NCBI GenBank assembly: GCA_947589595.1
Contig: CANQBV010000008.1
Coordinates: 1-64,000 of the forward strand
Direction of reading: 5' to 3'
Length of the DNA stretch: 64,000 nt
DNA from: an uncultured Clostridia bacterium
Lineage (GTDB): Bacteria > Bacillota > Clostridia > Oscillospirales > SIG627
Below the pieces are notes generated by a model. The model saw only the letters and a program-made list of their open reading frames with translations, was not told where the DNA came from and ran no database searches. This document shows positions 1 to 64,000 of this stretch, piece after piece (the first letter of the stretch is position 1; each line of letters opens with the position of its first letter). The position numbers and the translations under genes were made by a program.

Positions 1-2
1 AA

Positions 3-200
3 GCGCCTTATGTCGAAGCGGCGCTCAAATCGGTTCCGGAGCACCTTAGAAAAATGAAACAGTACGAATTACAGTTTATTTTTCACTCCGACGGGTGGTT
101 TTTACTGCACTGCATCACCGAACTGCTTAAAAAAGGCAAGCTGAAGGAGCCTACCGAAGGTCAAAGAAAGTCCCTGACCACACTGATTGCCAACGTGTGA
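3..200 (+). CDS. C-terminal fragment of an unidentified protein (5' end outside window)
   Basis: An open frame enters from the left edge and stops with TGA at 198-200, giving 65 residues. It contains a hydrophobic/aromatic helix-like segment (FIFHSDGWFLLHCITELL) and then a basic tail. A strong hairpin terminator follows within 5 bases, which supports a real gene end. The helix pattern is reminiscent of the C-terminal ligand domain of TetR-type regulators, but that is a guess and no family can be assigned. Confidence 0.5.
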   Translation, partial: APYVEAALKSVPEHLRKMKQYELQFIFHSDGWFLLHCITELLKKGKLKEPTEGQRKSLTTLIANV

Positions 201-202
201 GC

Positions 203-246
203 AAACAGGCCGCCGCAGGTTTTCAGCGGCGGCCGCCCCTGTTTTT
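203..246 (+). terminator. Intrinsic terminator after the left-edge gene
   Basis: Arms GGCCGCCGC (208-216) and GCGGCGGCC (226-234) pair around a 9-base loop. Flanking AAACAGG/CCTGTTT extends the stem, and a run of five T follows. Confidence 0.8.
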
Positions 247-328
247 GTAGAAATTTTTTGAAAAATATTGAACCGTGAAGCAATTGCCGCGACCTTGTAG
301 ATGAAAGCTTTCAAAAGAGGTACCGAAA

Positions 329-1585
329 ATGCAGCGCAACGGCTTAGAAAACCACATAGAATTCCTGTTCTCCGCAGCCCTGCAAAAATGCGATAATCTC
401 TATGACGCCGAGGATCTAACGCAGGAGACGCTTCTTGCGGCGTTGTCGTACACGGCGCGCGGCAAAGAGATTCAAGACGAGAAAGCATGGCTTCTCGTCG
501 TTATGGGGCGAAAATTCAACGATATGCTCCGCAAACGATATCGGCAGCCGATCGTCAGTATCGGAGATACCTTTGATATCGTTGATGAGAATGCCGTGAT
601 CCGGTTGGATATTGAGGAGGGCGAAGCGGAAGACGTTCGTAAAGCCGTTGCATACCTTGCAAAAAATTATCGAGAGGTCATCGTACGGTACTATATGAAC
701 GGTCAAAGCATCCGTCAGATCGCGTCAGAATTGGGGATCCCGGAGGGGACCGTAAAAAGCAGATTGCATCTTGGCAGAGATCGCGTAAAGAAAGGGATCA
801 GCAACATGAAAAAATTTGCAAAGCAGAGCTATTCGCCCGTAACGCTTCAGATTTCTCACAGCGGAAAACCCGGCTTGAACGGAGAACCGAATACCCTTGT
901 CCAAAAAGATCTGATCGCACAAAATATTTTGTGGGCTGCCTACGCTGAACCCATCCCCGTTGAAGATATCGCGTCGTCCATCGGCATTCCGACGGCATAC
1001 GTGGAGCCGATCGTGCAAAGACTGACCGACGGCGAACTCATGAAAAAGGCGGGAAATAAATACTATACCGATTTTATGATATCCACCTTGGAAGACATGG
1101 AAAAGCATATCCCTGCGCAGAAAAAGTTTGTGAGCCGCAATTTTGAGCTGTTTTGGAACGGTATTGAAACCTGCCTTGCGAAGCTCCGTCAGTGTGAATG
1201 TACCAAAAGATGCTCGTTTGACGCAAAGAACGCTCTGGAATTGTACGTTGCGTTCCATTGCCTTGATCACGGAATTTACACGGCATTCTCTAAGATTTTT
1301 AATACGGAACAGCGATTTCATGACCGTCCCAACGGCGGGCGGTGGATTGCTTTCGGTCATGTGAATTTCAAAGAATTTGACCCCCAAGAGCACGGCGAGC
1401 TGTGGAAGCATGGAGAGATCGGGGGCATTCACACCGTTTTCCCATCGGGAAACGGTTTGGACGGATACTCGCAGCGCTTCCGAGAATTCCTCCTGTGTAA
1501 TCCCTCTTTTCTGACGCAACTCCTTAATGGTTCTACCAATATCCATAAGCAACCTCCTGAGCTTTGTATCATTATGATAGCATAG
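329..1585 (+). pseudogene. Sigma-70 family RNA polymerase sigma factor, probably 3'-truncated and chimeric
   Basis: The ATG at 329 has an AGAGG site 8 bases upstream. Residues about 8-70 match sigma region 2 (DAEDLTQETLLAAL). Residues about 105-160 match region 4 (a helix-turn-helix around SIRQIASELGIPEGTVKSRL). A long accessory C-terminal region follows, as in some Clostridia sigma-like proteins. The last 70 or so codons, from about 1379, do not look like this family: the same DNA on the minus strand encodes the start of an XRE repressor. The natural C-terminus therefore appears lost at a junction near 1370-1385, and the frame runs antisense through the XRE gene to 1585. The core sigma domains are intact, so the product could still work. 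If this clade's family normally ends this way, the pseudogene call is wrong. Confidence 0.55.
1379..1546 (-). pseudogene. Truncated XRE-family (HTH_3) transcriptional regulator, N-terminal part only
   Basis: On the minus strand an ATG at 1546 follows an AGGAGG site. It opens a typical Cro/CI helix-turn-helix of about 56 residues, including QEEFSEALRVSVQTVSRWE, then PDLSMLPQLAVLLGV. After that point the frame continues only as the antisense of the sigma-factor gene. Normal relatives carry a further 10-100 residues. The N-terminal DNA-binding domain and its ribosome site are intact, so a short peptide could still be made. Confidence 0.6.
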
Positions 1586-1845
1586 TGCAGCTTCAAAAAC
1601 CAACGCGCAAAACGTGATTCAACTTAACACTGTTGTTAAGGCAGTAAACAGTGATTGGTCGAACAGTCGCCCACTCGACACAAAATATTATACACCCGAA
1701 TTGTGAAGAAATCTACCGCAGGCTGCGATTCGTCAGTGGAAATACCCCCTTCGACTGTACTGTCGCCTTTATGACTTCTTGAACCACCTGCTGAAAAGGA
1801 AAAGCCGCCATCGGCTGACAGCGGCAATTTCCTGTGTTTAGGGTA

Positions 1846-2220
1846 TCAGTTGTAAATCAAATCGTTGTAAACGATCTCTGCGGCACGGTTGCGGATATTG
1901 TTCATCAGTCCTACCCACGCCATCTGATTTTGCACTTTGAGTGTTTCGGTAACACCCTCACGCTCCGCTATTTGCTTTACCAGCCGGAAAAACAATTCCT
2001 CCGCCTGCCGGTCGACGTCGGCAAGATAGCTGTTCAGCTTGCAGGCAGTAAGCAAATTGTAGTACAAGATGCGGTGATGCTCTTTCAAATACCGCCTGTG
2101 CCGCTGTCCCCATATCCCAACAGGCTGTTCTTCCTCGGCGGGTAGAGTCAGGCAAGGGAGCCGATAATCGCCCTGTCGTTCGTATTTTCCGCCCATTTGC
2201 TCAAATAAACTTTGTTGCAT
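1846..2220 (-). CDS. tnpV: TnpV family transposon-encoded protein
   Basis: This 124-residue protein starts at the ATG ending at 2220, 7 bases after AAGGAGG. It shows the features of TnpV as I recall them from Tn4451-like and other clostridial mobile elements: an MQQSLFEQMGG start, an LPCLTLPAEEEQPVGIWGQRH block, RYLKEHHRILYYNLL, and a conserved MAWVGLMNNIRNRAAEIV near the end. TnpV is usually an accessory gene of such elements with no firmly assigned biochemical role. No resolvase or relaxase lies beside it, so it marks the remains of an element. Longer upstream in-frame starts exist but lack a ribosome site. Confidence 0.85.
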   Translation of the reverse strand: MQQSLFEQMGGKYERQGDYRLPCLTLPAEEEQPVGIWGQRHRRYLKEHHRILYYNLLTACKLNSYLADVDRQAEELFFRLVKQIAEREGVTETLKVQNQMAWVGLMNNIRNRAAEIVYNDLIYN

Positions 2221-2298
2221 TGTTATGTTCCTCCTTCGTGATTTCTGCTTACATTGTAAATGAACGGTTCCGAATAATCGAATGTGCCGATGCAAAAA

Positions 2299-2338
2299 AA
2301 GAATCCGAGAAACCAATTGCGGTCATTCTCGGATTCTT
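2299..2338 (-). terminator. Intrinsic terminator of the XRE regulator at 2345-2803
   Basis: Twelve-base arms AAGAATCCGAGA and TCTCGGATTCTT pair around a 16-base loop. Read on the minus strand, the hairpin is followed by a T run. Confidence 0.75.
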
Positions 2339-2344
2339 CTCGTT

Positions 2345-2803
2345 TTAGATATTTGCCTGTTTGATAAGCGGAATCATTTTTTCAAATTCTTTTCTGCGGG
2401 GCGTTTTGGCGGCTCTCTCCCAAGAAGAATATGCTGTTTGTGCAGCTCCGATTTCCTGCGCCATTTGCAACCGACTGAGAGATAACCGTGCCCGCACTTC
2501 TTGCAATAGTACATTGTATGGATAATCTAAAAAAGCGGCATAATCGTCAAGCAGCAGCTTTCGATCTATTCCGAGCGCGTCTGCCAACGGCACAGCAAAT
2601 TTATGTTGTATCGGATTTTTATCATTTTCATAAAGCATAATCGTTGCCGGAGTGACGCCTGCCATTTCAGCCAGTTTACGGGTGGAATATCCTTTATGCT
2701 GCCGGTAATATCGTAGAATCTTTCCCGGAGTATCGCAATGTTTGCTGTTTTCAAAATCATAGCGCAAATGCAGTATCAGCTTGCCTTTTGCTATATAGTA
2801 CAC
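2345..2803 (-). CDS. XRE-family helix-turn-helix transcriptional regulator
   Basis: The protein is about 152 residues if it starts at the GTG at 2803. An AGGAG overlaps that codon, so the true start may lie a few codons further in. Residues about 25-80 form a Cro/CI HTH (TRKLAEMAGVTPATIMLYENDKNPI). A second HTH-like unit follows at about 105-140 (LSRLQMAQEIGAAQTAYSSWE), so two DNA-binding modules seem to sit in tandem. It lies 124 bases upstream of tnpV on the same strand with a terminator between, and it probably belongs to the same mobile remnant. No ligand domain is visible. The regulator call is firm; its target is unknown. Confidence 0.75.
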   Translation of the reverse strand: MYYIAKGKLILHLRYDFENSKHCDTPGKILRYYRQHKGYSTRKLAEMAGVTPATIMLYENDKNPIQHKFAVPLADALGIDRKLLLDDYAAFLDYPYNVLLQEVRARLSLSRLQMAQEIGAAQTAYSSWERAAKTPRRKEFEKMIPLIKQANI

Positions 2804-2831
2804 TCCTGTGTGATTGAGAATACTGTTGCAT

Positions 2832-3833
2832 TTACGCCATAGTATTTAACATTTCTATGTTCACCTCATAATTACAGGGCTCATTTTGCAAATACGCGTA
2901 GAATTCCGCCAACATATATTCGGACATCCTGTGTACCTCCCTGCCAATGCTGCCTGCGATATGCGGAGTCAGAAAGCAGTTATCAAGCTTATAAAGCTCA
3001 CTTTCCGGAGAAGGCGGTTCAGGATATGTCACGTCGAGAATCGCTGTGATATCGGCCCGTTCACGCAGCACACGGATCAAATCCACCTCCCTCACTTGCG
3101 CGCCGCGTCCCGTGTTTATAAATGTGGCGTAGCGTTGCATGGAAGAAAACAGCTTATAATCCAGCATGCCTTTTGTCTGCTCATTATTGGCAAGATGATT
3201 GGAAACGACATTACACTCACGAAACAACCTTTCAAGGGATGCCTTTTGCACGCCGAGCTCCCCGGCGGTATTGTCCGACAAAAACGGATCAAAAACCAAA
3301 ATCTCCAACTTGTACGCTTTCAGCATTTTGATGACGAGCTTTCCAATCATACCAGCGCCGATAATACCGATTTTTGCGTTGTAGTTGCCAATATAGGCCG
3401 ACATTTCCTTCTGAGCCTCATCGCGCTTTCCGCTGCTGGCAAGGCGTGACAGCTTGAAAAAACCTTTATTGGCAAGCACGATCTGCGCGGTCGTGTATTC
3501 TGCAACCGGCACGGCATTCGCCGCCCAGGCGCTGAACACCTTGACACCACAGTTAAGAAACGGTCTGGCAAATTTTTGTACCGTACCTGCAGCGTAAAAC
3601 ACGCATTTAAGATTCGGAAAACAACTTGTTATCACCTCCTCAGAAAGCGGCGGCATTCCCCAAGACGAAAAGACGTACTCGGTGTCCGCAAATTGCAGCG
3701 GATTTTCAAGCAGATCATGCTGATTATAGACAGTTTTGTCAAGTCCTGTTAAGGCCTCCAGTTTGCGTATGACATCGTCCGAATAAACTCTTTGGATTGT
3801 CGATTCTTTTTCGCACAGAAATACGGCTCTCAT
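2832..3833 (-). CDS. D-2-hydroxyacid dehydrogenase family protein (operon A, last gene)
   Basis: This 333-residue protein of the NAD-dependent D-isomer 2-hydroxyacid dehydrogenase family has its dinucleotide motif GAGMIG at residues 159-164. The catalytic triad can be placed: Arg243 in TGRG, Glu272 in YPEPP and His291 in TPH. Such enzymes reduce 2-keto acids to D-2-hydroxy acids, or the reverse, in the cytosol. The start follows GGAGG and overlaps the stop of the TIM-barrel gene (ATGA-type), so the two are translationally coupled. As the last gene of operon A it may act on a keto-acid product of the pathway or recycle NAD. The substrate is not predictable. Confidence 0.85.
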   Translation of the reverse strand: MRAVFLCEKESTIQRVYSDDVIRKLEALTGLDKTVYNQHDLLENPLQFADTEYVFSSWGMPPLSEEVITSCFPNLKCVFYAAGTVQKFARPFLNCGVKVFSAWAANAVPVAEYTTAQIVLANKGFFKLSRLASSGKRDEAQKEMSAYIGNYNAKIGIIGAGMIGKLVIKMLKAYKLEILVFDPFLSDNTAGELGVQKASLERLFRECNVVSNHLANNEQTKGMLDYKLFSSMQRYATFINTGRGAQVREVDLIRVLRERADITAILDVTYPEPPSPESELYKLDNCFLTPHIAGSIGREVHRMSEYMLAEFYAYLQNEPCNYEVNIEMLNTMA

Positions 3834-4585
3834 ATATTAACCTCCGCAATTTGATAAAGTGCCTTTGCCTCTGTCGGCAGAGATTCTATCCTGTTATCGG
3901 GCATAAATTCGAGAAGCAGCGTCCTGCCGCCAGAAAAGCACTTCAGATATTCCTTCCAAACAGATACGGCGTCTATCAGCGGATAATGCGTTTTTCCCTC
4001 CCAGTTAAAAACGTGGATATGCTCGGTATACTTTGAAAGAAGTGTGGCGTACTCAATATTTTCCTTGGCGGTTCTGAACTGATTGGGTTGCCAGTACATG
4101 CAAAAATGATCTGAATTCACGGTTTTCATCAGTTCCAGCGACGACTCTTTGGTATTGGTAAAGGTGCCATTGTGGCACTCTATGCATATTTTAACGCCAC
4201 GGGGCTTTGCTATTTTTTCCGCCGCTTGACATGCAGCAAAAAGGGCCTCTTTTTCACCATCCGCATAATCCTCGGAATTCTTGTTGCCGCACCAAAGTCT
4301 CACGATATCCGTTTCGAGCAGTTTGGCTGCGGTGATATACTTGTCAAGCTCCTTAAGCGGCGACGTTCCGATGCGAAAGTAGGTGCCGTACGAGCAGCAA
4401 TTGATATCGTATTCTTTCTGAAGGCGCACCAACTCCTCAAGCCTTTTCCTATCATCACAGGGAGCATGTACGTCGCTGCCCCACTCGATGCAGGAAAGTC
4501 CCGCCTCCTTCATTGCTTTCAGAATTTCCTCCGGCGGGGTTTTGCGAAAAGAAACGGATACAAGTCCAAGCTTATACTGCCTCAT
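3830..4585 (-). CDS. Sugar phosphate isomerase/epimerase-like TIM-barrel protein (operon A)
   Basis: The 251-residue protein has the xylose-isomerase-like (AP endonuclease 2) TIM-barrel pattern. Probable metal ligands are Glu34 and His40 (IEWGSDVHA), Glu136 and His138 (CIECHNG), the WQPN segment at 165-168, and a late Glu in LLLEFMPDN. The fold covers sugar isomerases and epimerases, inosose dehydratases, and enzymes that cleave 3-keto-glycosides by elimination. In this operon, surrounded by oxidoreductases and a toroid-like carbohydrate protein, isomerisation, epimerisation or elimination on an oxidised sugar is plausible. That role is inference; the fold assignment is firm. It lies 3 bases from the upstream toroid gene. 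Confidence 0.8.
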   Translation of the reverse strand: MRQYKLGLVSVSFRKTPPEEILKAMKEAGLSCIEWGSDVHAPCDDRKRLEELVRLQKEYDINCCSYGTYFRIGTSPLKELDKYITAAKLLETDIVRLWCGNKNSEDYADGEKEALFAACQAAEKIAKPRGVKICIECHNGTFTNTKESSLELMKTVNSDHFCMYWQPNQFRTAKENIEYATLLSKYTEHIHVFNWEGKTHYPLIDAVSVWKEYLKCFSGGRTLLLEFMPDNRIESLPTEAKALYQIAEVNI

Positions 4586-4587
4586 AG

Positions 4588-6255
4588 TTACTCTTTCTCC
4601 AGCGTAATACTCATCCGTTTGCTCGTAGATTTATATACCCGGTATCTGCCATTACGGTTATAATAATAGGTAAAGTCAGAGCTCAACTCCCCGTCAAAGC
4701 AGTAGATGCATCGGCTGCCGCGATAGTATACCGTAACGGTGTTTTTGGTCAGGGCTATTTTTGTATACACGCTTCCGTCAAACTCAAAGACCGGCAGCAT
4801 AAGGCCGATATTCTCTGCGCCGGACAGAGTCATATGAACGCCGTTTTCAGTTACGCTATATTCCTCTTTGATTAAAATATCGTCAGAAAGCTGTACGTCA
4901 AATACCGCCCTTGCCGACTGATTGTCGCTTTCACCGCTCAAAAGGGTATACTCCGCATAATGCTCTGCACCGACAAGGGTTTTACCGTCTTTTTCGCAAA
5001 AACAGCAGATTGACATAGCAGACGGATTTTCCCCTTCAATCACATAATTTGGATGAGGTGAGAAGGGTGTTGACAGGCAGATGGATGAGGGACAGTCCTT
5101 TTTGTGTACCCTGCCAAGGCCGTTCGCGTCGTAATGGAAATCGGCTCTTGTATCAAGCTCTATCATATATCCGCCTGCGCTTAAAAAGGTCTTATGAAAA
5201 TGCTCACTTGTGGAAATGATATATCCCGATTCTTTGTTTGACAGCTCGCTTGCGGTGATCCCCTCATCGGCAAACATGGCACCCATATAAATATTCGAAG
5301 CAATGGTTATCATGTACTTATCAAAATAGCCGTACTTTTCACAACCTATTTCAGTGGAAACATCGTATCTGTTCTTTATATGGCTGATAGGCGTGAGTTG
5401 CAGATCAAAAAGCAGGTTTTTTGTTGCGAGTGCCGCCGCCGCTTTCAGTTCACCCGCCTTTTCGGTGTCGCCCTTTTTGGCAAGTCTCGCAGCCTCAAGC
5501 TCAAAATAAGAAATGAGCATAGCGGTATTATGCAGGAACTGATTGCTTCTGCCGCCGAAAGCCAATTCGCCCGTCACCGACTGCATTTTAAGGGTGAGAT
5601 CTACCGTATGATCAAGAGCCTGCTCTATCCTTTTGGCATATCTGCCGCTATATCCGGCGGACAACAAAAAAGTCATAAGCAGCCGCGGCATAATATCATA
5701 TACCATATGATTGGCAAATGGCGGATCGTCCTGATACATATGATTGCTGTCAAGATTGGCAATCTGTGAAGGGAGTTGCCAATCCACGAATTCACTTGTG
5801 TCGATGCCGCAGCAAACACCGCGCATATATTCGCTTACCGCAGCGAACAGGGCCCAATTGCCGAAGAAGTCCCGTTTATCATTAACAACCATTGAATATA
5901 ATCTCCAAGGGTCAAAGGAGGCGATTTTTTTCTTCCAGACTTCGAGCTTTTCGACGCTCACAACATTTTTCCCCTCAAGGAGTATCAGTAAGCAGCAAAC
6001 CTCTCTTACGGAAAAATCGTTGGCGGCAATCTTGCGGGGCATTTCGTCCAAACAGATATCCATAATTTCAATAAAAACATCTTTAAGTTCTTGACATCTG
6101 CCGTAGGCAATCAGAATACCCATATTGGCGCCGAGTCGCGGAAAGCCATGCTCTGTAAGGCCATGGCGTTTTACCCTGTCTAAATAATCACTTATACGCT
6201 CATGCGAATAAGCAGAAAGGGATTTTTCCATAATATCAAGATAAATGCTTTTCAT
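4588..6255 (-). CDS. Toroid-like carbohydrate-active protein, family not identified (operon A)
   Basis: The 555-residue protein starts at the ATG ending at 6255, preceded by AAAGGAAA. Residues about 1-340 are rich in amphipathic helices with aromatic and acidic loops (DPWRLYS, DFFGNWALFAAVSEY, YQDDPPFANHMVYD, FGGRSNQFLHNTAM), the look of an alpha/alpha toroid. The rest is beta-rich (GGYMIELDTRADFHYD onward). This two-part plan is seen in polysaccharide lyases and in some glucuronyl-type hydrolases. No signal peptide is present, so it should act inside the cell on an imported oligosaccharide or glycoside. I do not recognise a defined CAZy family and make no substrate claim. The 134 bases before the flavoprotein gene hold no other gene. 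Confidence 0.6.
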   Translation of the reverse strand: MKSIYLDIMEKSLSAYSHERISDYLDRVKRHGLTEHGFPRLGANMGILIAYGRCQELKDVFIEIMDICLDEMPRKIAANDFSVREVCCLLILLEGKNVVSVEKLEVWKKKIASFDPWRLYSMVVNDKRDFFGNWALFAAVSEYMRGVCCGIDTSEFVDWQLPSQIANLDSNHMYQDDPPFANHMVYDIMPRLLMTFLLSAGYSGRYAKRIEQALDHTVDLTLKMQSVTGELAFGGRSNQFLHNTAMLISYFELEAARLAKKGDTEKAGELKAAAALATKNLLFDLQLTPISHIKNRYDVSTEIGCEKYGYFDKYMITIASNIYMGAMFADEGITASELSNKESGYIISTSEHFHKTFLSAGGYMIELDTRADFHYDANGLGRVHKKDCPSSICLSTPFSPHPNYVIEGENPSAMSICCFCEKDGKTLVGAEHYAEYTLLSGESDNQSARAVFDVQLSDDILIKEEYSVTENGVHMTLSGAENIGLMLPVFEFDGSVYTKIALTKNTVTVYYRGSRCIYCFDGELSSDFTYYYNRNGRYRVYKSTSKRMSITLEKE

Positions 6256-6389
6256 AGAGTTTCCTTTTAGTGAATATTTTTCGGTACCCTGCCCAATACA
6301 TAGCACCTTTCAGCCTGCCTTTCCGTTTTTATCATGATAAAGCACGGGACCCCTTATCGAGCGACAGTCCTGATCTCTTCAAGCGATTT

Positions 6390-8291
6390 TCAATATACAT
6401 TCATGTTTTCCCTGTACCTGCGCCAAACATTTTCAAAGAAATCGCTATTTTGAGGGATCGGACGGACATTGCGCCAGCGGCAGATGAATTTATCGCCCGA
6501 AAGCATTGTTTCCTGAACCATTGCATGGGTATTGCGCCTTTCTTCGGTAAAACGGAATATCTCTTCAAGACCGCTGCGAAGCTGGCCCTTTTCATCGTAG
6601 CAAAGAGAGGAACCTCTGGTTTCTCCGACAGTATCGGCATAATCAAGCATAGCGGTAAGGACTGCCTGCCCGGTCACTAAAATATCTTTTAGCTTATAGT
6701 ATCTGTATAGCTTGGATTTTTCAATGATACCAGCATTATCACAAAGAGCGTTTAAATCTTTTTCAGTTTCCCTTAACGCTTTTTCCAAATTCGCCTTATT
6801 GCGGATAGCCGATGCGTTATCGCTCATTCTGCGCTGTCCCTTTTCGATCAGCTCATCTAAATTATCGTAGATTTTGATTACTTTATCAAGTTGTTTTTTA
6901 TGTGCGTCTTCAGCCTTGGAAAGAATGCTTTCAAAGATTTCGCTACATATAAACGAATGGCCGTTTTTTGAAATATACTGTGCGGCTCTGAGCGAACCCA
7001 CCTGTCCGGCGTTAAGTGCAGAACCACCGGGACGAGTGATACCGTGAGTGCCCGCACATTCTCCCGCCGCAAACAACCCCTTAATAGAGGTCTGCCACCA
7101 CATATCAACAGCTATACCGCCGTTATTATGCTGAGCACAAAGAGCGATTTCTAAGTATTCCTTTGAAATATCCACTCCCTTGTTTTTATAAAGCTCAACT
7201 GCTGGAGAGTTCATTTTATTTAGCCGCTCTATCGGTGTGCCAAAACAAGCCTCTGCTTTACTTAAATATTCGAAAGCTTCAGTAGATAATTTTTTGTATT
7301 CGATATTCTCTGTATCAAAAGGATTTTTGGTGAAATCAAGATATACTCTGCGGCTTTTAAGCACACATTCCCTATATACGAGCAGATCAATAATCGACGA
7401 GCCCTCAAGCACCTTTTTGGAGTCAAACGGCCATTGGTATCCCTTTAAAAACACCGCCGATAGTGCTTCATATTTATCCGTAAAGAAATCGATTAAAAAT
7501 TCGTATTCATTTCCGTTTTCATCTACTGATACAAAACGAGGTAAAACCTGCATATATGTACCTGAAACATTCCAACGGGGATTAATGGATGCTAATCCAT
7601 ACTGCCATTCGGTAAGGTTCTGCGCCTCGGCTCCTGCAAGAAGGGCAAGACTTGTAGTTCCTGTGTGACCTTCGGGATAAACACTGTCAGCATAAATTCC
7701 TGCTGGACCGCCTGTACACATAACAATATCCGCACACTTAAATGCTGCAAATTCTCCGCTTTCCTTCTCGATACACAAAAGGCCACAAACAGCGTTGTTA
7801 TACTTCAAAATTTCAATAGCGAGATAGCCGCTATATACTTGGACACCTAAATTCTCAGCGTTTTTCTGCAAAGCCTCAGTCATAAATTTAGATGTAAGAG
7901 GCCCTGCGCTTGTCGCCCTGGCATATGGATCGTGGTCGGTCTTATACCCCACATATTCGCCGTAACGGTTTACGGGGAATTCCACGCCCAATTCGCATAG
8001 GTTCATAAATGAGCGAACAGACAGCGCCGCTTCTACCAGAGCATTGTCTCCGTCAACACTGCCCCCTGCAAAAAGGTTTTCCGCCATTTTATAAACACTG
8101 TCAGGACTGTCTCCGCCAAGCCCTAATTTATAATAGGTCTGCTTATCGCTGCCCGTATTTCTCGAAGTGCCGCAGCCGACACCCTCTGTTACGATCGCAA
8201 CATTTTTTCCAAACTGCTTTAAGCGACATGCGGCGTTATATCCCGCCGCGCCGGTACCTATTACGATAGCTTCAAATTCAAATGTTTTCAT
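6390..8291 (-). CDS. FAD-dependent oxidoreductase of the fumarate reductase/L-aspartate oxidase flavoprotein family (operon A)
   Basis: The 633-residue protein begins with an FAD-binding Rossmann motif, GTGAAG at residues 12-17. Near residue 410 it has the second FAD contact region of the family (GLFAAGECAGTHGITRPGGSALNAGQVGS). A helical C-terminal domain follows, as in succinate dehydrogenase and aspartate oxidase flavoproteins. The start follows AGGAGG. No twin-arginine or secretion signal and no haem or FMN-attachment domain is seen, so it is probably soluble and cytosolic. The family adds or removes hydrogens across C-C bonds or oxidises C-N or C-OH groups. Beside an OYE-type reductase and an SDR, it probably performs one redox step on a common substrate. 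Confidence 0.8.
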   Translation of the reverse strand: MKTFEFEAIVIGTGAAGYNAACRLKQFGKNVAIVTEGVGCGTSRNTGSDKQTYYKLGLGGDSPDSVYKMAENLFAGGSVDGDNALVEAALSVRSFMNLCELGVEFPVNRYGEYVGYKTDHDPYARATSAGPLTSKFMTEALQKNAENLGVQVYSGYLAIEILKYNNAVCGLLCIEKESGEFAAFKCADIVMCTGGPAGIYADSVYPEGHTGTTSLALLAGAEAQNLTEWQYGLASINPRWNVSGTYMQVLPRFVSVDENGNEYEFLIDFFTDKYEALSAVFLKGYQWPFDSKKVLEGSSIIDLLVYRECVLKSRRVYLDFTKNPFDTENIEYKKLSTEAFEYLSKAEACFGTPIERLNKMNSPAVELYKNKGVDISKEYLEIALCAQHNNGGIAVDMWWQTSIKGLFAAGECAGTHGITRPGGSALNAGQVGSLRAAQYISKNGHSFICSEIFESILSKAEDAHKKQLDKVIKIYDNLDELIEKGQRRMSDNASAIRNKANLEKALRETEKDLNALCDNAGIIEKSKLYRYYKLKDILVTGQAVLTAMLDYADTVGETRGSSLCYDEKGQLRSGLEEIFRFTEERRNTHAMVQETMLSGDKFICRWRNVRPIPQNSDFFENVWRRYRENMNVY

Positions 8292-8293
8292 GT

Positions 8294-9028
8294 CTAGAGC
8301 CTCCTGATATGGAAGCCGCCGTCAACATCAATCGATTGTCCCGTTACATAAGACAATGAGCCGTTTGCAAGAGTCCATACTGCGTTTGCAATATCCTCCG
8401 GCTGCCCCCATCGCTTAATCGGCAAAAGCCCACCGTCAATAAGAGTATCATATTTTTCCTTCACCCTGTCGGTCATACCGGTTGCGATGATACCGGGCCT
8501 TATTTCATTTACCATAATGCCGTACTCGGCAAGACGGTCGGCAAAAAGAGTAGTGATCATAGTAACACCGGCTTTTGAAATGCAGTATTCACCACGTGAG
8601 GTGCTGCTTGTGTATCCCGACATGGAAGAAATGTTTACTATGCTCCCCTTATTTTTCCCTTCGTTCTTTATCATTTGATTAGCAACCAGCTGAGTCAAAA
8701 ACGCAGTGCCTTTGGTGTTGATATTCATAACAAAATCGTAAGATTCTTCGGTCATTTCAAGAATATCGTTTCTGACCCTTGGAGCTACTCCCGCAACGTT
8801 TACGAGAATATCAATTCTGCCGTATTTTTGAAGAGCGGCATTTACATAGTTCTCTCTGTCTGCTTTTTGGCTTAAATCGCCTTGGACATAGGTAAAGTCA
8901 CCCTCTAACCTCATGGGCATTGCGGGAAGTATGTCCATTCCTACAACCGCCACGCCGTTTTCCAAAAGTTTTTTAGCCGTAGCGAAGCCAATGCCACCAG
9001 CCACTCCTGTTACCAAAGATGTTTTCAT
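8294..9028 (-). CDS. Short-chain dehydrogenase/reductase, 3-ketoacyl-ACP-reductase-like (operon A)
   Basis: The 244-residue classical SDR has the cofactor motif TGVAGGIG at residues 7-14, a variant NVAG at 77-80 where NNAG is usual, and the catalytic Ser135, Tyr148 and Lys152 (NISS...EYCISK). The C-terminus DVDGGFHI is typical of FabG-like sugar and alcohol dehydrogenases. It interconverts a ketone and a secondary alcohol using NAD(P). It is 3 bases from the flavoprotein gene, so co-expression is near certain. The fold and chemistry are firm; the substrate is unknown. Confidence 0.85.
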   Translation of the reverse strand: MKTSLVTGVAGGIGFATAKKLLENGVAVVGMDILPAMPMRLEGDFTYVQGDLSQKADRENYVNAALQKYGRIDILVNVAGVAPRVRNDILEMTEESYDFVMNINTKGTAFLTQLVANQMIKNEGKNKGSIVNISSMSGYTSSTSRGEYCISKAGVTMITTLFADRLAEYGIMVNEIRPGIIATGMTDRVKEKYDTLIDGGLLPIKRWGQPEDIANAVWTLANGSLSYVTGQSIDVDGGFHIRRL

Positions 9029-9068
9029 AATTTCAGCCCTCTTTTAATGTTTTTAAGTTCACTTTCCG

Positions 9069-10409
9069 TCACGATCGAATATTCTCATTGTTTTTCCCAA
9101 CCTGTTTTTTATATATAGGCATATATATATCTTTATCCCTTACTACACAGCCGGGTGTACCGCCTTGGGTTCTCATTATTTCGGTGCATTTTGAACAGCA
9201 TATGCAGATCTTATTCTTATCAAAACCTCCATTTTTGATGATGTCATTAGCAAAATCAGGATAAGCAAAAGCCGTTCTTCCAAAGCCTGCAAAATCAAAT
9301 TTATTGTCTTTGATCAATGCTGATACTACATTGGGCGCTGCCACACCTAAATATGAAACGGCCGAGCAGATCATCGCCATATCAGGATTCATTTCCTTCA
9401 ATTTTGCTGTACCGTTCAACACTCTCGCAACGCCCTCTAACGGATGCTCTTCCGCTATATAACTACCCAATGCGAACGGGCGGTTCACATGTGGATTAAA
9501 ATAGGGATTTCCCATCGTAATATTTAATATTCTTACACCCAGCTTATAAAGCTCTTTGATCAGCCAATCAGGCTCGGTGCTGTCAAATGCAAGGCCGCCG
9601 TTTTTGGATACCCCGAAGCCATGAGGATACTCAAAGCCGTCATATACATTAAGGCGCGAAGAAACCCAGAAATCACTTGAACAGCTTTCTATTGCACCTT
9701 TTACACTTTCTCTGAGGAGTCTGGTCCTGTTTTCTAAAGAACCGCCGTATTTTCCATCACGATTATATGCTGAAAGCAGTTCGGAATTTAAATATCTGTG
9801 ACAGCATTTAATGTCCACACCGTCAAAGCCCGCTTTTTCTGCAAGCTTTGCTCCGTTCACAAGCGCCTCACCTACGCGGTCAAGATATTCATCGGTTGCT
9901 ATTCTGTCTTCAGGAATAGGTGTGTCCTTTTCAAAAATGGGATTATTGTAAGCAATTAAAGGTTCAGGAGTACCATTTGGTTTAGAATACCTTCCCGAAT
10001 GAGTAGCCTGCATCATAACAACAGGCGCATAGCCGTTAGCTTTTATAGCGGTTTCTTTAATATCCTCAACCAACTTTTTGAAATCATCAAGATTGTTTTC
10101 AGTAATATATAGCTGGCGAGGATTGGCTCTGCCCTCTTCTAAAACTGCAGTAGCCTCAAACCAGATCATTCCCGCTCCGCCTTTTGAAAAGCGTTCATAG
10201 CGTCTTTGCGTAAGTACATCGGGTCTTCCGTCAGCAGTACCGTCACAGCCCTCCATAGCCTGACAGACAAGGCGATTGTATACTTTTTTCTTCCCAATTA
10301 CGAATTCTTTCCCCAAAATATCCGTGTTTTCCGAATAAGGTAGATATGTTTTTAGGAGCGAATTTTGTGTTTCAAACTCCTCTTTAGACGTATATACCTT
10401 TCGTAACAT
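9069..10409 (-). CDS. NADH:flavin oxidoreductase, Old Yellow Enzyme family with Fe-S cysteines (operon A, first gene)
   Basis: The 446-residue protein has an FMN-binding TIM barrel with the family segment YGGSLENRTRLL and a late phosphate-binding region (GFGRTAFAYPDF). The cysteine cluster C402, C405, C408 and C421 resembles the 4Fe-4S site of 2,4-dienoyl-CoA reductase, although the spacing is not identical. The C-terminal FAD/NAD domain of the full-length reductases is absent, so electrons must come from a partner. Where relatives usually have HxxH or HxxN before GYL, this protein reads KCCHRYL, a changed substrate-activating site. It is the promoter-proximal gene of operon A, with a GAGGTG ribosome site. 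A likely role is reduction of an activated C=C bond. Confidence 0.8.
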   Translation of the reverse strand: MLRKVYTSKEEFETQNSLLKTYLPYSENTDILGKEFVIGKKKVYNRLVCQAMEGCDGTADGRPDVLTQRRYERFSKGGAGMIWFEATAVLEEGRANPRQLYITENNLDDFKKLVEDIKETAIKANGYAPVVMMQATHSGRYSKPNGTPEPLIAYNNPIFEKDTPIPEDRIATDEYLDRVGEALVNGAKLAEKAGFDGVDIKCCHRYLNSELLSAYNRDGKYGGSLENRTRLLRESVKGAIESCSSDFWVSSRLNVYDGFEYPHGFGVSKNGGLAFDSTEPDWLIKELYKLGVRILNITMGNPYFNPHVNRPFALGSYIAEEHPLEGVARVLNGTAKLKEMNPDMAMICSAVSYLGVAAPNVVSALIKDNKFDFAGFGRTAFAYPDFANDIIKNGGFDKNKICICCSKCTEIMRTQGGTPGCVVRDKDIYMPIYKKQVGKNNENIRS

Positions 10410-10439
10410 AGGTACACCTCGCTAAATCTATTTTTATCA

Positions 10440-10468
10440 ATTATAGTAACGCAACAATTTATTAGCAA
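10440..10468 (-). promoter_or_regulatory. Predicted promoter of operon A
   Basis: On the minus strand, TTGCTA (10463-10468) and TATAAT (10440-10445) are separated by 17 bases, 30 bases before the OYE gene. The -35 lies inside an inverted repeat, a likely control point. Confidence 0.6.
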
Positions 10469-10480
10469 TATTTATGTTGC
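10451..10480. promoter_or_regulatory. Inverted repeat between operon A and its AraC gene, candidate operator
   Basis: GCAACA (10451-10456) and TGTTGC (10475-10480) form an inverted repeat with an 18-base gap. It covers the predicted -35 of operon A. A dyad at this place fits binding of the divergently encoded AraC protein. This is inference from position only. Confidence 0.4.
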
Positions 10481-10497
10481 TTTAAAATATGTTAATC

Positions 10498-10526
10498 TTG
10501 CTTTTTTTAATGTTCGGCTATATAAT
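10498..10526 (+). promoter_or_regulatory. Predicted promoter of the operon A araC-type gene
   Basis: TTGCTT (10498-10503), a 17-base spacer and TATAAT (10521-10526). The transcribed leader contains a small hairpin, CACGGC/GCCGTG, near 10555-10572 before the ribosome site. Confidence 0.55.
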
Positions 10527-10607
10527 TTAATATGATGGAGGAGACGACAGAAGACACGGCTGGCTGCCGTGCCTTTCACCGGTATCTTTATTGTAGGAGG
10601 TGGTTTC

Positions 10608-11408
10608 ATGGAATCGTCTATCCAAAGCATAAAATACTCTGATATTGCTGAAAAAACAGCTACACACCGCCACGATACACACCAGATCTTATATGTCTTA
10701 AGCGGAAACGCCCGAATTACCGTTGGCAATGAAAATTATGATTTAGAAAGCGGTTCTCTGATTTTTATAAGCAGAACCGAATCTCATTCTGTAAATTATG
10801 TTGGAGAAAAATACGAAAGATATGAAATCAGAATTTCCCCAGAAATAATAAACTCCTCTCTAAAGGACCAGTGTCTTTACTCAGTGCTTATAAACCGTCC
10901 GGTGGGATTCAGCAGAGTGATAAAACTGAAAAGTCCTGCAATGATCGACATTTTCGAAAAGATAAACCGGGAATTCAATGACAGCGCCCCTTACAGAGAA
11001 GAGGTGCTTTCCATGTTGCTTGATCTGCTTTTTATCACTGTTTACCGAAGCTATCCGGAAATGTTTTCAGTTAAATCCATACCATATTTTGAAACAGTCA
11101 ATCAAATTCAACGGCAGTTTGAAAACGACATTGGAAAGGCATATACCCTGACAGGACTTGCTGCAGAATATCATATAAGCAAATACTATCTTTCGCACAT
11201 TTTTAAAACCATCACGGGATATTCGGTTATGGGTTATTTAAAAGCATTGCGCATTGCCAAAGCGAAAAACCTGCTTGCAAAAACAGATACAATGGTCTGT
11301 GAAATTGTGCAGATTTGCGGTTTTTCCGACAGCAGTAATTTCAGCCGTACCTTTAGAAAACTTAATGGTATTTCTCCCTCAGACTTTAGAACTAAGTATA
11401 AGCAATAA
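10608..11408 (+). CDS. AraC family transcriptional regulator, divergent from operon A
   Basis: The 266-residue protein starts at the ATG at 10608, 7 bases after AGGAGG. An N-terminal cupin-like sensor domain (HRHDTHQILYVLSGNARITVG) covers residues about 15-95. Two helix-turn-helix units of the AraC type occupy the last 100 or so residues (LTGLAAEYHISKYYLSHIFK and VCEIVQICGFSDSSNFSRTF). It is divergent from operon A across a 198-base gap, the usual arrangement for a local activator. The ligand is probably the operon's substrate or an intermediate. The assignment is firm; the regulation target is inferred from position. Confidence 0.88.
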   Translation: MESSIQSIKYSDIAEKTATHRHDTHQILYVLSGNARITVGNENYDLESGSLIFISRTESHSVNYVGEKYERYEIRISPEIINSSLKDQCLYSVLINRPVGFSRVIKLKSPAMIDIFEKINREFNDSAPYREEVLSMLLDLLFITVYRSYPEMFSVKSIPYFETVNQIQRQFENDIGKAYTLTGLAAEYHISKYYLSHIFKTITGYSVMGYLKALRIAKAKNLLAKTDTMVCEIVQICGFSDSSNFSRTFRKLNGISPSDFRTKYKQ

Positions 11409-11429
11409 AATGTTAATCAAAAAATGGAC

Positions 11430-12369
11430 ATTATCAATCGTCCCTACATAAGCGATTTCCCGGATGATATTGCCATTGACATCGTAGGTACATTCGGTGG
11501 TGTTGATCTGATGAAGGTTTTGACGCAAGTCGTTGTTTGGTTGATGCCGGCGATATCTTGATAGGCATAGGTGTGGGCGCATTTGGCCGCTAAACGAAGT
11601 GATCCTGCCAAGACCATCGTACTCATAGTGGATTGCCCCGGTACCGTAAATCTGATCCGGCATTTCGTCTTTGGAAAGGTCGCCGTAGCGGTATTGAATA
11701 TCGGCGGCTCTTTCCTCCTGCATATAGCAGCTGATATTGATCAGGTAGCCGGTTTTATCGTCGTAAGTATAGCACGCCTGGCTGATGACCTGTGACTGGC
11801 CGAAGGTCGTTCCGGTTGTTTCGTAGGTACGTTCAATTACCATTGGCGTCGGTGCTGCTGAGCAATTGCCCACTGGCGGGATCATACTGCGTGTAGGAGG
11901 TATTGCCACTGTTATCGGTCACGCTCACGAGAAAATTCCCGTCTTCCGTATAGGCGGCAGGGCTTTTGAGCACTTTATCGCTGCTTTTGACCGGGGTAAA
12001 GAAATACCACTTTTGGCCGAAATCCCCCTCCACAAAGACCGCCTGTTTGATGGACGACTGGTCATTGGTATCGGTGCTGTCGCCGGGCTGCCCATCGATG
12101 CACTTGGTATAGCAGGAGGCGCCTGTGAAAAGGCGGAAGGTGCCGTCGCTCATTTGGAAGCGCTTGGTATATGCGTCGCGTTCGGAGATGATTTTCCCCA
12201 GGATGTATGCGTCCTCTGTGGTTTTCGAAAGTTCTTGTTCAGCTGTTGCGGTTACGGGCAAAGAAGCTTCTTTTTTTGATGAAAACAGATTTTTCGCATT
12301 TGCCGGGATTAGTTGGGCGTACATGGCGATGGCAAGTAAAACTGCTGTGAATTTCATGCGTATGTTCAT
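11430..12369 (-). pseudogene. YD/RHS-repeat secreted protein, frameshifted and truncated
   Basis: The minus-strand start at 12369 follows AAAGGAG and opens with a signal peptide (residues 1-25, ending IPANA). The mature part leads to YTQYDPASGQLLSSTDANGN and then a stop at 11833. The same family of repeats continues in another frame (VIERTYETTG, then IHYEYDGLGRITSF). It moves to a third frame (HTYAYQDIAGINQTTT) and back again (ECTYDVNGNIIREIAY). At least three frame changes are therefore needed, and the frame ends near 11430 without the RHS core domain. Intact relatives are large wall- or surface-exposed proteins that often carry toxic C-termini. This copy is dead, and its 3' part is missing at the edge of the operon A block. 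Confidence 0.75.
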
Positions 12370-12463
12370 AAACTTTCTCCTTTTCTGGCAAAGGTTTCCT
12401 ACTATTTACACAACAAATGAAAGGGGAAACAGATTACAAAATTTATCGAAAAATTTAATATAA

Positions 12464-12500
12464 AAAAATTTTCAAAAAAATTTTGAAAATTTTTTTATTA
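12464..12500. repeat. AT-rich palindrome between the RHS remnant and the small secreted protein
   Basis: Arms AAATTTTC and GAAAATTT pair around an A/T loop. A wider inverted pair, ACAACAAAT and ATTTGTTGT, flanks it (near 12408 and 12525). It lies in the shared upstream region of two divergent genes and may be an operator or simply curved promoter DNA. Confidence 0.4.
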
Positions 12501-12583
12501 TTTTGTCACCTGTTTGCTTTCTGATTTGTTGTATATGTTAGGGACGGAATTTTCCCTAATAAAAAAAGAAAGGAGATGAAACT

Positions 12584-13033
12584 ATGAAAAATCTGGGTAA
12601 GCGAACCTTGACAGCGTTTTTGGCTGTGTGCCTTTTCGTTGTTCCGCTTTTCTCAATTTCGGCTGTGGCCGCAGCTCCGGAGGAAGTCATGCCGCTTTAT
12701 AATAACACGGTATCTGCTACCAGTAACATGAGCATCAACAGCAATGGTAAGATGACCATCTCGTACATATTCACCGGTTATCCTTCCACAACGACCAAAG
12801 CTGTAATTACTACGTACATTGAGAAAAAGACGCTCTTGTTCTTCTGGAGCCGTGTGGATAACGGTCAGACCGATAAGCAGTGGGTGGATACGATCACCGA
12901 CTACAGGTACGCGGGAGCGCGCGAATATCAGTTGTCTTCATCCGGTACCTATCGTGTCACGATTACCTATGTTATCTACGGAACCGGCGGTTCTCCTGAC
13001 GAAATCACGCACCAAATTACCGACTCCTATTAA
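12584..13033 (+). CDS. Small secreted protein of unknown function
   Basis: The 149-residue protein has a clear signal peptide (residues 1-30, a basic start then LTAFLAVCLFVVPLFSISAVAAA). The start follows AAAGGAGATG. The mature part of about 118 residues is rich in Ser, Thr and Tyr with alternating beta-strand patterns (MSINSNGKMTISYIFTGYPS, EYQLSSSGTYRVTITYVIY), suggesting a small beta-sandwich. It resembles small exported clostridial proteins with a DUF6147-like plan, but I am unsure of the family. It shares an upstream region with the RHS remnant, so the two may once have worked together. It contains no cysteines. Confidence 0.7.
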   Translation: MKNLGKRTLTAFLAVCLFVVPLFSISAVAAAPEEVMPLYNNTVSATSNMSINSNGKMTISYIFTGYPSTTTKAVITTYIEKKTLLFFWSRVDNGQTDKQWVDTITDYRYAGAREYQLSSSGTYRVTITYVIYGTGGSPDEITHQITDSY

Positions 13034-13091
13034 GAGAGTCGGATGCGTGATATTCTTGACGGAGAATGGCAAAACAACCGAATAGAAAAGG

Positions 13092-13131
13092 AAATCCGAT
13101 GAACCGAAATCAATTCGTGTCCATCGGATTT
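13092..13131 (+). terminator. Intrinsic terminator after the small secreted protein
   Basis: AAATCCGATG (13092-13101) pairs with CATCGGATTT (13122-13131), followed by T-rich sequence. A smaller hairpin (CCGACTC/GAGTCGG) overlaps the stop codon. Confidence 0.65.
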
Positions 13132-13188
13132 TTCTCTTAGCGCCTTTAGGTAAAAATCTGTATTTCTTGCGGGATTATAATCGAAATT

Positions 13189-13315
13189 TCACTTGTAAAC
13201 CGCATCCGTGATCAGCTTGCCGTTTACGTAAGCCTCGATGCGGTCGAAATAGAAGCCGAAAGTTTTCTTTGCTTCTTCAGCGGGAACTCCGTTAACGATA
13301 ACAGGCAGAGCTCCT
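13189..13315 (-). pseudogene. Orphan C-terminal gene remnant
   Basis: The minus strand encodes a coherent tail of about 40 residues (LPVIVNGVPAEEAKKTFGF, then FDRIEAYVNGKLITDAVYK) ending in TGA at 13189-13191. It lies directly after the DUF4367 gene. No usable start codon or ribosome site lies before it, and the upstream sequence is that neighbour's end. It therefore looks like what is left of a deleted gene. I do not recognise the family. Confidence 0.4.
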
Positions 13316-13324
13316 TGTTTTTTT

Positions 13325-13990
13325 CTATTTTATCGTCAGAATCAATTGCTTTACGGTATCAATCCTGAAATTTCCATAACAGGAAAGTTCAAAATAGTAC
13401 CCGTCTTTTGTCCATATGGCCTTTTTTACTTCCGCCGACACGTAAAAATGGACTTTCATACCGTCTATCCATTCGGTGTAGACTTCATTTTTTTCAGCAT
13501 CAAAATCGGCCACAGAATTTTCCGTTGTCATTTGAGAAAGCTCAATCACATCGCCTACGTCATTTTCATACATGTTGCTAATGAAATTATCTTTTTGAAC
13601 ATGACCCGCCAGCTCAAAGCCCTCTGGCTCCGGTGAAAACGAATACTCTTTTGTGATCGTGCCGGTCGTATCTCCCTTAAAAGTGTAGTGGGTGAAGGTT
13701 TCGTAAATTTGAACGAAAAACTCAACAATCGGCTCACGGATCGCTTTGACCCCGCACGCTGTGCTGAGCAGAGTCATCAATATCGCACCTATAATGGCGG
13801 CCTTCTTCGGTTTGGTATTTACAAATCTCCAATACGATTTTTTACGCGATTGGATGAGTTTTTCCATTTTCTTCTGAAAACGTTCGGAAAAGGCATAGTG
13901 GATACTGTTTTCATCCAGAGGTATTACTGAAAATTCCGAAGACGCCGCTTCTCTAAAAGCATTTTTCAATTTTGCTGTGCTCATTGACAT
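13325..13990 (-). CDS. DUF4367-type membrane protein, probable anti-sigma factor
   Basis: The 221-residue protein starts at the ATG ending at 13990, after AGGAG. The N-terminal cytosolic part (about 60 residues) is basic and helical and ends with SRKKSYWRFVNTKPKK. One membrane segment follows (residues 64-82, AAIIGAILMTLLSTACGV). The outside domain of about 135 residues resembles DUF4367 (EYSFSPEPEGFELAG, DVIELSQMTTE, YFELSCYGNF). Its start overlaps the end of the sigma gene by 38 bases, so the two are translationally coupled. The arrangement fits a sigma/anti-sigma pair sensing an envelope signal. The role is inferred from context and topology. Confidence 0.7.
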   Translation of the reverse strand: MSMSTAKLKNAFREAASSEFSVIPLDENSIHYAFSERFQKKMEKLIQSRKKSYWRFVNTKPKKAAIIGAILMTLLSTACGVKAIREPIVEFFVQIYETFTHYTFKGDTTGTITKEYSFSPEPEGFELAGHVQKDNFISNMYENDVGDVIELSQMTTENSVADFDAEKNEVYTEWIDGMKVHFYVSAEVKKAIWTKDGYYFELSCYGNFRIDTVKQLILTIK

Positions 13991-14561
13991 GGTTCTCGTC
14001 TCCTTTTATATCGAGCAGCTTCAACAACATCTTTTTCCCTCGAACTAATTGCTGTTTTGTTGTGGTGACAGTCCGGCCCAACAATTTTGCAGTTTCCGGT
14101 ACTGAAAATTCCATAACAAAGTGATAATACAGGACATCGCGGTATTTGTCTTCTAAAAGCTTAATTGCTTTCACAATTTCTTCGTATTCAATCTTTTCAC
14201 ACAGAATTTCAGCAAAGGTGTCATCACGGAGATTCGGGATATCATTTAAATCCAATTTCGGAGTACTGTTTAAAGATATGTGATTTCTATCCTTGGAAGA
14301 CATCATATTCAGCGATTTATTTTTTGTTGCTTTTAATAGATAATTTCGCAAATCAATTTCCGATTGAATGCACTTTACAACGTCCCAAGTTTTGGAAGCA
14401 ACTGTCAGAAAAACAGCACTCACTGCATCCTCTGCATCGGTTTCATTTTTCAGGAAAGAAATCGCCAGGGCAATCATTTGCTTTCTATAGGAATAATAGA
14501 TATCTTCAAACAGCTTTTCATCTTCTTCGTTATCCAGATAAGCAAGGCACAGAGACAGCAT
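13953..14561 (-). CDS. ECF-type RNA polymerase sigma factor
   Basis: The 202-residue protein starts at the ATG ending at 14561, 5 bases after AAAGGAG. Region 2 is at residues about 10-75 (YRKQMIALAISFLKNETDAEDAVSAVFLTV). Region 4 is at about 130-185 (LLEDKYRDVLYYHFVMEFSVPETAKLLGRTVTTTKQQLVRGKKML). It directs transcription of a small stress or envelope regulon and is probably held inactive by the coupled DUF4367 protein. A third in-frame start 42 bases upstream lacks a ribosome site. Confidence 0.85.
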   Translation of the reverse strand: MLSLCLAYLDNEEDEKLFEDIYYSYRKQMIALAISFLKNETDAEDAVSAVFLTVASKTWDVVKCIQSEIDLRNYLLKATKNKSLNMMSSKDRNHISLNSTPKLDLNDIPNLRDDTFAEILCEKIEYEEIVKAIKLLEDKYRDVLYYHFVMEFSVPETAKLLGRTVTTTKQQLVRGKKMLLKLLDIKGDENHVNEHSKIEKCF

Positions 14562-14773
14562 AAATACTCCTTTATGCAACAACGATCTCCGTATATACAA
14601 CAATTCATACGGAGAATAGGTGATAAATTTTTATTTCCAATTTCTGCTTACAATGTGAGAAATATTTCTTATTATAATACCAAAAAGTCCGTGTGTCAAA
14701 TTGAGGATTTCATTTTCTGTTTTTCGGCGTTGTAAGTTTGTCAAATCTCCATCAAGAAAACACAGAAACATAT

Positions 14774-14802
14774 TGAATTTTCAAAAGGAGCATGATATGC
14801 TA
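14774..14802 (+). promoter_or_regulatory. Predicted promoter of the M3 oligopeptidase gene
   Basis: TTGAAT (14774-14779), a 17-base spacer, then TATGCT (14797-14802), 29 bases before the start codon. Confidence 0.45.
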
Positions 14803-14831
14803 TAGAAAAAGAGAGCTTTGAGGTGTGCAAG

Positions 14832-16535
14832 ATGAAATTTTCGGAAATGCCGTATGAACGGCCGGAGCTTGAGAAGGTCAAAGAAACACTGGCCGATTTT
14901 ACGAAAAGGCTGCGCGCGGCTGAAACTTATGAAGCGGCAAGAGCCATTTTCCTGGAGCAGGAAGAATACGGAAAGCATATTTCCACGCTTTCCACGCTGG
15001 CTTTCATCCGTCATTCGATCGACACGCGCGATTCGTTTTATGACAAGGAGGTAAAATTCTGGAACGAAGCGGATCCCGAAATCGAAGAATACAACCAAAA
15101 ATGGACCGCGGCGCTTTTGGAAAGTCCCTATCGCCGGGATTTTGCCGCGGAATACGGCGAGATCATTTTTCTGAATGCCGAGATCCGGCTGAAAACCTTT
15201 TCGCCGGCAATCATTGCCGAATTGCAGGAGGAAAACGACCTCAATCAGGAATATGAAAAGCTGTTGGCCAGCGCACAGATTCCCTTTGAGGGAAAGGTTT
15301 ACACGCTTTCGCAACTCTTCCCTCTCAAGACGGACGCGGACGATGCGCGCCGCCTGGCCGCCTGGAAAGCAGAAGGCGCCTGGTACAAGAAGCAGCAGGA
15401 GCGGCTTGACGGCATTTACGATAAATTGGTGCATTTGCGCGACAGTATGGGCAAAAAGCTCGGCTACGACGGCTATACGCAGCTTGGCTACTACCGCATG
15501 GGGCGCAACTGCTACACGAAAGAAGACGTGGAAAAGTTCCGCGCGGCCGTGGTGAAATTCTTAGTTCCCGTGGCGGACGGGATTTACCGTCGGCAGGCCA
15601 AGCGGCTCGGTAAGGAATACCCCATGAATTTTGCCGACAACGCGCTGACGTTCCGCTCCGGCAACGCCCGCCCCTGCGGCGACGCGGATGCGATCCTGGC
15701 GGCGGGGAAAAAGTTTTACGACGAGCTTTCGCCCGAAACGAGCGAATTTTTCCGCATGATGCTGGACAACCAATTGATGGACGTGCTCTCTACCGAGGGC
15801 AAAGAGGCCGGTGGCTACTGCACAAGCCTGTATGAATACGAAGTACCGTTTATCTTTGCCAATTTTAACGGCACGCGCGACGACGTGGAAACCGTAACGC
15901 ATGAAGCCGGGCACGCCTTTGCCGACTGGTACAACCGCAAGCGAATTCCGTTAGAAACGATGCTGCCTACGCTGGAAGGGTGCGAGGTGCACTCCATGTC
16001 AATGGAATTTTTTGCCTGGCCCTGGGCGGAAACCTTTTTCGGTCAAGACACAAGAAAATTCCTCTATAGTCACCTCGCCGGGGCAATTACCTTTATTCCC
16101 TATGGCACCATGGTAGATCATTTCCAGCACATCGTGTATGAAAAGCCCGATTTGACGCCGCGCCAGCGGCACGACGTCTGGAAAGAGCTTTTAGGAATCT
16201 ATATGCCCTGGGTAAAGCTCGACGGCGACATTCCCTTTTACAGCGACGGCGAGGGCTGGCAGCGGCAGCACCATATTTATTCGCGACCGTTTTACTACAT
16301 TGATTACTGCCTGGCGCAAACGGTATCGTTGCAATTCTGGGCAAAGATTATGGAAGACCGACACGACGCCTGGAAGTATTATATGGCGTACACCGCGCAG
16401 GGTGGTAAGGAGCCGTTTACCGCGCTTTTGCAAAACGCGGGTCTGGACAGTCCCTTTGAAGAAAAATGCCTGCGCGGCGTTTGCGAAAAGGCAAGCGCCT
16501 GGCTTGAGAATTTTGATCTAACGGGAATTGAATAA
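14832..16535 (+). CDS. M3 family oligoendopeptidase
   Basis: The 567-residue zinc metallopeptidase of the thimet/oligoendopeptidase F group has its catalytic HEAGH motif near residue 357 and the downstream Glu in EGCEVHSMSMEFF. The late HHIYSRPFYYIDYCLA block near residue 480 shapes the substrate channel in this family. No signal peptide is present, so it should cleave short peptides in the cytosol, finishing degradation or using imported peptides. I chose the ATG at 14832, 6 bases after AGGTG, over one 9 bases earlier. It is a single-gene unit with its own promoter and terminator. Confidence 0.92.
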   Translation: MKFSEMPYERPELEKVKETLADFTKRLRAAETYEAARAIFLEQEEYGKHISTLSTLAFIRHSIDTRDSFYDKEVKFWNEADPEIEEYNQKWTAALLESPYRRDFAAEYGEIIFLNAEIRLKTFSPAIIAELQEENDLNQEYEKLLASAQIPFEGKVYTLSQLFPLKTDADDARRLAAWKAEGAWYKKQQERLDGIYDKLVHLRDSMGKKLGYDGYTQLGYYRMGRNCYTKEDVEKFRAAVVKFLVPVADGIYRRQAKRLGKEYPMNFADNALTFRSGNARPCGDADAILAAGKKFYDELSPETSEFFRMMLDNQLMDVLSTEGKEAGGYCTSLYEYEVPFIFANFNGTRDDVETVTHEAGHAFADWYNRKRIPLETMLPTLEGCEVHSMSMEFFAWPWAETFFGQDTRKFLYSHLAGAITFIPYGTMVDHFQHIVYEKPDLTPRQRHDVWKELLGIYMPWVKLDGDIPFYSDGEGWQRQHHIYSRPFYYIDYCLAQTVSLQFWAKIMEDRHDAWKYYMAYTAQGGKEPFTALLQNAGLDSPFEEKCLRGVCEKASAWLENFDLTGIE

Positions 16536-16544
16536 AGGAACCGC

Positions 16545-16582
16545 CCCGGCAGATAATCTGCAGGGGCGGCATTTTCCTTTTT
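16545..16582. terminator. Bidirectional terminator between the M3 peptidase gene and glyQS
   Basis: A 14-base stem with one mismatch forms from CCGCCCC-GG-CAGAT and ATCTG-C-A-GGGGCGG. T-rich sequence follows on the plus strand and AAAGGAA flanks it on the other side. Confidence 0.75.
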
Positions 16583-17986
16583 TCAGAATTTGATTTTTTC
16601 GGCGACGTAGGCCTTGACTTCGGAAAGCGGGATGCGTTCCTGCTGCATACTATCGCGGTCGCGCACGGTGACGCAGCCGTCGGTTTCGGTATCAAAATCG
16701 TAGGTGATGCAGAACGGCGTGCCGATCTCGTCCTGGCGGCGATAGCGCTTGCCGATCGATCCGGCTTCATCGAATTCCACGGTGAATTCATCGGAAAGCT
16801 CGGTATAGAGCTCGGTTGCCTTTTCGGAAAGCTTTTTGGAGAGCGGCAACACGGCGGCCTTCACAGGCGCCAGCGCCGGGTGGAAGCGCATAACTACACG
16901 GGTATCGTTCTTTTCGGGGTCGACAACTTCTTCGTCATAGGCGTCGCAAAGCAGCGCCAGTACGCTTCTTTCCACACCGAGACTGGGCTCGATAACGTAG
17001 GGAACGTAGTGCTCGTTGGCTTCCTGATCGTAGTAGGTCAGATCCTTGCCGGAGGTGTTCTGGTGCTGGGTCAGGTCGTAATCCGTACGGTCTGCCACGC
17101 CCCACAATTCGCCCCAGCCGAACGGAAACAGAAATTCAAAGTCGGTGGTGGCTTTGGAATAGAAGCAAAGCTCTTCGGGCGAGTGGTCGCGCAGGCGAAG
17201 ATTTTCCTCCTTCAAGCCGATTGAAAGCAGCCACTTGCGGCAGAATTCACGCCAATAGGAAAACCATTCCAGATCGGTGCCGGGTTTGCAGAAAAATTCC
17301 AACTCCATCTGCTCGAATTCACGAACACGGAAAATAAAGTTGCCGGGCGTGATCTCATTGCGGAAGGATTTGCCGATCTGCCCGATACCAAAGGGAACCT
17401 TTTTGCGGGTGGTGCGCTGAACATTGACGAAGTTTGTGAAAATCCCCTGCGCGGTTTCCGGGCGGAGATACACGGTGTTTTTCGCGTCCTCGGTCACGCC
17501 CTGGAAGGTCTTGAACATCAGGTTGAACTGACGGATATCGGTAAAATTATGTTTGCCGCAGGTGGGACAGGGGATGGCGTGTTCCTCCACGAATTCTTTC
17601 ATTTCCGTCTGAGAAAAGGCGTCGATGGGCTTGGGAAGCGTGAAGGAATTTTCGGCGCACCAATCTTCAATGAGTTTATCGGCACGGAAGCGTTCATGGC
17701 ACTCGCGACAGTCCATCAAGGGATCGGAAAAGCCGGCGAGGTGTCCGCTGGCAACCCAGGTCTGCGGATTCATGAGAATGGCGGCGTCCAAACCGACATT
17801 ATAGGGATTTTGCTGAACGAACTTTTTCCACCAGGCTTTTTTGACGTTGTTTTTCAGCTCCACGCCCAAAGGGCCGTAGTCCCAGGTGTTGGCGAGGCCG
17901 CCGTAAATTTCGGAACCGGGGAAAATAAAGCCGCGCCCTTTGCAAAGCGCTACGATCTTGTCCATGGTTTTTTCAGTATTTTTCAT
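16583..17986 (-). CDS. glyQS: Glycyl-tRNA synthetase (single-chain class II type)
   Basis: The 467-residue protein joins glycine to tRNA-Gly. The N-terminus has [27 protein letters not shown] (residues 12-38), diagnostic of the dimeric alpha2 type. Class II motif 2 lies near [16 protein letters not shown], motif 3 near [10 protein letters not shown], and a C-terminal anticodon-binding domain contains VLPLSKKL. The start at 17986 follows AAAGGA; upstream in-frame starts lack one. It has its own promoter. I see no T-box leader in the short gap. Confidence 0.95.
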
Positions 17987-18051
17987 AGAACGTCCTTTCT
18001 TTTCCGAACGCCGGCTGCGCCCGGAGAGAGTTGTAATCATTTCAAAGAGGT

Positions 18052-18080
18052 ATTATAACGCAAAAGATGCAATTTGTCAA
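18052..18080 (-). promoter_or_regulatory. Predicted promoter of glyQS
   Basis: On the minus strand, TTGACA (18075-18080), a 17-base spacer and TATAAT (18052-18057). The -35 overlaps the end of the upstream ABC gene. Confidence 0.7.
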
Positions 18081-20323
18081 AGAGAATCCGGATTCTTTTT
18101 GGTTTTCTTGATGGCGGACATTTGCCGCTGCGCCATGACAAGGTCGTGATAAATGCCGCCCTGTTTTAAAAGCTCCTCGTGCGTGCCGATCTCGGCAACG
18201 CTCTTTTTATCCAGAACCAAAAGCTTCGTGGCGTTGCGCAGGGTGGAAAGCCGGTGCGCAATGGCAATGGTGGTGCGGTTTTGACAGAGCTTTGCCAGCG
18301 CATCCTGCACCAGCTTTTCGGTTTCGGTGTCGAGGGCGGAGGTAGCTTCGTCGAGAATCAGAATTTTCGGGTCATGCAGGACGGCGCGGGCAATGGCCAC
18401 GCGCTGCCTTTCCCCGCCGGAAAGCGTGTAGCCCTTTTCGCCCACCACGGTGTGGTAGCCGTCCGGCAGCTTCATAATAAACGAATGGGCGTTGGCGAGC
18501 TTGGCGGCGCGGATCACCTCCTCATAGGTGGCGTCGGGCTTGGCGTAAACGAGGTTTTCATAAACCGTGCCGGAAAAGAGGAAGGTTTCCTGCAAGACCA
18601 CGCCGATCTGGCTGCGGAGCGAGTGCTGTGCGATATCGCGCACGTCGACGCCGTCGATGCGGATCGCGCCTTTGTTGACGTCATACAGACGCATCACCAG
18701 GTTGATCAGGGTGGATTTCCCTACCCCGGACCGGCCCACAATACCGAGCATTTCCCCGGGATGAATGGAAACGGAGACGTTTTCCAGCACGTTTTCGTTT
18801 TCATCGTACCCGAAATAGATGGAATCGATTTCAATTTCGCCGCGGATCGTCATTTCCCTGGCGTTTTCCGCATCCGAAACATCCGGTTCTTCGTCAAGCA
18901 CTTCAAATACTTTGGAAACCGAGGTCATCGTGCGCTGCAGCATACGCGGAACACGCGCCATCCAACGCAGCGGCGAATAGATAAGCGAAACATAGGAAGT
19001 GAACATCGTCAATTCCCCGATGGTCATTTGTCCCTCGAGGATGTGCGTGCCGGCGTAATACAGCAGAATAAAATTCCCCACCTGCATGAGAAAATTGGCA
19101 TAGGGCATGAGCGACGACCAGACGTATTCGCTGCGGACGGAAACGTCGCGCAGATTGGCGATCACCTTATCGTACTTGGCAATCTCGCTTTTTTCGGTGC
19201 CGTAGACCTTGACCACGCGCACCCCCTGGAAAATATCGTGCAAAGTGGTGTCGGCATTGGCGCTCTCAAACCACTGGCGGCGGTACAGCTTCTGAGTACG
19301 GCGCCAGATGACGCGGAACAGAATGGCTACAAACGGCATCGGAAGCAGAATGAAGATCGCCAGGCGCCAGTCGGTGGAAAACAACATGGTACCGACAAAC
19401 AAAAGCGTTAAGACTTGCTCCAAGATATTCGGGAGCTGATGGGTCAGAAAGTTGGAAATTTCCTCGGTGTCGCGCGAGACACGCGAAATCAGGTCGCCCG
19501 CGGTGTGGCGCGAAATGCCGGCAACGGAAAGCGTTTGAATATGGCGGTAAATATCGCCCCGCATCTTTACGACCGTTTTGTTGGAAACGCGGGACAAAAG
19601 ATTGTTGCGGCAAACGGAGAAAATAACGATGAGAACCCGCACCAGCGCCATGGAAAGTACCACCAGTACCATGCTGCTGATATGAGAAACGGCATACTCA
19701 ATATCGCTGTTCTGCAAAAAACCGTCCACCAAATTGCGCTGGATCATGGGGATCACCAGATTGAAAAGCGTGGTCGCGCCGAACAATATCATAGAGAGCA
19801 GAATTCCCAAAAGCTGCGGGCGCACCATGGCAAGGAGCCGGCCGGAAAAACGCTTTTTGCTGTCGCAGTGGTGGCAGACCTGACTGCCGGGCGCATAGGG
19901 ACGGTGGCAACGCGGGCAGGTAGAGCTTTTGGGAACAAAAACAGCGTCCTTTGCCTGCAAAGAACCGTCGGCAATTTCGTTTACGATGCGCACCAACTGC
20001 GAAATATTCTTTTTGTCCTTGCCGCGCGAACGGCAAAATTCCAGCCAAAGCCCTTCGACCCGGATCTCGCAGACAGCAATGCCGGTGTAGCCGTAAAAAC
20101 GCGCTTCCTCGATTTTTTCCAGTGGGAAGCAGCGTTCCAGAACCTCGCCTTTTCTCTTTTCCAGGCGGTAGAGGGCGTCCTCTGCCAGAAAAACCTCGCC
20201 CTCTATGAGGGAAAGGCAGAAATTGGAGGAAATCGGAAAATGGAAAACGGCTTTTCCATGAGCGGAAACAAAGTATTCTTCGAAGGGAAACGGCTCGTTT
20301 TCCCAAGACGCTTTTCGTTTCAA
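18077..20323 (-). CDS. ABC exporter half-transporter with N-terminal zinc-ribbon domain (subunit 2)
   Basis: The 748-residue protein starts at a TTG ending at 20323, 7 bases after GAGGA. Residues 1-130 form a beta-rich soluble domain. A zinc ribbon follows (Cys136, Cys139, Cys150, Cys153), then six membrane helices (about 165-470). The ATPase carries Walker A GRSGVGKST, signature LSGGERQR and Walker B ILILDEATSALD. All key ATPase residues are present. With the second half-transporter at 20853-23141 it probably forms a heterodimeric exporter. The DUF1854 gene between them marks the system annotated in some genomes as cyanophycin-associated, but no cyanophycin gene is in this window. The substrate is unknown. 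Confidence 0.85.
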   Translation of the reverse strand: MKRKASWENEPFPFEEYFVSAHGKAVFHFPISSNFCLSLIEGEVFLAEDALYRLEKRKGEVLERCFPLEKIEEARFYGYTGIAVCEIRVEGLWLEFCRSRGKDKKNISQLVRIVNEIADGSLQAKDAVFVPKSSTCPRCHRPYAPGSQVCHHCDSKKRFSGRLLAMVRPQLLGILLSMILFGATTLFNLVIPMIQRNLVDGFLQNSDIEYAVSHISSMVLVVLSMALVRVLIVIFSVCRNNLLSRVSNKTVVKMRGDIYRHIQTLSVAGISRHTAGDLISRVSRDTEEISNFLTHQLPNILEQVLTLLFVGTMLFSTDWRLAIFILLPMPFVAILFRVIWRRTQKLYRRQWFESANADTTLHDIFQGVRVVKVYGTEKSEIAKYDKVIANLRDVSVRSEYVWSSLMPYANFLMQVGNFILLYYAGTHILEGQMTIGELTMFTSYVSLIYSPLRWMARVPRMLQRTMTSVSKVFEVLDEEPDVSDAENAREMTIRGEIEIDSIYFGYDENENVLENVSVSIHPGEMLGIVGRSGVGKSTLINLVMRLYDVNKGAIRIDGVDVRDIAQHSLRSQIGVVLQETFLFSGTVYENLVYAKPDATYEEVIRAAKLANAHSFIMKLPDGYHTVVGEKGYTLSGGERQRVAIARAVLHDPKILILDEATSALDTETEKLVQDALAKLCQNRTTIAIAHRLSTLRNATKLLVLDKKSVAEIGTHEELLKQGGIYHDLVMAQRQMSAIKKTKKNPDSL

Positions 20324-20336
20324 AACAAATCCTCGC

Positions 20337-20849
20337 TTACAGATACAGTTGAATCTTGGAATAGCTCTTCCGATCCAGTTCGTTCACGTTTTCAATTTCA
20401 TAGCGGCAGCCATCCGTATCGACCACAAAAAGCCGTTCCTCGGAAACGCGGATCAGGCTGCGCTGGATATCCTTCACGGTAAAGGAAAGGCGACCGAAAT
20501 CGGTTTCGACCTCCCAATAGGAAAAGCCGAAACGCTCGTTGACCTTGACAATTTTTTTGATTTTGGGAGCAAAGTAGCGCTTTTCCAATTCACTGCGCAC
20601 AAGCTCGGCCGTTTCCTCTGGGAAAACGGCAAGGTCGCGGATCATGCCGACCTCCTGTTTTTCCTCATTCAGAACCGAGAGGTACTCCTCGTTTTTTTCA
20701 AAGGGAAACGCCTTTGCAAGAAAGACGCGCGCATCGAAGGAAAGAGTGGGGATGCTGCACATCAAAATTTTCTGCTCGGTCATATAAAATCGGCAGTTTT
20801 CGGGATTCAAATAGAATACCGTCACCGCGTTTTCAAAAGACTGATCCAT
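20337..20849 (-). CDS. DUF1854 domain protein associated with the ABC pair
   Basis: The 170-residue soluble protein is mostly beta strand with a few helices and has no signal or membrane segment. Sequences such as EKRYFAPKIKKIVKVNERFGFSYWEVETDFGRLSFTVKDIQRSLI and RLFVVDTDGCRYEIENVNELDRKSYSKI are characteristic of DUF1854. It lies 3 bases from the upstream half-transporter gene and 13 bases from the downstream one, so the three form one operon. Its beta-rich plan resembles the N-terminal domains of its two partners, and it may be a free regulatory domain or adaptor of the exporter. No biochemical role is established that I know of. Confidence 0.8.
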   Translation of the reverse strand: MDQSFENAVTVFYLNPENCRFYMTEQKILMCSIPTLSFDARVFLAKAFPFEKNEEYLSVLNEEKQEVGMIRDLAVFPEETAELVRSELEKRYFAPKIKKIVKVNERFGFSYWEVETDFGRLSFTVKDIQRSLIRVSEERLFVVDTDGCRYEIENVNELDRKSYSKIQLYL

Positions 20850-20852
20850 CGT

Positions 20853-23141
20853 TTATTCCTCGATTCCAATGGTTTTCATGGCTTCCATCTGCAATTGGTA
20901 CAGCGTGTGATACACGCCTTTTTGCTTTAAAAGCTCCTCGTGCGTGCCGGCCTCGACGACACGGCCGTCCTCCACAACAATGAGGCTGTCGGCGTCGCGC
21001 AGGGTGGACAGCCGGTGCGCAATGGTAATGGTTGTGCGGTTCCGGGTGATCCGGGCAAGCGCTTCCTGAATGCGGCGCTCGGTTTTGGTATCCATGGCGG
21101 CGGTGGCTTCGTCCAAAATCAGAATTTTCGGATTTTTCAAAATCGCACGGGCAATGGAGATCCGCTGCTTTTCCCCGCCGGACAAAAGCTTTTTATCCAT
21201 ACCGACCATGGTATCGTACCCATCCGGGAAGCCGACGATGAAATCGTGCGCGCCGGCCGCCATGGCGGCGGCAATGGCTTCTTCGCGCGTGATATCGGGC
21301 GCGGAATAGCGGATATTATCTAAAATCGTACCGCGGAAAAGATAGGTCTCCTGCGAAACAATGGCGATGTTTTTGTGCAGGTCGGCAAGCGAGATCTCGC
21401 GGATATCGACCCCGTCAATGAGGATTTTTCCGGAAGCAGGATCGTAGAGCCTTGTCAAAAGATTGGCCAGGGTGCTCTTTCCTGCACCGGTGTGGCCGAC
21501 AATACCGAGCGTTTTCCCTGCCGGCACATGGAACGAAACGTCCTGAATGGTTTTTTTGCCGGGCGCATAGGAAAAATCGACATGAGAAAATTCCACCTCG
21601 CCCCGCACCTCCGGAAGCGAAACGGGGCTTTCCGCTTCTTTCACTTCCGGTTCGGTTTCGTAGATTTCAAACAGACGCTGCAGCGCGTTGAGCGAATCCG
21701 CCATGTTGCCGAAGAAATCCGCAAAGAAATTCAGGGGCTGGTAAAGCATGGACAGATAGGAAACAAACAGCGCCAGGGTGCCGTAGCTGATCCCGCTGCC
21801 GGGAGAGACGCCGTTTTGAATCACAAAGTAACCGCCGACGCCCCACACCAGATAGGTGGAAAGCTGTACCAAAAGGTGCATGAACGGCAAAATGGTGTTG
21901 TTGCGTACGGCAACCTTGAGCCGCGTTTCGCCAAAGGCGGTGCTGGCGGAATGAAATCGTTCAACCTCCGTTTCCTCCCGTGAAAAAGCCTTGACAATGC
22001 GCATGCCGCCGAGAACGTCGGAAAGAATGGAGTTGAATTTGGAACGCTTGCTGTAGCTTTCCGCCTGCAGTTTTTTAAAATGCCGCAGCACCAGAGCGTA
22101 ACCGACAAACAATACCGGCATGGGCAAAAAGATCACCACGGTCAGCATGGGGTGAATGGTGAACATGATGACAAGAATGCCGACAATCTGCACGATATTG
22201 CTCAAAAAATACGGCACGCCGTCGCAGAAAAACCAGTACAGGGTCGTGGCGTCGGCATTGATCTGCGTCAAAAGCTTGCCGGTGTGGCGCGAGGAAAAGA
22301 ACGAATAGGAAAGCCGTTCAAACGAGGAAAAAATGGTTTTTTTTAAATCATAGGTCACGTAGGCGGAAACGCGCGCGCCGACAAAGCCGGTGAACATGGA
22401 ATTGAGCGCGACCAAAAAGTTTGCCCCCGCCACGCACAGAACAATGGCCAAAACCTTGCCGTAATACGGTGAAGTTTCGCTGAGCACCTGATCGAAGAAG
22501 AACTGTTGGCTTAAAATCGGCGCGATCAGATCCAAAACGCCTCCGAGCAGCACGGTAAGGAGCACCAGCAAAATATAGCCGGAATAGCGCCGGAAAAACG
22601 GCAGCAGTTTTTTGATAAGGCTTCCCCTGTCGGAGCATTTGCGACAGATCTTTTTTTCGGGATCCGCATAGGGCGTGTGGCAGCGCGGGCAGGAAGGGCG
22701 CTGTTTCTTTTTTTCCTTTGGTTTTTCCCCGCTTTCCAGAAAACGCTTCACGGTTTCGCAAAACTCAGACGCTTCCTTCAAGCAGTGCGCCGTGGCATAA
22801 AACAGCAAAACCGGGCCGTTTTTGGTTTCGACAATGACTCGAAAAACAGAAACCTGTTCCTCTAATTTGACGTCCAGTACTTCCTCCATGGGCAGATACA
22901 CCCAATCCCATTCCTGTATTTTCCGTTCCGGTTTGCGGGAAGAAAAAAGAAAAGCGCCTTCCTTTTTCTGAAGCGATACGGTAGTAAAGAGACAAGCGAT
23001 GCCTTCTTCACAAAAAAGTGTGGTTGCATCGCAATAGGTTTCCTCACGAGACATATCTGTTTTCAGAACAGAAAGCGCCTTATCGGGATCCAGTCCTTTT
23101 CGGAGAAATATTTGGACAATTTCTTCCGGAATATTTTCCAT
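20853..23141 (-). CDS. ABC exporter half-transporter with N-terminal zinc-ribbon domain (subunit 1)
   Basis: The 762-residue protein has the same layout as its partner. A soluble N-terminal domain (residues 1-145) comes first, then a zinc ribbon (Cys151, Cys154, Cys166, Cys169), six membrane helices and an ATPase. The ATPase has Walker A GHTGAGKST, signature LSGGEKQR and Walker B ILILDEATAAMD. Both subunits keep the catalytic Glu, so neither site looks degenerate. A zinc ribbon placed just before the first membrane helix is unusual for exporters and suggests control by metal, redox state or a protein partner. It is the first gene of the operon, behind a near-consensus promoter. Confidence 0.85.
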   Translation of the reverse strand: MENIPEEIVQIFLRKGLDPDKALSVLKTDMSREETYCDATTLFCEEGIACLFTTVSLQKKEGAFLFSSRKPERKIQEWDWVYLPMEEVLDVKLEEQVSVFRVIVETKNGPVLLFYATAHCLKEASEFCETVKRFLESGEKPKEKKKQRPSCPRCHTPYADPEKKICRKCSDRGSLIKKLLPFFRRYSGYILLVLLTVLLGGVLDLIAPILSQQFFFDQVLSETSPYYGKVLAIVLCVAGANFLVALNSMFTGFVGARVSAYVTYDLKKTIFSSFERLSYSFFSSRHTGKLLTQINADATTLYWFFCDGVPYFLSNIVQIVGILVIMFTIHPMLTVVIFLPMPVLFVGYALVLRHFKKLQAESYSKRSKFNSILSDVLGGMRIVKAFSREETEVERFHSASTAFGETRLKVAVRNNTILPFMHLLVQLSTYLVWGVGGYFVIQNGVSPGSGISYGTLALFVSYLSMLYQPLNFFADFFGNMADSLNALQRLFEIYETEPEVKEAESPVSLPEVRGEVEFSHVDFSYAPGKKTIQDVSFHVPAGKTLGIVGHTGAGKSTLANLLTRLYDPASGKILIDGVDIREISLADLHKNIAIVSQETYLFRGTILDNIRYSAPDITREEAIAAAMAAGAHDFIVGFPDGYDTMVGMDKKLLSGGEKQRISIARAILKNPKILILDEATAAMDTKTERRIQEALARITRNRTTITIAHRLSTLRDADSLIVVEDGRVVEAGTHEELLKQKGVYHTLYQLQMEAMKTIGIEE

Positions 23142-23173
23142 ATTACCAAATACCTTTATCCTGAATTACCCTT

Positions 23174-23202
23174 ATTATATAGAAAGCCGAACCTCTTGTC
23201 AA
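23174..23202 (-). promoter_or_regulatory. Predicted promoter of the ABC/DUF1854 operon
   Basis: On the minus strand, TTGACA (23197-23202), a 17-base spacer and TATAAT (23174-23179), 32 bases before the first start codon. Confidence 0.75.
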
Positions 23203-23300
23203 CCGAAAGGGAGAAAAAAGGCAGCCCTTGCCAAGAAAAATTTTTTCTGGTAAAATAGGGATGCTTCCCATTTTTCGGCAAAAAATCCAATAAAAATCAG

Positions 23301-23329
23301 TTGCCGAAAGATCCCCTTTTGCTTATACT
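23301..23329 (+). promoter_or_regulatory. Predicted promoter of the mecA-udg unit
   Basis: TTGCCG (23301-23306), a 17-base spacer and TATACT (23324-23329), 34 bases before the TTG start. Confidence 0.45.
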
Positions 23330-23363
23330 GAAAATAAGGAACTTTTTTTGTGGGGGAAGCATT

Positions 23364-23894
23364 TTGGAACTGTATTCGACAAATGAGAACGAGATCCGCA
23401 TTCATTTGAGTGAAAAGGATCTGGCGCAGCTTGAGATCACCGTGGAGGAAATGGACTACGAAAATTCGAAAACACGCCACGTTTTATGGGAGCTTTTTGA
23501 CCGGGCCAAAGAAGAAACCGGGTTTGACGCGGTAAGCGAAAAGCTTTATATTCAGGTATTCCCGAAAAGCGACGGCGGGTGCGACGTGATCGTTTCGAAA
23601 ATGGGCGAGATCAGGCGCAAAAAGCAGGTGCTTGTTTTTGCGGGGCTTGAAAATTTTTCCGAAGCGGTACGGCTTTTGGAGCCGGACGGCAGTATGGATT
23701 TTTACAAAGAGAAAAAAGAAAATCTTTTTTACATAAACCTGCCGGAAGAAGGGCTTTTGCCCGCTCTGTTAGAGTACGGGGAAAAGGCAAAAAACAAAAG
23801 CGCGCTGTTTTGGAAAACCCGGTGCCGTCCTATTTTACCGGAACAGATAAGGAAGTTAAAAAATGGAATCAGAGGAAAAGACCGCACTTTTTGA
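23364..23894 (+). CDS. mecA: MecA-family adaptor protein
   Basis: The 176-residue protein begins with the family signature (L)ELYSTNENEIRIHLSEKDLA and continues with VLWELFDRAKEETGF, the conserved N-terminal substrate-binding part. The C-terminal half (QVLVFAGLENFSEAVRLL) matches the ClpC-binding domain. MecA delivers proteins to the ClpCP protease. The only sensible start is the TTG at 23364 behind GGGGGAAG, which lies exactly where the family N-terminus should begin. The last 32 bases overlap the uracil-DNA glycosylase gene, so the two are coupled. The C-terminal tail is frame-shared with that overlap and may be longer than usual. Confidence 0.85.
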   Translation: MELYSTNENEIRIHLSEKDLAQLEITVEEMDYENSKTRHVLWELFDRAKEETGFDAVSEKLYIQVFPKSDGGCDVIVSKMGEIRRKKQVLVFAGLENFSEAVRLLEPDGSMDFYKEKKENLFYINLPEEGLLPALLEYGEKAKNKSALFWKTRCRPILPEQIRKLKNGIRGKDRTF

Positions 23895-24441
23895 CAAATT
23901 AAAAGAAAAGGTATCTGTCTGCCAGAACTGCCCGCTGTGCAGAACGAGAACTCACACGGTTTTCGGGCGCGGTTCGGAAAACGCATCCGTTCTTTTCATC
24001 GGCGAAGCGCCGGGCGAAAACGAGGATCTGCAGGGAAAACCGTTTGTAGGCGCGGCGGGACATTTGCTGGACTCCTTTCTGGACTATGCAGGTTTGGAAG
24101 AAGACGACTATTACATTGCCAATATTTTAAAGTGCCGACCACCGCGCAACCGCGATCCGCTGCCGGAGGAAGAAAACGCCTGCATGGGATTTTTGCGGGA
24201 GCAGGTGCGGCTGATCCGCCCGAAAATGATCGTTTGCCTCGGCAGAATTGCGGCGCAGCGGATTCTGGATCCGGAATTCAGAATCACCCGGCAGCACGGG
24301 ATCTTTTATGATATGCAGGGGATCCGGATCACGGCGACCTTTCATCCCGCCGCTCTGCTGCGCGACCCCGCCAAAAAGGAAGCGGCGCTCCTTGATTTTA
24401 AAAAAATTAGAAGCGAAGCCTTAAAATTGAAAAACAACTAA
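23863..24441 (+). CDS. Family 4 uracil-DNA glycosylase
   Basis: The 192-residue enzyme removes uracil from DNA formed by cytosine deamination. The 4Fe-4S ligands of family 4 are present with canonical spacing: Cys20, Cys23, Cys91 and Cys107. The catalytic motif GEAPGENED lies at residues 47-55, and the late HPAALLR motif closes the pocket. The start is inside the mecA frame. The coupling with a protease adaptor is probably just genome packing. A strong terminator follows. Confidence 0.93.
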
Positions 24442-24448
24442 AAACTGT

Positions 24449-24480
24449 GACCGGCAATTTTTTTTGCCGGTCATATTTTT
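24449..24480 (+). terminator. Intrinsic terminator after the uracil-DNA glycosylase gene
   Basis: GACCGGCAA (24449-24457) pairs with TTGCCGGTC (24464-24472), followed by a T-rich run. Confidence 0.85.
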
Positions 24481-24523
24481 TTATTCTTTCAGCAGAATAA
24501 AAACGGAAAGGAGAAATTGAAAC

Positions 24524-25261
24524 ATGAAAAAAATAAAATGGATTTGTTTTCTTTTGAGCCTTGCTCTTTTGCTTCCGATTTCAGTTTCGGCGGCGGACGG
24601 CGCGCAAAACTGGTATTTCACTCAGCGCACAAAAAATACGCGCCCCGAGCTGCCCGCTCTTGACGCGGAATTGGGCTTTGGCATCGGTAAAGAAGAAAAA
24701 GTTCTCTATCTGACCTTCGACGCCGGCTACGAAAACGGCAACGTTGCGAAAATCGTTGATGTTTTAAAAGAAAATGACGTGACCGGCGCTTTCTTTGTAC
24801 TTTCCCATTTTGTTACCGCCAATCCCGAGCTTGTGAAAACCATGCGTGCGAACGGCAATTTGATATGCAACCATACGGCAACACACAAAAATATCACTAA
24901 AATTTCGACGGAAGAAATTCAATCGCAGATCCGGCGGCTGGAGGAGGAATACCAAAGCCTGACCGGCGAAGCCTTATCTCCCTATTTCCGCCCGCCGGAG
25001 GGCACGTATTCCGCTTCTTCCCTAAAAGTCGTGCATGATCTGGGGTATCGCACCGTCTTTTGGAGCGTTGCCTATGCCGACTGGGACAACAACAAGCAAA
25101 TGGCGCCCGAAAAAGCGCTGGCAAAGCTAGAGAGCCTTGTGCACGACGGCGCGGTAATTTTGCTGCACCCCACCTCGGCCACCAACGCCGCCATTTTGGA
25201 TAAATTCATCCACGATATGAAAGAAAAGGGCTACCGTTTTGGCAGTTTAAATGAATTATGA
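24524..25261 (+). CDS. PdaA-like polysaccharide deacetylase
   Basis: The 245-residue carbohydrate esterase family 4 protein has a signal peptide (residues 1-24, ending SVSAA). Motif 1 is TFDAGYENG (64-72), the form typical of PdaA, the N-acetylmuramic-acid deacetylase needed for muramic-delta-lactam in spore cortex. Metal-binding His117 and His121 are in NHTATH, and FRPPEGTYS forms motif 3. It acts outside the membrane on peptidoglycan. A spore role is inferred from the PdaA-type motif only. The stop overlaps the next gene's start (ATGA). Confidence 0.85.
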   Translation: MKKIKWICFLLSLALLLPISVSAADGAQNWYFTQRTKNTRPELPALDAELGFGIGKEEKVLYLTFDAGYENGNVAKIVDVLKENDVTGAFFVLSHFVTANPELVKTMRANGNLICNHTATHKNITKISTEEIQSQIRRLEEEYQSLTGEALSPYFRPPEGTYSASSLKVVHDLGYRTVFWSVAYADWDNNKQMAPEKALAKLESLVHDGAVILLHPTSATNAAILDKFIHDMKEKGYRFGSLNEL

Positions 25262-25941
25262 AAAGAAGCGTTATCAGAATCATCGGCTTTTTGGTGCTGA
25301 TGGGAATGCTGCTTGCCTTGCCCTCTCAGGCGGAAATTATCCGCAAAGGGGCGGAGGAGAGCAAAAAAATCGCCCTCAGCTTTGACGACGGCCCCAGCGA
25401 ACGAAACACGGAAGCGATTTTGGCGCTTCTGGAAAAATACCAGATCAAAGCCACCTTTTTTGTGATCGGGGAAAACGCAGAAAGAGATCCCGACCGCATC
25501 CGCAAAATATCTGATGCGGGGCACGAGATCGGCAATCACACCTATCACCATCAATATATCACCAAGCTAAACGAAGCCCAGCTTCGGGAGGAGATCCTGA
25601 AAACAGAATCTCTTCTCACAGAGATCTGCGGAAAAAGACCGGTTCTGTTCCGTCCGCCGGGCGGCGCTTACAGCGATAAAGCCTTGCAGCGCATCGAAGA
25701 AATGGGCTATACCAGTGTGCTGTGGTCGGTCGATACGCACGACTGGACAAAGCCGAAAATCGCCACCATCGTGACCGTGGTGGAAAAAAATGTTCTCGGC
25801 GGCGATATTATCCTCTTTCACGATCTGGAGCAAAAAAACTCTCCGACTCCCGCTGCCCTGGATATCATTATTCCCTTTTTCCAGGAGAAAGGCTATGAGT
25901 TTGTAACCGTATCAGAACTGTTACAGGAACAAGGCGGCTGA
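25258..25941 (+). CDS. Polysaccharide deacetylase (CE4, chitooligosaccharide/peptidoglycan type)
   Basis: The 227-residue secreted or membrane-held protein has an N-terminal hydrophobic segment (residues 6-25). The classic NodB motifs are present: SFDDG (41-45), HTYHH with His94 and His98, and RPPGGAYS. It removes acetyl groups from amino sugars in the wall. It overlaps the PdaA-like gene by 4 bases, so both are made together. The two differ in motif 1 (FDDG against FDAG), which suggests different targets in peptidoglycan. A terminator follows. Confidence 0.88.
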   Translation: MKRSVIRIIGFLVLMGMLLALPSQAEIIRKGAEESKKIALSFDDGPSERNTEAILALLEKYQIKATFFVIGENAERDPDRIRKISDAGHEIGNHTYHHQYITKLNEAQLREEILKTESLLTEICGKRPVLFRPPGGAYSDKALQRIEEMGYTSVLWSVDTHDWTKPKIATIVTVVEKNVLGGDIILFHDLEQKNSPTPAALDIIIPFFQEKGYEFVTVSELLQEQGG

Positions 25942-25959
25942 AAAATGCCGCCTTTTTTT
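25931..25959 (+). terminator. Intrinsic terminator after the deacetylase pair
   Basis: AAGGCGGC (25931-25938) pairs with GCCGCCTT (25947-25954), followed by T residues. The left arm overlaps the stop region. Confidence 0.85.
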
Positions 25960-25969
25960 GAAAATCAAA

Positions 25970-25998
25970 TTGACTTCGCATCTCTTTTTCGCTATAAT
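25970..25998 (+). promoter_or_regulatory. Predicted promoter of the Rad50-like ATPase/recG unit
   Basis: TTGACT (25970-25975), a 17-base spacer and TATAAT (25993-25998). Confidence 0.75.
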
Positions 25999-26055
25999 AG
26001 AGGTAGATGATGGGAAATTATCGAAATGAAAACTGATTTTAAGGAATGCTGTATC

Positions 26056-28215
26056 ATGTCCACACCTTTTTACATAGAGAAAATTGAAATCGAACAATTC
26101 AAGAAAATACAAAATCTTACGTTTGATCTGAAAAAGGAACCCGCAATTTTTTTCGGCGGGATCGGCAGCGGAAAAACTTCGATCTGTGAATTTATTCTCT
26201 TTGCCCTGTACGGCGAAGAAGCAGTATTTCTGCCCATGCGGGACAGCGAAAACTTTTCCGGCAGGTTGTGGATCCTGCGCGGTAAAGAACATCTGTGCCT
26301 GGAAAGAAGCTTGATTGCCGGGCTGGAAACGCTTTCTTTTACCGATGAAAACCAAAATCCGGTTCCTTTTGAAGCTTCTCCGGGCTTTACGCTGACGGGA
26401 ATGGACCGGGAAGGCTTCGATCTGGTGGCTTATTTTGAACAGGGGCATTACGGCAAGCCGTTTTCCCGACCGGATCGTCGTTTTATAAGACAGATCTCCC
26501 GCACGCGCCAGGAAACCGACGAGCTTTACCGCGATTTTGACGTTCTGGAGAACGATCTGCACGCCTTCTGCAACGAAGAAAAGACCGGCAAGCTCGACCT
26601 GATCGCCGCCAACAAAGAGGCACTGACGGAAAAATTACGGCAAAAACCGCTTTTGGAGGAAGAGATCCGCGTTTCGGAAGAACATTTGGCGGATATTTCC
26701 GCCAAGTTGGAGGAAAACGACAAACGCGTGGTGATTTTAAAGGCAGATCTTGCCGCGTTTACGGATGACCGCAAGCTTTTTGAAAATAAAGAAAATGCGC
26801 TGGAAATGAAAAACGAGATTCTGGCGAAAGAAAAAAAGCTGCGGATCCTTAATTTTGAACTTTCCGGCAAAATCGGAAAGCTTTCGCAAAACGAACTGGA
26901 AGAGATGAAGAACCTTTACAATGCCCTCTCTCTTTCCATTACCGAGCTCGCCGAAGCACGCAACCGGCTCACCATGGCGGAGGAGAACCTTTCCTATCAC
27001 CAGACTCTGTTTACCGGAAAAGATAACCTGGCGGACTACGAGGACGCCAGTAAAAAAATCAAAAAGAACAAAAATCTGCATATCGGTTTCCAATCCTTTG
27101 GGATTCTGTTCATTGCGTTGGGCGGAATCTGCGGATTTTTGCTGCACTACTATGAATTGGGCTGGCCGATCGCGCTTGCCGCCATGCTCTCTTTGGCGTT
27201 GGTGGGAATTTCCTTTTTCTGCTTGTCTACGATTTTCAGTTCCGCAATCCGGAAAATCATATCCGAATTTGAAAGAGCAAATTTGGGAGACTTTGAGCAC
27301 GCGTACGGACTGCTGGAGGCTCATGCCAAATCCGAGGAAATTTACCACGAGCAGGCGACTCTTGCCCGCAGGGACTGTGAAAAAAAGATCGCCGCCTCCG
27401 AAGCCGCCGAGGATGCGATTTTCAAGCGGATCTCCGCGCTTGGTTATACCGAGGACGACGGCGAAATTTTGGCAATCTGCGATGAAATTATTGAAGCCAA
27501 CGAAGGGTATTTCGATCTCGAAGCCGAAATCGAAGCGGAAAAGGCCGAGTACGAGCGGCTGATCCGCGCCAACGTGGAGAAGGATTCCTCCGATTTAAGC
27601 AGCGAATTTGTCGCCCTGCAAAAGGAACTGGATTTTCTTTTGCGGCAAAACGAATCTCTGATGCGCAAACGCGCTCTTTTGCAGAAAAAGCTGGAGGAGC
27701 TGCGCGCCGCTCTTCCGGACGAAGCACAGCTTCAAAAGGAAATCAGCGTTCTTTCCCAAACCGAGAAAGAAATGCGCAATCAATTCCGCGCCCTGCAAAT
27801 TGATTTTTCTTTGGTCGAGAGCCGCAAGAACGAATTTGAAAAGGGCTTAAAGGCCTTGCTTGCCGAGCGGATCAATGAAAAGCTCTCTTTCCGTTTGTCA
27901 GAGGAAGAGCGATATCTGTTTGACGATGAATTTGAACTCTGCTATTGCGGAAACGGCAGTGTGCTGCGTCTTGCCAATTTCGGCGGCGGCATTGCCGAAT
28001 TGGGCTTTTTAGCTTTCCGCCTGAGCTTGGCGGAATTGATTTGGGAGAATCCCACGACCATGATTTTTGACGACCCGTTCGCTTTTTTTGACGCGGAAAC
28101 CGCCAAATCTCTTTCACAGGTACTGCAAGCCTCCTCTCAGCAGCTGATCATTGCCACCTCCTCTATGAAATCGGTAGAATTGCTGCAGGATAAGGCTGTG
28201 CTCTTTACACTCTGA
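26056..28215 (+). CDS. YhaN/Rad50-like AAA ATPase with membrane segments in the coiled coil
   Basis: The 719-residue SMC/Rad50-like protein starts at the ATG at 26056, 10 bases after AAGGA. Walker A GGIGSGKTS lies at residues 34-42. A long helical arm follows. Near residues 345-395 are two strongly hydrophobic segments (FGILFIALGGICGFLL and IALAAMLSLALVGISFFCL). A second coiled coil precedes an ABC-type signature (NFGGGIAELGF) and Walker B IFDDPFAFFD. Bacillus YhaN has a similar membrane-interrupted arm and pairs with the nuclease YhaO. Here no nuclease is adjacent, and the stop overlaps recG by one base. A role in DNA repair or replication at the membrane is inferred. Confidence 0.75.
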   Translation: MSTPFYIEKIEIEQFKKIQNLTFDLKKEPAIFFGGIGSGKTSICEFILFALYGEEAVFLPMRDSENFSGRLWILRGKEHLCLERSLIAGLETLSFTDENQNPVPFEASPGFTLTGMDREGFDLVAYFEQGHYGKPFSRPDRRFIRQISRTRQETDELYRDFDVLENDLHAFCNEEKTGKLDLIAANKEALTEKLRQKPLLEEEIRVSEEHLADISAKLEENDKRVVILKADLAAFTDDRKLFENKENALEMKNEILAKEKKLRILNFELSGKIGKLSQNELEEMKNLYNALSLSITELAEARNRLTMAEENLSYHQTLFTGKDNLADYEDASKKIKKNKNLHIGFQSFGILFIALGGICGFLLHYYELGWPIALAAMLSLALVGISFFCLSTIFSSAIRKIISEFERANLGDFEHAYGLLEAHAKSEEIYHEQATLARRDCEKKIAASEAAEDAIFKRISALGYTEDDGEILAICDEIIEANEGYFDLEAEIEAEKAEYERLIRANVEKDSSDLSSEFVALQKELDFLLRQNESLMRKRALLQKKLEELRAALPDEAQLQKEISVLSQTEKEMRNQFRALQIDFSLVESRKNEFEKGLKALLAERINEKLSFRLSEEERYLFDDEFELCYCGNGSVLRLANFGGGIAELGFLAFRLSLAELIWENPTTMIFDDPFAFFDAETAKSLSQVLQASSQQLIIATSSMKSVELLQDKAVLFTL

Positions 28216-30206
28216 TGGAAAAGCTTTCCCTGCAAACGTCTGTGAGCGCCCTGCACGGCGTGGGAAAAGTGCGCGGCGAGGCGCTGAAAAAAAACGGCAT
28301 TGTTTGCATTGGCGATCTTTTGGAATTATTTCCGCGCCGGTACCTGAGTAACCGTATTTATTTCTTGTCGCCCGAGCTTTGCGGGCAATACGCCGGCTAT
28401 GAATTGACAGTCGACACCACCCCAATCCTGGCGCTGCTTCCGGGGAGAAGGCGGCTTTTGAAATTGATTGCCTCAGACGGCGCCGGAACCAAGGTTACGA
28501 TCTATTATTTCAATCAGCCCTATTTAAAAAACCAGATCTTGAAGGGCGAAACATATTTTTTCTTTGGCGAGCTGCACGAAAAAAACGGCGTATTCTCTTT
28601 ATTTTCGCCGGAGCGGGAAAAGGAACGAAAAAACGGGGAGGAATGGCGGCCGGTTTACCCGGCGATCGGCGGTATTTCCTCGAAAACGCTGGAGAAGCTG
28701 ATCCGTTCGGTACTGTACAATGTGCTTTCGGAAATCCGGGAAACGCTGCCGGAGACGATTCTGCAGCGCTTTTCCCTGCCGAATCGCGCGAAAACCATTC
28801 TTTCTCTGCATGCGCCGCTGACGGAAGCGGATTTACACGCGGCGCAAAGGCGATTGACCTTTGAAAAATATTTTGCTTTCGGACTGGAGCTGCAGCGCTT
28901 TCAAACAAAAGAAAAGCAGCGTGTTGCAGACGGGCTTGCCCCCTGCCGGTGGGAAAAGTTTTTTGCCTGTCTTCCCTACAGACTCACCGGAGCGCAGCAA
29001 AAAGCGGTTTCAGAAATCGAAAACGACTTGGTGGGAAGCGGAAAGATTCCGCTGATGAACCGTCTTTTACAAGGGGACGTCGGCAGCGGCAAAACAGCGG
29101 TGGCGGCGGCGGCGGCCTTTTTATGTGCGGAAAACGGCGGCGGTGTGCTGTTTATGGCGCCGACGGAAATTCTGGCGCGCCAGCATGAAAAAACCTTCCG
29201 GGCCATTTTTTCGCAATTAAAGATTCCAGTCTTTCTTTTGACCGGCTCTACCGCCAAAACGGAGCGGACGGCGATTATCCGCGAAACGACCCAAAACCGG
29301 CCTTATATTTTGATCGGTACGCACGCGCTGATTGAAGACACGGCGCTTTGCGGCAACGTACTTCTTGCGATCACCGACGAACAGCACCGCTTTGGCGTGC
29401 GCCAGCGCGCCAAACTGCGCGAAAAAGGAACGCTGTGCCATACGCTGGCCATGTCGGCAACACCGATCCCGCGCAGCTTGGCCCTGTTTTTATATGCGCC
29501 GGAGGAGATCAGCGTGCTGGATGAACTGCCGCCGGGGCGGCAGAAAATCGATACTTTTTATATCGGTGAGGACAAAAAAAAGCGCGCCTATGCCTTTCTG
29601 CGCGAAAAGCTGCAGGCGGGGCAAAGGGCCTATGTGGTATGTCCTTTGATCGAGCCGAACGAACAGCTTTGCGGGCTGCTTTCCGCTCAGGAAGCCTACA
29701 AAGAGCTGCAAAAGGAATTTCGCGAATTCGGCGTCGGCTTTTTGCACGGAAAAATGAAAAACGCCGAAAAAAGCACCGTCATGGAGGCGTTTCAAAAGGG
29801 TGAAGTGCAGCTTTTGGTTTCGACGACGGTGATCGAAGTGGGCGTCGACGTGCCGGAAGCGACGGTCATGATCGTAATGAACGCAGAACGCTTTGGCCTG
29901 TCGCAGCTGCATCAGCTGCGCGGCCGCGTCGGCAGGGGAAAAGAAAAATCCTTTTGTATCCTCATTTCCGCTTCTTCTGCCAAAAGTGCGCGCGAACGGC
30001 TGAAAAAGCTGTGCGAAACCGACGACGGCTTTGAACTGGCACAATTTGATTTAAAAACGCGCGGCCCCGGCGAATTTTTCGGGGAGCGGCAAACCGGTTT
30101 TGCGTTTGCAAATCCCGAAGAGTTCTCTTTGGAATTTTTGCGCGACGCCATTCAGGCTGCCAAAGAGTTTCCCGGTCTTTTTCCACAAAAAACACTGCAA
30201 TACTGA
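28215..30206 (+). CDS. recG: ATP-dependent DNA helicase RecG
   Basis: The 663-residue helicase remodels stalled forks and branched recombination intermediates. The N-terminal wedge/OB domain covers residues about 1-240 (SALHGVGKVRGEALKKNG). Walker A GDVGSGKTA is near 289 and the DEQHRFG box near 388. The helicase C-terminal motifs follow (STTVIEVGVDVPEATVM and QLHQLRGRVGRG), then the RecG-specific tail (DLKTRGPGEFFGERQTGF). Its length is slightly short of the family's usual 680-700. It is translationally coupled to the upstream Rad50-like ATPase. Confidence 0.95.
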   Translation: MEKLSLQTSVSALHGVGKVRGEALKKNGIVCIGDLLELFPRRYLSNRIYFLSPELCGQYAGYELTVDTTPILALLPGRRRLLKLIASDGAGTKVTIYYFNQPYLKNQILKGETYFFFGELHEKNGVFSLFSPEREKERKNGEEWRPVYPAIGGISSKTLEKLIRSVLYNVLSEIRETLPETILQRFSLPNRAKTILSLHAPLTEADLHAAQRRLTFEKYFAFGLELQRFQTKEKQRVADGLAPCRWEKFFACLPYRLTGAQQKAVSEIENDLVGSGKIPLMNRLLQGDVGSGKTAVAAAAAFLCAENGGGVLFMAPTEILARQHEKTFRAIFSQLKIPVFLLTGSTAKTERTAIIRETTQNRPYILIGTHALIEDTALCGNVLLAITDEQHRFGVRQRAKLREKGTLCHTLAMSATPIPRSLALFLYAPEEISVLDELPPGRQKIDTFYIGEDKKKRAYAFLREKLQAGQRAYVVCPLIEPNEQLCGLLSAQEAYKELQKEFREFGVGFLHGKMKNAEKSTVMEAFQKGEVQLLVSTTVIEVGVDVPEATVMIVMNAERFGLSQLHQLRGRVGRGKEKSFCILISASSAKSARERLKKLCETDDGFELAQFDLKTRGPGEFFGERQTGFAFANPEEFSLEFLRDAIQAAKEFPGLFPQKTLQY

Positions 30207-30214
30207 GAAAAGAA

Positions 30215-30243
30215 TTGACATTTTTATCAGAAACGAATATAAT
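30215..30243 (+). promoter_or_regulatory. Predicted promoter of the MscS channel gene
   Basis: TTGACA (30215-30220), a 17-base spacer and TATAAT (30238-30243). Confidence 0.8.
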
Positions 30244-30274
30244 AGAAAAAAAGCGCGTTTTGAAAGGAGTCTGT

Positions 30275-31084
30275 ATGTTAGAAAGCCTCAAAGAACACAT
30301 CGTTAGCTTTTCTGCTACTGCCGGAATTAAACTGATCAGCTCTATTGTGATTTTAATCGTTTGCTGGAAATTGATTTCCGTTCTGATTAAATTCCTGCAA
30401 AAAGGCAAACTTTTCGGAAAAATCGACGCCAGTGCAAAATCTTTCCTGCTCAATTTTCTTTCCATTGTTCTGAAAGTTGTTCTGGTGTTGACGGTTGCCT
30501 CTATTTTGGGCGTACCGATGACCAATGTGGTGGCCGTTCTTGGCTCCTGCGGACTGGCGATCGGCCTTGCTCTGCAGGGAAGCCTTTCCAATTTTGCCGG
30601 CGGTCTGATGATTCTGATCTTCAAGCCTTTCAAGGCGGGCGATTATGTGGAAGCCTGCGGCAATGCCGGCACGGTGCAGGCCATTTCCATGCTCTATACC
30701 AAGCTTTTGACAGTTGATAATAAAGCTATTATGATCCCCAACGGCACGCTTTCCAACAGCACGGTTATCAATTATACCGCCGAAAACATCAGAAGAGTGG
30801 ATCTTACCTTTTCTGTGGCGTATGACACCGATATTGAAAGAGTCAAAAAAATCCTTTTGGTAATCGCCGAGCAGCACGACGCCGTACTTACCGATCCGGC
30901 TCCGACGGCGCGCCTGCTGCAGCAAAATGATTCCTCTTTGGATTTCACCCTGCGTGCCTGGTGCGACAAAAAAGATTACTGGGACGTCTATTTCGATTTG
31001 AATGAAGGCGTGAAAGCCGCCTTTGACAAAGTGAATATTCAGATTCCCTATCCGCAGATGGATGTGCACGTTAAGAACGGCTGA
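30275..31084 (+). CDS. MscS-family small-conductance mechanosensitive channel
   Basis: The 269-residue protein starts at the ATG at 30275 behind AAAGGAG. Three membrane helices cover residues about 10-110. The pore-lining helix is rich in Gly and Ala (NVVAVLGSCGLAIGLALQGSLSNFAGGL). The cytosolic beta and alpha/beta cage follows (FKAGDYVE, MIPNGTLSNSTVINYT, PYPQMDVHV). It opens under membrane tension to release solutes after hypo-osmotic shock. It is a single-gene unit with promoter and terminator. Confidence 0.92.
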   Translation: MLESLKEHIVSFSATAGIKLISSIVILIVCWKLISVLIKFLQKGKLFGKIDASAKSFLLNFLSIVLKVVLVLTVASILGVPMTNVVAVLGSCGLAIGLALQGSLSNFAGGLMILIFKPFKAGDYVEACGNAGTVQAISMLYTKLLTVDNKAIMIPNGTLSNSTVINYTAENIRRVDLTFSVAYDTDIERVKKILLVIAEQHDAVLTDPAPTARLLQQNDSSLDFTLRAWCDKKDYWDVYFDLNEGVKAAFDKVNIQIPYPQMDVHVKNG

Positions 31085-31099
31085 TCCGGATTGTAAAAC

Positions 31100-31129
31100 A
31101 AAACACCGTTCCCGCGGGAACGGTGTTTT
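31100..31129. terminator. Bidirectional terminator between the MscS gene and upp
   Basis: A near-perfect palindrome (AAAACACCGTTCCCG and CGGGAACGGTGTTTT) lies between convergent genes, with T runs on both sides. Confidence 0.85.
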
Positions 31130-31142
31130 TCTTTGTTTTTTC

Positions 31143-31772
31143 TTATTTGGTACCGAAAATCCGGTCGCCGGCATCCCCCAGACCGGGAACGATGTAGCCA
31201 TGCTCGTTGAGCTTTTCGTCCACGCAAGCACAGTAGACGGACACGTCGGGGTGCTCTTTCTGCACTCTTTCCAATCCCTCAGGAGCGGCAATGATGTGCA
31301 TGAGCTTGATGTTGGTGCAGCCGCGCTGCTTGATAAAATCGATCGCGGCGACAGCGCTGCCGCCGGTAGCGCACATCGGATCGAGCAGGATCACTTCCCT
31401 TTCGCTCACGTCCTCGGGCAGCTTGCAGTAATATTCATGCGGTTCCAGGGTTTCATGATCGCGGTAAAGGCCGATATGGCCGACTCTGGCAGAAGGAACC
31501 AAAGTCAGAAGCCCCTCCACCATGCCCAGACCCGCACGGAGAATGGGAACAACCGCCAGCTTTTTGCCGGAGATCATTTTGGCTTGGCACTTAGCAATGG
31601 GCGTTTCGATTTCTACGTCTTTCAGCGGCAGATTGCGCAGCGCTTCATAGGCCATGAGGGTGGAAATTTCCTCCACTAATTCGCGGAACTGCTTGGAGCT
31701 GGTATTTTTATCGCGCAGAATTGCCATTTTATGATGGATCAGGGGATGATCAAAAACAACAACGTTATTCAT
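31143..31772 (-). CDS. upp: Uracil phosphoribosyltransferase
   Basis: The 209-residue enzyme makes UMP from uracil and PRPP in pyrimidine salvage. The PRPP-binding loop [11 protein letters not shown] lies at residues about 129-139. The uracil-binding C-terminus [18 protein letters not shown] is complete, and the N-terminal [22 protein letters not shown] is typical. It is a single gene with a consensus promoter upstream and a shared terminator downstream. Confidence 0.96.
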
Positions 31773-31801
31773 GGAACGGCTCTCCTTTATTTGTTTTCAA
31801 T

Positions 31802-31830
31802 ATTCTACCACTTTCGACAAAGCGTGTCAA
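31802..31830 (-). promoter_or_regulatory. Predicted promoter of upp
   Basis: On the minus strand, TTGACA (31825-31830), a 17-base spacer and TAGAAT (31802-31807). Confidence 0.75.
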
Positions 31831-31862
31831 GTTTTGAGAACGACATTCTTGCACTTTTCATC

Positions 31863-31892
31863 TTGACAAAACCGGTCGAAACAAGGTACTAT
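31863..31892 (+). promoter_or_regulatory. Predicted promoter of the first MATE gene
   Basis: TTGACA (31863-31868), an 18-base spacer and TACTAT (31887-31892). Confidence 0.7.
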
Positions 31893-31926
31893 ATAGGAAG
31901 TTTTGTGAAAACAGTTGAGGTTTAAA

Positions 31927-33321
31927 ATGGATTCTGCAAAGACACCCTTTCAGGAAAATAAAATGGGTACTATGCCCGTCGGACGCCTTCTTTCCGGTAT
32001 GGCGATTCCGATGATGATCTCCATGCTGGTACAGGCGCTTTACAACGTGGTTGACAGCATTTTTGTTTCCCACATCAGCGCTGTGGACGACAACGCGCTG
32101 AACGCAGTTTCGCTGGCGTTTCCGCTGCAAAGCTTAATGATCGCCTTTGCCGGCGGCACGGCGATGGGGATGAACGCCCTGCTTTCCCGTTCGCTGGGTG
32201 AAAAAAAGCAGGAACGGGCTGACCGGGCTGCCTGCACGGGTATTTTTCTGATTTTCTGCAACGCGCTGCTTTTTGCACTGATTGGCGGTTTTTTTGCCAA
32301 GCCTTTCTTTGCGATGCAGACCGGCACGGAAGCGGTGGTTCGTTACGGCACGTCTTACGTCCGCATCTGTCTGATCGGCTCGATCGGGCTTTTTTCGCAA
32401 TTCTGCTTTGAACGGCTTTTGCAGGCAACGGGCAGAACCACCTGGACCATGATCACGCAGATGACCGGCGCGGTGATCAACCTGATTCTCGATCCGATTT
32501 TGATCTTCGGACTTTTCGGCTTCCCCCGCATGGAGGTTGCAGGCGCGGCGGCGGCCACCATTACCGGGCAGATCGTTGCGGCAATCATGGCGCTGATCAT
32601 CAACCTCAAAAGGAACCCGGATATTCACATCCGACTTCGCTATATCCGCTGGGACAGCCGGATCGTGGGAAAAATATATAAAATCGGACTGCCTTCGATC
32701 GTCATGCAGGCGATCGGCTCGGTAATGATCTTTACCCTGAACCAAATCCTTCTGACCTTTCATGAAATCGGCGAAACCGCGACCGCTGTTTTCGGGATTT
32801 ACTTTAAATTGCAGAGCTTTGTATTCATGCCGATTTTCGGTCTGAATAACGCCATGGTGCCGATCATTGCCTATAATTACGGCGCCCGCCAGCACGACCG
32901 TGTGAAAAAGACGATCCGCCTTGCCATGATCGGGGCGGAAGCGCTGATGCTGATCGGCGTGATCCTTTTTGAAACGGCTCCCGAAATTTTACTGGGCTTT
33001 TTCAGCCCCACCGAAAACGCCGTCACACTGGGAATTTCAGCGTTGCGGATCATTGCTTCGCACTTCCTTTTAGCCGGGGTGAGTATTGTTTCAATTTCGG
33101 TTTGCCAGGCGATCGGCAACCCGGTTCACGCTCTGATCGTTTCCGTTTGCCGGCAGCTTGTGGTGCTTTTGCCCGTGGCATGGCTCCTTTCGAGAACCGG
33201 TCTGCTTTGGACGGTGTGGCTTGCCTTCCCCATTGCCGAGTTTGTTTCAATGGTGCTGTGTCTGATCTTCCTGCGCGGTACGCTGAAAAAAGCAAAGGAG
33301 CACGCGCTGTCTGCTTTATAA
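31927..33321 (+). CDS. MATE family multidrug/cation exporter (first copy)
   Basis: The 464-residue integral membrane protein has 12 predicted helices in two MatE halves. The family-typical opening MAIPMMISMLVQALYNVVDSIFVS is at residues about 25-48. Such transporters export cationic drugs or metabolites using Na+ or H+ gradients. The ATG at 31927 with TGAGG 6 bases before it is preferred to an upstream TTG. A stem of CAAAAAGAAAGG and CCTTTCTTTTTG follows the stop. The substrate is unknown. Confidence 0.9.
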   Translation: MDSAKTPFQENKMGTMPVGRLLSGMAIPMMISMLVQALYNVVDSIFVSHISAVDDNALNAVSLAFPLQSLMIAFAGGTAMGMNALLSRSLGEKKQERADRAACTGIFLIFCNALLFALIGGFFAKPFFAMQTGTEAVVRYGTSYVRICLIGSIGLFSQFCFERLLQATGRTTWTMITQMTGAVINLILDPILIFGLFGFPRMEVAGAAAATITGQIVAAIMALIINLKRNPDIHIRLRYIRWDSRIVGKIYKIGLPSIVMQAIGSVMIFTLNQILLTFHEIGETATAVFGIYFKLQSFVFMPIFGLNNAMVPIIAYNYGARQHDRVKKTIRLAMIGAEALMLIGVILFETAPEILLGFFSPTENAVTLGISALRIIASHFLLAGVSIVSISVCQAIGNPVHALIVSVCRQLVVLLPVAWLLSRTGLLWTVWLAFPIAEFVSMVLCLIFLRGTLKKAKEHALSAL

Positions 33322-33332
33322 AAGCCGATTTA

Positions 33333-33369
33333 CAAAAAGAAAGGGCGCTTTTTACGTCCTTTCTTTTTG
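33333..33369 (+). terminator. Terminator after the first MATE gene
   Basis: Twelve-base arms (33333-33344 and 33358-33369) form an A/T-rich hairpin. Its right arm lies just before the tRNA-Gln promoter. Confidence 0.6.
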
Positions 33370-33378
33370 AAGTTTTTA

Positions 33379-33407
33379 TTGACAAATCCCCAGTTTTCCC
33401 TTATAAT
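33379..33407 (+). promoter_or_regulatory. Promoter of tRNA-Gln
   Basis: TTGACA (33379-33384), a 17-base spacer and TATAAT (33402-33407), 15 bases before the tRNA. Confidence 0.85.
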
Positions 33408-33421
33408 AGCAGAGTCCGTAT

Positions 33422-33497
33422 AGGGATGTAGCCAAGCGGTTAAGGCACCAGACTTTGACTCTGGCATGCGTGAGTTCAAATCTCGCCATCCCTGCCA
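33422..33497 (+). tRNA. tRNA-Gln (anticodon TTG)
   Basis: The acceptor stem is AGGGATG/CATCCCT with discriminator G and encoded CCA. The anticodon arm CCAGA-CTTTGAC-TCTGG places TTG at 33455-33457. The T arm is GTGAG-TTCAAAT-CTCGC. It sits between convergent MATE genes, with its own promoter and terminator. Confidence 0.95.
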
Positions 33498-33499
33498 CG

Positions 33500-33535
33500 T
33501 CGCGGCAAGTCCTTGTAGCTTGCCGCGATTTTTTT
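33500..33535 (+). terminator. Terminator of tRNA-Gln
   Basis: TCGCGGCAAG (33500-33509) pairs with CTTGCCGCGA (33519-33528), then seven T. Confidence 0.9.
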
Positions 33536-33578
33536 CACAAATCACGGCATCGTCTGACGAACTGCCGCTCCTCTCCGC

Positions 33579-33612
33579 AAAAAAGCACTTAGCAAAAGCC
33601 AAGTGCTTTTTT
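33579..33612 (-). terminator. Terminator for the second MATE gene
   Basis: AAAAAAGCACTT (33579-33590) pairs with AAGTGCTTTTTT (33601-33612). The A and T runs let it work in either direction; the minus-strand MATE gene ends 43 bases away. Confidence 0.75.
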
Positions 33613-33654
33613 TGCTACAAAAGTAATCCCCTGTGGATTTGTAAAATTTCCCTT

Positions 33655-35016
33655 TTACATGGCGCTCTCGCTCTCCGGTTTCCAAAGCTTTCTGCGACAA
33701 AGGAAAAAGTAGGAGACCAAAAAGGCGGCGCTGAAAACGTAGGAGATTGGATAGCAGAGATACAGCTCGCCTAAGCTTGAATTCGGGGAGGCGAAAAACC
33801 AGACCCACAAAAGACGCGGCATACAAATGCCGAAAGCGTTGAGAATCATGGGAACCAGGGATTTTCCCATTCCTCGCAGACACCCCAAGGTCAGCTCCGA
33901 GAAAACGTACAGGACGTACGCCCAACTGACGATCATGAGCTTGGCGATTGAAGCGTCGATCACGTCAGGCTCGGTATTATATAGTCCGATGAGCTGCCGC
34001 GGAAACAGCGTCATAACCGCCGCCATGAGAGACACCGCAAGGACGCATATGGCAATGCTGCGGACCAAAAGCTGATCAATGCGGCGGTATTCTTTGGCGC
34101 CGAAGCACTGGCCGGTAAAGCTGACACAAGCGCTGTAAAAGCTGTTTAGAACCAGGTAGATAAAATTCGTGAGACTGTTGGAAGCGGCGTTCGCCGCCAT
34201 AACCGTATCGCCAAGTACGTTGACAGAGGACTGCAAAATCACGTTGGAAATGCTGAACACCAGACCGTTCATACCGCAGGGAATGCCGACCTTGATCAGC
34301 CGCCACAGCTCCTCTTTGTGGAAGCGTAATTCCCGGAAACGCATCTGAAAGACGTCGTCGGGCGAAAAGAGGATCCGCAATACCAAGATAGCAGAGATCA
34401 CCTGCGCCACGATGGTGGCAACTGCCACGCCCGCTACGCCCATGTGGAAAACGAGAACAAAAAACAAATTCAGGCAAACGTTAACGACACCGGTCAGAGA
34501 CAAAATGATCATGGGCCTTTTAGTGTCGCCGTGAGCGCGAAGGAGCGCTGCGCCGAAATTGTAGACCATGGAGGCCGGCACACCCAGGCAATAGATGCGC
34601 ATATAGAGCGTGGCTTGATCGATGACGTTTTCCGGACAGCTCATAATTTGCAAAAGCGGGCGCGATACGGCAAAGCCAAAAACGCCAAACAATACGCCGC
34701 CCACCGCTGACAGCAAAACGGCGGTGTGCATACACCGGGCAAGCTCTGCCTGCTTTTGGGCGCCCCGGTAATTGGCGCAGACAACATTGGCGCCAACGGC
34801 AAGACCGTTGAGCAGATTTAAGATCAGCACGGTGGCGGAGGAAGTGGAGCCCACGGCGGCGAGAGCGACTTTCCCCGCGTACTGTCCGACTACAATATTA
34901 TCCGCTGCATTGTATAAATGCTGCAGCAGGTTGCTGACAAGGATCGGAAATACAAAAATTAAAAGCTTTTTTACCAAGGATCCGTTCGTTAGGTCCATGG
35001 TGTGTCGCGATTTCAT
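33655..35016 (-). CDS. MATE family exporter (second copy)
   Basis: The 453-residue membrane protein with two MatE repeats has an N-terminal LIFVFPILVSNLLQHLYNAADNIVVGQYAG, typical of the clostridial DinF/NorM-related group. It has many internal differences from the MATE protein at 31927-33321, so this is not a recent duplicate. The start ending at 35016 follows GAGGCGG. The substrate is unknown. It is convergent with tRNA-Gln and the first MATE gene. Confidence 0.9.
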   Translation of the reverse strand: MKSRHTMDLTNGSLVKKLLIFVFPILVSNLLQHLYNAADNIVVGQYAGKVALAAVGSTSSATVLILNLLNGLAVGANVVCANYRGAQKQAELARCMHTAVLLSAVGGVLFGVFGFAVSRPLLQIMSCPENVIDQATLYMRIYCLGVPASMVYNFGAALLRAHGDTKRPMIILSLTGVVNVCLNLFFVLVFHMGVAGVAVATIVAQVISAILVLRILFSPDDVFQMRFRELRFHKEELWRLIKVGIPCGMNGLVFSISNVILQSSVNVLGDTVMAANAASNSLTNFIYLVLNSFYSACVSFTGQCFGAKEYRRIDQLLVRSIAICVLAVSLMAAVMTLFPRQLIGLYNTEPDVIDASIAKLMIVSWAYVLYVFSELTLGCLRGMGKSLVPMILNAFGICMPRLLWVWFFASPNSSLGELYLCYPISYVFSAAFLVSYFFLCRRKLWKPESESAM

Positions 35017-35092
35017 TTTACCGCCTCTTTTCTCATTGTCACAAAATTCATCTTTTCTGAAACGTTTTATAATTTGTTGTCATATTTTTCAT

Positions 35093-35124
35093 AAAAAAGC
35101 GCCCGAACAATTCGGGTGCTTTTT
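35093..35124 (-). terminator. Terminator of the rpe-PHP unit
   Basis: AAAAAGC-G-CCCGAA pairs with TTCGGG-T-GCTTTTT around a 3-base loop. On the minus strand it is followed by T residues. Confidence 0.8.
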
Positions 35125-35128
35125 GGGT

Positions 35129-35809
35129 TTATAATTCTCTTCGCTGATCGAAAAACTGTGCTTTGCCGCCGCGGATGACTTCGCACAAATCGAAAACGGA
35201 AGAAAGCCTTTCTTCAACCAAAAGGCCGCACATACGGGTATTGAAGCCGACGTGGTTATCGCTGCCGCAGCTTTGCGGGAGAGCATAGCTTTCGGCATAG
35301 AGACGCGCCATTTCGTTTTCGAAATCGGTGCGGTTGGCGTTGACGACCTCCACAGCGTCGGTAAGCTGCGGAATCAGGCGGATCGCGCGGATGTATTTGG
35401 CCGCACGGAACGGATGAGCGTGCACCAGAAAGCCGCCGGCCTCATGCGCAAGCTGCATATACTCTTCCACGCGCAGCTCTTTTAAGTTCGGCACGCTGCG
35501 CAGCCAGTCGGCAGAAAGGGCGTAAGTGATGATATCGGTGCCGAGATAGCCGTATTCAAATCCGAAAAAGACCTGGAGCCCCAGCTCTTTCCCTCTTTTT
35601 TCGGCGCGAAAAAAGCTGTTTTCTATGAATTCGACCTTTTTCTCCCAAGGCAGATCCTCCAGCCCGAATTTTGAGCTGATAGGAAAATGTTCGGTAAGAA
35701 CAATGCCCGTGTAGCCCTGCTGAACGTAGGCTTCCACCAACCCCTCTGCGGATATTTTGCCGCAGAAAGATCCGTCCGCAGAATGGCAGTGCGTTTCGTA
35801 GAGAAACAT
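35129..35809 (-). CDS. PHP-domain phosphoesterase
   Basis: The 226-residue protein has an N-terminal HxH metal motif (His7, His9 in ETHCHSADGSF), then VLTEHFP, FFGFEYGY, HAHPFRAAKY and a late SDNHVG. These supply the usual metal ligands of the polymerase-and-histidinol-phosphatase fold. It probably hydrolyses a small phosphate ester in the cytosol; histidinol phosphate or a nucleotide are possible substrates. Its start overlaps the stop of rpe (TAATG), so the two are co-translated. Confidence 0.82.
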   Translation of the reverse strand: MFLYETHCHSADGSFCGKISAEGLVEAYVQQGYTGIVLTEHFPISSKFGLEDLPWEKKVEFIENSFFRAEKRGKELGLQVFFGFEYGYLGTDIITYALSADWLRSVPNLKELRVEEYMQLAHEAGGFLVHAHPFRAAKYIRAIRLIPQLTDAVEVVNANRTDFENEMARLYAESYALPQSCGSDNHVGFNTRMCGLLVEERLSSVFDLCEVIRGGKAQFFDQRREL

Positions 35810-36453
35810 TATTTCAAAAATTCTCTGACCGTGGCGGCCACGTCCTTGGCGCCGAACACAGCGGAACCGGCAACCAGAACGTTCGCCCCTTTTTCTTTGA
35901 CGATCGCGGCGTTTTCCAGATTGATCCCGCCGTCAACTTCCAAATCAATTTTTCTGCCGCTTTCCTGAATATAGCCATTTAGCTTTTCCAAATTCGGCAT
36001 GGCTTCCGGCATGAATTTCTGTCCGCCGAAGCCAGGCTCGACTGTCATGACCAGGCACAGGTCGAGATCGGGAATGAAAGGCTTTAAAACAGCGGCGTCG
36101 GTGTGCGGTTTGACCGACATACCGGCGCGAATGCCAAAGGAATGGATCTTATCGATCACTTCCTTGTGGTTATCGCACGCTTCATAGTGGAAAGTGATGA
36201 TATCGGCGCCGTTTTTGGCAAAGGCTTCGATATAACGGATCGGATCCATAATCATCAGATGCACATCGAAAACGATATCGCTCACTTTGCGCAGTGAGCC
36301 GATCATATTCGGGCCGAGGGAAATATTCGGCACAAACATGCCGTCCATCACATCGAGGTGGAGGTACTGGGCGCCGTTTTCATGGACATTTTTTATTTCT
36401 TCGCCGAGACGAGAAAAATCCGCCGCTAAAAGCGAGGGGGCAATTTTGATCAT
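35809..36453 (-). CDS. rpe: Ribulose-phosphate 3-epimerase
   Basis: The 214-residue TIM-barrel enzyme interconverts ribulose-5-phosphate and xylulose-5-phosphate in the pentose phosphate pathway. Diagnostic segments are APSLLAADF, HLDVMDGMFVPN, FDVHLMI, VMTVEPGFGGQKF and LEVDGGI. The ATG ending at 36453 follows CAGGAG at 7 bases and gives the standard family N-terminus MIKIAPS; a start 10 codons earlier lacks a ribosome site. Confidence 0.95.
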   Translation of the reverse strand: MIKIAPSLLAADFSRLGEEIKNVHENGAQYLHLDVMDGMFVPNISLGPNMIGSLRKVSDIVFDVHLMIMDPIRYIEAFAKNGADIITFHYEACDNHKEVIDKIHSFGIRAGMSVKPHTDAAVLKPFIPDLDLCLVMTVEPGFGGQKFMPEAMPNLEKLNGYIQESGRKIDLEVDGGINLENAAIVKEKGANVLVAGSAVFGAKDVAATVREFLK

Positions 36454-36655
36454 ATGAAAACTCCTGAATTTATAAATTTGCAAGACCGGGGGGTGAGTGA
36501 CACCGGGGGAATTATATCATAAAATGAAAATGGATGCAACCGATTTCGCGGAGTTTTTTCTGCGATTTTTTTGTTTCAAATTCATTGCCGCGGCACAGGG
36601 CAGACGTTGAAAAACCAGGACTCTCACGAAAATCCCTGCAGCCGGGTAATTGAAG

Positions 36656-36684
36656 AACACCGCCGGGAAATTCCCGGCGGTGTT
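36656..36684 (-). terminator. Hairpin after the EF-G-like gene
   Basis: AACACCGCCGGGAA (36656-36669) pairs with TTCCCGGCGGTGTT (36671-36684). The T tract on the minus strand is short, so termination may be incomplete. It overlaps the region just past the stop codon. Confidence 0.65.
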
Positions 36685-36700
36685 TTGGATCCTTCTGCTT

Positions 36701-38767
36701 TTATTCAGCCTTTTCTTTTTTCGCAGCTTCAATGATTTTTTCCGCTACATTGGAGGGCGCTTCCTGGTATTCCTTGAAGTAGAAGGCAAAGGAACCCCTT
36801 CCCTGCGAAATGGCGCGGAGCGCATGTGCGAAATCGCCCATTTCCGCTTCTGGCACTTCGGCTTCGATGATACTGTACCCGCGTTTTTCTTCGGCCTGGT
36901 TCATGCCCAGGATCCGGCCGCGGCGCTTGTTTAAATCGCCGATGACATCGCCCATCAGAGAATCCGGAATGGTCACGCGCAGTTCGCCCACCGGCTCCAA
37001 AAGTACCGGAGCGCACTGCGGCAGTCCTTCGCGAAAGGCGATGGCGGCGGCCATTTTAAACGACATTTCCGAGGAGTCCACATCGTGATAGGAGCCATCG
37101 TAAAGATTGGCCGCCAGATTCACTACGGGGTAGCCCGCCAAAACGCCTTTACTCATGCATTCCAAAAGGCCCTTTTCCACAGCGGGATGGAAGTTCTTCG
37201 GCACAGATCCGCCGAAAATGGATTCGGTAAAGGTAAGGCCGGGCTCCTGTCCGGGCGAAAATTCGATCTTGACGTGGCCGTACTGACCGTGCCCGCCGGA
37301 TTGCTTTTTGTGCTTGCCCTCTACCTTGCAGGACTTGCGGATGGTTTCGCGGTAAGCGATCTTCTTTTCGACCAGCTCCACACCTACGCCGTAGCGGGAT
37401 TTGAGCTTTTCCAAGGTCACATCCAGGTGCGTGCCGCCGATACCGGTAAGCAGCATCTGTGAGGTTTCTTTATTGACTTCGTATCTTAAGGTTTTATCTT
37501 CATCCAGAATTCGGGAAATGCCGGAAGAGATTTTTTCTTCGTCGCCCTTGGCGAGAGGCTTCAATGCTTTCGTATAGAACGGCAGCGGATAGTCGATCCT
37601 GCGGTATTCCACATCGCCATTCCAGGAAAGCGTATCGCAGGTGTCCACGCCGGAAAGCTTGGCGGTATAGCCGATATCGCCGCAAGAGAGCTCCGTCACT
37701 TCCACGGACTGCTTGCCCTTCATCTGATAGAGCTTGGAAAGCTTGAGCGATTCGCCGGTACGGACGTTTTTCAGAGTCACGTCCGGACGAACGGTGCCGC
37801 TCATAACTTTAAAGAAGCTGGTTTTCCCCACAAACGGGTCGGCGACAGTCTTAAAGACAAAAACGGCGGGCGCGCCCTCCGGCTGGATCTCGATCGCGCT
37901 GCCGTCCTGCGCCGTTTCCGTTCCCTTGGCGCTGTGGCGCGGAAACGATTCGGAAATGGAATTGAGCAGCGTCCACACGCCCCACAGCCTGGTGGCGCAG
38001 CCGCAGAAGCACGGCACGATATCGCCGTGGATAATGCCTTCGTGCACGGCGTTGCGGATCTCATTGGCGGTAATTTCCTCCCCGCCGAAATACTTATTCA
38101 TTAAATCTTCATCGGTACCGGCAACAGCCTCGAGCAGCATTTCCCGGAATTTTCCCACGGCTTCATTCGATTCCTCGGGGATCGGCAGTACATGGTGCAT
38201 GCCCTTTTCATCAAAGGAATGGGCTTCCATATCGACCAGGTCGATCGCGCCGTGCACAGCGCCGTCCTTTACCATGGGAATGGTGATGGGGCAAATCGCG
38301 CGGCCGAATTTTTCGTGCAGCGCATCCAGAAGCTTGCCGAAGCGAGCCTCGTTATCGTCAAACTTATTTAAAAACAGCGCCTTGGGGATCCCGGCGCTTT
38401 CGGCAGCATCCCAGGCAAGCTCGGTGCCTACTTCAATGCCGGCTTTCGCGTCCAGCACGATAATGGCGCTGTCTGCCACACGCAGAGCCTGCGAAACCTC
38501 GCCTGCGAATTCGGAAAAGCCGGGAGTGTCGATGATATTGATTTTAATATCCTTCCACATCAGGGGCGCAAAGCCCGCCGTGATGGAGATTTTTCTTTTG
38601 ATCTCTTCGGGATCGGTATCGAAAGCGGAATTTCCGTCTGCGGTTTTTCCCAAGCGATCCGCGCCGCCGCACAAATAAAGCATGGCGTCGGCAAGGCTGG
38701 TTTTACCGGAACCGCTGTGTCCCAGCAAAGCTACGTCACGAATTCGTTTCATGTCAATGGAAGGCAT
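36701..38767 (-). CDS. EF-G-like translational GTPase (paralogue)
   Basis: The 688-residue protein has the five-domain EF-G plan. P loop GHSGSGKTS is at residues 16-24, and the G4 motif reads NKFD. Domain IV contains GGHGQYGHVKIEFSP and the C-terminus RRGRILGMNQAEEKRGYSIIEAEVPEAEM. Switch II reads DTPGF where translocase EF-G has DTPGH, so the His that positions the hydrolytic water is replaced. This matches EF-G2-type paralogues and not the main translocase. The start at 38767 follows AGAGGAA. It is outside any str operon, which fits a secondary factor of unknown exact role. Confidence 0.85.
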   Translation of the reverse strand: MPSIDMKRIRDVALLGHSGSGKTSLADAMLYLCGGADRLGKTADGNSAFDTDPEEIKRKISITAGFAPLMWKDIKINIIDTPGFSEFAGEVSQALRVADSAIIVLDAKAGIEVGTELAWDAAESAGIPKALFLNKFDDNEARFGKLLDALHEKFGRAICPITIPMVKDGAVHGAIDLVDMEAHSFDEKGMHHVLPIPEESNEAVGKFREMLLEAVAGTDEDLMNKYFGGEEITANEIRNAVHEGIIHGDIVPCFCGCATRLWGVWTLLNSISESFPRHSAKGTETAQDGSAIEIQPEGAPAVFVFKTVADPFVGKTSFFKVMSGTVRPDVTLKNVRTGESLKLSKLYQMKGKQSVEVTELSCGDIGYTAKLSGVDTCDTLSWNGDVEYRRIDYPLPFYTKALKPLAKGDEEKISSGISRILDEDKTLRYEVNKETSQMLLTGIGGTHLDVTLEKLKSRYGVGVELVEKKIAYRETIRKSCKVEGKHKKQSGGHGQYGHVKIEFSPGQEPGLTFTESIFGGSVPKNFHPAVEKGLLECMSKGVLAGYPVVNLAANLYDGSYHDVDSSEMSFKMAAAIAFREGLPQCAPVLLEPVGELRVTIPDSLMGDVIGDLNKRRGRILGMNQAEEKRGYSIIEAEVPEAEMGDFAHALRAISQGRGSFAFYFKEYQEAPSNVAEKIIEAAKKEKAE

Positions 38768-38984
38768 GTGTTTTTCCTCTTTCCCCAAACGGGGACCTTT
38801 CTGTTGTAAATCTTTCCCGGAAAAGGCCGGAAAAGGCAACGAAAATAATTTTCTCGTCACAATTTTATTATAATTCATTCACAGTTTAAATGCAATAATT
38901 TCTTTCATTTGTTTCATACAACAAATTACAAAAAAATTCAGGCAGAAAATTATGCATTTTGACAAAGTCCCTCCCGCCGCTTTC

Positions 38985-39935
38985 CTAAAGCGACAGGAGG
39001 GGCTTTCTTTCTTTTTCGGGAATGACAAGACGCAGCGCACCGGGCAAGATTTCGATTTCGGGGTCTTTTAATTCCGTGACCTCACCATCGAACTGCATGG
39101 TGACAGGCTTTTCGGCAAAGAGCTTTACTTTTTTGCAGCGCCGGTAGTGCACGCAGGGTATTTTCCCGATATGCTCGCCTCTTTTATAAATCGAAACGTA
39201 CTTCAAAAATTCCAGTCGGGAAATGGTTTTGATCGCAACCAGCTCAATGAGTCCGTCGCTGATATCGGCATAGGGCGTGGCCTGAAAGCCGCCGCCGTAG
39301 AACTTTCCGTTGCCGGCTACGGCGAGCACAATATTTTCGCCGATATCCTCCAGCGGTTTTCCGTCCGCTTCCACACGAATCTTGTTTTTCATCGCGGAAA
39401 GAAAGGAATAGCCCAGCGCAAGCTTATAGGCCATCGGTCCCGAAACCAGCGGAAAACGCTTGACCTTTTCCTGCCGTTTGGCGGTGATGGCGTCCAGCCC
39501 CACCGAAATGCTGTTGATGCTGTAGGCGCTGCCCGATTTTAAAACGTCGCACGGCACTTCCCTGCCGCGCACGCAGGCGGCGATATCCAGAAAGCGCTTC
39601 CTGGGAACCGGTTCGAGGGTGCGGATAAAATCATTCCCGCTGCCGATGGGCACGGGACAGACGGCCGCATTCGAGCATCCCACCGCGCCGTTGACCACCT
39701 CGTTCAAGGTGCCGTCGCCGCCGCAGGCGTAAACGCGCACCTTTCCGGCGTAATTTCGGCAGGCTTCACGGGTGAGCGTTACGGCGTCGCCGGGGCCTTT
39801 GGTTTTCAAAATCTCAAACTCCTCCCCCGGTGCGACGGCGGAAGAAAACGCGTCCCGGATCCGCGCAGTCAATTTCCCGGTACTGTCAACAATACCGGCG
39901 GCAGGATTGATAAGAAACAGGTGCAGGGTTTTCAT
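38985..39935 (-). CDS. Diacylglycerol kinase-family lipid kinase
   Basis: The 316-residue protein has the catalytic nucleotide loop GGDGT at residues 72-76. Family segments INPAAG, PIGSGNDF and ISDGLIEL, with a late FDGE, are present. It phosphorylates a membrane diacylglycerol or related lipid, returning it to phospholipid synthesis. The start follows AGGAGG. It lies 9 bases downstream of the U32 gene on the same strand, so the two are probably co-transcribed. Confidence 0.88.
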   Translation of the reverse strand: MKTLHLFLINPAAGIVDSTGKLTARIRDAFSSAVAPGEEFEILKTKGPGDAVTLTREACRNYAGKVRVYACGGDGTLNEVVNGAVGCSNAAVCPVPIGSGNDFIRTLEPVPRKRFLDIAACVRGREVPCDVLKSGSAYSINSISVGLDAITAKRQEKVKRFPLVSGPMAYKLALGYSFLSAMKNKIRVEADGKPLEDIGENIVLAVAGNGKFYGGGFQATPYADISDGLIELVAIKTISRLEFLKYVSIYKRGEHIGKIPCVHYRRCKKVKLFAEKPVTMQFDGEVTELKDPEIEILPGALRLVIPEKERKPLLSL

Positions 39936-39944
39936 GGCTTCCTC

Positions 39945-41630
39945 CTATTTGATTCTCCGGATCGGAAAAGGCGCTTCCTTTTCTTCCCGGTAAAGAGAAA
40001 TGATCTGCAGAACTTCTGCTTTGGATTCTGTGGTAAAAAGAAAATGCTTGCTGCGCAAATGATTCTTTTTGAGTTCCTTTTGGCGGTCGGCCATATAGAT
40101 CGGCACGGAATTGAGAACCAGGTCCCGTCCGCCCTCCTGCAGCACCGGGAAAACAACGCCCCGACGGTCGGAAAGCTTTTTGAAGGGCAGCTTCTTTTCC
40201 AGCAGCATGAGCGGGACTCTGCCGTAAACGATAATGCTTTTTTTACACGCCAGATCGCGCATTTGCGCCAGATTCAATTCCGGCGAAAGGATCATATCCT
40301 CCAGCTCGGGAAAGGCCAACGCCGCCTGGGAATTGCAGAGATTCAAGCGAAAATCGCCGTGCAGGCAAAGCCCTTTCCCCGCAAGGAGAGTCAGGTGTCC
40401 CGCATTCCCCACCAGCGCGTGCTGCGCGCCGTTTTGAAGGGCTTTTTCGATCTGCGTTTTTACTTTGCCGATTTCCGTATCCGGGATCACCGGCGGCATC
40501 ACAAAGCCCTGCGCTTTGGCGCCGTCAAATTTTTCCAGCGGCAGAAAAATAAGATCGAAAAAATCGGTTTCGGGAATGGCGGCAGGGGAAAAGAACCGCG
40601 CGGTGCGAAGAGGCTTTGCGGGAAAATGCGCCGGCTTCGGTACCGGCTCAGCCGGCTTCGGTTCTCTTTCCATGCAAATCGGAGCGCGGAGAGGCGCGCA
40701 ATCGGCAAAGCGAACGCTTTCTGCGGCGGTGTTTTTTTTATCCTCCTCGCGGCGGGTGCCGAGCATGGAAGCCGTAATCTTACCGGTAAAATAGCCGTTG
40801 GTAAAGCCGGAGCGGGAAAACACGCGCGCCAGGCTTTCGATCTCCTGCGGGGTGGCGTTTCGTTTTTCGTCCAAAAGGGTGCGGTAGGCACGCGTAACGG
40901 CGTACACATAGGAGGGAGATTTCATTCTTCCCTCGATTTTGAGGGATTCCACGCCGAGCGAGAGGATCTCCCGGACATTTCCGGCCAGGCACATATCTTT
41001 AAAACTCAGCGGATAGCCGCCGTTATACGGCAGGCGGCAGGGTTGGGCGCATTCGCCGCGGTTGCCGCTCCGCTCGCCGATGAAGCTGCTCATGAGGCAC
41101 TGGCCGGAATGGCAGGCGCAAATCGCGCCGTGGACAAACATTTCGATCGGGATCGGCGAATTTCGACACAAAAGGCGGATATTTTCCGCCGACAATTCCC
41201 GCGCACAGACCATACGGGAAAAGCCAAGTTCCCGCAGCTTTTCACCGGCAAGCGAATTGTGGACGGAAAGCTGCGTACTGGCGTGCAGCTCAAAATCCGG
41301 GAAATTTCGGCGGATCAGCCTCGTCAGACCGAGATCTGCCAAAATGAGCGCATCGCACCCGGCAAGGTACAGGCTTTCGGCAAAGCGCAGCGCTTCTTCC
41401 AGCTTGCGATCGAAAATCAGGGTATTGAGCGTAATAAAGACGCGCACTCCCCTTTCGTGGCAGCGATAGACTGTGCGCCTTGTGGCTTCGGGAGAAAAAT
41501 TTTTGGCGTGCATGCGGGCGTTGAACGCACTGCCGCCGAAATACACCGCGTCCGCGCCGCCGCGCAAAGCTGCCGTTACGGAATCTTCCCCGCCGACCGG
41601 CGCAAGCAGCTCGGGCACTTTTTGCAGCAT
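39945..41630 (-). CDS. U32 family peptidase-like protein
   Basis: The 561-residue protein carries the U32 signature EMFVHGAICACHSGQCLMSS near residues 163-182, followed by NRGECAQPCRLPY. These cysteines probably hold an Fe-S cluster. Members studied in other bacteria (RlhA, TrhP) hydroxylate rRNA or tRNA bases using prephenate, so a nucleic-acid role is more likely than proteolysis. The C-terminal 230 residues are an extra barrel-like region seen in longer members. The start follows GAGAG. Confidence 0.85.
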   Translation of the reverse strand: MLQKVPELLAPVGGEDSVTAALRGGADAVYFGGSAFNARMHAKNFSPEATRRTVYRCHERGVRVFITLNTLIFDRKLEEALRFAESLYLAGCDALILADLGLTRLIRRNFPDFELHASTQLSVHNSLAGEKLRELGFSRMVCARELSAENIRLLCRNSPIPIEMFVHGAICACHSGQCLMSSFIGERSGNRGECAQPCRLPYNGGYPLSFKDMCLAGNVREILSLGVESLKIEGRMKSPSYVYAVTRAYRTLLDEKRNATPQEIESLARVFSRSGFTNGYFTGKITASMLGTRREEDKKNTAAESVRFADCAPLRAPICMEREPKPAEPVPKPAHFPAKPLRTARFFSPAAIPETDFFDLIFLPLEKFDGAKAQGFVMPPVIPDTEIGKVKTQIEKALQNGAQHALVGNAGHLTLLAGKGLCLHGDFRLNLCNSQAALAFPELEDMILSPELNLAQMRDLACKKSIIVYGRVPLMLLEKKLPFKKLSDRRGVVFPVLQEGGRDLVLNSVPIYMADRQKELKKNHLRSKHFLFTTESKAEVLQIISLYREEKEAPFPIRRIK

Positions 41631-41881
41631 GGCTTCTCTCCCCTTTCCACATTCTGTTTTTCATCATATCATAGAAACGGAAAAATGAAAAGAAGTTTCG
41701 AAAAAAATGGAACAGCGGAATTTTTTGCCGAAAAATCTATTCAAAAAACAAAATGTATTCTATAACAAAAGGATATGATTTCAATCGTCGTGTCGGCTTG
41801 ACTTTTTCGGTCGAATGCTATAAAATCTATAGGAACTTTTTGGTGCAAATCCATAATAAAATATGAAACGAGGAAAAATTT

Positions 41882-43264
41882 ATGTTTTTGGATTCCGGCA
41901 TTATCCCCGTTGCGGGACTTACCTTTCTGTTGTTCGCCGTCTTTGCGATCGCTGCGATCGGCTATGCGCTCGGCAGAGTGACCGTCAAGGGCGTGTGCCT
42001 CGGCACGGCGGGCGTATTTATCATTGCGATTCTGTTCGGCTGCTTTTTCTACGACAGACTGGGCACGGCGACAAGCGGTTATACCTCCAACGCCCTGAAG
42101 ATTGTTGAAAACATAGGCTTGGCGCTGTTTGTAACGGCGGTCGGCTTTATTGCAGGCCCGAAGTTTTTCGGTAATTTGAAAAAGAATTTTAAATCCTACG
42201 TTTCCTTGGGCCTGATCATCATCCTGGCGGGTGCGATCGCCGCCGTTTCCTGCATTTATATTGGCAGAGCAATCAACGGCGACAAAGCGAACGAATATTC
42301 CGAAGCTGTGATTACCGACGTTGTCGCTGAGATCCGCGAAGAAATGCCGGAGCTTTCCGACGAGGAAGCAAGAGAGCTTGCCGTTCAGGCTCTGGCGGCG
42401 AAAGAAGCCGAATCGAACGGAGAATACACCGTTCCCACCAACAATGACGAAACCACCGCGATGGTAGTCGGCCTGCTTTCCGGCTCCCTGACCTCTACCC
42501 CGGCCTTTTCCGCTGCGAAAGCCACAGTGGCGACCGACCTTGAGGACATTGTTTCCGTCGGTCACGGGATTGCCTATATCTTCGGCGTAATCGGCGTGGT
42601 GCTGTTTGTGCAGCTGATTCCGAAAATGCAGAAGGCCGATATGGCCGCGGAGCGTGCCAAGCTGGTGCAGGTCGCAGAGGGCGAAAAGAAAAAGTACACC
42701 GGCAAGCTCATTCACATGGATGAATTCGGCTTTATGCCCTTTGCGCTGGCAACCGCGCTCGGCATTGTAATCGGCTCGATCAAGATCCCGCTTTCCGGCC
42801 AGGGCTTCAGCGGCACCTGCTTCAGCCTCGGCACCACCGGCGGCTGCCTTTTGGTCTCGCTGATTTTCGGTCACTTCAACCACGTCGGACCGGTTTCCGT
42901 GATGCCGAAGGAAGGGACGCTGAAAGTATTCCGCGAGCTCGGTCTGATGCTCTTCCTCATTGGTGCGGGCATCGCCGGCGGCGCGAAGTTCGTTTCGCAA
43001 TTCTCGATCACCTACTTCCTCTACGGCGTATGGATGACGATCCTGCCCATGGTAGTCGGGTACCTGATCGCCAAATATCTCATGAAGCTTTCGCTTCTGA
43101 ATAACCTCGGTTCGATCACCGGCGGTATGACCTCCACTCCCGCTCTCGGTACGCTGATCAGCGTAGCCGGCACGGAGGACGTGGCTTCCGCCTATGCAGC
43201 CACCTACCCCGTGGCGCTGATCGCCGTGGTGCTGGTTTCCCAGTTCCTGGTCATCCTGTTCTAA
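41882..43264 (+). CDS. AspT/YidE-family (Asp-Al_Ex) transporter without RCK domains
   Basis: The 460-residue membrane protein is built from two Asp-Al_Ex halves, each with the conserved signature (GSLTSTPAF near residue 200 and GGMTSTPALG near 418). The family includes the aspartate:alanine exchanger of lactic acid bacteria. Typical members carry two TrkA_C/RCK domains between the halves. Here only short hydrophilic stretches are present (residues 130-190, and around 255-285), so the regulatory domains are missing. The start follows GAGGAAAAA. The substrate is probably an amino acid or dicarboxylate, but that is uncertain. Confidence 0.8.
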   Translation: MFLDSGIIPVAGLTFLLFAVFAIAAIGYALGRVTVKGVCLGTAGVFIIAILFGCFFYDRLGTATSGYTSNALKIVENIGLALFVTAVGFIAGPKFFGNLKKNFKSYVSLGLIIILAGAIAAVSCIYIGRAINGDKANEYSEAVITDVVAEIREEMPELSDEEARELAVQALAAKEAESNGEYTVPTNNDETTAMVVGLLSGSLTSTPAFSAAKATVATDLEDIVSVGHGIAYIFGVIGVVLFVQLIPKMQKADMAAERAKLVQVAEGEKKKYTGKLIHMDEFGFMPFALATALGIVIGSIKIPLSGQGFSGTCFSLGTTGGCLLVSLIFGHFNHVGPVSVMPKEGTLKVFRELGLMLFLIGAGIAGGAKFVSQFSITYFLYGVWMTILPMVVGYLIAKYLMKLSLLNNLGSITGGMTSTPALGTLISVAGTEDVASAYAATYPVALIAVVLVSQFLVILF

Positions 43265-43277
43265 AACGCAGTCATAC

Positions 43278-43312
43278 AAAACCGGTGCGGGCTATCTCGC
43301 GCCGGTTTTTTT
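43278..43312 (+). terminator. Terminator after the AspT-like gene
   Basis: AAACCGGTGCG pairs with CGCGCCGGTTT, with one small bulge, and is followed by seven T. Confidence 0.85.
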
Positions 43313-43363
43313 CTTTTCTTGCAGGTTTGTCAAGGATGAGTTGAATCCTACACACAAAATTTC

Positions 43364-43393
43364 TTGACGAAGTTTGGCAAAATGTGATAGAAT
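43364..43393 (+). promoter_or_regulatory. Predicted promoter of the miaB-mutS-mutL unit
   Basis: TTGACG (43364-43369), an 18-base spacer and TAGAAT (43388-43393). Confidence 0.7.
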
Positions 43394-43428
43394 AGATTAA
43401 ATTATTATAAAGGAAAATTTTTGCCGAA

Positions 43429-44772
43429 ATGAGGTCCAATCGATTCGTTTACATCCGCACCTTCGGCTGTCAGCAGAACGAGGCCGACAGCGAAACGATC
43501 CTCGGAATTTGCGAAACACGCGGCTTTTTGCCGACGGAGCAAATGGAGGAAGCGGATCTGATCCTGTTTAACACCTGCGCGGTGCGCGAGCACGCGGAGC
43601 TCAAGGCGCTCTCCACCACGGGGCAGCTAAAGCATTTAAAGGAGAAAAATCCCGCGCTCAAGATTGGTTTGTGCGGGTGCATGGTGCAGCAGGAGCACCG
43701 CAAGGAGGATGTCAAAAACAAATATCCTTACGTGGATTTCTGCTTCGGCACCAATATGATGCCGCGCCTGGGCGAAATTTTGGACGAGGTGCTTTCCTCC
43801 TCCAAGCGCCGGTTTTATATTGAAGATTACAAAGAAAACCCCGGCGCAATCTGCGAGGGGCTGCCGGTAGAACGAAAATTTTCCTATAAAGCCTACGTCT
43901 CCATTATGTACGGGTGCAACAATTTCTGCACCTATTGCATCGTTCCCTATGTGCGCGGACGGGAGCGGAGCCGCGAGCCGGAAAAGATCGTCAATGAAGT
44001 GGAAAAGCTGATTCGGTCCGGCTGCAAGGAAATCACGCTTTTGGGGCAGAACGTCAATTCCTACGGCAAGGACTTGCCCTCTCCCCTCTCCTTTGCTGAG
44101 CTGCTGGATCGCATTTGCCAAATTCAAGGCGATTACGTCGTAAAATTTATGACCTCGCACCCGAAAGACGCCACGCTCGCTCTTTTCGACGTGATGGCAA
44201 AATACCCGCAGATGGAGCGGCACTTTCATTTGCCGATCCAATCCGGCTCGGACGTCATTTTAAAGAAAATGAACCGCCATTACACGGCGAAGGACTTTTT
44301 TGCTCTGTGCGATGCACTCCGTGAACGGATGCCGGAGATTGCAATCACGACCGATATCATTGTCGGGTTTCCGGGCGAAACGGAAGAAGACTTTCGGCAA
44401 ACGCTTGCCGCCATGGAGCAATGCCGGTTTGACGGGGTATTCAGTTTTATCTATTCCCCGCGCAAGGGCACGCCGGCGGCGGAGCTGCCCGGCAGACTGC
44501 CCGAGGAGGTTTTAAAGGACCGCATGGCGCGGCTTTTGGAGCTGCAGCAGAAAATTGCCACCGAAAACAATGAAAAGCTGATCGGGAAAACGCTGCGCGC
44601 GCTCTGCGAGGGCGAAAGCAAAACCGACGCCGCTTTTCTTTCCGCCCGTACGGATTCCGGCAAACTGATCCACTTTCCGAAGCCGGAGGGCGAGGATCTG
44701 ACCGGGCAGTACGTGCAGATTAAGATCCGGGAAGCCCGCGCGATCATGCTGATAGGAGAAAAACAAAAATGA
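43429..44772 (+). CDS. miaB: tRNA-2-methylthio-N6-dimethylallyladenosine synthase
   Basis: The 447-residue radical SAM methylthiotransferase modifies A37 of tRNAs that read UNN codons. The first cluster is held by Cys14, Cys50 and Cys84. The radical SAM motif CNNFCTYC places Cys163, Cys167 and Cys170. A C-terminal TRAM domain is present (residues about 375-440). The stop overlaps the start of mutS (ATGA), an arrangement I recall from other Clostridia. The N-terminus is shorter than in Bacillus MiaB. Confidence 0.95.
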   Translation: MRSNRFVYIRTFGCQQNEADSETILGICETRGFLPTEQMEEADLILFNTCAVREHAELKALSTTGQLKHLKEKNPALKIGLCGCMVQQEHRKEDVKNKYPYVDFCFGTNMMPRLGEILDEVLSSSKRRFYIEDYKENPGAICEGLPVERKFSYKAYVSIMYGCNNFCTYCIVPYVRGRERSREPEKIVNEVEKLIRSGCKEITLLGQNVNSYGKDLPSPLSFAELLDRICQIQGDYVVKFMTSHPKDATLALFDVMAKYPQMERHFHLPIQSGSDVILKKMNRHYTAKDFFALCDALRERMPEIAITTDIIVGFPGETEEDFRQTLAAMEQCRFDGVFSFIYSPRKGTPAAELPGRLPEEVLKDRMARLLELQQKIATENNEKLIGKTLRALCEGESKTDAAFLSARTDSGKLIHFPKPEGEDLTGQYVQIKIREARAIMLIGEKQK

Positions 44773-47372
44773 GTCCGATGATGCTGCAATATCTTGAGGT
44801 AAAAAAGGAATACCAGGACTATATTCTCTTTTACCGCCTCGGGGACTTTTATGAAATGTTTTTTGAGGACGCCGAAATTGCTTCGCGCGAATTGGATCTT
44901 ACGCTCACCGGGCGCAACTGCGGCGAGGACGAGCGCGCGCCGATGTGCGGCGTGCCTTACCATGCCTGCGACGGGTACCTTTCCAAGCTGGTGGAAAAGG
45001 GGTATAAGGTGGCCATTTGCGAGCAAATGGAGGATCCGGCCGGCAATGGCATCGTCCGGCGCGAGGTGGTGCGCCTTGTCACCCCCGGTACCGTGACGCT
45101 GGGCACGGCGCTGGATGAAACGAAAAACAATTATCTGGCCGCGCTTTTTGTGGAAGAAAACAAAGCCGCGATCGCGTTTTGCGATATTGCGCAGAATACG
45201 ATTTACGCCGTTTCCCTTTCCGCCCTGTCGCGCGAGCTTTTGTTCCGGCAGGCGATCAATGAATTCGCCAGGTTTTCCCCCAGTGAACTTATTTGCAATT
45301 TGCCGGAGGAGGAATGCGGGGAGATCTGCGAATACATCCGCCGTAAGGAAAGCCACGTGGTCAATTGCGGGCTTGCCGATCTTTTTGAAGACCGGAAGCG
45401 CTATCTGTTATCGCAGCAATTCGCCAGGAGCGAAGCGGAGCTGGGCTTTCCCGAAAAGGACGTTTTTCTTCCGCGCGCCTGCAGCGCTTTGATCGGGTAT
45501 TTACTGTTAACACAAAAAACGGCGCTGCGTTCGATCAGTGAGATCACCATTTACGACAACAACCAGTTCCTTGCCATTGACGCCAATTCCCGGCGCAACC
45601 TGGAGCTTTGTGAAACCATGCGCCACGGAGAAAAGCGCGGTTCGCTTTTGTGGGTGCTGGACAAAACCAAAACCGGCGCCGGCGCCCGCATGCTGCGCCG
45701 CATGATCGAGCAGCCGCTCACCAACTGCCGCGCCATAGAAAAACGGCAGAGCGCCGTGCGGGAATTTTTTGAATCGCAGCCCTTACGCGAGGAAGTGCGC
45801 GCCGCACTGGCAAACGTTCAGGATATTGAGCGCACGCTTTCGCGCATTATCTACAGCGGCGGCAGCGCCAAGGATCTCTACGCGCTGGCGCAGACGGCTT
45901 CGCGCTTTCCGCAGATTGCTTCCCTTTTGGAGGGCTGCACCGGAGAGGAGCTGGCGGAGCTGTGCCATATCCTGAAAAAAGACGTTTTGCCGGAAAGCGA
46001 AGCCCTGGCAGAGTTGCTTTTTTCCGCGATCAAGGAGGATCCGCCGTTTTCCGTGCGCGAGGGCGGATTTATTGCCAAGGGCTTCAATGCGGAGCTGGAC
46101 GAGCTCAACGCGATCATGACCGAGTCCCAAAGCTACCTTGCCAAAATTGAAGCCGCGGAAAAGGAACTGACCGGCATTAAAACCCTGCGGATCGGGTATA
46201 ACCGTGTATTCGGTTATTATTTTGAGGTTTCAAAATCGCAGCTCGATTTGGTCCCGGAGCGCTATATCCGCAAACAGACGCTCACCAACGGCGAACGGTA
46301 TATCACCAGTGAGCTCAAAGACTTGGAAACACGCATTTTGGGCGCCAAGGACCGCGCCGTGGCGCTGGAATATGAACTGTTTGTTTCGCTGTGCGACAAG
46401 GTGAAGGATCTTTCTTCCCTGCTGCAGAACGCCGCTGAAATTTTAGCCAGGATCGACGTCTACGCTTCCCTGGCAGAGGTTGCCCGCAAAAACAATTACA
46501 CCTGCCCGGAAGTCAATTTCGGGGATCAACTGATTTTAAAAGACGCGCGTCACCCGGTGGTGGAAGCGATCGGCGGCAATTTCTTTGTACCGAACGATTG
46601 CGATATGAACAGTGCCGATAAGCGCATGATGATCATTACCGGGCCGAACATGGCGGGAAAATCCACCTATATGCGCCAGTGCGCGATTATTGTGATCATG
46701 GCGCAGATGGGTTCGTTTGTACCGGCAAAGGAGGCCGTGGTAGGGATCGTGGATAAGATCTTCACGCGCGTGGGCGCCAGCGACGACCTTTCCACCGGGC
46801 AGTCCACCTTTATGCTGGAAATGAGCGAGGTGGCCTATATCCTGCAAAACGCCACCAAAAAAAGCCTGATCGTGTATGACGAGATCGGCAGAGGCACCTC
46901 CACCTACGACGGCATGAGCATTGCCAAAGCAGTGGTGGAATATACCGCCGGTAAAAAATGCGGCGCCAAGACGCTGTTTGCCACGCACTACCACGAGCTT
47001 TCCGTTTTGGAAAATGAGCTGGAGGGCGTAAAGAACTTTAACATTGCCGCCAAAAAACGCGGCGACAGCGTACTGTTTTTGAGAAAGATCGTACCCGGCC
47101 CGGCGGACGACAGCTACGGCATTGAAGTCGCAAACCTTGCCGGGGTGCCGGCAGAGGTGATCCGCCGTGCAAAGGAGATTTTGAAGGAACTGGAAGCAGA
47201 TCGCCCAGAAAAGCAGACCGTCCACCGGCACGAGGAAGAAGAATTGCCGATCTTTGAACCGGTGCGCGACCAATTGATCGATTCCTTAAAATCGATCAAC
47301 GTCGACACGCTGACGCCGATCGAGGCACTCGGTAAGCTTTACGAACTTTCAAAGCAAGCAAAGGAAATCTAA
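44769..47372 (+). CDS. mutS: DNA mismatch repair protein MutS
   Basis: The 867-residue protein recognises mismatches and small loops. The Phe-x-Glu mismatch reader is in GDFYEMF (residues 26-32). Clamp and lever domains span about 250-560. Walker A GPNMAGKST is near 625, and Walker B and the signature lie in YDEIGRGTSTYDG. The C-terminal part ends with a short dimerisation helix (LTPIEALGKLYELSK). AGGAG lies 8 bases before the start. Confidence 0.97.
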   Translation: MSPMMLQYLEVKKEYQDYILFYRLGDFYEMFFEDAEIASRELDLTLTGRNCGEDERAPMCGVPYHACDGYLSKLVEKGYKVAICEQMEDPAGNGIVRREVVRLVTPGTVTLGTALDETKNNYLAALFVEENKAAIAFCDIAQNTIYAVSLSALSRELLFRQAINEFARFSPSELICNLPEEECGEICEYIRRKESHVVNCGLADLFEDRKRYLLSQQFARSEAELGFPEKDVFLPRACSALIGYLLLTQKTALRSISEITIYDNNQFLAIDANSRRNLELCETMRHGEKRGSLLWVLDKTKTGAGARMLRRMIEQPLTNCRAIEKRQSAVREFFESQPLREEVRAALANVQDIERTLSRIIYSGGSAKDLYALAQTASRFPQIASLLEGCTGEELAELCHILKKDVLPESEALAELLFSAIKEDPPFSVREGGFIAKGFNAELDELNAIMTESQSYLAKIEAAEKELTGIKTLRIGYNRVFGYYFEVSKSQLDLVPERYIRKQTLTNGERYITSELKDLETRILGAKDRAVALEYELFVSLCDKVKDLSSLLQNAAEILARIDVYASLAEVARKNNYTCPEVNFGDQLILKDARHPVVEAIGGNFFVPNDCDMNSADKRMMIITGPNMAGKSTYMRQCAIIVIMAQMGSFVPAKEAVVGIVDKIFTRVGASDDLSTGQSTFMLEMSEVAYILQNATKKSLIVYDEIGRGTSTYDGMSIAKAVVEYTAGKKCGAKTLFATHYHELSVLENELEGVKNFNIAAKKRGDSVLFLRKIVPGPADDSYGIEVANLAGVPAEVIRRAKEILKELEADRPEKQTVHRHEEEELPIFEPVRDQLIDSLKSINVDTLTPIEALGKLYELSKQAKEI

Positions 47373-47387
47373 AAAGAGGAGCCTGCT

Positions 47388-49358
47388 ATGGCGAAAATTC
47401 ACGTATTAAGTACGCAAACTGCCAATCTGATTGCCGCCGGTGAAGTGGTGGAACGCCCGGCAAACGCCGTGAAGGAGCTTTTGGAAAACGCCATTGACGC
47501 CGGCGCCACCGAGATCGCCACGGAGATCAAAAACGGCGGGATCGACTGGATCTCGGTTTCCGACAACGGCAGCGGAATTGCCAAAGAGGACTTGCCGCTT
47601 GCCATTCGCCGCCACGCCACCAGTAAAATTCAAACGGAATCGGACTTAGCCTCCATCGCCACGCTCGGATTTCGCGGCGAAGCGCTGGCGGCGATCTCCG
47701 CCGCTTCGCGTTTTTCGATCCTTTCCAAAACACCCGATGCGACCTTTGGCACGCAAATGACCGTAGAGGGCGAAAAAGACGTGACGTTAGAGGAATGCGG
47801 CTGTGCAGACGGCACCACGGTCATCGTGCGCGATCTTTTTTACAATCAGCCCGCACGCCGCAAATTTTTAAAGCGCGGCGCCACCGAGGCCTCTGCGATT
47901 CTGCAATATATGCAGCGGATCGCCGTTTCCCACCCGGAAATTGCCTTTAAACTGATTTCCGACGGTGCGGTCAAGCTGCAAACGGCAGGCAACGGTAAGC
48001 TGGACGACTGCATTTATTCCGTCTACGGCAAGGAATTTGCCGGGACGATCACGCCGCTGTACAAAACGTCGGCTCCCTACCGGCTTTCGGGCTTTATCAC
48101 CCGGCCGGAATTTGCCCGGAACAACCATTCCTACCAGAGCTTTTATATCAACGGGCGCTATGTAAAATCGCGTACCATGCAGTTTGCCATGGAGGATGCG
48201 TATAAAAGCTTTGTCAAAAGCGAAAAATTTCCCGGCTGCGTCATCTTTTTAACAATCGATTTTGAAAAGGTCGACGTTAATGTGCACCCCGCGAAATTAG
48301 AGGTGCGCTTTGAGGATGAAAGAAGCGTTTACCAGGCTATCTATTATGCCGTGCGCAAAACGCTGGAAAACCTTTCAAACCGCCTGGCGAAGGAGGAATA
48401 CCAAAAAGAAGTAAGCCGCGCGCAAGGGACGCATTCCGCGGTCAAACCGATCCGCGAGGCGCAAAGCTATCAGCCCGTCACCGCGCCGCCGGAGCCGGCG
48501 CCCGACCGGAAGGAGCGCTTTGAACTGCCGATCTTTGCCACCGCCAAGGTTAAGGAAACAAAGCCCCTGCCGCCCGCGGAAGAGGCTCCTTTGCCGAAAA
48601 AGCAGGTGATTTTCGGCGGGCTGGATTGGCTGACAAGCGACCGCGGCGCCAAAGCCAAAATTTCCGTCGCCAAACCGGAAGCGCCAAAAGACGCGCCGCC
48701 GGAAGAAGCCCCGCAGGAGGAACAGCTTGTAATCCCCGAGGCGTCCGAGCCGAAAAAGGAAGACAATCCCATCACGCTGCCGGGCAGGATCGTCGGGGTG
48801 CTTTTCGACGCTTTTATTCTTTATGAATCGGGCGATGCGGTTTACGTGATCGATAAACACGCCGCGCACGAGCGCATTCTTTACGAAGGACTCAAAAAAA
48901 CGCACAGCGCCGATTCCGTGCAGTATTTTCTGGAGCCGGTGATCGTCAATTTCAATCCCCTGGCAGCCGCCGCGCTTTCCGAGCACCTAGAGGAGCTGAA
49001 CCGCGCCGGTTTTGCGCTGGAAGAATTCGGGGCGGACAGCTTTGCGCTGCGCTCCGTGCCGCTTGTTTTCTCTTCCCTTTCCGCCGAGGCGCTTTCCGAT
49101 ATGCTGCAAAAAACAGCCCTGGAGTTGCAGCTCGGCGGGAAAGCACAGGGCGTGCGCGACAAGGCGTTTGACCGGGTGCTTTACAGCATGGCGTGCAAAG
49201 CGGCGGTCAAGGCCGGCATTCCCTCCATGGAGAGCGAGCACGAATGGATCGTACAGAAGCTGCGCGAAATCGATCATATTCTGGTTTGCCCGCATGGCAG
49301 ACCGGTTTTGGTGCGTTTTTCGAAAAAGCACATGGAAAATCTTTTCTTAAGGACGTGA
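47388..49358 (+). CDS. mutL: DNA mismatch repair protein MutL (endonuclease type)
   Basis: The 656-residue GHKL ATPase has motifs ELLENAIDAGAT, DNGSGI and TLGFRGEALAAI. A long proline- and glutamate-rich linker (about residues 345-460) separates it from the C-terminal dimerisation/nuclease domain. The metal-dependent nicking motif reads DKHAAHERILYE near residues 489-500, so this MutL nicks DNA itself. That fits an organism without MutH. AGAGGAG lies before the start, and it follows mutS by 15 bases. Confidence 0.96.
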   Translation: MAKIHVLSTQTANLIAAGEVVERPANAVKELLENAIDAGATEIATEIKNGGIDWISVSDNGSGIAKEDLPLAIRRHATSKIQTESDLASIATLGFRGEALAAISAASRFSILSKTPDATFGTQMTVEGEKDVTLEECGCADGTTVIVRDLFYNQPARRKFLKRGATEASAILQYMQRIAVSHPEIAFKLISDGAVKLQTAGNGKLDDCIYSVYGKEFAGTITPLYKTSAPYRLSGFITRPEFARNNHSYQSFYINGRYVKSRTMQFAMEDAYKSFVKSEKFPGCVIFLTIDFEKVDVNVHPAKLEVRFEDERSVYQAIYYAVRKTLENLSNRLAKEEYQKEVSRAQGTHSAVKPIREAQSYQPVTAPPEPAPDRKERFELPIFATAKVKETKPLPPAEEAPLPKKQVIFGGLDWLTSDRGAKAKISVAKPEAPKDAPPEEAPQEEQLVIPEASEPKKEDNPITLPGRIVGVLFDAFILYESGDAVYVIDKHAAHERILYEGLKKTHSADSVQYFLEPVIVNFNPLAAAALSEHLEELNRAGFALEEFGADSFALRSVPLVFSSLSAEALSDMLQKTALELQLGGKAQGVRDKAFDRVLYSMACKAAVKAGIPSMESEHEWIVQKLREIDHILVCPHGRPVLVRFSKKHMENLFLRT

Positions 49359-49362
49359 AAAC

Positions 49363-49935
49363 ATGGCGAAAATTTCTTGGCCGCCCGCTGCGCTTTTAGC
49401 GCCGCTGCCGGCGGTACTCATTACCAGCGGCACTCTGCAAAAGGCCAACGTGGCTACCGTTGCCTGGACGGGGATCGTCAATTCCAATCCCGCTATGACC
49501 TATATTTCTCTGCGCCCTTCGCGCCATTCCCATAAAATCATTTCGCAGACCGGAGAGTTTGCGATCAATCTGACTACCGCCCCGCTGTGCCGCAGAGTCG
49601 ACGCCTGCGGGGTATATACCGGCGCAAAAATGGACAAGATCAAAAAGTATTCCTTTACGCCGGAAAAGGCTTCGAAAATTTCCGCGCCGCTTTTGGCGGA
49701 ATCTCCCCTCTCGCTGGAGTGCCGTGTGGTAGAGCAAAAGAAGCTTGGTTCGCACGACATGTTTCTGGCCGAAATCGTGGCGGTGGACGTCGACGAAAGC
49801 CTGATCGATGAAAACGGCAAGCTCAATTTGCAAAAAGCCAATCTTCTGGTGTACGCTCACGGTGACTATCTGCAAACCGGGCGTAAGCTCGGCACTTTCG
49901 GCTACGCTGTGAAGAAAAAGAAGTCGAAAAGATAA
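49363..49935 (+). CDS. Flavin reductase-like FMN-binding protein
   Basis: The 190-residue split-barrel protein has TVAWTGIVNSNPAMTYISLRPSRHSH and GEFAINL, the FMN-binding features of the flavin reductase/DIM6-NTAB family. A late KLGTFGYAVK closes the domain. It probably reduces free or bound flavin with NAD(P)H. The gene starts 5 bases after mutL and shares its transcript, although a direct link to mismatch repair is unlikely. A basic C-terminal tail (KKKKSKR) is odd. Confidence 0.85.
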   Translation: MAKISWPPAALLAPLPAVLITSGTLQKANVATVAWTGIVNSNPAMTYISLRPSRHSHKIISQTGEFAINLTTAPLCRRVDACGVYTGAKMDKIKKYSFTPEKASKISAPLLAESPLSLECRVVEQKKLGSHDMFLAEIVAVDVDESLIDENGKLNLQKANLLVYAHGDYLQTGRKLGTFGYAVKKKKSKR

Positions 49936-49959
49936 CCCGGCGAAATTTCCGGTTTTCTC

Positions 49960-49988
49960 TTGACAAAAAGAACGCTTTCCGATATAAT
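49960..49988 (+). promoter_or_regulatory. Promoter of the tRNA-Ser pair
   Basis: TTGACA (49960-49965), a 17-base spacer and TATAAT (49983-49988), 19 bases before the first tRNA. Confidence 0.85.
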
Positions 49989-50006
49989 ATCCCCTGTCCC
50001 CGATTT

Positions 50007-50095
50007 GGAGGGATATCGAAGTGGTCATAACGAGGCGGTCTTGAAAACCGTTTGGGAGCAATCCCACAAGGGTTCGAATCCCTTTCCCTCCGCCA
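50007..50095 (+). tRNA. tRNA-Ser (anticodon TGA)
   Basis: A class II tRNA with acceptor GGAGGGA/TCCCTCC, discriminator G, encoded CCA and a long variable arm (TGGGAGCAATCCCA). The anticodon loop CTTGAAA puts TGA at 50042-50044. Confidence 0.95.
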
Positions 50096-50124
50096 TTTTG
50101 ATCAACGTTTATTTTCGGCTAACT

Positions 50125-50218
50125 GGAGAAGTACCCAAGCAGGTCGAAGGGGACGGTTTGCTAAACCGTTAGGTCGGTAAATACTGGCGCCGGGGTTCAA
50201 ATCCCCGCTTCTCCGCCA
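50125..50218 (+). tRNA. tRNA-Ser (anticodon GCT)
   Basis: Acceptor GGAGAAG/CTTCTCC with discriminator G and encoded CCA, and a long variable arm. The anticodon loop TTGCTAA puts GCT at 50160-50162. It lies 29 bases after the first tRNA-Ser, so both come from one transcript. Confidence 0.95.
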
Positions 50219-50221
50219 AAG

Positions 50222-50254
50222 AGCAGCATTTGCAAATGCAAGTGCTGCTTTTTT
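50222..50254 (+). terminator. Terminator of the tRNA-Ser pair
   Basis: AGCAGCA (50222-50228) pairs with TGCTGCT (50243-50249), with an inner TTTGCAAA palindrome, then T residues. Confidence 0.8.
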
Positions 50255-50267
50255 ATCCAATCCAAGG

Positions 50268-50315
50268 GATTGGCTTGCCTCCACGCGATAGCGCGTGTGA
50301 TTTGGCAATCCAATC
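50268..50315 (+). promoter_or_regulatory. Long hairpin in the leader of the Mbeg1-like gene
   Basis: Twelve-base arms (50268-50279 and 50304-50315) pair with one mismatch. They enclose a second stem, CACGCG/CGCGTG (50282-50287 and 50292-50297). The structure ends 24 bases before the ribosome site. It may be an attenuator, a processing signal or a small mobile repeat. Confidence 0.45.
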
Positions 50316-50349
50316 TGGATCCATATCAAAAACCGATCGGGAGGACATT

Positions 50350-51456
50350 ATGGCTGATATTTTTGATTATCTGGCCTGGCGCGGCGATTTACTGCTGACG
50401 CAAGAGAAACTGAACGAGGTGGATGGCTCCATCCTGACTCGATTTGCCTACATACCATTTGAATATTTTACCGATCCCCTGCCGGACGGATTTCTGTCGA
50501 TCCGTGACGTGGCCGCCAGTGCGCTGAAGGACGAGCAGCTAAAGGAGGCTCGACGCTGGAAACTGTCGGACGACCGGCTTCTCTCAGCCATGGCGGAAAG
50601 CGCCCGCTTTGGGTCTCTGGGCGTGGCCTTCCCGGTCAGCCGTCTGGATGAGCAGGCGCAGGCACAGTTTTTCGCCGTCACTGTGAAACTGGACACGGGA
50701 CTTTATTTTATTGCTTTCCGGGGCACGGACAACACCCTGGTTGGGTGGAAAGAAGATCTGAATATGTCCTATTTGTGTCCGATCCCCGCTCAGGAGATGG
50801 CTGTGGAATATGTGCAGCGAGTGGCGAATCTTGTAGAGGGGCGTATTATTCTCGGCGGGCATTCCAAGGGCGGCAACCTGGCTGTCTACGCCGGCGCTTT
50901 CTGCGGCGAGGGTATTCAGGAGCGGATCGACGCCGTTTATAACTACGACGGTCCCGGCTTTTTTGACAACGTCCTCCAAACAGACGGTTACCAGCGCATC
51001 TGCGCCCGGATCCACACCTACATTCCCCAGTTTTCCGTGGTCGGTATGCTCCTGAATCACCAGGAGGAATACACCGTGGTACATAGTACAGAATCCGGTC
51101 TCATGCAGCACGATACCTATTCCTGGGAGATGATCGGAACAAAGTTTGTGTGTCTGGATACCGTAACGGGCGGCAGTCGGTTTTTGGACTCTACGATTAA
51201 GGATTGGATCGCGGAAATGACGCCGGAGCAGTTTGAGAAATTTGTCGATGCGATCTATGACGTGCTCTCGCAAACCAACGCGCATACGCTCCGGCAAATG
51301 CGGGAAAACTGGTTTGATTCCGCCCGGAGCATTGTCCGCTCCATCGGCGGTATGGACGAGAAGACCCGCGCCGCCGTCATGGAGGTGATGCGACTGCTGG
51401 CCCGGAGTGCCGGGAAAGAGGTCAAAGGGATGCTCCAGGGCACGCAACAGACGTGA
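50350..51456 (+). CDS. Mbeg1-like (DUF2974) alpha/beta hydrolase
   Basis: The 368-residue protein starts at the ATG at 50350, 5 bases after GGGAGG. The nucleophile elbow GGHSKGGNLAVYA (Gly-x-Ser-x-Gly) and the upstream FRGTDNTLVGWKEDLNM are typical of the lipase-like DUF2974 group common in gut Firmicutes. No signal peptide is present, so it acts inside the cell. A late Asp and His suitable for a catalytic triad are visible (YDGPGF; LMQHDTYSW). The natural substrate is not established. The gene follows tRNA-Ser directly, separated only by a terminator and a hairpin. Confidence 0.8.
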   Translation: MADIFDYLAWRGDLLLTQEKLNEVDGSILTRFAYIPFEYFTDPLPDGFLSIRDVAASALKDEQLKEARRWKLSDDRLLSAMAESARFGSLGVAFPVSRLDEQAQAQFFAVTVKLDTGLYFIAFRGTDNTLVGWKEDLNMSYLCPIPAQEMAVEYVQRVANLVEGRIILGGHSKGGNLAVYAGAFCGEGIQERIDAVYNYDGPGFFDNVLQTDGYQRICARIHTYIPQFSVVGMLLNHQEEYTVVHSTESGLMQHDTYSWEMIGTKFVCLDTVTGGSRFLDSTIKDWIAEMTPEQFEKFVDAIYDVLSQTNAHTLRQMRENWFDSARSIVRSIGGMDEKTRAAVMEVMRLLARSAGKEVKGMLQGTQQT

Positions 51457-51501
51457 TGTATCATAAAAGCAGGATCATCCTAAAAAATTACAGAGGAAAG
51501 T

Positions 51502-52605
51502 ATGAAAAAAATCGCCTCCTTTTTCAAACAAGAACCGGTAATGGTAATTTCCGTGCTGGCGGCGCTTATAAGCTGCTTCTTTGTGCCGCCGGATGCGGAG
51601 TACGCCGCATATTTTGATTTCCGCACGCTTGCCCTTTTGTATGCGCTTATGGTCGTTGTAGCCGGGCTGCGGAAAGCCGGAACCTTTACCGTCCTTGCGG
51701 GCACCCTGTGCAAACAGGCCAAAAGCGTTCGCACCATTGGTATGACGTTGGTTTGCCTTTGCTTTTTTACTTCTATGCTCATCACCAACGACGTGGCGCT
51801 TTTGACCTTTGTGCCTTTTTCCGTTGTGGTGCTGGGAATGGCCGGCCGCAAAGAGGATCTGATCCGCATCGTTGTCCTGCAAACCGTTGCCGCCAATCTC
51901 GGCAGCATGCTGACGCCGGTCGGCAATCCCCAAAACTTATACCTGTACTCCTATTATAAATACTCTTTCCTGGATTTTCTACGCGTCACGTTTCCGGTGT
52001 GGCTTTTGTCGCTGGCGCTTCTGTTGGGGTGCTGTCTCTTCCTGCCGAAAGCGCCTCTTACGGCGTTTGACGGGAAAAAGCAAGAACTCAACTTCAAAAC
52101 ACTGTGGCTGTATTTGACACTGTTTCTTGTTTGTCTGTTGACGGTCGTCCGGATCTTTCCCTGGCCTGTGATGCTTTTGGCCGTCGTTCTGGTTCTGTTG
52201 ATCGTCGATCGGAAAATGCTTCTCAAGGCAGATTTTATGCTGCTTTTTACTTTCGTTGCTTTCTTTGTTTTCGCCGGGAATCTGGCCAGGATCCGCGTGA
52301 TCAATGATCTTTTGCAAACCCTTCTGGCCGGAAAAGAATACTGGACTTCCCTTTTGGCAAGTCAGGTCATCAGCAACGTCCCCGCCGCTCTTTTGCTTTC
52401 CGGCTTTACGGAAAATGCCAGAGCGCTGCTTCTGGGTGTGAATATCGGAGCTCTCGGCACCCCGATCGCCAGCCTTGCCAGCCTTATCAGTTTAAAGCTC
52501 TATTCCCGGACAAGCGATTCCCGCCCCGGCAAATTCCTTTTGGAATTCACCGTTTTCAATGTGCTCCTTCTGATTTTGCTTTCTCTTTTTCAGATGATTT
52601 TATAA
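51502..52605 (+). CDS. SLC13/citrate-type (ion transporter superfamily) permease
   Basis: The 367-residue membrane protein has about 10 hydrophobic helices. Conserved features are TSMLITNDVALLTFVPF (near residue 90), NLGSMLTPVGNPQNLYLY (near 134) and a second half with SNVPAALLLSGF and GALGTPIASLASLISLK. These match the ArsB/NhaD/CitT superfamily. The substrate could be a dicarboxylate, arsenite or Na+/H+; the sequence does not decide. It is shorter than most members. The start follows AGAGGAAAG. Confidence 0.78.
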   Translation: MKKIASFFKQEPVMVISVLAALISCFFVPPDAEYAAYFDFRTLALLYALMVVVAGLRKAGTFTVLAGTLCKQAKSVRTIGMTLVCLCFFTSMLITNDVALLTFVPFSVVVLGMAGRKEDLIRIVVLQTVAANLGSMLTPVGNPQNLYLYSYYKYSFLDFLRVTFPVWLLSLALLLGCCLFLPKAPLTAFDGKKQELNFKTLWLYLTLFLVCLLTVVRIFPWPVMLLAVVLVLLIVDRKMLLKADFMLLFTFVAFFVFAGNLARIRVINDLLQTLLAGKEYWTSLLASQVISNVPAALLLSGFTENARALLLGVNIGALGTPIASLASLISLKLYSRTSDSRPGKFLLEFTVFNVLLLILLSLFQMIL

Positions 52606-52607
52606 AA

Positions 52608-52644
52608 AATTCCCTTGCGTCCGCCTCCGGAACGCAAGGGAATT
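52608..52644 (+). terminator. Terminator after the SLC13-type permease gene
   Basis: AATTCCCTTGCGT (52608-52620) pairs with ACGCAAGGGAATT (52632-52644). The left arm overlaps the region just after the stop. Confidence 0.8.
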
Positions 52645-52707
52645 TTGATCGTGTATGAAACGAATGGAATTTTAAAGAATCGAACGATTGGCTCAGAAAA
52701 ACGAAAA

Positions 52708-52731
52708 GCAGGCGGGTTTTCGCCCGCCTGC
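52708..52731 (-). terminator. Terminator of the second AraC gene
   Basis: GCAGGCGGG pairs with CCCGCCTGC around a short loop. On the minus strand it is followed by a T-rich stretch. Confidence 0.75.
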
Positions 52732-52791
52732 CGATCTTTTATTGTCTCTTGACGGGAAACGGCAAGCTCTGCCGGGCTTTTTGCCAAGCGC

Positions 52792-53613
52792 TTACCCCAG
52801 TTTGAACTTTTTCGGGGACATGCCGGTGATGCGTTTAAAGAGGCGAGAAAAATAGAACTCGTCGTAGATGCCGACCTTTTGGGCGATTTCTTTGATGGTC
52901 ATTTCGGTGTTGTGAAGGTCGCTCTTGGCGACGTTGATGCGCAGGGAATTGCGGTATTCGATGGGGGTCATGCCGGCATAGGCACGAAATTCGCGGTAGA
53001 AATAGGTCGGGCTCAGGTTGCAGAGCTGCGCGTACGTTTCGATGGGTTTGTTTTGGTCGTATTCGTTTTCAATGGCCTGTACGGCGAGCTTGATCAGCGG
53101 AGCGACCTTGCTTTCGCCGCGTCTTCTGGTGGCGTAGTAGAGGATCGAAAAGAAGAGAGAATTGAGATTCAGCTTGTCGCTGGCAATGGGGTTGTGAAAG
53201 ATGCGATGGATATTTTCAAGGTCCTGCGTCATAAAAGGGTTGACCTTGTTATTGAGCAAAAGGATATGATTATCGAGCAGCACGTCGTCCCCCGTGATAT
53301 CGTAAAGGTTGAAATTGAGCGTGCAGGTATGCGTTTTTTCGCAGTAAAAGACGGAGTGGTAGATAATATCCTTCGGGAGATATAAAATATCGCCCTTTTT
53401 GGCCGAAATCCGGCGGACGACAGCGCCGTTTTCGTCCAGCTCGGTGCAGACCGTCTCCACGTCAGACACAACAAATAAAAGTCCAGAAAAAGAGCGAGGC
53501 CGTTTCCGATAGAGTTCAAATCGTTCGCCGTCTTTCCACTCGGTAAAATGAGTGTCAATGAGTTCGGCACACAAGCTGTGGTGCTTTAGTTGATCCGGTG
53601 CGATCAGTTTCAT
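52792..53613 (-). CDS. AraC family transcriptional regulator, divergent from operon B
   Basis: The 273-residue protein has an N-terminal cupin-like sensor domain (residues about 40-110, KKGDILYLPKDIIYHSVFYC). Two HTH units fill the C-terminal 100 residues (IETYAQLCNLSPTYFYREFRAYAGMTPIEY and TIKEIAQKVGIYDEFYFSRLFKRITGMSPKKFK). The start follows GAGGG. It is divergent from operon B across about 140 bases, so it is the probable activator of that operon. It is not a close copy of the operon A regulator. Confidence 0.9.
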   Translation of the reverse strand: MKLIAPDQLKHHSLCAELIDTHFTEWKDGERFELYRKRPRSFSGLLFVVSDVETVCTELDENGAVVRRISAKKGDILYLPKDIIYHSVFYCEKTHTCTLNFNLYDITGDDVLLDNHILLLNNKVNPFMTQDLENIHRIFHNPIASDKLNLNSLFFSILYYATRRRGESKVAPLIKLAVQAIENEYDQNKPIETYAQLCNLSPTYFYREFRAYAGMTPIEYRNSLRINVAKSDLHNTEMTIKEIAQKVGIYDEFYFSRLFKRITGMSPKKFKLG

Positions 53614-53688
53614 AAGTCCCTCAAAAAAAGTTTTTTCTTATTCTACCACAAAAATGTATAAAAGTCCATGTTTTCAGAGAATTATCTA

Positions 53689-53717
53689 TTACATTTTTTT
53701 CGGCGCGGTAGTATGAT
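53689..53717 (+). promoter_or_regulatory. Predicted promoter of operon B
   Basis: TTACAT (53689-53694), a 17-base spacer and TATGAT (53712-53717). The weak -35 fits a promoter that needs an activator such as the divergent AraC protein. Confidence 0.4.
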
Positions 53718-53755
53718 TGATTCGGATCGAAGAATCATTTACTGTTGAGGTGTTT

Positions 53756-55855
53756 ATGTTTATAACCAAAGAAAAAAATGAGTTTTTGCTGTCCGCCCAA
53801 GCTGGAGAAATTTCCTATTGCCGTGTGATGCCTCCGGCGCTGGTGCTGGAGGGAAAGAAAGTGACGGCGCCGACGGAGGTTTCGGGTACGAATTGCCAAA
53901 AAAGCTGCATTAGCGGCCTGGCGATCGAAGACAAGATCGAGCCGCTTGACGGCGGTATTTTTAAGATCCGGCGCATCGTGACCAACCAAAATCCGGCGCC
54001 CGTTCGCTTCAAGTCTATTTTCGAAGTGAAAACCTCGTTTCAGCCGAAGCACTTTGTTTTTCCGGGCTTCAATTACGATACCTCTCACTGCCAGGCCCCG
54101 ATAAGCGCCGGAAAGGTTCTGATAGGTTTCTCAAAAGCGCAGGTGGAAAACACGGTGCAGGGAACGCCCACCGGACTGGAGAAAGACGGGAAGCCCTGGG
54201 TTTTTGCCTACGACCGCACCGGTATTCCCTCCGCCAGCGTTTCGGAGGACGAAACGCACGTCGTAGCGCTGTTTGCTTCCGATGAAAACCCCGATTCGCT
54301 GAAATCCTCCGGCAGCATCGTAAAATGTGAGGACGGCACGTTTCGCCACCGCATTTTTCACCCCGTTTCGGAAATGCCCTATACATACGCGCAGAAAAAC
54401 AGCCTTGAAGCGCCCTATGAGACGTTTTTGACTTTAGAGAGCGGCAAAAGCGTGGCGCTTTCAATGTACCTTTTCGTCGGGGAACCGAAGTTCCTTTATT
54501 ACGGCACCGCAAGCCTGATGGAAGCTTGTTCCCGGGTCTTTCCTTTTCATCAGAAGCCGGCGCTCAGTCCGGAAGAGGTCCGGCGCGTCGGGGTCGCGTT
54601 TTTCCGCTTTTTACAGAAAGAGGTCGACGGCGTGCCGATGTTCGTCGAACATTACAGCGATAAGCTCTTTTCGAAGATGCACTCGTCTCAGCTTCGCGGC
54701 GAGGCGCTGGCGGAAGCGATGAAGGATCCCGCAAGCCGAGAAATGTATTTTGCTGAAAGCTGCCAGATCGGTTGGGCGGGGCAGGGCGCGATGGTCGCGC
54801 GGCTTTTTGCCGCGAACGGATTCCGAACCCAAAACGCCGCGGACGTGGAGATCGCGGAGAAATGTCTGGACGGCTACGTCTCCACGCAAACGGAAAACGG
54901 ACTTTTGTACCCCATCTTTCACCAGAAACGGCCGGAGGAGCGGCGCAACCGTCCCGATTCCTGCAACATGGGGTGGGGCATGTGCGAGCTGATGCGCAGC
55001 TACCGGCTGTTCCGCCGTTACGGAAAAATCAAGAAGAATTATTACGATTTTTCGGTAAAGTTGGCGGATTTTGCGCTGCGCAACTACAACGACGCCTACG
55101 GCTTCGCGAAAAACTGGGAGATCGATGGCACGCCCATTTCCACCGAGGGAAGCGCCGGCGGTTTTATGATCATGGGTCTGTGCGAGGTACACCGCGAGAC
55201 GAAAGACCCGCGCTATTTGGAGGCGGCGATCCGGGCGATGGATTTCTATTATACCCGCGATCTGGACAATTTCCTCTGCACGGCGGGCGCGCTGGACTGC
55301 GCCTGTGTGGATAAGGAAACGGCCTATCCGTTTTTTGAAGCCGCCCTGTATTTATACGAACTCACCGGCGAAAAGCTCTGGCTCGAACGTGCCGAAAAAG
55401 CGGCCTATTACTTCTTTAGCTGGATGTTTTTCTACGATTGCCTGTATGACGCCGACGCTGATTTTACCAAATACGGTTACCACACCACCGGCGGCACGCT
55501 GATCAGCGCCGAGCACAGCGCCATCGATCCGTGGGGCGCGCTGATGGTAGACGGCATGTTCCGGTTGTGGCATTTGACCGGCAACGAAAATTATAAGCTA
55601 TGGGCGCAGATGACCTGGTGGAATGCGCTTCTCGGGATCGCCACGGAAGATACGCCGGAAATTCACGGACGCAAGCGCCCGGTTGGCAGTCAGAACGAAG
55701 GGTTTTTCCATTGCCGCTGGACAAAATATCGCCCGACCTGTGAAGAACGCGGCCATTTTAACGATCACCTGCAGTCCTGGATGGGAGCGTGGCGCGTCTA
55801 CACCTTAGAGCAGCTGTCCAAAGAAGACATAGACGTATTGTGGGGAAAAGAATGA
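53756..55855 (+). CDS. Toroid-like carbohydrate-active protein, family not identified (operon B, first gene)
   Basis: The 699-residue cytosolic protein (no signal peptide) starts at the ATG at 53756 behind GAGG. Residues about 1-260 are beta-rich. Residues about 280-690 consist of repeated helical hairpins with aromatic/acidic loops (CNMGWGMCELMRSYRLF, EGSAGGFMIMGLCEVHRET, WLERAEKAAYYFFSWMFFYD, AEHSAIDPWGALMVDGMFRLW). This looks like a beta-sandwich plus alpha/alpha toroid, a plan shared by glycosidases and lyases. It probably opens the pathway by releasing or preparing a sugar from an imported glycoside. I cannot place it in a CAZy family, and I see no close similarity to the operon A toroid protein. 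Confidence 0.6.
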   Translation: MFITKEKNEFLLSAQAGEISYCRVMPPALVLEGKKVTAPTEVSGTNCQKSCISGLAIEDKIEPLDGGIFKIRRIVTNQNPAPVRFKSIFEVKTSFQPKHFVFPGFNYDTSHCQAPISAGKVLIGFSKAQVENTVQGTPTGLEKDGKPWVFAYDRTGIPSASVSEDETHVVALFASDENPDSLKSSGSIVKCEDGTFRHRIFHPVSEMPYTYAQKNSLEAPYETFLTLESGKSVALSMYLFVGEPKFLYYGTASLMEACSRVFPFHQKPALSPEEVRRVGVAFFRFLQKEVDGVPMFVEHYSDKLFSKMHSSQLRGEALAEAMKDPASREMYFAESCQIGWAGQGAMVARLFAANGFRTQNAADVEIAEKCLDGYVSTQTENGLLYPIFHQKRPEERRNRPDSCNMGWGMCELMRSYRLFRRYGKIKKNYYDFSVKLADFALRNYNDAYGFAKNWEIDGTPISTEGSAGGFMIMGLCEVHRETKDPRYLEAAIRAMDFYYTRDLDNFLCTAGALDCACVDKETAYPFFEAALYLYELTGEKLWLERAEKAAYYFFSWMFFYDCLYDADADFTKYGYHTTGGTLISAEHSAIDPWGALMVDGMFRLWHLTGNENYKLWAQMTWWNALLGIATEDTPEIHGRKRPVGSQNEGFFHCRWTKYRPTCEERGHFNDHLQSWMGAWRVYTLEQLSKEDIDVLWGKE

Positions 55856-56739
55856 TCGCATTTGAACAAATCACAGGCGATATCAAGCTTTTGAAAGTTC
55901 CTTTCGGAGATTCCTGGACCGGCGTCGTTCTGATTGACGGCAAGAAAAAGATCCTCATCGATTCGGGCGCTTTGGATCGCGACGTAGACGACGTTCTCGT
56001 TCCCGCTCTCCAAAAGGAGGGCTATGCGCTTGGGGATATCGACTATTTGGTCAATACCCATTCCCACGGGGATCACATCGGCGGTTTTTTCCGCATTCGC
56101 GAGCTTGCGCCCGATATTCGGGTGGTCGCTGCCCATACCGATTGGAAGAATGTGGAAGATCCTGCCGCCCTTGCGATCAAGACCCGCGGAAAATACCCGG
56201 CGTTCTCCCCCGCGCCGCAGAGCTATTTAAAAGGCGTAAAGGTAGATCGCGTTCTGGAAGAGGGCGAGGTGCTGGCCGATACGCTCCGACTGATCGAAAC
56301 CCCGGGGCACGACCTCGGCAGCGTTTGCTGGCTGCATCTTCCGACCAAAACGCTCATCACCGGCGACAGCCTGCAGGGCAACGGCACGCCCTCCCAGGGG
56401 ATTGGCTTTTACAAGGACTTAAATCTCTATCGCTACAGTCTCAGTAAGCTATTGGGAATGGAGATCGAAGCCTGTTTGTGCGGGCACGATTACGATAAAC
56501 TCGGCTATCTCATTCAAGGGAAAGAAGCGGTTCAAAAGGCGCTGAAAAGCTGCCTTGCGATCACGTTTTTCTATCAGAAATACATCGATCACGCGCTTAA
56601 AAAAGGGATGACCGAACCGAAAGAGATCGCGGAAAAACTGATCCGCGACCACGGCTGCGGCATGCCGGCGTACCTGTTTATGGCAGTGTACACGGTTTGT
56701 GCGCATAAAGATCTATATGAGGTGAATCATGGAGAATAA
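55852..56739 (+). CDS. Metallo-beta-lactamase-fold hydrolase (operon B)
   Basis: The 295-residue protein has the metal motif THSHGDH (residues 69-75). Further ligands fall in AAHTDW, ETPGHDLGS, TGDSLQG and CGHDYD, so the di-metal site is complete. The fold includes lactonases, thioesterases and phosphodiesterases. Between a toroid-like gene and sugar-oxidising enzymes, a sugar-acid lactonase is the simplest guess. Its start overlaps the preceding stop (ATGA), and its end overlaps the SDR gene by 11 bases. Confidence 0.82.
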   Translation: MIAFEQITGDIKLLKVPFGDSWTGVVLIDGKKKILIDSGALDRDVDDVLVPALQKEGYALGDIDYLVNTHSHGDHIGGFFRIRELAPDIRVVAAHTDWKNVEDPAALAIKTRGKYPAFSPAPQSYLKGVKVDRVLEEGEVLADTLRLIETPGHDLGSVCWLHLPTKTLITGDSLQGNGTPSQGIGFYKDLNLYRYSLSKLLGMEIEACLCGHDYDKLGYLIQGKEAVQKALKSCLAITFFYQKYIDHALKKGMTEPKEIAEKLIRDHGCGMPAYLFMAVYTVCAHKDLYEVNHGE

Positions 56740-57538
56740 TAGACAACACGCTCTGGTCACCGGTTCCTCCAACGGGATCGGCCAGGCGACGGCCATTGCG
56801 CTGGCAAAGGCCGGGTACGACGTCGGACTGACCTATCGAAGCGAGGCAAGCCGTGGGCGCTGCCTTGCGGTTTATGAAGAATGCAAGAAATACGGCGTCG
56901 ACGTGCAGATGTACCAAGTGGAATTGATTCACAGGGAAGCCTGTGAACAGCTCATTCAGCAGTTTTTGGCGCATTTTAAAACCATTGACGTTCTGGTCAA
57001 CAATGCGGGCGGCGCGCTGAAGATTCCCAAAGGGGAATTCGACGAAATGCCTCTGGACTATTGGGAGGATCAGATCGCTCTGAACTTGAACGCGCCGGCG
57101 TTCCTTTCCCACTACGCCGTGAAAAACATGAAGGAAAACAACATCAAGGGGCGTATTGTCAATATCAGCTCCGTACATGCTAAAATCACCTGGGTCAAGC
57201 GGAAAATGCTTCCCTATTGCGCCGGAAAAGCGGGGGTGGAAATGTTCACCGCCGCTTTGGGAGTGGAGGTCGCGCCCTACGGCATTCGCGTCAACTGCGT
57301 GGCTCCCGGCTTTATTATGACCGGCGCTTCTTCCCGATACACGTCGGATCAGACTAAGGCTTTTTCCGATCATATCCCGGCGGGGATTTTGGGAACCACC
57401 GCCGATATCGTCCCCACGATCCTGTTTTTGTGCGACGAAGCCAACACCCGCTTTATTGTGGGGCAAACCTTCCGTGTGGACGGCGGACAATCGGTGACGG
57501 GAAATATCGACAGTATGAAAGAGGATTTTGAAAAATAA
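56729..57538 (+). CDS. Short-chain dehydrogenase/reductase (operon B)
   Basis: The 269-residue classical SDR has TGSSNGIG (residues 11-18), NNAG (91-94), catalytic Ser148, Tyr163 and Lys167 (NISS...PYCAGK) and a C-terminal RVDGGQSVTG. The Arg and Ser near residue 37 (YRSEAS) hint at a preference for NADP, though this is weak evidence. It probably oxidises a sugar or sugar-acid hydroxyl. Overlaps with neighbours on the 5' side and a 3-base gap on the 3' side show tight coupling. Confidence 0.85.
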   Translation: MENNRQHALVTGSSNGIGQATAIALAKAGYDVGLTYRSEASRGRCLAVYEECKKYGVDVQMYQVELIHREACEQLIQQFLAHFKTIDVLVNNAGGALKIPKGEFDEMPLDYWEDQIALNLNAPAFLSHYAVKNMKENNIKGRIVNISSVHAKITWVKRKMLPYCAGKAGVEMFTAALGVEVAPYGIRVNCVAPGFIMTGASSRYTSDQTKAFSDHIPAGILGTTADIVPTILFLCDEANTRFIVGQTFRVDGGQSVTGNIDSMKEDFEK

Positions 57539-57541
57539 GCG

Positions 57542-59140
57542 ATGGATATTCAAGACGTAGTCATTATCGGCGGCGGCATGGCCGGCACGATTTCGGCCTT
57601 TGAAATCGCCAAAGCCGGGTATCGGGTCGTCCTCCTGCGCGACGGGTGGGGCGCCAGTCCCCATATTGCGGGGTTCAATCTTCCGGGAGCGGAAGCGGGC
57701 GACAGCGCCGCGTGCTTTTTGGAGGATACCCTCAAAAGCGCCTGCGGACAGGCCGATCCTGTTCTGGCAAAAATTCTTTGCGAGGAAGCAGCCGGGCTGG
57801 ACGACTATTTAAAGGAAATCGGCTTTTGTCTGGATACGGACGAAAGCGGTAACATCAAGGTTCGCAAATCGCTGGGCAGCTCCTACGCGCGGGTCGTGGG
57901 CAAGAAAAATTCCACCGGCGCGGATATTTTGGCGATTGTCGATGCGCTTTTACGAAAAAAAGAAAACGTCACCGTTCTGAACCATACCAGAGCTCTGCGG
58001 CTCCTGGCAAATGACGGCTGCGTTACGGGCGTTCTGGCGTACGATAAAAAACGGGAAGCGTTTTTCACGCTGCATGCTCCGTGCGTTTTGATGGCGTGCG
58101 GCGGCTATGCCGGCTTCTACCCCTTTTCCTCCAATACGAAGGATATGGCGGGCGACAGCGTGGCGATGGCGCTTTTGGCCGGCGCGCGTGCGATCGACAT
58201 GGAATTTGTGCAGTTCGAGCCCTCGGGCGCGGTCTGGCCGGAAAGTATCCGCGGCAAGGGGCTGATCACGACGCTGTTTTACGACGGCGCGATCATGACC
58301 AATGCCCTGGGCGAGCGCTTTATGCTTCGTTATTCGCCGGAGGCCGAGAGGGTCAACAAGGACGTTCTGGCAAGGTGCATTGCCGTGGAGCTGCGAGAGG
58401 GTCGGGGCACCGCGCGCGGCGGCGTTTATTTCGATTCGCGCGGCGTTGATCCGCAAAAGATGCACGAAATCTACGGGCATTTTGTCAAGCGCTATCAGAA
58501 CGTGGGGATCGATCTTTTAAAAGAGCCGGTCGAGGTCGCCAATGCGGCTCATACCTCCCTCGGGGGGATCCGGGTAGATGAAAACTGCCAGACGAATCTC
58601 AAAGGGCTTTACGCCGTCGGGGAAGCCATGGGAGGCCTCCACGGCGCCAACCGCCTGGGCGGCTCCGCCGGGACGGAAACGCTGGTCTTTTCGCGTCGCG
58701 CGGCAAAGGCAATTTGCGGCGCGCTGAAGACCGCCTCGTGCCGGGAGGACGTTGAAGAAGGGCCGCCGCGCTTGACGCGGGAGTTATCGCCCGCTCGGAT
58801 CGAGGAGATCAAGCGGCAGATGGCTTTCCTTTTGGACCGGGATGCGGGCGTATGCCGGGAGGAAGCGGGACTTCGGGCCGCCGCGGAGCAGCTGGAGCAG
58901 CTTTACGAGGAAGTGCGCAACGCCTCTTTCGGAAAGGACGACCGCGCCCTTTTTGAAAAATACAGTCTGGAAAACAATCTGGTTACCGCGGTTGCGCTGG
59001 TCAAATCCGCCCTTTTGCGGGACGACAGCGTGGGCTGCCACTGGCGACTCGACAGAGAAGCGCCGCCGGCGGTGCGGTACCGCACAGAGGCTTTGATAAA
59101 AGAAAATCGCATTTGCGTCCAAAAAGTAAATTTTAAATAA
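57542..59140 (+). CDS. FAD-dependent oxidoreductase of the fumarate reductase/aspartate oxidase family (operon B)
   Basis: The 532-residue flavoprotein has the nucleotide motif GGGMAG (residues 10-15) and the second FAD contact GLYAVGEAMGGLHGANRLGGSAGTETLVFSRRAA near residue 355. A helical C-terminal domain follows, as in SdhA. It is about 100 residues shorter than the operon A flavoprotein and differs in many places. It has no signal or haem domain. Redox chemistry on a carbon-carbon, carbon-oxygen or carbon-nitrogen bond of a pathway intermediate is likely; the acceptor is unknown. Confidence 0.82.
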   Translation: MDIQDVVIIGGGMAGTISAFEIAKAGYRVVLLRDGWGASPHIAGFNLPGAEAGDSAACFLEDTLKSACGQADPVLAKILCEEAAGLDDYLKEIGFCLDTDESGNIKVRKSLGSSYARVVGKKNSTGADILAIVDALLRKKENVTVLNHTRALRLLANDGCVTGVLAYDKKREAFFTLHAPCVLMACGGYAGFYPFSSNTKDMAGDSVAMALLAGARAIDMEFVQFEPSGAVWPESIRGKGLITTLFYDGAIMTNALGERFMLRYSPEAERVNKDVLARCIAVELREGRGTARGGVYFDSRGVDPQKMHEIYGHFVKRYQNVGIDLLKEPVEVANAAHTSLGGIRVDENCQTNLKGLYAVGEAMGGLHGANRLGGSAGTETLVFSRRAAKAICGALKTASCREDVEEGPPRLTRELSPARIEEIKRQMAFLLDRDAGVCREEAGLRAAAEQLEQLYEEVRNASFGKDDRALFEKYSLENNLVTAVALVKSALLRDDSVGCHWRLDREAPPAVRYRTEALIKENRICVQKVNFK

Positions 59141-59154
59141 AGGAGATAGATAGT

Positions 59155-60822
59155 ATGAAAAATTACAAGTTTCTTCGTTCCAAGTGGGAATTCGGCGAGG
59201 CCTCGGAGTGCCGCCGCGGACTGGTCTGCGGCATGGGCTATACCAGCGAGGAACTGAACCGCCCGATCATCGGCGTCGTGAATTCCTGGAATGAATACAA
59301 TCCGGGCCACGTGCATCTGGATAAGCTGGCGGAGCGCGTCAAGCAGGGGATCCGCGATGCAGGCGGGCTTCCTTTTGAAGTGGAGACCACCGGTATCTGC
59401 GACGGCATGGTATTAAAAGACCCCCGCTATATTGAGGTTCCCAGCCGGAACCTGATTGCGGATCAGGTGGAATTGACCGTGGATGGGAACTTCTTTGACG
59501 GCATGGTCATGTTGTCCTCCTGCGATTCGATCGTTCCCGGCCATCTGATGGGCGCCGCGCGCATAAACGTCCCTACCATTCTGGTGACCGGCGGATATAT
59601 GCCGTTGGGCATCTACGCCGGGGAAGAACGGCTGCACATACACGCCCAGGACAAAGTCGGCACCGCTCAGGAGGGCAAGATCGACCGCGAATTTTATAAC
59701 GGACTGATCGAAAATTCCTGGGGTACCTGCGGCGCTTGCAGTTCTATGACCACCGCGAACTCCATGTGTATGATGGCGGAAGCCCTGGGCATGACCCTGC
59801 CCGGCAATTCCACCATGGCGGCGACTTCTTCGCAGCTTTATCGGCTGGCCTATGAATCCGGCAAGCAGATCATGAAGCTGGTGGAAGAGGGGATCACCGC
59901 AAGGGATATCTTGACGCCAAATGCCATTCGGAACGCCATTAAAGTGGATATGGCGGTTGCCGCTTCGACAAATCTGTTTTTACATCTTCCCGCGATTGCG
60001 AATGAAGCGGGGTACGACCAGCCGTGGTGGAAAGCCTTTGACGACGCTTCCAATGAAATTCCGCTTCTCTCGCACTTGGCACCCAGCGGAAAGTACAACT
60101 TAAAGGATTTCGACATGGCCGGCGGCCTGCGCGCGCTTATGCGGAAAATGCTCCCCGTGCTGGACGGAAGCTGCCTGACGGTCAACGGCAAGAGTCTGGA
60201 AGAAAACGTGCGCACCGCACCCTGCTTTAACAACGACGTAATCCGGGATCTGGAAAATCCCGTCAGCCATGAACCGGGCATTGGCGTGCTCTACGGCAAT
60301 CTGGCGCCGCAGGGAGCGATCATCAAAATTGCGGCTGTTCCGGAACAACTGATGACTTTCCGCGGCCCGGCAAAATGCTTTGATACGCTCGATGACGCGC
60401 TGGATGCGCTTCGCACCGGCAAAATCCAAAAGGGCGACGCGTGCATCGTGCGCTTCTTGGGGCTGAAAGCCCGCTTCGGCACGACTGCTTTCACTTTCCA
60501 GGAAGAGCTGAAAGGATCTCCGGAGCTGTTCAACAGCTGCGCCGTGATCACCGACGGTCGCTTTTCCGGCGGTACCAGCGGACTTTCGGTGGGATATATT
60601 TCCCCCGAGGCGATGGACGGGCCTTTGGGACTGGTCAAAGACGGCGACGTTATCACCATCGATATCCCACAAAGAAAAATCAATTTGGAGATCAGCGACG
60701 AAGAAATGAAACGGCGCGAAGCAGAGTTTGACTGGAAGCCCGATTACGCCCAATATCCGAGATTTTTGCGCCTGTTCGCCAAAAACGTAGGGCCGATGTC
60801 CAGGGGCGGAATCTGGGAATGA
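59155..60822 (+). CDS. IlvD/Edd-family dehydratase, probable sugar-acid dehydratase (operon B)
   Basis: The 555-residue dehydratase has conserved cluster cysteines Cys123 (SSCDSIVPG) and Cys192/Cys195 (GTCGACSSMTTANSM). Its PGHVHL segment (residues 50-55) resembles the 4Fe-4S type of E. coli IlvD. The C-terminus carries DGRFSGGTSGLSVGYISPEA, the family's late motif. It removes water from a 2,3-dihydroxy acid to give a 2-keto-3-deoxy acid. No other branched-chain amino acid gene is near, and a KDPG-type aldolase closes the operon, so a sugar acid is the likely substrate. The start follows AAAGGAG. Confidence 0.88.
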   Translation: MKNYKFLRSKWEFGEASECRRGLVCGMGYTSEELNRPIIGVVNSWNEYNPGHVHLDKLAERVKQGIRDAGGLPFEVETTGICDGMVLKDPRYIEVPSRNLIADQVELTVDGNFFDGMVMLSSCDSIVPGHLMGAARINVPTILVTGGYMPLGIYAGEERLHIHAQDKVGTAQEGKIDREFYNGLIENSWGTCGACSSMTTANSMCMMAEALGMTLPGNSTMAATSSQLYRLAYESGKQIMKLVEEGITARDILTPNAIRNAIKVDMAVAASTNLFLHLPAIANEAGYDQPWWKAFDDASNEIPLLSHLAPSGKYNLKDFDMAGGLRALMRKMLPVLDGSCLTVNGKSLEENVRTAPCFNNDVIRDLENPVSHEPGIGVLYGNLAPQGAIIKIAAVPEQLMTFRGPAKCFDTLDDALDALRTGKIQKGDACIVRFLGLKARFGTTAFTFQEELKGSPELFNSCAVITDGRFSGGTSGLSVGYISPEAMDGPLGLVKDGDVITIDIPQRKINLEISDEEMKRREAEFDWKPDYAQYPRFLRLFAKNVGPMSRGGIWE

Positions 60823-62135
60823 ACCAAAAATATATCGCACTGGTACAAAAAATTGAAGCCAGCGGGCTGTGGGAGGAAATTCTCAAAGCCAATCACGCCG
60901 CCGCCGCGTGTCTTGTTGACGCGGATCCGGTCTGGATCGATATTCTGCCCGCGGGTGAAATCATAGAGGGCCTGGGTGAGTATACCGTCACCCATTCCGG
61001 CCCTCCGATCGACGTGGAACATATGACCGCGCTGCACAAGCGCGGCATGGTTTCCGCGTGCCTTCTGGAGGGATGGGCCAAAACCGAGGCGGAAGCGCTT
61101 CGTCTGGTCGAAAGCGGCAAGCTCAATATCATTTCGGCGCTCGATGCCAATACGGTCGGCTCCGGGACAGGGATCATTACCCAAAGCGTGGCCATGTTCG
61201 TGGTCAAAGACCGCAACAACGGGAAGGTGACCGGCACCTTCCCGGCCGAGGGCGTGAAATTCCAGGGCGGGTTTTGCGGCTGGGGGCTCTACTCCCCGGA
61301 GATCGCGGAAAACTTAAAGTATATGCGCGAATGGCTCTTTCCGCCCCTCCGCGAGCTGGTCAAATCAATCGGGGGCTTGCCTATCAAGCCGATTTTGGCG
61401 GAATCTTTGCAAATGGGAGATGAAAATCACACCCGGCAAACGGCGGCCGACTATATTTTTCAGCATCAGGTGGTCCCGAAATTGGCGGAAATGGAAATTC
61501 CCGGTATGACGCGCCGGCAAATTTTGGACGCCATCCATTATATTACCGAAACCCCTCGCTTCTTTTATTGCTTGGGACAGGGAGCTTGCCGGACGGCAAC
61601 TCTCGGTAATTCCGGTCGGGAATATTCTACCGTTGTCAGCGCCATGGGCGGCAACGGCGTGGAATTCGGAATCAAAATCGCCGCGCTGGGTGACCGCTGG
61701 TTTACCGCGAAAGCGCCGTATATCCACGGAAAATACAACTCTGCCGCCTTTAACATCGATATGCAGCTTCCCTGGATCGGCGACAGCTGTACGGTGGAAT
61801 GCGCCGGCATGGGCGGCCTTGCCGCCGGGGCAAGTCCCATCGTATGCAGCTTGCGCGGCTTGGGAATTGAGGAAGCGATTGCGCAAACCCGTGAGATGGA
61901 AAAAATCACGGTGGTCAAAAATAACAGCTATCCGATTCCCAATCTGGGGTTTGACGGGCCGCCCTGTGCCATCGATCTTATCAAAGTGATGAAAACGGGG
62001 ATCACGCCCTGCATGCACGGCGGCATGATTGCCAAAGACGGCGGCATCCTCGGTGCGGGCATGGCGAGAATTCCCATGGAATGCTTTGAAAAAGCCTTAG
62101 CGGCTTTCGCAGAAAAGTACGGAGTCGCGCAATAG
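60819..62135 (+). CDS. DUF1116 (YlbE/YahG-like) protein (operon B)
   Basis: The 438-residue protein is full length for DUF1116. Characteristic stretches are HTRQTAADYIFQHQ, NSGREYSTVVSAMGGNGVEFGI, CAGMGGLAAGASPIVCSLRGLGIEEAIAQTR and CMHGGMIAKDGGILGAG. In E. coli the relative YlbE belongs with FdrA and YlbF in allantoin/oxamate breakdown. None of those partners is in this window, so this copy seems recruited to sugar-acid metabolism. The start overlaps the dehydratase stop by 4 bases. The reaction is not known here. Confidence 0.8.
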   Translation: MNQKYIALVQKIEASGLWEEILKANHAAAACLVDADPVWIDILPAGEIIEGLGEYTVTHSGPPIDVEHMTALHKRGMVSACLLEGWAKTEAEALRLVESGKLNIISALDANTVGSGTGIITQSVAMFVVKDRNNGKVTGTFPAEGVKFQGGFCGWGLYSPEIAENLKYMREWLFPPLRELVKSIGGLPIKPILAESLQMGDENHTRQTAADYIFQHQVVPKLAEMEIPGMTRRQILDAIHYITETPRFFYCLGQGACRTATLGNSGREYSTVVSAMGGNGVEFGIKIAALGDRWFTAKAPYIHGKYNSAAFNIDMQLPWIGDSCTVECAGMGGLAAGASPIVCSLRGLGIEEAIAQTREMEKITVVKNNSYPIPNLGFDGPPCAIDLIKVMKTGITPCMHGGMIAKDGGILGAGMARIPMECFEKALAAFAEKYGVAQ

Positions 62136-62998
62136 AATTCACATTAAAAAATGACCGCCTCAGCGTGACGGTCAGCGATTATGGGGCGGAAATGACCAGT
62201 CTCGCCCTGGACGGTTTTGAATATTTGTGGACGCCCGACCCCAAGTATTATGACCGCGTTTCCCCCTGTCTGTTCCCCATCACCGGCAGATTTGCGGACG
62301 GATACTACACCCACCGCCAAAAGCAATATCCTTTGGGTCTAAACGGTTTTGCAATGGAAAAAACCTTCACAGCGGAAAAGCTTTCGGATACGGAACTGGC
62401 CTTAACGCTCCGGGAGGACGAAAGTACGCTGGAGGTTTATCCGTTTCGGTTTACGCTCGCGATACGCTACCGTCTTGACGGCGACCTTTTGCGTATCTGT
62501 TATACCGTTACCAACAGGTCAGATGAGCCCATGCCCTACAGCGTCGGCAACCACACGGCCTATAAATGGCCTTTGAGAGACGGCGATTTGCCGGGCAGTT
62601 ATTTTCTGCGCTTTGAAAAACCCGAAACGCTCGAATCCTTCAGCCCATTCGGCTGGAAAGCGCCCTATGTTACGGATGAGAATATCCGACCGCTGGACCA
62701 TGCGCTTTATGAAAACGGAACGCGCTCTTTTCGGGGACAACGTTCTGATTGGGTGGAATATACCGGAGCCAACTGCGATTATGTGGTTCGGATGTATCAC
62801 GGAGACTTCCCTTTTGTGGCCAATTGGACCAAACCGGACACGGACGCAAATCTCATTTGTTTGGAGCCGTCCTTGAGCATTTCCAGCTGCGGACAGACGA
62901 TGTTTGACAGAGAAGGAATTCACGTACTGGAAAGAGGCGCTTCGGAAACGGTTTCCTATATGTTAAAATGTTATCGAAAATCGTCAAAAAGAAGGTAA
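62132..62998 (+). CDS. Aldose 1-epimerase-like protein with non-standard start (operon B)
   Basis: The galactose-mutarotase-like protein is rich in beta strands with family landmarks DYGAEMTSL, WTPDPKYYDRVSPCLFPITG, SVGNHTAYKWP and CLEPS. The frame opens naturally at ATA (62132), 7 bases after GGAG, giving I-E-F-T-L-K-N-D-R-L-S-V, the normal family N-terminus. No ATG, GTG or TTG lies there. The first accepted start is GTG at 62165, which would drop the first strand and lacks a ribosome site. ATG-to-ATA mutation, or genuine ATA initiation, are both possible. The product would interconvert sugar anomers for the operon. Confidence 0.75.
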   Translation: MEFTLKNDRLSVTVSDYGAEMTSLALDGFEYLWTPDPKYYDRVSPCLFPITGRFADGYYTHRQKQYPLGLNGFAMEKTFTAEKLSDTELALTLREDESTLEVYPFRFTLAIRYRLDGDLLRICYTVTNRSDEPMPYSVGNHTAYKWPLRDGDLPGSYFLRFEKPETLESFSPFGWKAPYVTDENIRPLDHALYENGTRSFRGQRSDWVEYTGANCDYVVRMYHGDFPFVANWTKPDTDANLICLEPSLSISSCGQTMFDREGIHVLERGASETVSYMLKCYRKSSKRR

Positions 62999-63001
62999 GT
63001 T

Positions 63002-63652
63002 ATGCGAACGGAGATCATTGAAAAAATCAAAGAGAAAAAGCTCATCGTTATTGTGCGCGGGGTATACGGTGAGGATTGCTTTATGCTTGCTCAAGCGCTT
63101 TCCAAAGGCGGCATTGAAATGATGGAGATCACCTTTGACCAATCCAGCACGGAAAACCAAAAGAAAACCGCCGATACAATCAAACTTGTAGGAGAAGCGA
63201 CACAGGGGAGAATGGTCGTGGGCGCCGGCACCGTCACTTCCGTCGAAATGCTTGAAATGGCACATGACGCAGGGGCAAAATTCATCATATCCCCGGATAC
63301 CAATCCCAAAGTAATCAAGGCTACCGTGGCAAACGGAATGGTTTCCATACCGGGCGCAATGACCCCTTCGGAAATCTTAACAGCCTATAACAGCGGGGCG
63401 GATTTTGTAAAGGTGTTTCCCGCGGCAAATCTCGGCGCGGGTTATATTAAGGCGGTCAGAGGCCCATACAACCATATCCCGTTGCTTGCCGTCGGCGGTA
63501 TCAACGAAAAAAATATTGCCGAATTTATAAAAGCAGGCGCATGCGGTGCGGGCGTAGGCGGCAATCTGGTAAATAAGCAGTGGATCGCAAACGGTGAATT
63601 TGATAAAATCACCGATCTTGCAAAAGAATTTATCCATAATTTAAATGCGTGA
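63002..63652 (+). CDS. KDPG/KHG-type aldolase (operon B, last gene)
   Basis: The 216-residue class I aldolase has the three catalytic residues: Arg19 (VIVRG), Glu42 (EITFD) and Schiff-base Lys137 (DFVKVFPA). GAGTV and SPDTNPKVI are also conserved. It splits a 2-keto-3-deoxy sugar acid, usually the 6-phosphate, into pyruvate and an aldehyde. No 2-keto-3-deoxygluconate kinase is in the operon, so either a kinase lies elsewhere or the enzyme accepts an unphosphorylated substrate. It follows the epimerase by 3 bases. Confidence 0.92.
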   Translation: MRTEIIEKIKEKKLIVIVRGVYGEDCFMLAQALSKGGIEMMEITFDQSSTENQKKTADTIKLVGEATQGRMVVGAGTVTSVEMLEMAHDAGAKFIISPDTNPKVIKATVANGMVSIPGAMTPSEILTAYNSGADFVKVFPAANLGAGYIKAVRGPYNHIPLLAVGGINEKNIAEFIKAGACGAGVGGNLVNKQWIANGEFDKITDLAKEFIHNLNA

Positions 63653-63662
63653 ATAGTGAAAA

Positions 63663-63697
63663 GGGTGTTCACAAGGGAAAATCCCTTATGAACACCC
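63663..63697 (-). terminator. Hairpin between operon B and tRNA-Leu
   Basis: GGGTGTTCA (63663-63671) pairs with TGAACACCC (63689-63697), with an inner AAGGGA/TCCCTT stem. A TTTT run follows on the minus strand, so it best serves tRNA-Leu, and it may also stop operon B. Confidence 0.7.
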
Positions 63698-63701
63698 AAA
63701 C

Positions 63702-63784
63702 TGGTACGGGTAACAGGACTTGAACCTGCACGGTTTCCCACCAGATCCTAAATCTGGCGCGTCTGCCAATTCCGCCATACCCGC
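63702..63784 (-). tRNA. tRNA-Leu (anticodon TAG)
   Basis: On the minus strand, acceptor GCGGGTA pairs with TACCCGT (one G-T pair), with discriminator A and encoded CCA. The anticodon loop TTTAGGA gives TAG, complementary to 63748-63750. A long variable arm and a normal T arm (CAGG-TTCAAGT-CCTG) are present. Confidence 0.93.
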
Positions 63785-63804
63785 AAATTGAAATCGTTTT
63801 TTTT

Positions 63805-63833
63805 ATTGTATGGGATTTTTGGCGTTTTGTCAA
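63805..63833 (-). promoter_or_regulatory. Promoter of tRNA-Leu
   Basis: On the minus strand, TTGACA (63828-63833), a 17-base spacer and TACAAT (63805-63810), 21 bases before the tRNA. Confidence 0.75.
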
Positions 63834-63844
63834 GAACATCCGTC

Positions 63845-63877
63845 CGGATATCCACGAAAATACGTTCGGATATCCAC
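63845..63877. repeat. Short direct repeat upstream of tRNA-Leu
   Basis: CGGATATCCAC occurs at 63845-63855 and again at 63867-63877, 22 bases apart, each followed by A-rich sequence. The inner GGATATCC is itself a palindrome. Confidence 0.5.
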
Positions 63878-63880
63878 AAA

Positions 63881-63915
63881 AAAACAAGGCGCAGAGTATA
63901 TCTGCGCCTTGTTTT
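63881..63915 (-). terminator. Terminator between tRNA-Leu and the right-edge frame
   Basis: AAAACAAGGCGCAGA (63881-63895) pairs with TCTGCGCCTTGTTTT (63901-63915) around a 5-base loop, with A/T runs on both sides. On the minus strand it stops a transcript coming from beyond the right edge. Confidence 0.85.
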
Positions 63916-63916
63916 T

Positions 63917-64000
63917 TCATGATTGCACAGCAACAAAGTTCCGAAGTACCCACCCGTTAGCTTTGCTTGCGCCGGTGGGGCGGGTCCTTTTTTTGAGGGT
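63917..64000 (-). CDS. Possible C-terminal end of a protein running past the right edge
   Basis: A minus-strand frame of 27 codons enters from the right edge and ends in TGA at 63917-63919, two bases before a strong terminator. The residues end in GASKANGWVLRNFVAVQS. Placement before the terminator supports a gene end, but 27 open codons can arise by chance. The same bases also hold GC-rich inverted repeats, so a structured RNA is an alternative. Confidence 0.35.
   Translation of the reverse strand, partial: TLKKRTRPTGASKANGWVLRNFVAVQS

Follow-up and report, generated by a model that had tools for sequence, protein, structure and literature searches.

What does a Rad50-like ATPase of the SbcE (YhaN) type do in a genome in which its usual nuclease is not found, and does its position directly in front of recG bear on that function? 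We addressed this question in a window of 64,000 nucleotides (the whole stretch of DNA analysed) from an uncultured Clostridia bacterium. SbcE is among the least understood bacterial SMC-like proteins. It is encoded with YhaO (as yhaONM, PMC3896406, or SbcEF, PMC6452273), and the precise role of SbcEF is described as poorly characterised (PMC6452273). The initial annotation of the locus had suggested a membrane-linked system for stalled forks, with RecG as the ATPase's operon partner.

The ATPase–recG locus

Table 1. Features of the ATPase–recG locus, in coordinates of the window.
Feature	Position	Strand	Details
Two tandem related genes 5' of the ATPase	24524–25941	+	polysaccharide deacetylase by eye
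Rad50-like ATPase, SbcE/YhaN-derived	26056–28215	+	719 aa, nuclease-less variant
Walker A	26155–26178	+	GGIGSGKT, residues 34–41
Arm element 1	26710–26799	+	residues 219–248; helix breaks at ~233–235 and 248 in the model
Membrane hairpin (predicted)	27088–27225	+	residues 345–390; two hydrophobic helices, 8-residue loop
Arm element 2	27571–27660	+	residues 506–535; helix break at 504–515 in the model
Altered ABC signature	27973–28002	+	ANFGGGIAEL, replacing the usual LSxG
Walker B	28057–28080	+	TMIFDDPF
Stop/start overlap, ATPase–recG	28213–28217	+	TGATG
recG	28215–30206	+	663 aa, short C-terminus

On sequence evidence the ATPase is a descendant of SbcE (YhaN), with which it shares a split Rad50/SMC-type head on an antiparallel arm. 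Its SMC_N match scored 35.9 bits (cut-off 40), AAA_27 (PF13514) was not among its Pfam matches at E 10, and an in-frame ATG at 26026 is an alternative start that would lengthen it by 10 aa. In the AlphaFold2 model (mean pLDDT 86.5, from an alignment of just 9 sequences) the ABC head is split, the antiparallel arm is interrupted, and a helical hairpin sits midway along it. In a Z-score structure comparison, which covered Foldseek matches only, the modelled head aligned with Rad50 3av0_B (Z 25.1, 333 residues aligned, rmsd 6.2), and the SMC head with joint 5xei (Foldseek rank 10, E 3e-9) gave Z 21.5 over 337 residues.

Motifs were compared in 38 ATPases, namely all 16 of the window's family and 22 relatives outside it. 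Walker A is kept in 14 of the 16 family members and is missing from both members of genus g5. By alignment, the LSxG site reads GGG or another sequence in 16/16 family members and is LSxG-like in 22/22 relatives; an LS/IS-x-G string directly precedes the GGG in three g1 members, a stretch in which the alignment is ambiguous. This change is also present in the nuclease-bearing genus g7, and is therefore no marker of nuclease loss. The "DD" of Walker B in genus g1 was rejected as a sign of degeneration, since relatives from other families often have DD too.

The two hydrophobic segments that the initial annotation placed in the middle of the arm are confirmed at residues 345–363 and 372–390 (Kyte-Doolittle 2.0 and 2.5), between the arm halves. 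Within 20 residues on the two outer sides there are 5 and 3 K/R, and in the loop none, which is consistent with a head-inside topology of the predicted hairpin. A central transmembrane domain is a feature of SbcE, and two segments exceed the threshold in 36 of the 38 ATPases, with a single segment in G032 and G023. The hairpin was ruled out as a novelty of the recG-linked form, as nuclease-paired relatives have it too; the putative membrane anchor is a general trait of SbcE relatives and not specific to a RecG system.

RecG was identified by RecG_wedge (45.9 bits, cut-off 23), with DEAD and Helicase_C also above cut-off, while full-length NCBIfam RecG models scored slightly below theirs (681.8 against 711 and 623.7 against 659.4). 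The one-base overlap reported for the two genes is present, the base being common to the ATPase TGA (28213–28215) and the recG ATG (28215–28217); what had been called a fusion in translation is this gene overlap, and there is no fusion protein. Among picked genes of at least 100 aa in the window, 27 pairs run in the same direction, and 7 of these overlap by 1–10 bases; we therefore dismissed the overlap as special evidence.

Loss of the nuclease

The premise that YhaN-type ATPases pair with a YhaO nuclease was borne out: a YhaO/SbcF-like nuclease was found in 66 of the 68 ATPase-bearing genomes outside the window's family (G141 and G143 had no match), lying at most 2.5 kb 5' of the ATPase in 49 of the 66 with both genes. 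Within the family, one of gut Clostridia (22 genomes, the named relatives all metagenome assemblies), 16 genomes carry the ATPase and 2, both of genus g7, the nuclease (profile A2). The same profile found no nuclease in the six genus-g1 genomes, and the search for one elsewhere in the window's genome, which is 85.65% complete, returned none. The difference in nuclease presence between outside and family has a Fisher P value of 2e-5 (on 68 and 7 sampled genomes, kinship ignored). In the ATPase tree (midpoint root), the 14 nuclease-less members form one group (support 100/99) beside g7, which fits a single nuclease loss. AddA has a full-length match in G000, and SbcD has no match in genus g1.

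Constraint on the arm and loss of Walker A in one genus

Conservation was measured as mean pairwise identity over 30-residue windows. Among the 14 nuclease-less members it peaks at arm element 1 (0.51, mean 0.31), and the head provides the second and third best windows (0.48 at residues 34–63 and 0.44 at 643–672). Outside the family, where 21 of the 22 relatives were used (all but the short copy G123), the peaks are at Walker A (0.56) and at the C-lobe, residues 643–672 (0.50). Identity between g1 and g5 is highest at element 1 (0.64) and at element 2 (0.52), its counterpart on the returning arm; the arm element is weaker in genera g4 and g6. In these alignments, the paired arm element has taken over from the ATPase head as the most conserved part in the nuclease-less lineage. 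The modelled helix breaks coincide with the conservation peaks, and the arm element appears to be placed like the SMC joint, a likeness of position along the arm in a model from 9 sequences.

In both genomes of genus g5, Walker A is gone, the ORFs (699 and 698 aa) are intact, and the hairpin and arm elements are kept. The g5 model retains the Rad50/SMC fold, and the gene is coupled to recG despite the loss of Walker A. Amino-acid-changing differences in g5 amount to 0.44–0.55 in the first fifth of the gene and 0.17 around element 1; the corresponding values for the g6 pair are 0.045 and 0.13. Selection acts on the ATPase gene, with dN/dS of 0.07 (G014/G018, dS 2.3) and 0.12 (G001/G002, dS 1.6), values that are rough at such dS.

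The recG neighbourhood and the role of the ATPase

The pairing with recG is conserved: recG lies directly 3' of the ATPase in 15 of the 16 ATPase-bearing family genomes, the pair persisting across seven genera while other flanking genes vary, and its start overlaps the ATPase stop by 1–8 bases in 13/13 nuclease-less neighbours. Two tandem deacetylase-like genes, of a family found 5' of the ATPase in 6/6 genus-g1 genomes, here take the position held in other lineages by pgeF and the nuclease, where the order is pgeF–nuclease–ATPase–(yloU–yloV)–recG. The ATPase–recG neighbourhood occurs alongside the nuclease in genus g7 and family f19, and with yloU–yloV between in f3 and f12; this order in nuclease-bearing families indicates that the neighbourhood is ancestral, and the position in part inherited. 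Outside the family, recG is co-oriented with the ATPase and lies at most 3 kb 3' of it in 10 of the 61 order-sample genomes with both genes, five directly (all f19) and five with yloU–yloV between; 7 of the 68 ATPase genomes, which gave no recG match at E 1e-80, were dropped from this count, and contig ends may hide neighbours (e.g., in G061). In genus g8 the ATPase is away from recG, yet keeps the full arm element. All six genomes of genus g3 have dropped the ATPase gene and kept recG, preceded in most maps by a DUF4358 lipoprotein gene. An arm-only remnant in g3 was ruled out, as arm profile A6, made with 13 of the 14 nuclease-less sequences, has no match in these six genomes; across 394 order genomes it matches 25, the 16 known family members and 9 weak cases (E 5e-12 to 9e-7), of which family f20 accounts for 7.

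These maps give real weight, a little short of even, to an inherited neighbourhood as the whole explanation, in which a pgeF–sbcF–sbcE–yloU–yloV–recG cluster lost its intervening genes and left an SbcE-type DNA-end ATPase beside recG with no functional tie. All or most of the cluster genes stand together in f3, f12, f19 and g7, the two genes occur apart in g8 and singly in g3, overlaps like theirs are common in the window, and RecG shows no partner-specific change. However, the pair has outlasted its other flanks and is tightly coupled throughout the nuclease-less neighbours, and inheritance alone leaves the arm-centred conservation and the Walker-dead genus unexplained. We consider it improbable that RecG is the working partner, recruited or limited at forks by a membrane-anchored arm whose joint docks it. 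The conserved, translationally coupled pairing and the strong constraint on the arm element would suit such a role, and PMC7031210 (citing Costes 2010) lists both RecG and SbcE as SsbA interaction partners in B. subtilis. Against it, 28 RecG sequences (the contig-cut RecGs of G001, G014 and G018 left out) held no specific insertion and just three weak sites, on which ground RecG co-adaptation was rejected, and g8 retains its arm element with recG elsewhere. A search of the literature on YhaN/YhaO/SbcE found no recG link, a weak negative given poor coverage of subscription papers. The initial annotation is partly supported: the recG pairing is conserved and no YhaO gene turned up elsewhere in the genome, so that neither finding it had named as refuting was made. 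A takeover of the nuclease's place by RecG was not demonstrated, given a neighbourhood that already exists alongside the nuclease, the g8 and g3 arrangements and the lack of a RecG signature. A decaying gene, on its way out after nuclease loss with g5 and g3 as later stages, was already disfavoured and is very unlikely: the lost nuclease, the lost Walker A and the missing g3 gene would fit, but ORFs of 698–755 aa are intact in 14/14 nuclease-less genomes, dN/dS is well below 1 and the arm element is conserved better than the head.

We lean, with moderate confidence, towards an SbcE (YhaN) derivative whose nuclease, SbcF (YhaO), was lost and which acts as a membrane-tethered scaffold. In such a scaffold, the hairpin would hold the arm tip in the membrane while the heads reach into the cytoplasm, and the joint-like arm element would be the working part, setting the arm's shape or docking a partner. 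The family-wide altered signature and the loss of Walker A in g5 suggest that neither ATP binding nor head engagement is any longer required. Against a scaffold, both Walker motifs and a well-modelled head are retained in the window's ATPase, which may still hydrolyse ATP; head windows also rank next in conservation among the nuclease-less members, and the arm element is weaker in g4 and g6. In these cells, where AddA is kept and no SbcD was found, the protein would tether intermediates arising from recombination or at forks, and RecG, produced in a ratio set by the coupling, would act on the same intermediates. A physical partnership with RecG is possible; it is unproven, given a RecG without matching change and a g8 ATPase away from recG. 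More speculatively, and rather doubtfully, an SMC/Rad50 protein may be shifting from an ATP-driven nuclease clamp to an ATP-independent membrane scaffold, selected for its arm joint and made in step with RecG, bringing the handling of branched DNA to the membrane, with g5 as the end state. The lineage amounts to a natural experiment in taking the system apart: the nuclease is gone, the ATP-binding motif is gone in one genus, and the hairpin and arm joint are kept. It points to a region for mutation in laboratory SbcE and makes the purpose of the membrane anchor testable.

The ATPase shares the Rad50/SMC-like head and long arm of Bacillus subtilis SbcE, but differs from it in lacking the nuclease, in its altered signature and in the centring of constraint on the arm. 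SbcCD/Rad50-Mre11 likewise combines a split ABC head with an antiparallel arm, whereas the window's protein has a short arm with a predicted membrane hairpin in place of the arm-tip hook, and no Mre11/SbcD partner. No kleisin gene was seen beside it. As in SMC proteins with an arm joint (5xei), its modelled arm is interrupted at a similar place; unlike them, it has the membrane hairpin instead of a hinge dimerisation domain.

A membrane-anchored ATPase of the SbcE/YhaN type

The ATPase, an open reading frame of 719 residues, ends directly at recG: the two genes share one base, which closes the ATPase stop codon and opens recG. The RecG assignment of the downstream gene is safe. The assembly holding the window is 1.43 Mb in size and 86% complete, with the window on contig C8. 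Pfam gives the protein only a sub-threshold SMC_N match, while its AlphaFold2 model (mean pLDDT 86.5, from 9 sequences) shows the head fold of Rad50/SMC proteins (Z 25.1 against 3av0_B). The ATPase alignment brought up named relatives from metagenome assemblies, under the labels Clostridia, Oscillospiraceae or Bacillota; goat and yak gut are indicated for three of them.

Outside the family (SIG627), a calcineurin-like nuclease gene (PF00149) lies at most 2.5 kb ahead of the ATPase in 49 of 66 genomes, and these relatives also carry the hydrophobic mid-arm hairpin. Their layout matches the nuclease-then-ATPase order of YhaO-YhaN, or SbcEF, as outlined in passages of PMC3896406 and PMC6452273 (equating SbcF with YhaO is our own reading). 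The initial annotation of the protein as 'YhaN-like' is therefore correct, and the membrane anchor is a general trait of this group.

Nuclease loss and the recG neighbourhood

It had been noted that YhaN relatives pair with the YhaO nuclease, whereas the operon partner here is RecG. A profile built from five nucleases of the ATPase neighbourhood found no match in the window's genome (86% complete) or its five congeners (genus g1), and among the 22 family genomes it matched only in genus g7; canonical SbcD (TIGR00619) was likewise not found in g1. Among 137 sampled genomes of the order, the ATPase occurs in 68 outside the family, 66 of which have the nuclease, as do 2 of the 7 sampled family genomes. 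Across the whole family, the nuclease accompanies the ATPase in 2 of 16 genomes. AddA gives a full-length match in the window's genome, with a score under the family cut-off, suggesting that the main end-resection enzyme is retained.

Of the 16 family genomes with the ATPase, 15 have recG as the next gene downstream; G015 (genus g8) is the exception. In all 13 nuclease-less neighbours recG starts within the ATPase gene, by 1-8 bases, an overlap kept across genera; such stop/start overlaps are commonplace in the window. Family f19 and genus g7 have the order pgeF-nuclease-ATPase-recG (pgeF, our own name for a Cu-oxidase_4 protein, was not seen beside 2 of 5 f19 loci), and families f3 and f12 have nuclease-ATPase-yloU-yloV-recG, where yloU and yloV are two sequence clusters that we name, presumptively, after Firmicutes gene order. 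The arrangements are most simply explained by an ancestral cluster, with yloU-yloV dropped from certain lineages and the nuclease lost a single time, in the family; the midpoint-rooted ATPase tree, in which the 14 nuclease-less members group beside g7, fits a single loss. An otherwise ordinary ATPase that has merely inherited its position is a plain alternative that stays strong, at somewhat below even chances. That RecG is the physical partner of the ATPase is an unlikely reading, kept as a lead: the two are adjacent in nearly all family genomes that hold the ATPase, and RecG and SbcE are both listed among SsbA partners in B. subtilis in a portion of PMC7031210, but RecG shows no matching change and g8 breaks the pairing.

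A conserved arm and a proposed role

Conservation, taken over 30-residue windows, is highest at Walker A and in the signature/Walker B region among relatives from outside the family, whereas in the 14 nuclease-less members it peaks at residues 219-248 (element 1), on the outgoing arm. Between g1 and g5, the top two are 219-248 and 506-535, one per strand of the arm, and the model breaks its helices inside both (233-235 and 248; 504-515). SMC proteins have an arm joint at about the same place, and 5xei, an SMC head-plus-joint structure, ranks tenth in Foldseek; from their position, the conserved windows may form an SMC-like joint. Among 394 genomes of the order, an arm profile matched strongly only the 14 nuclease-less members, more weakly g7 (E about 1e-25), and elsewhere nine times (E 5e-12 to 9e-7).

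Both g5 proteins (699 and 698 residues) have no Walker A match anywhere and other residues at the signature and Walker B positions, and Pfam no longer recognises the ATPase, yet hairpin and arm elements are intact and the model still resembles Rad50/SMC (E 6e-12). In the g5 pair, amino-acid-changing differences peak in the first fifth (0.44-0.55) and are lowest around element 1 (0.17), opposite to the g6 pair in the head (0.045). For g5 we give no dN/dS ratio, its synonymous sites being saturated.

On balance we lean towards a tether or scaffold built from SbcE, which would sit at the membrane and act on recombination or fork intermediates; its putative arm joint would do the work, and ATP use would be optional. 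What the data show directly are the sequence features, the gene loss, the move of conservation to the arm and selection on the gene, whereas the membrane topology, the scaffold role and the action on such intermediates are inferred. This scaffold reading overlaps with that of inherited position, and the probabilities assigned to the three readings are not meant to total one.

Variant loci and other genes

No ATPase was found in the six genomes of genus g3, where a DUF4358 lipoprotein gene lies immediately 5' of recG in 5 of 6 maps. This gene, whose family match was obtained on a g6 member (locus L090), is a second conserved neighbour at ATPase/recG loci. G032 (L098) has a nearly complete, ancestral-looking cluster of pgeF, a 543-aa ORF (overlapping its neighbours as picked), nuclease, ATPase, yloU, yloV and recG. 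In G123 (L187), yloU-yloV-recG converges on the ATPase-nuclease pair and the ATPase is short (483 aa); inversion of the neighbourhood can thus leave its genes side by side. The SbcE-like ATPases of G135 and G083 (L177, L178; 627 and 663 aa) have shorter arms and keep the hairpin.

Features of the window and DUF4358 genes at related loci
Feature	Position	Strand	Remarks
ATPase	26056-28215	+	719 aa; Walker A, Walker B, long helical arm, two mid-arm hydrophobic helices
ABC exporter	18077-20323	-	Tandem; the N-terminus carries a long extension that, by eye, ends in a zinc-ribbon-like CPxC...CxxC stretch
Protein between the exporters	20337-20849		170 aa
ABC exporter	20853-23141	-	Tandem; extension as above
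Membrane protein	31915-33321	+	MATE-like by eye; related to the next, convergent, one sequence cluster
Membrane protein	33655-35016	-	As above
DUF4358 lipoprotein (among others)	L090:8902-9522	-	Directly before ATPase, or before recG in g3
DUF4358 lipoprotein	L093:4126-4752		As above
DUF4358 lipoprotein	L100:6041-6547		As above
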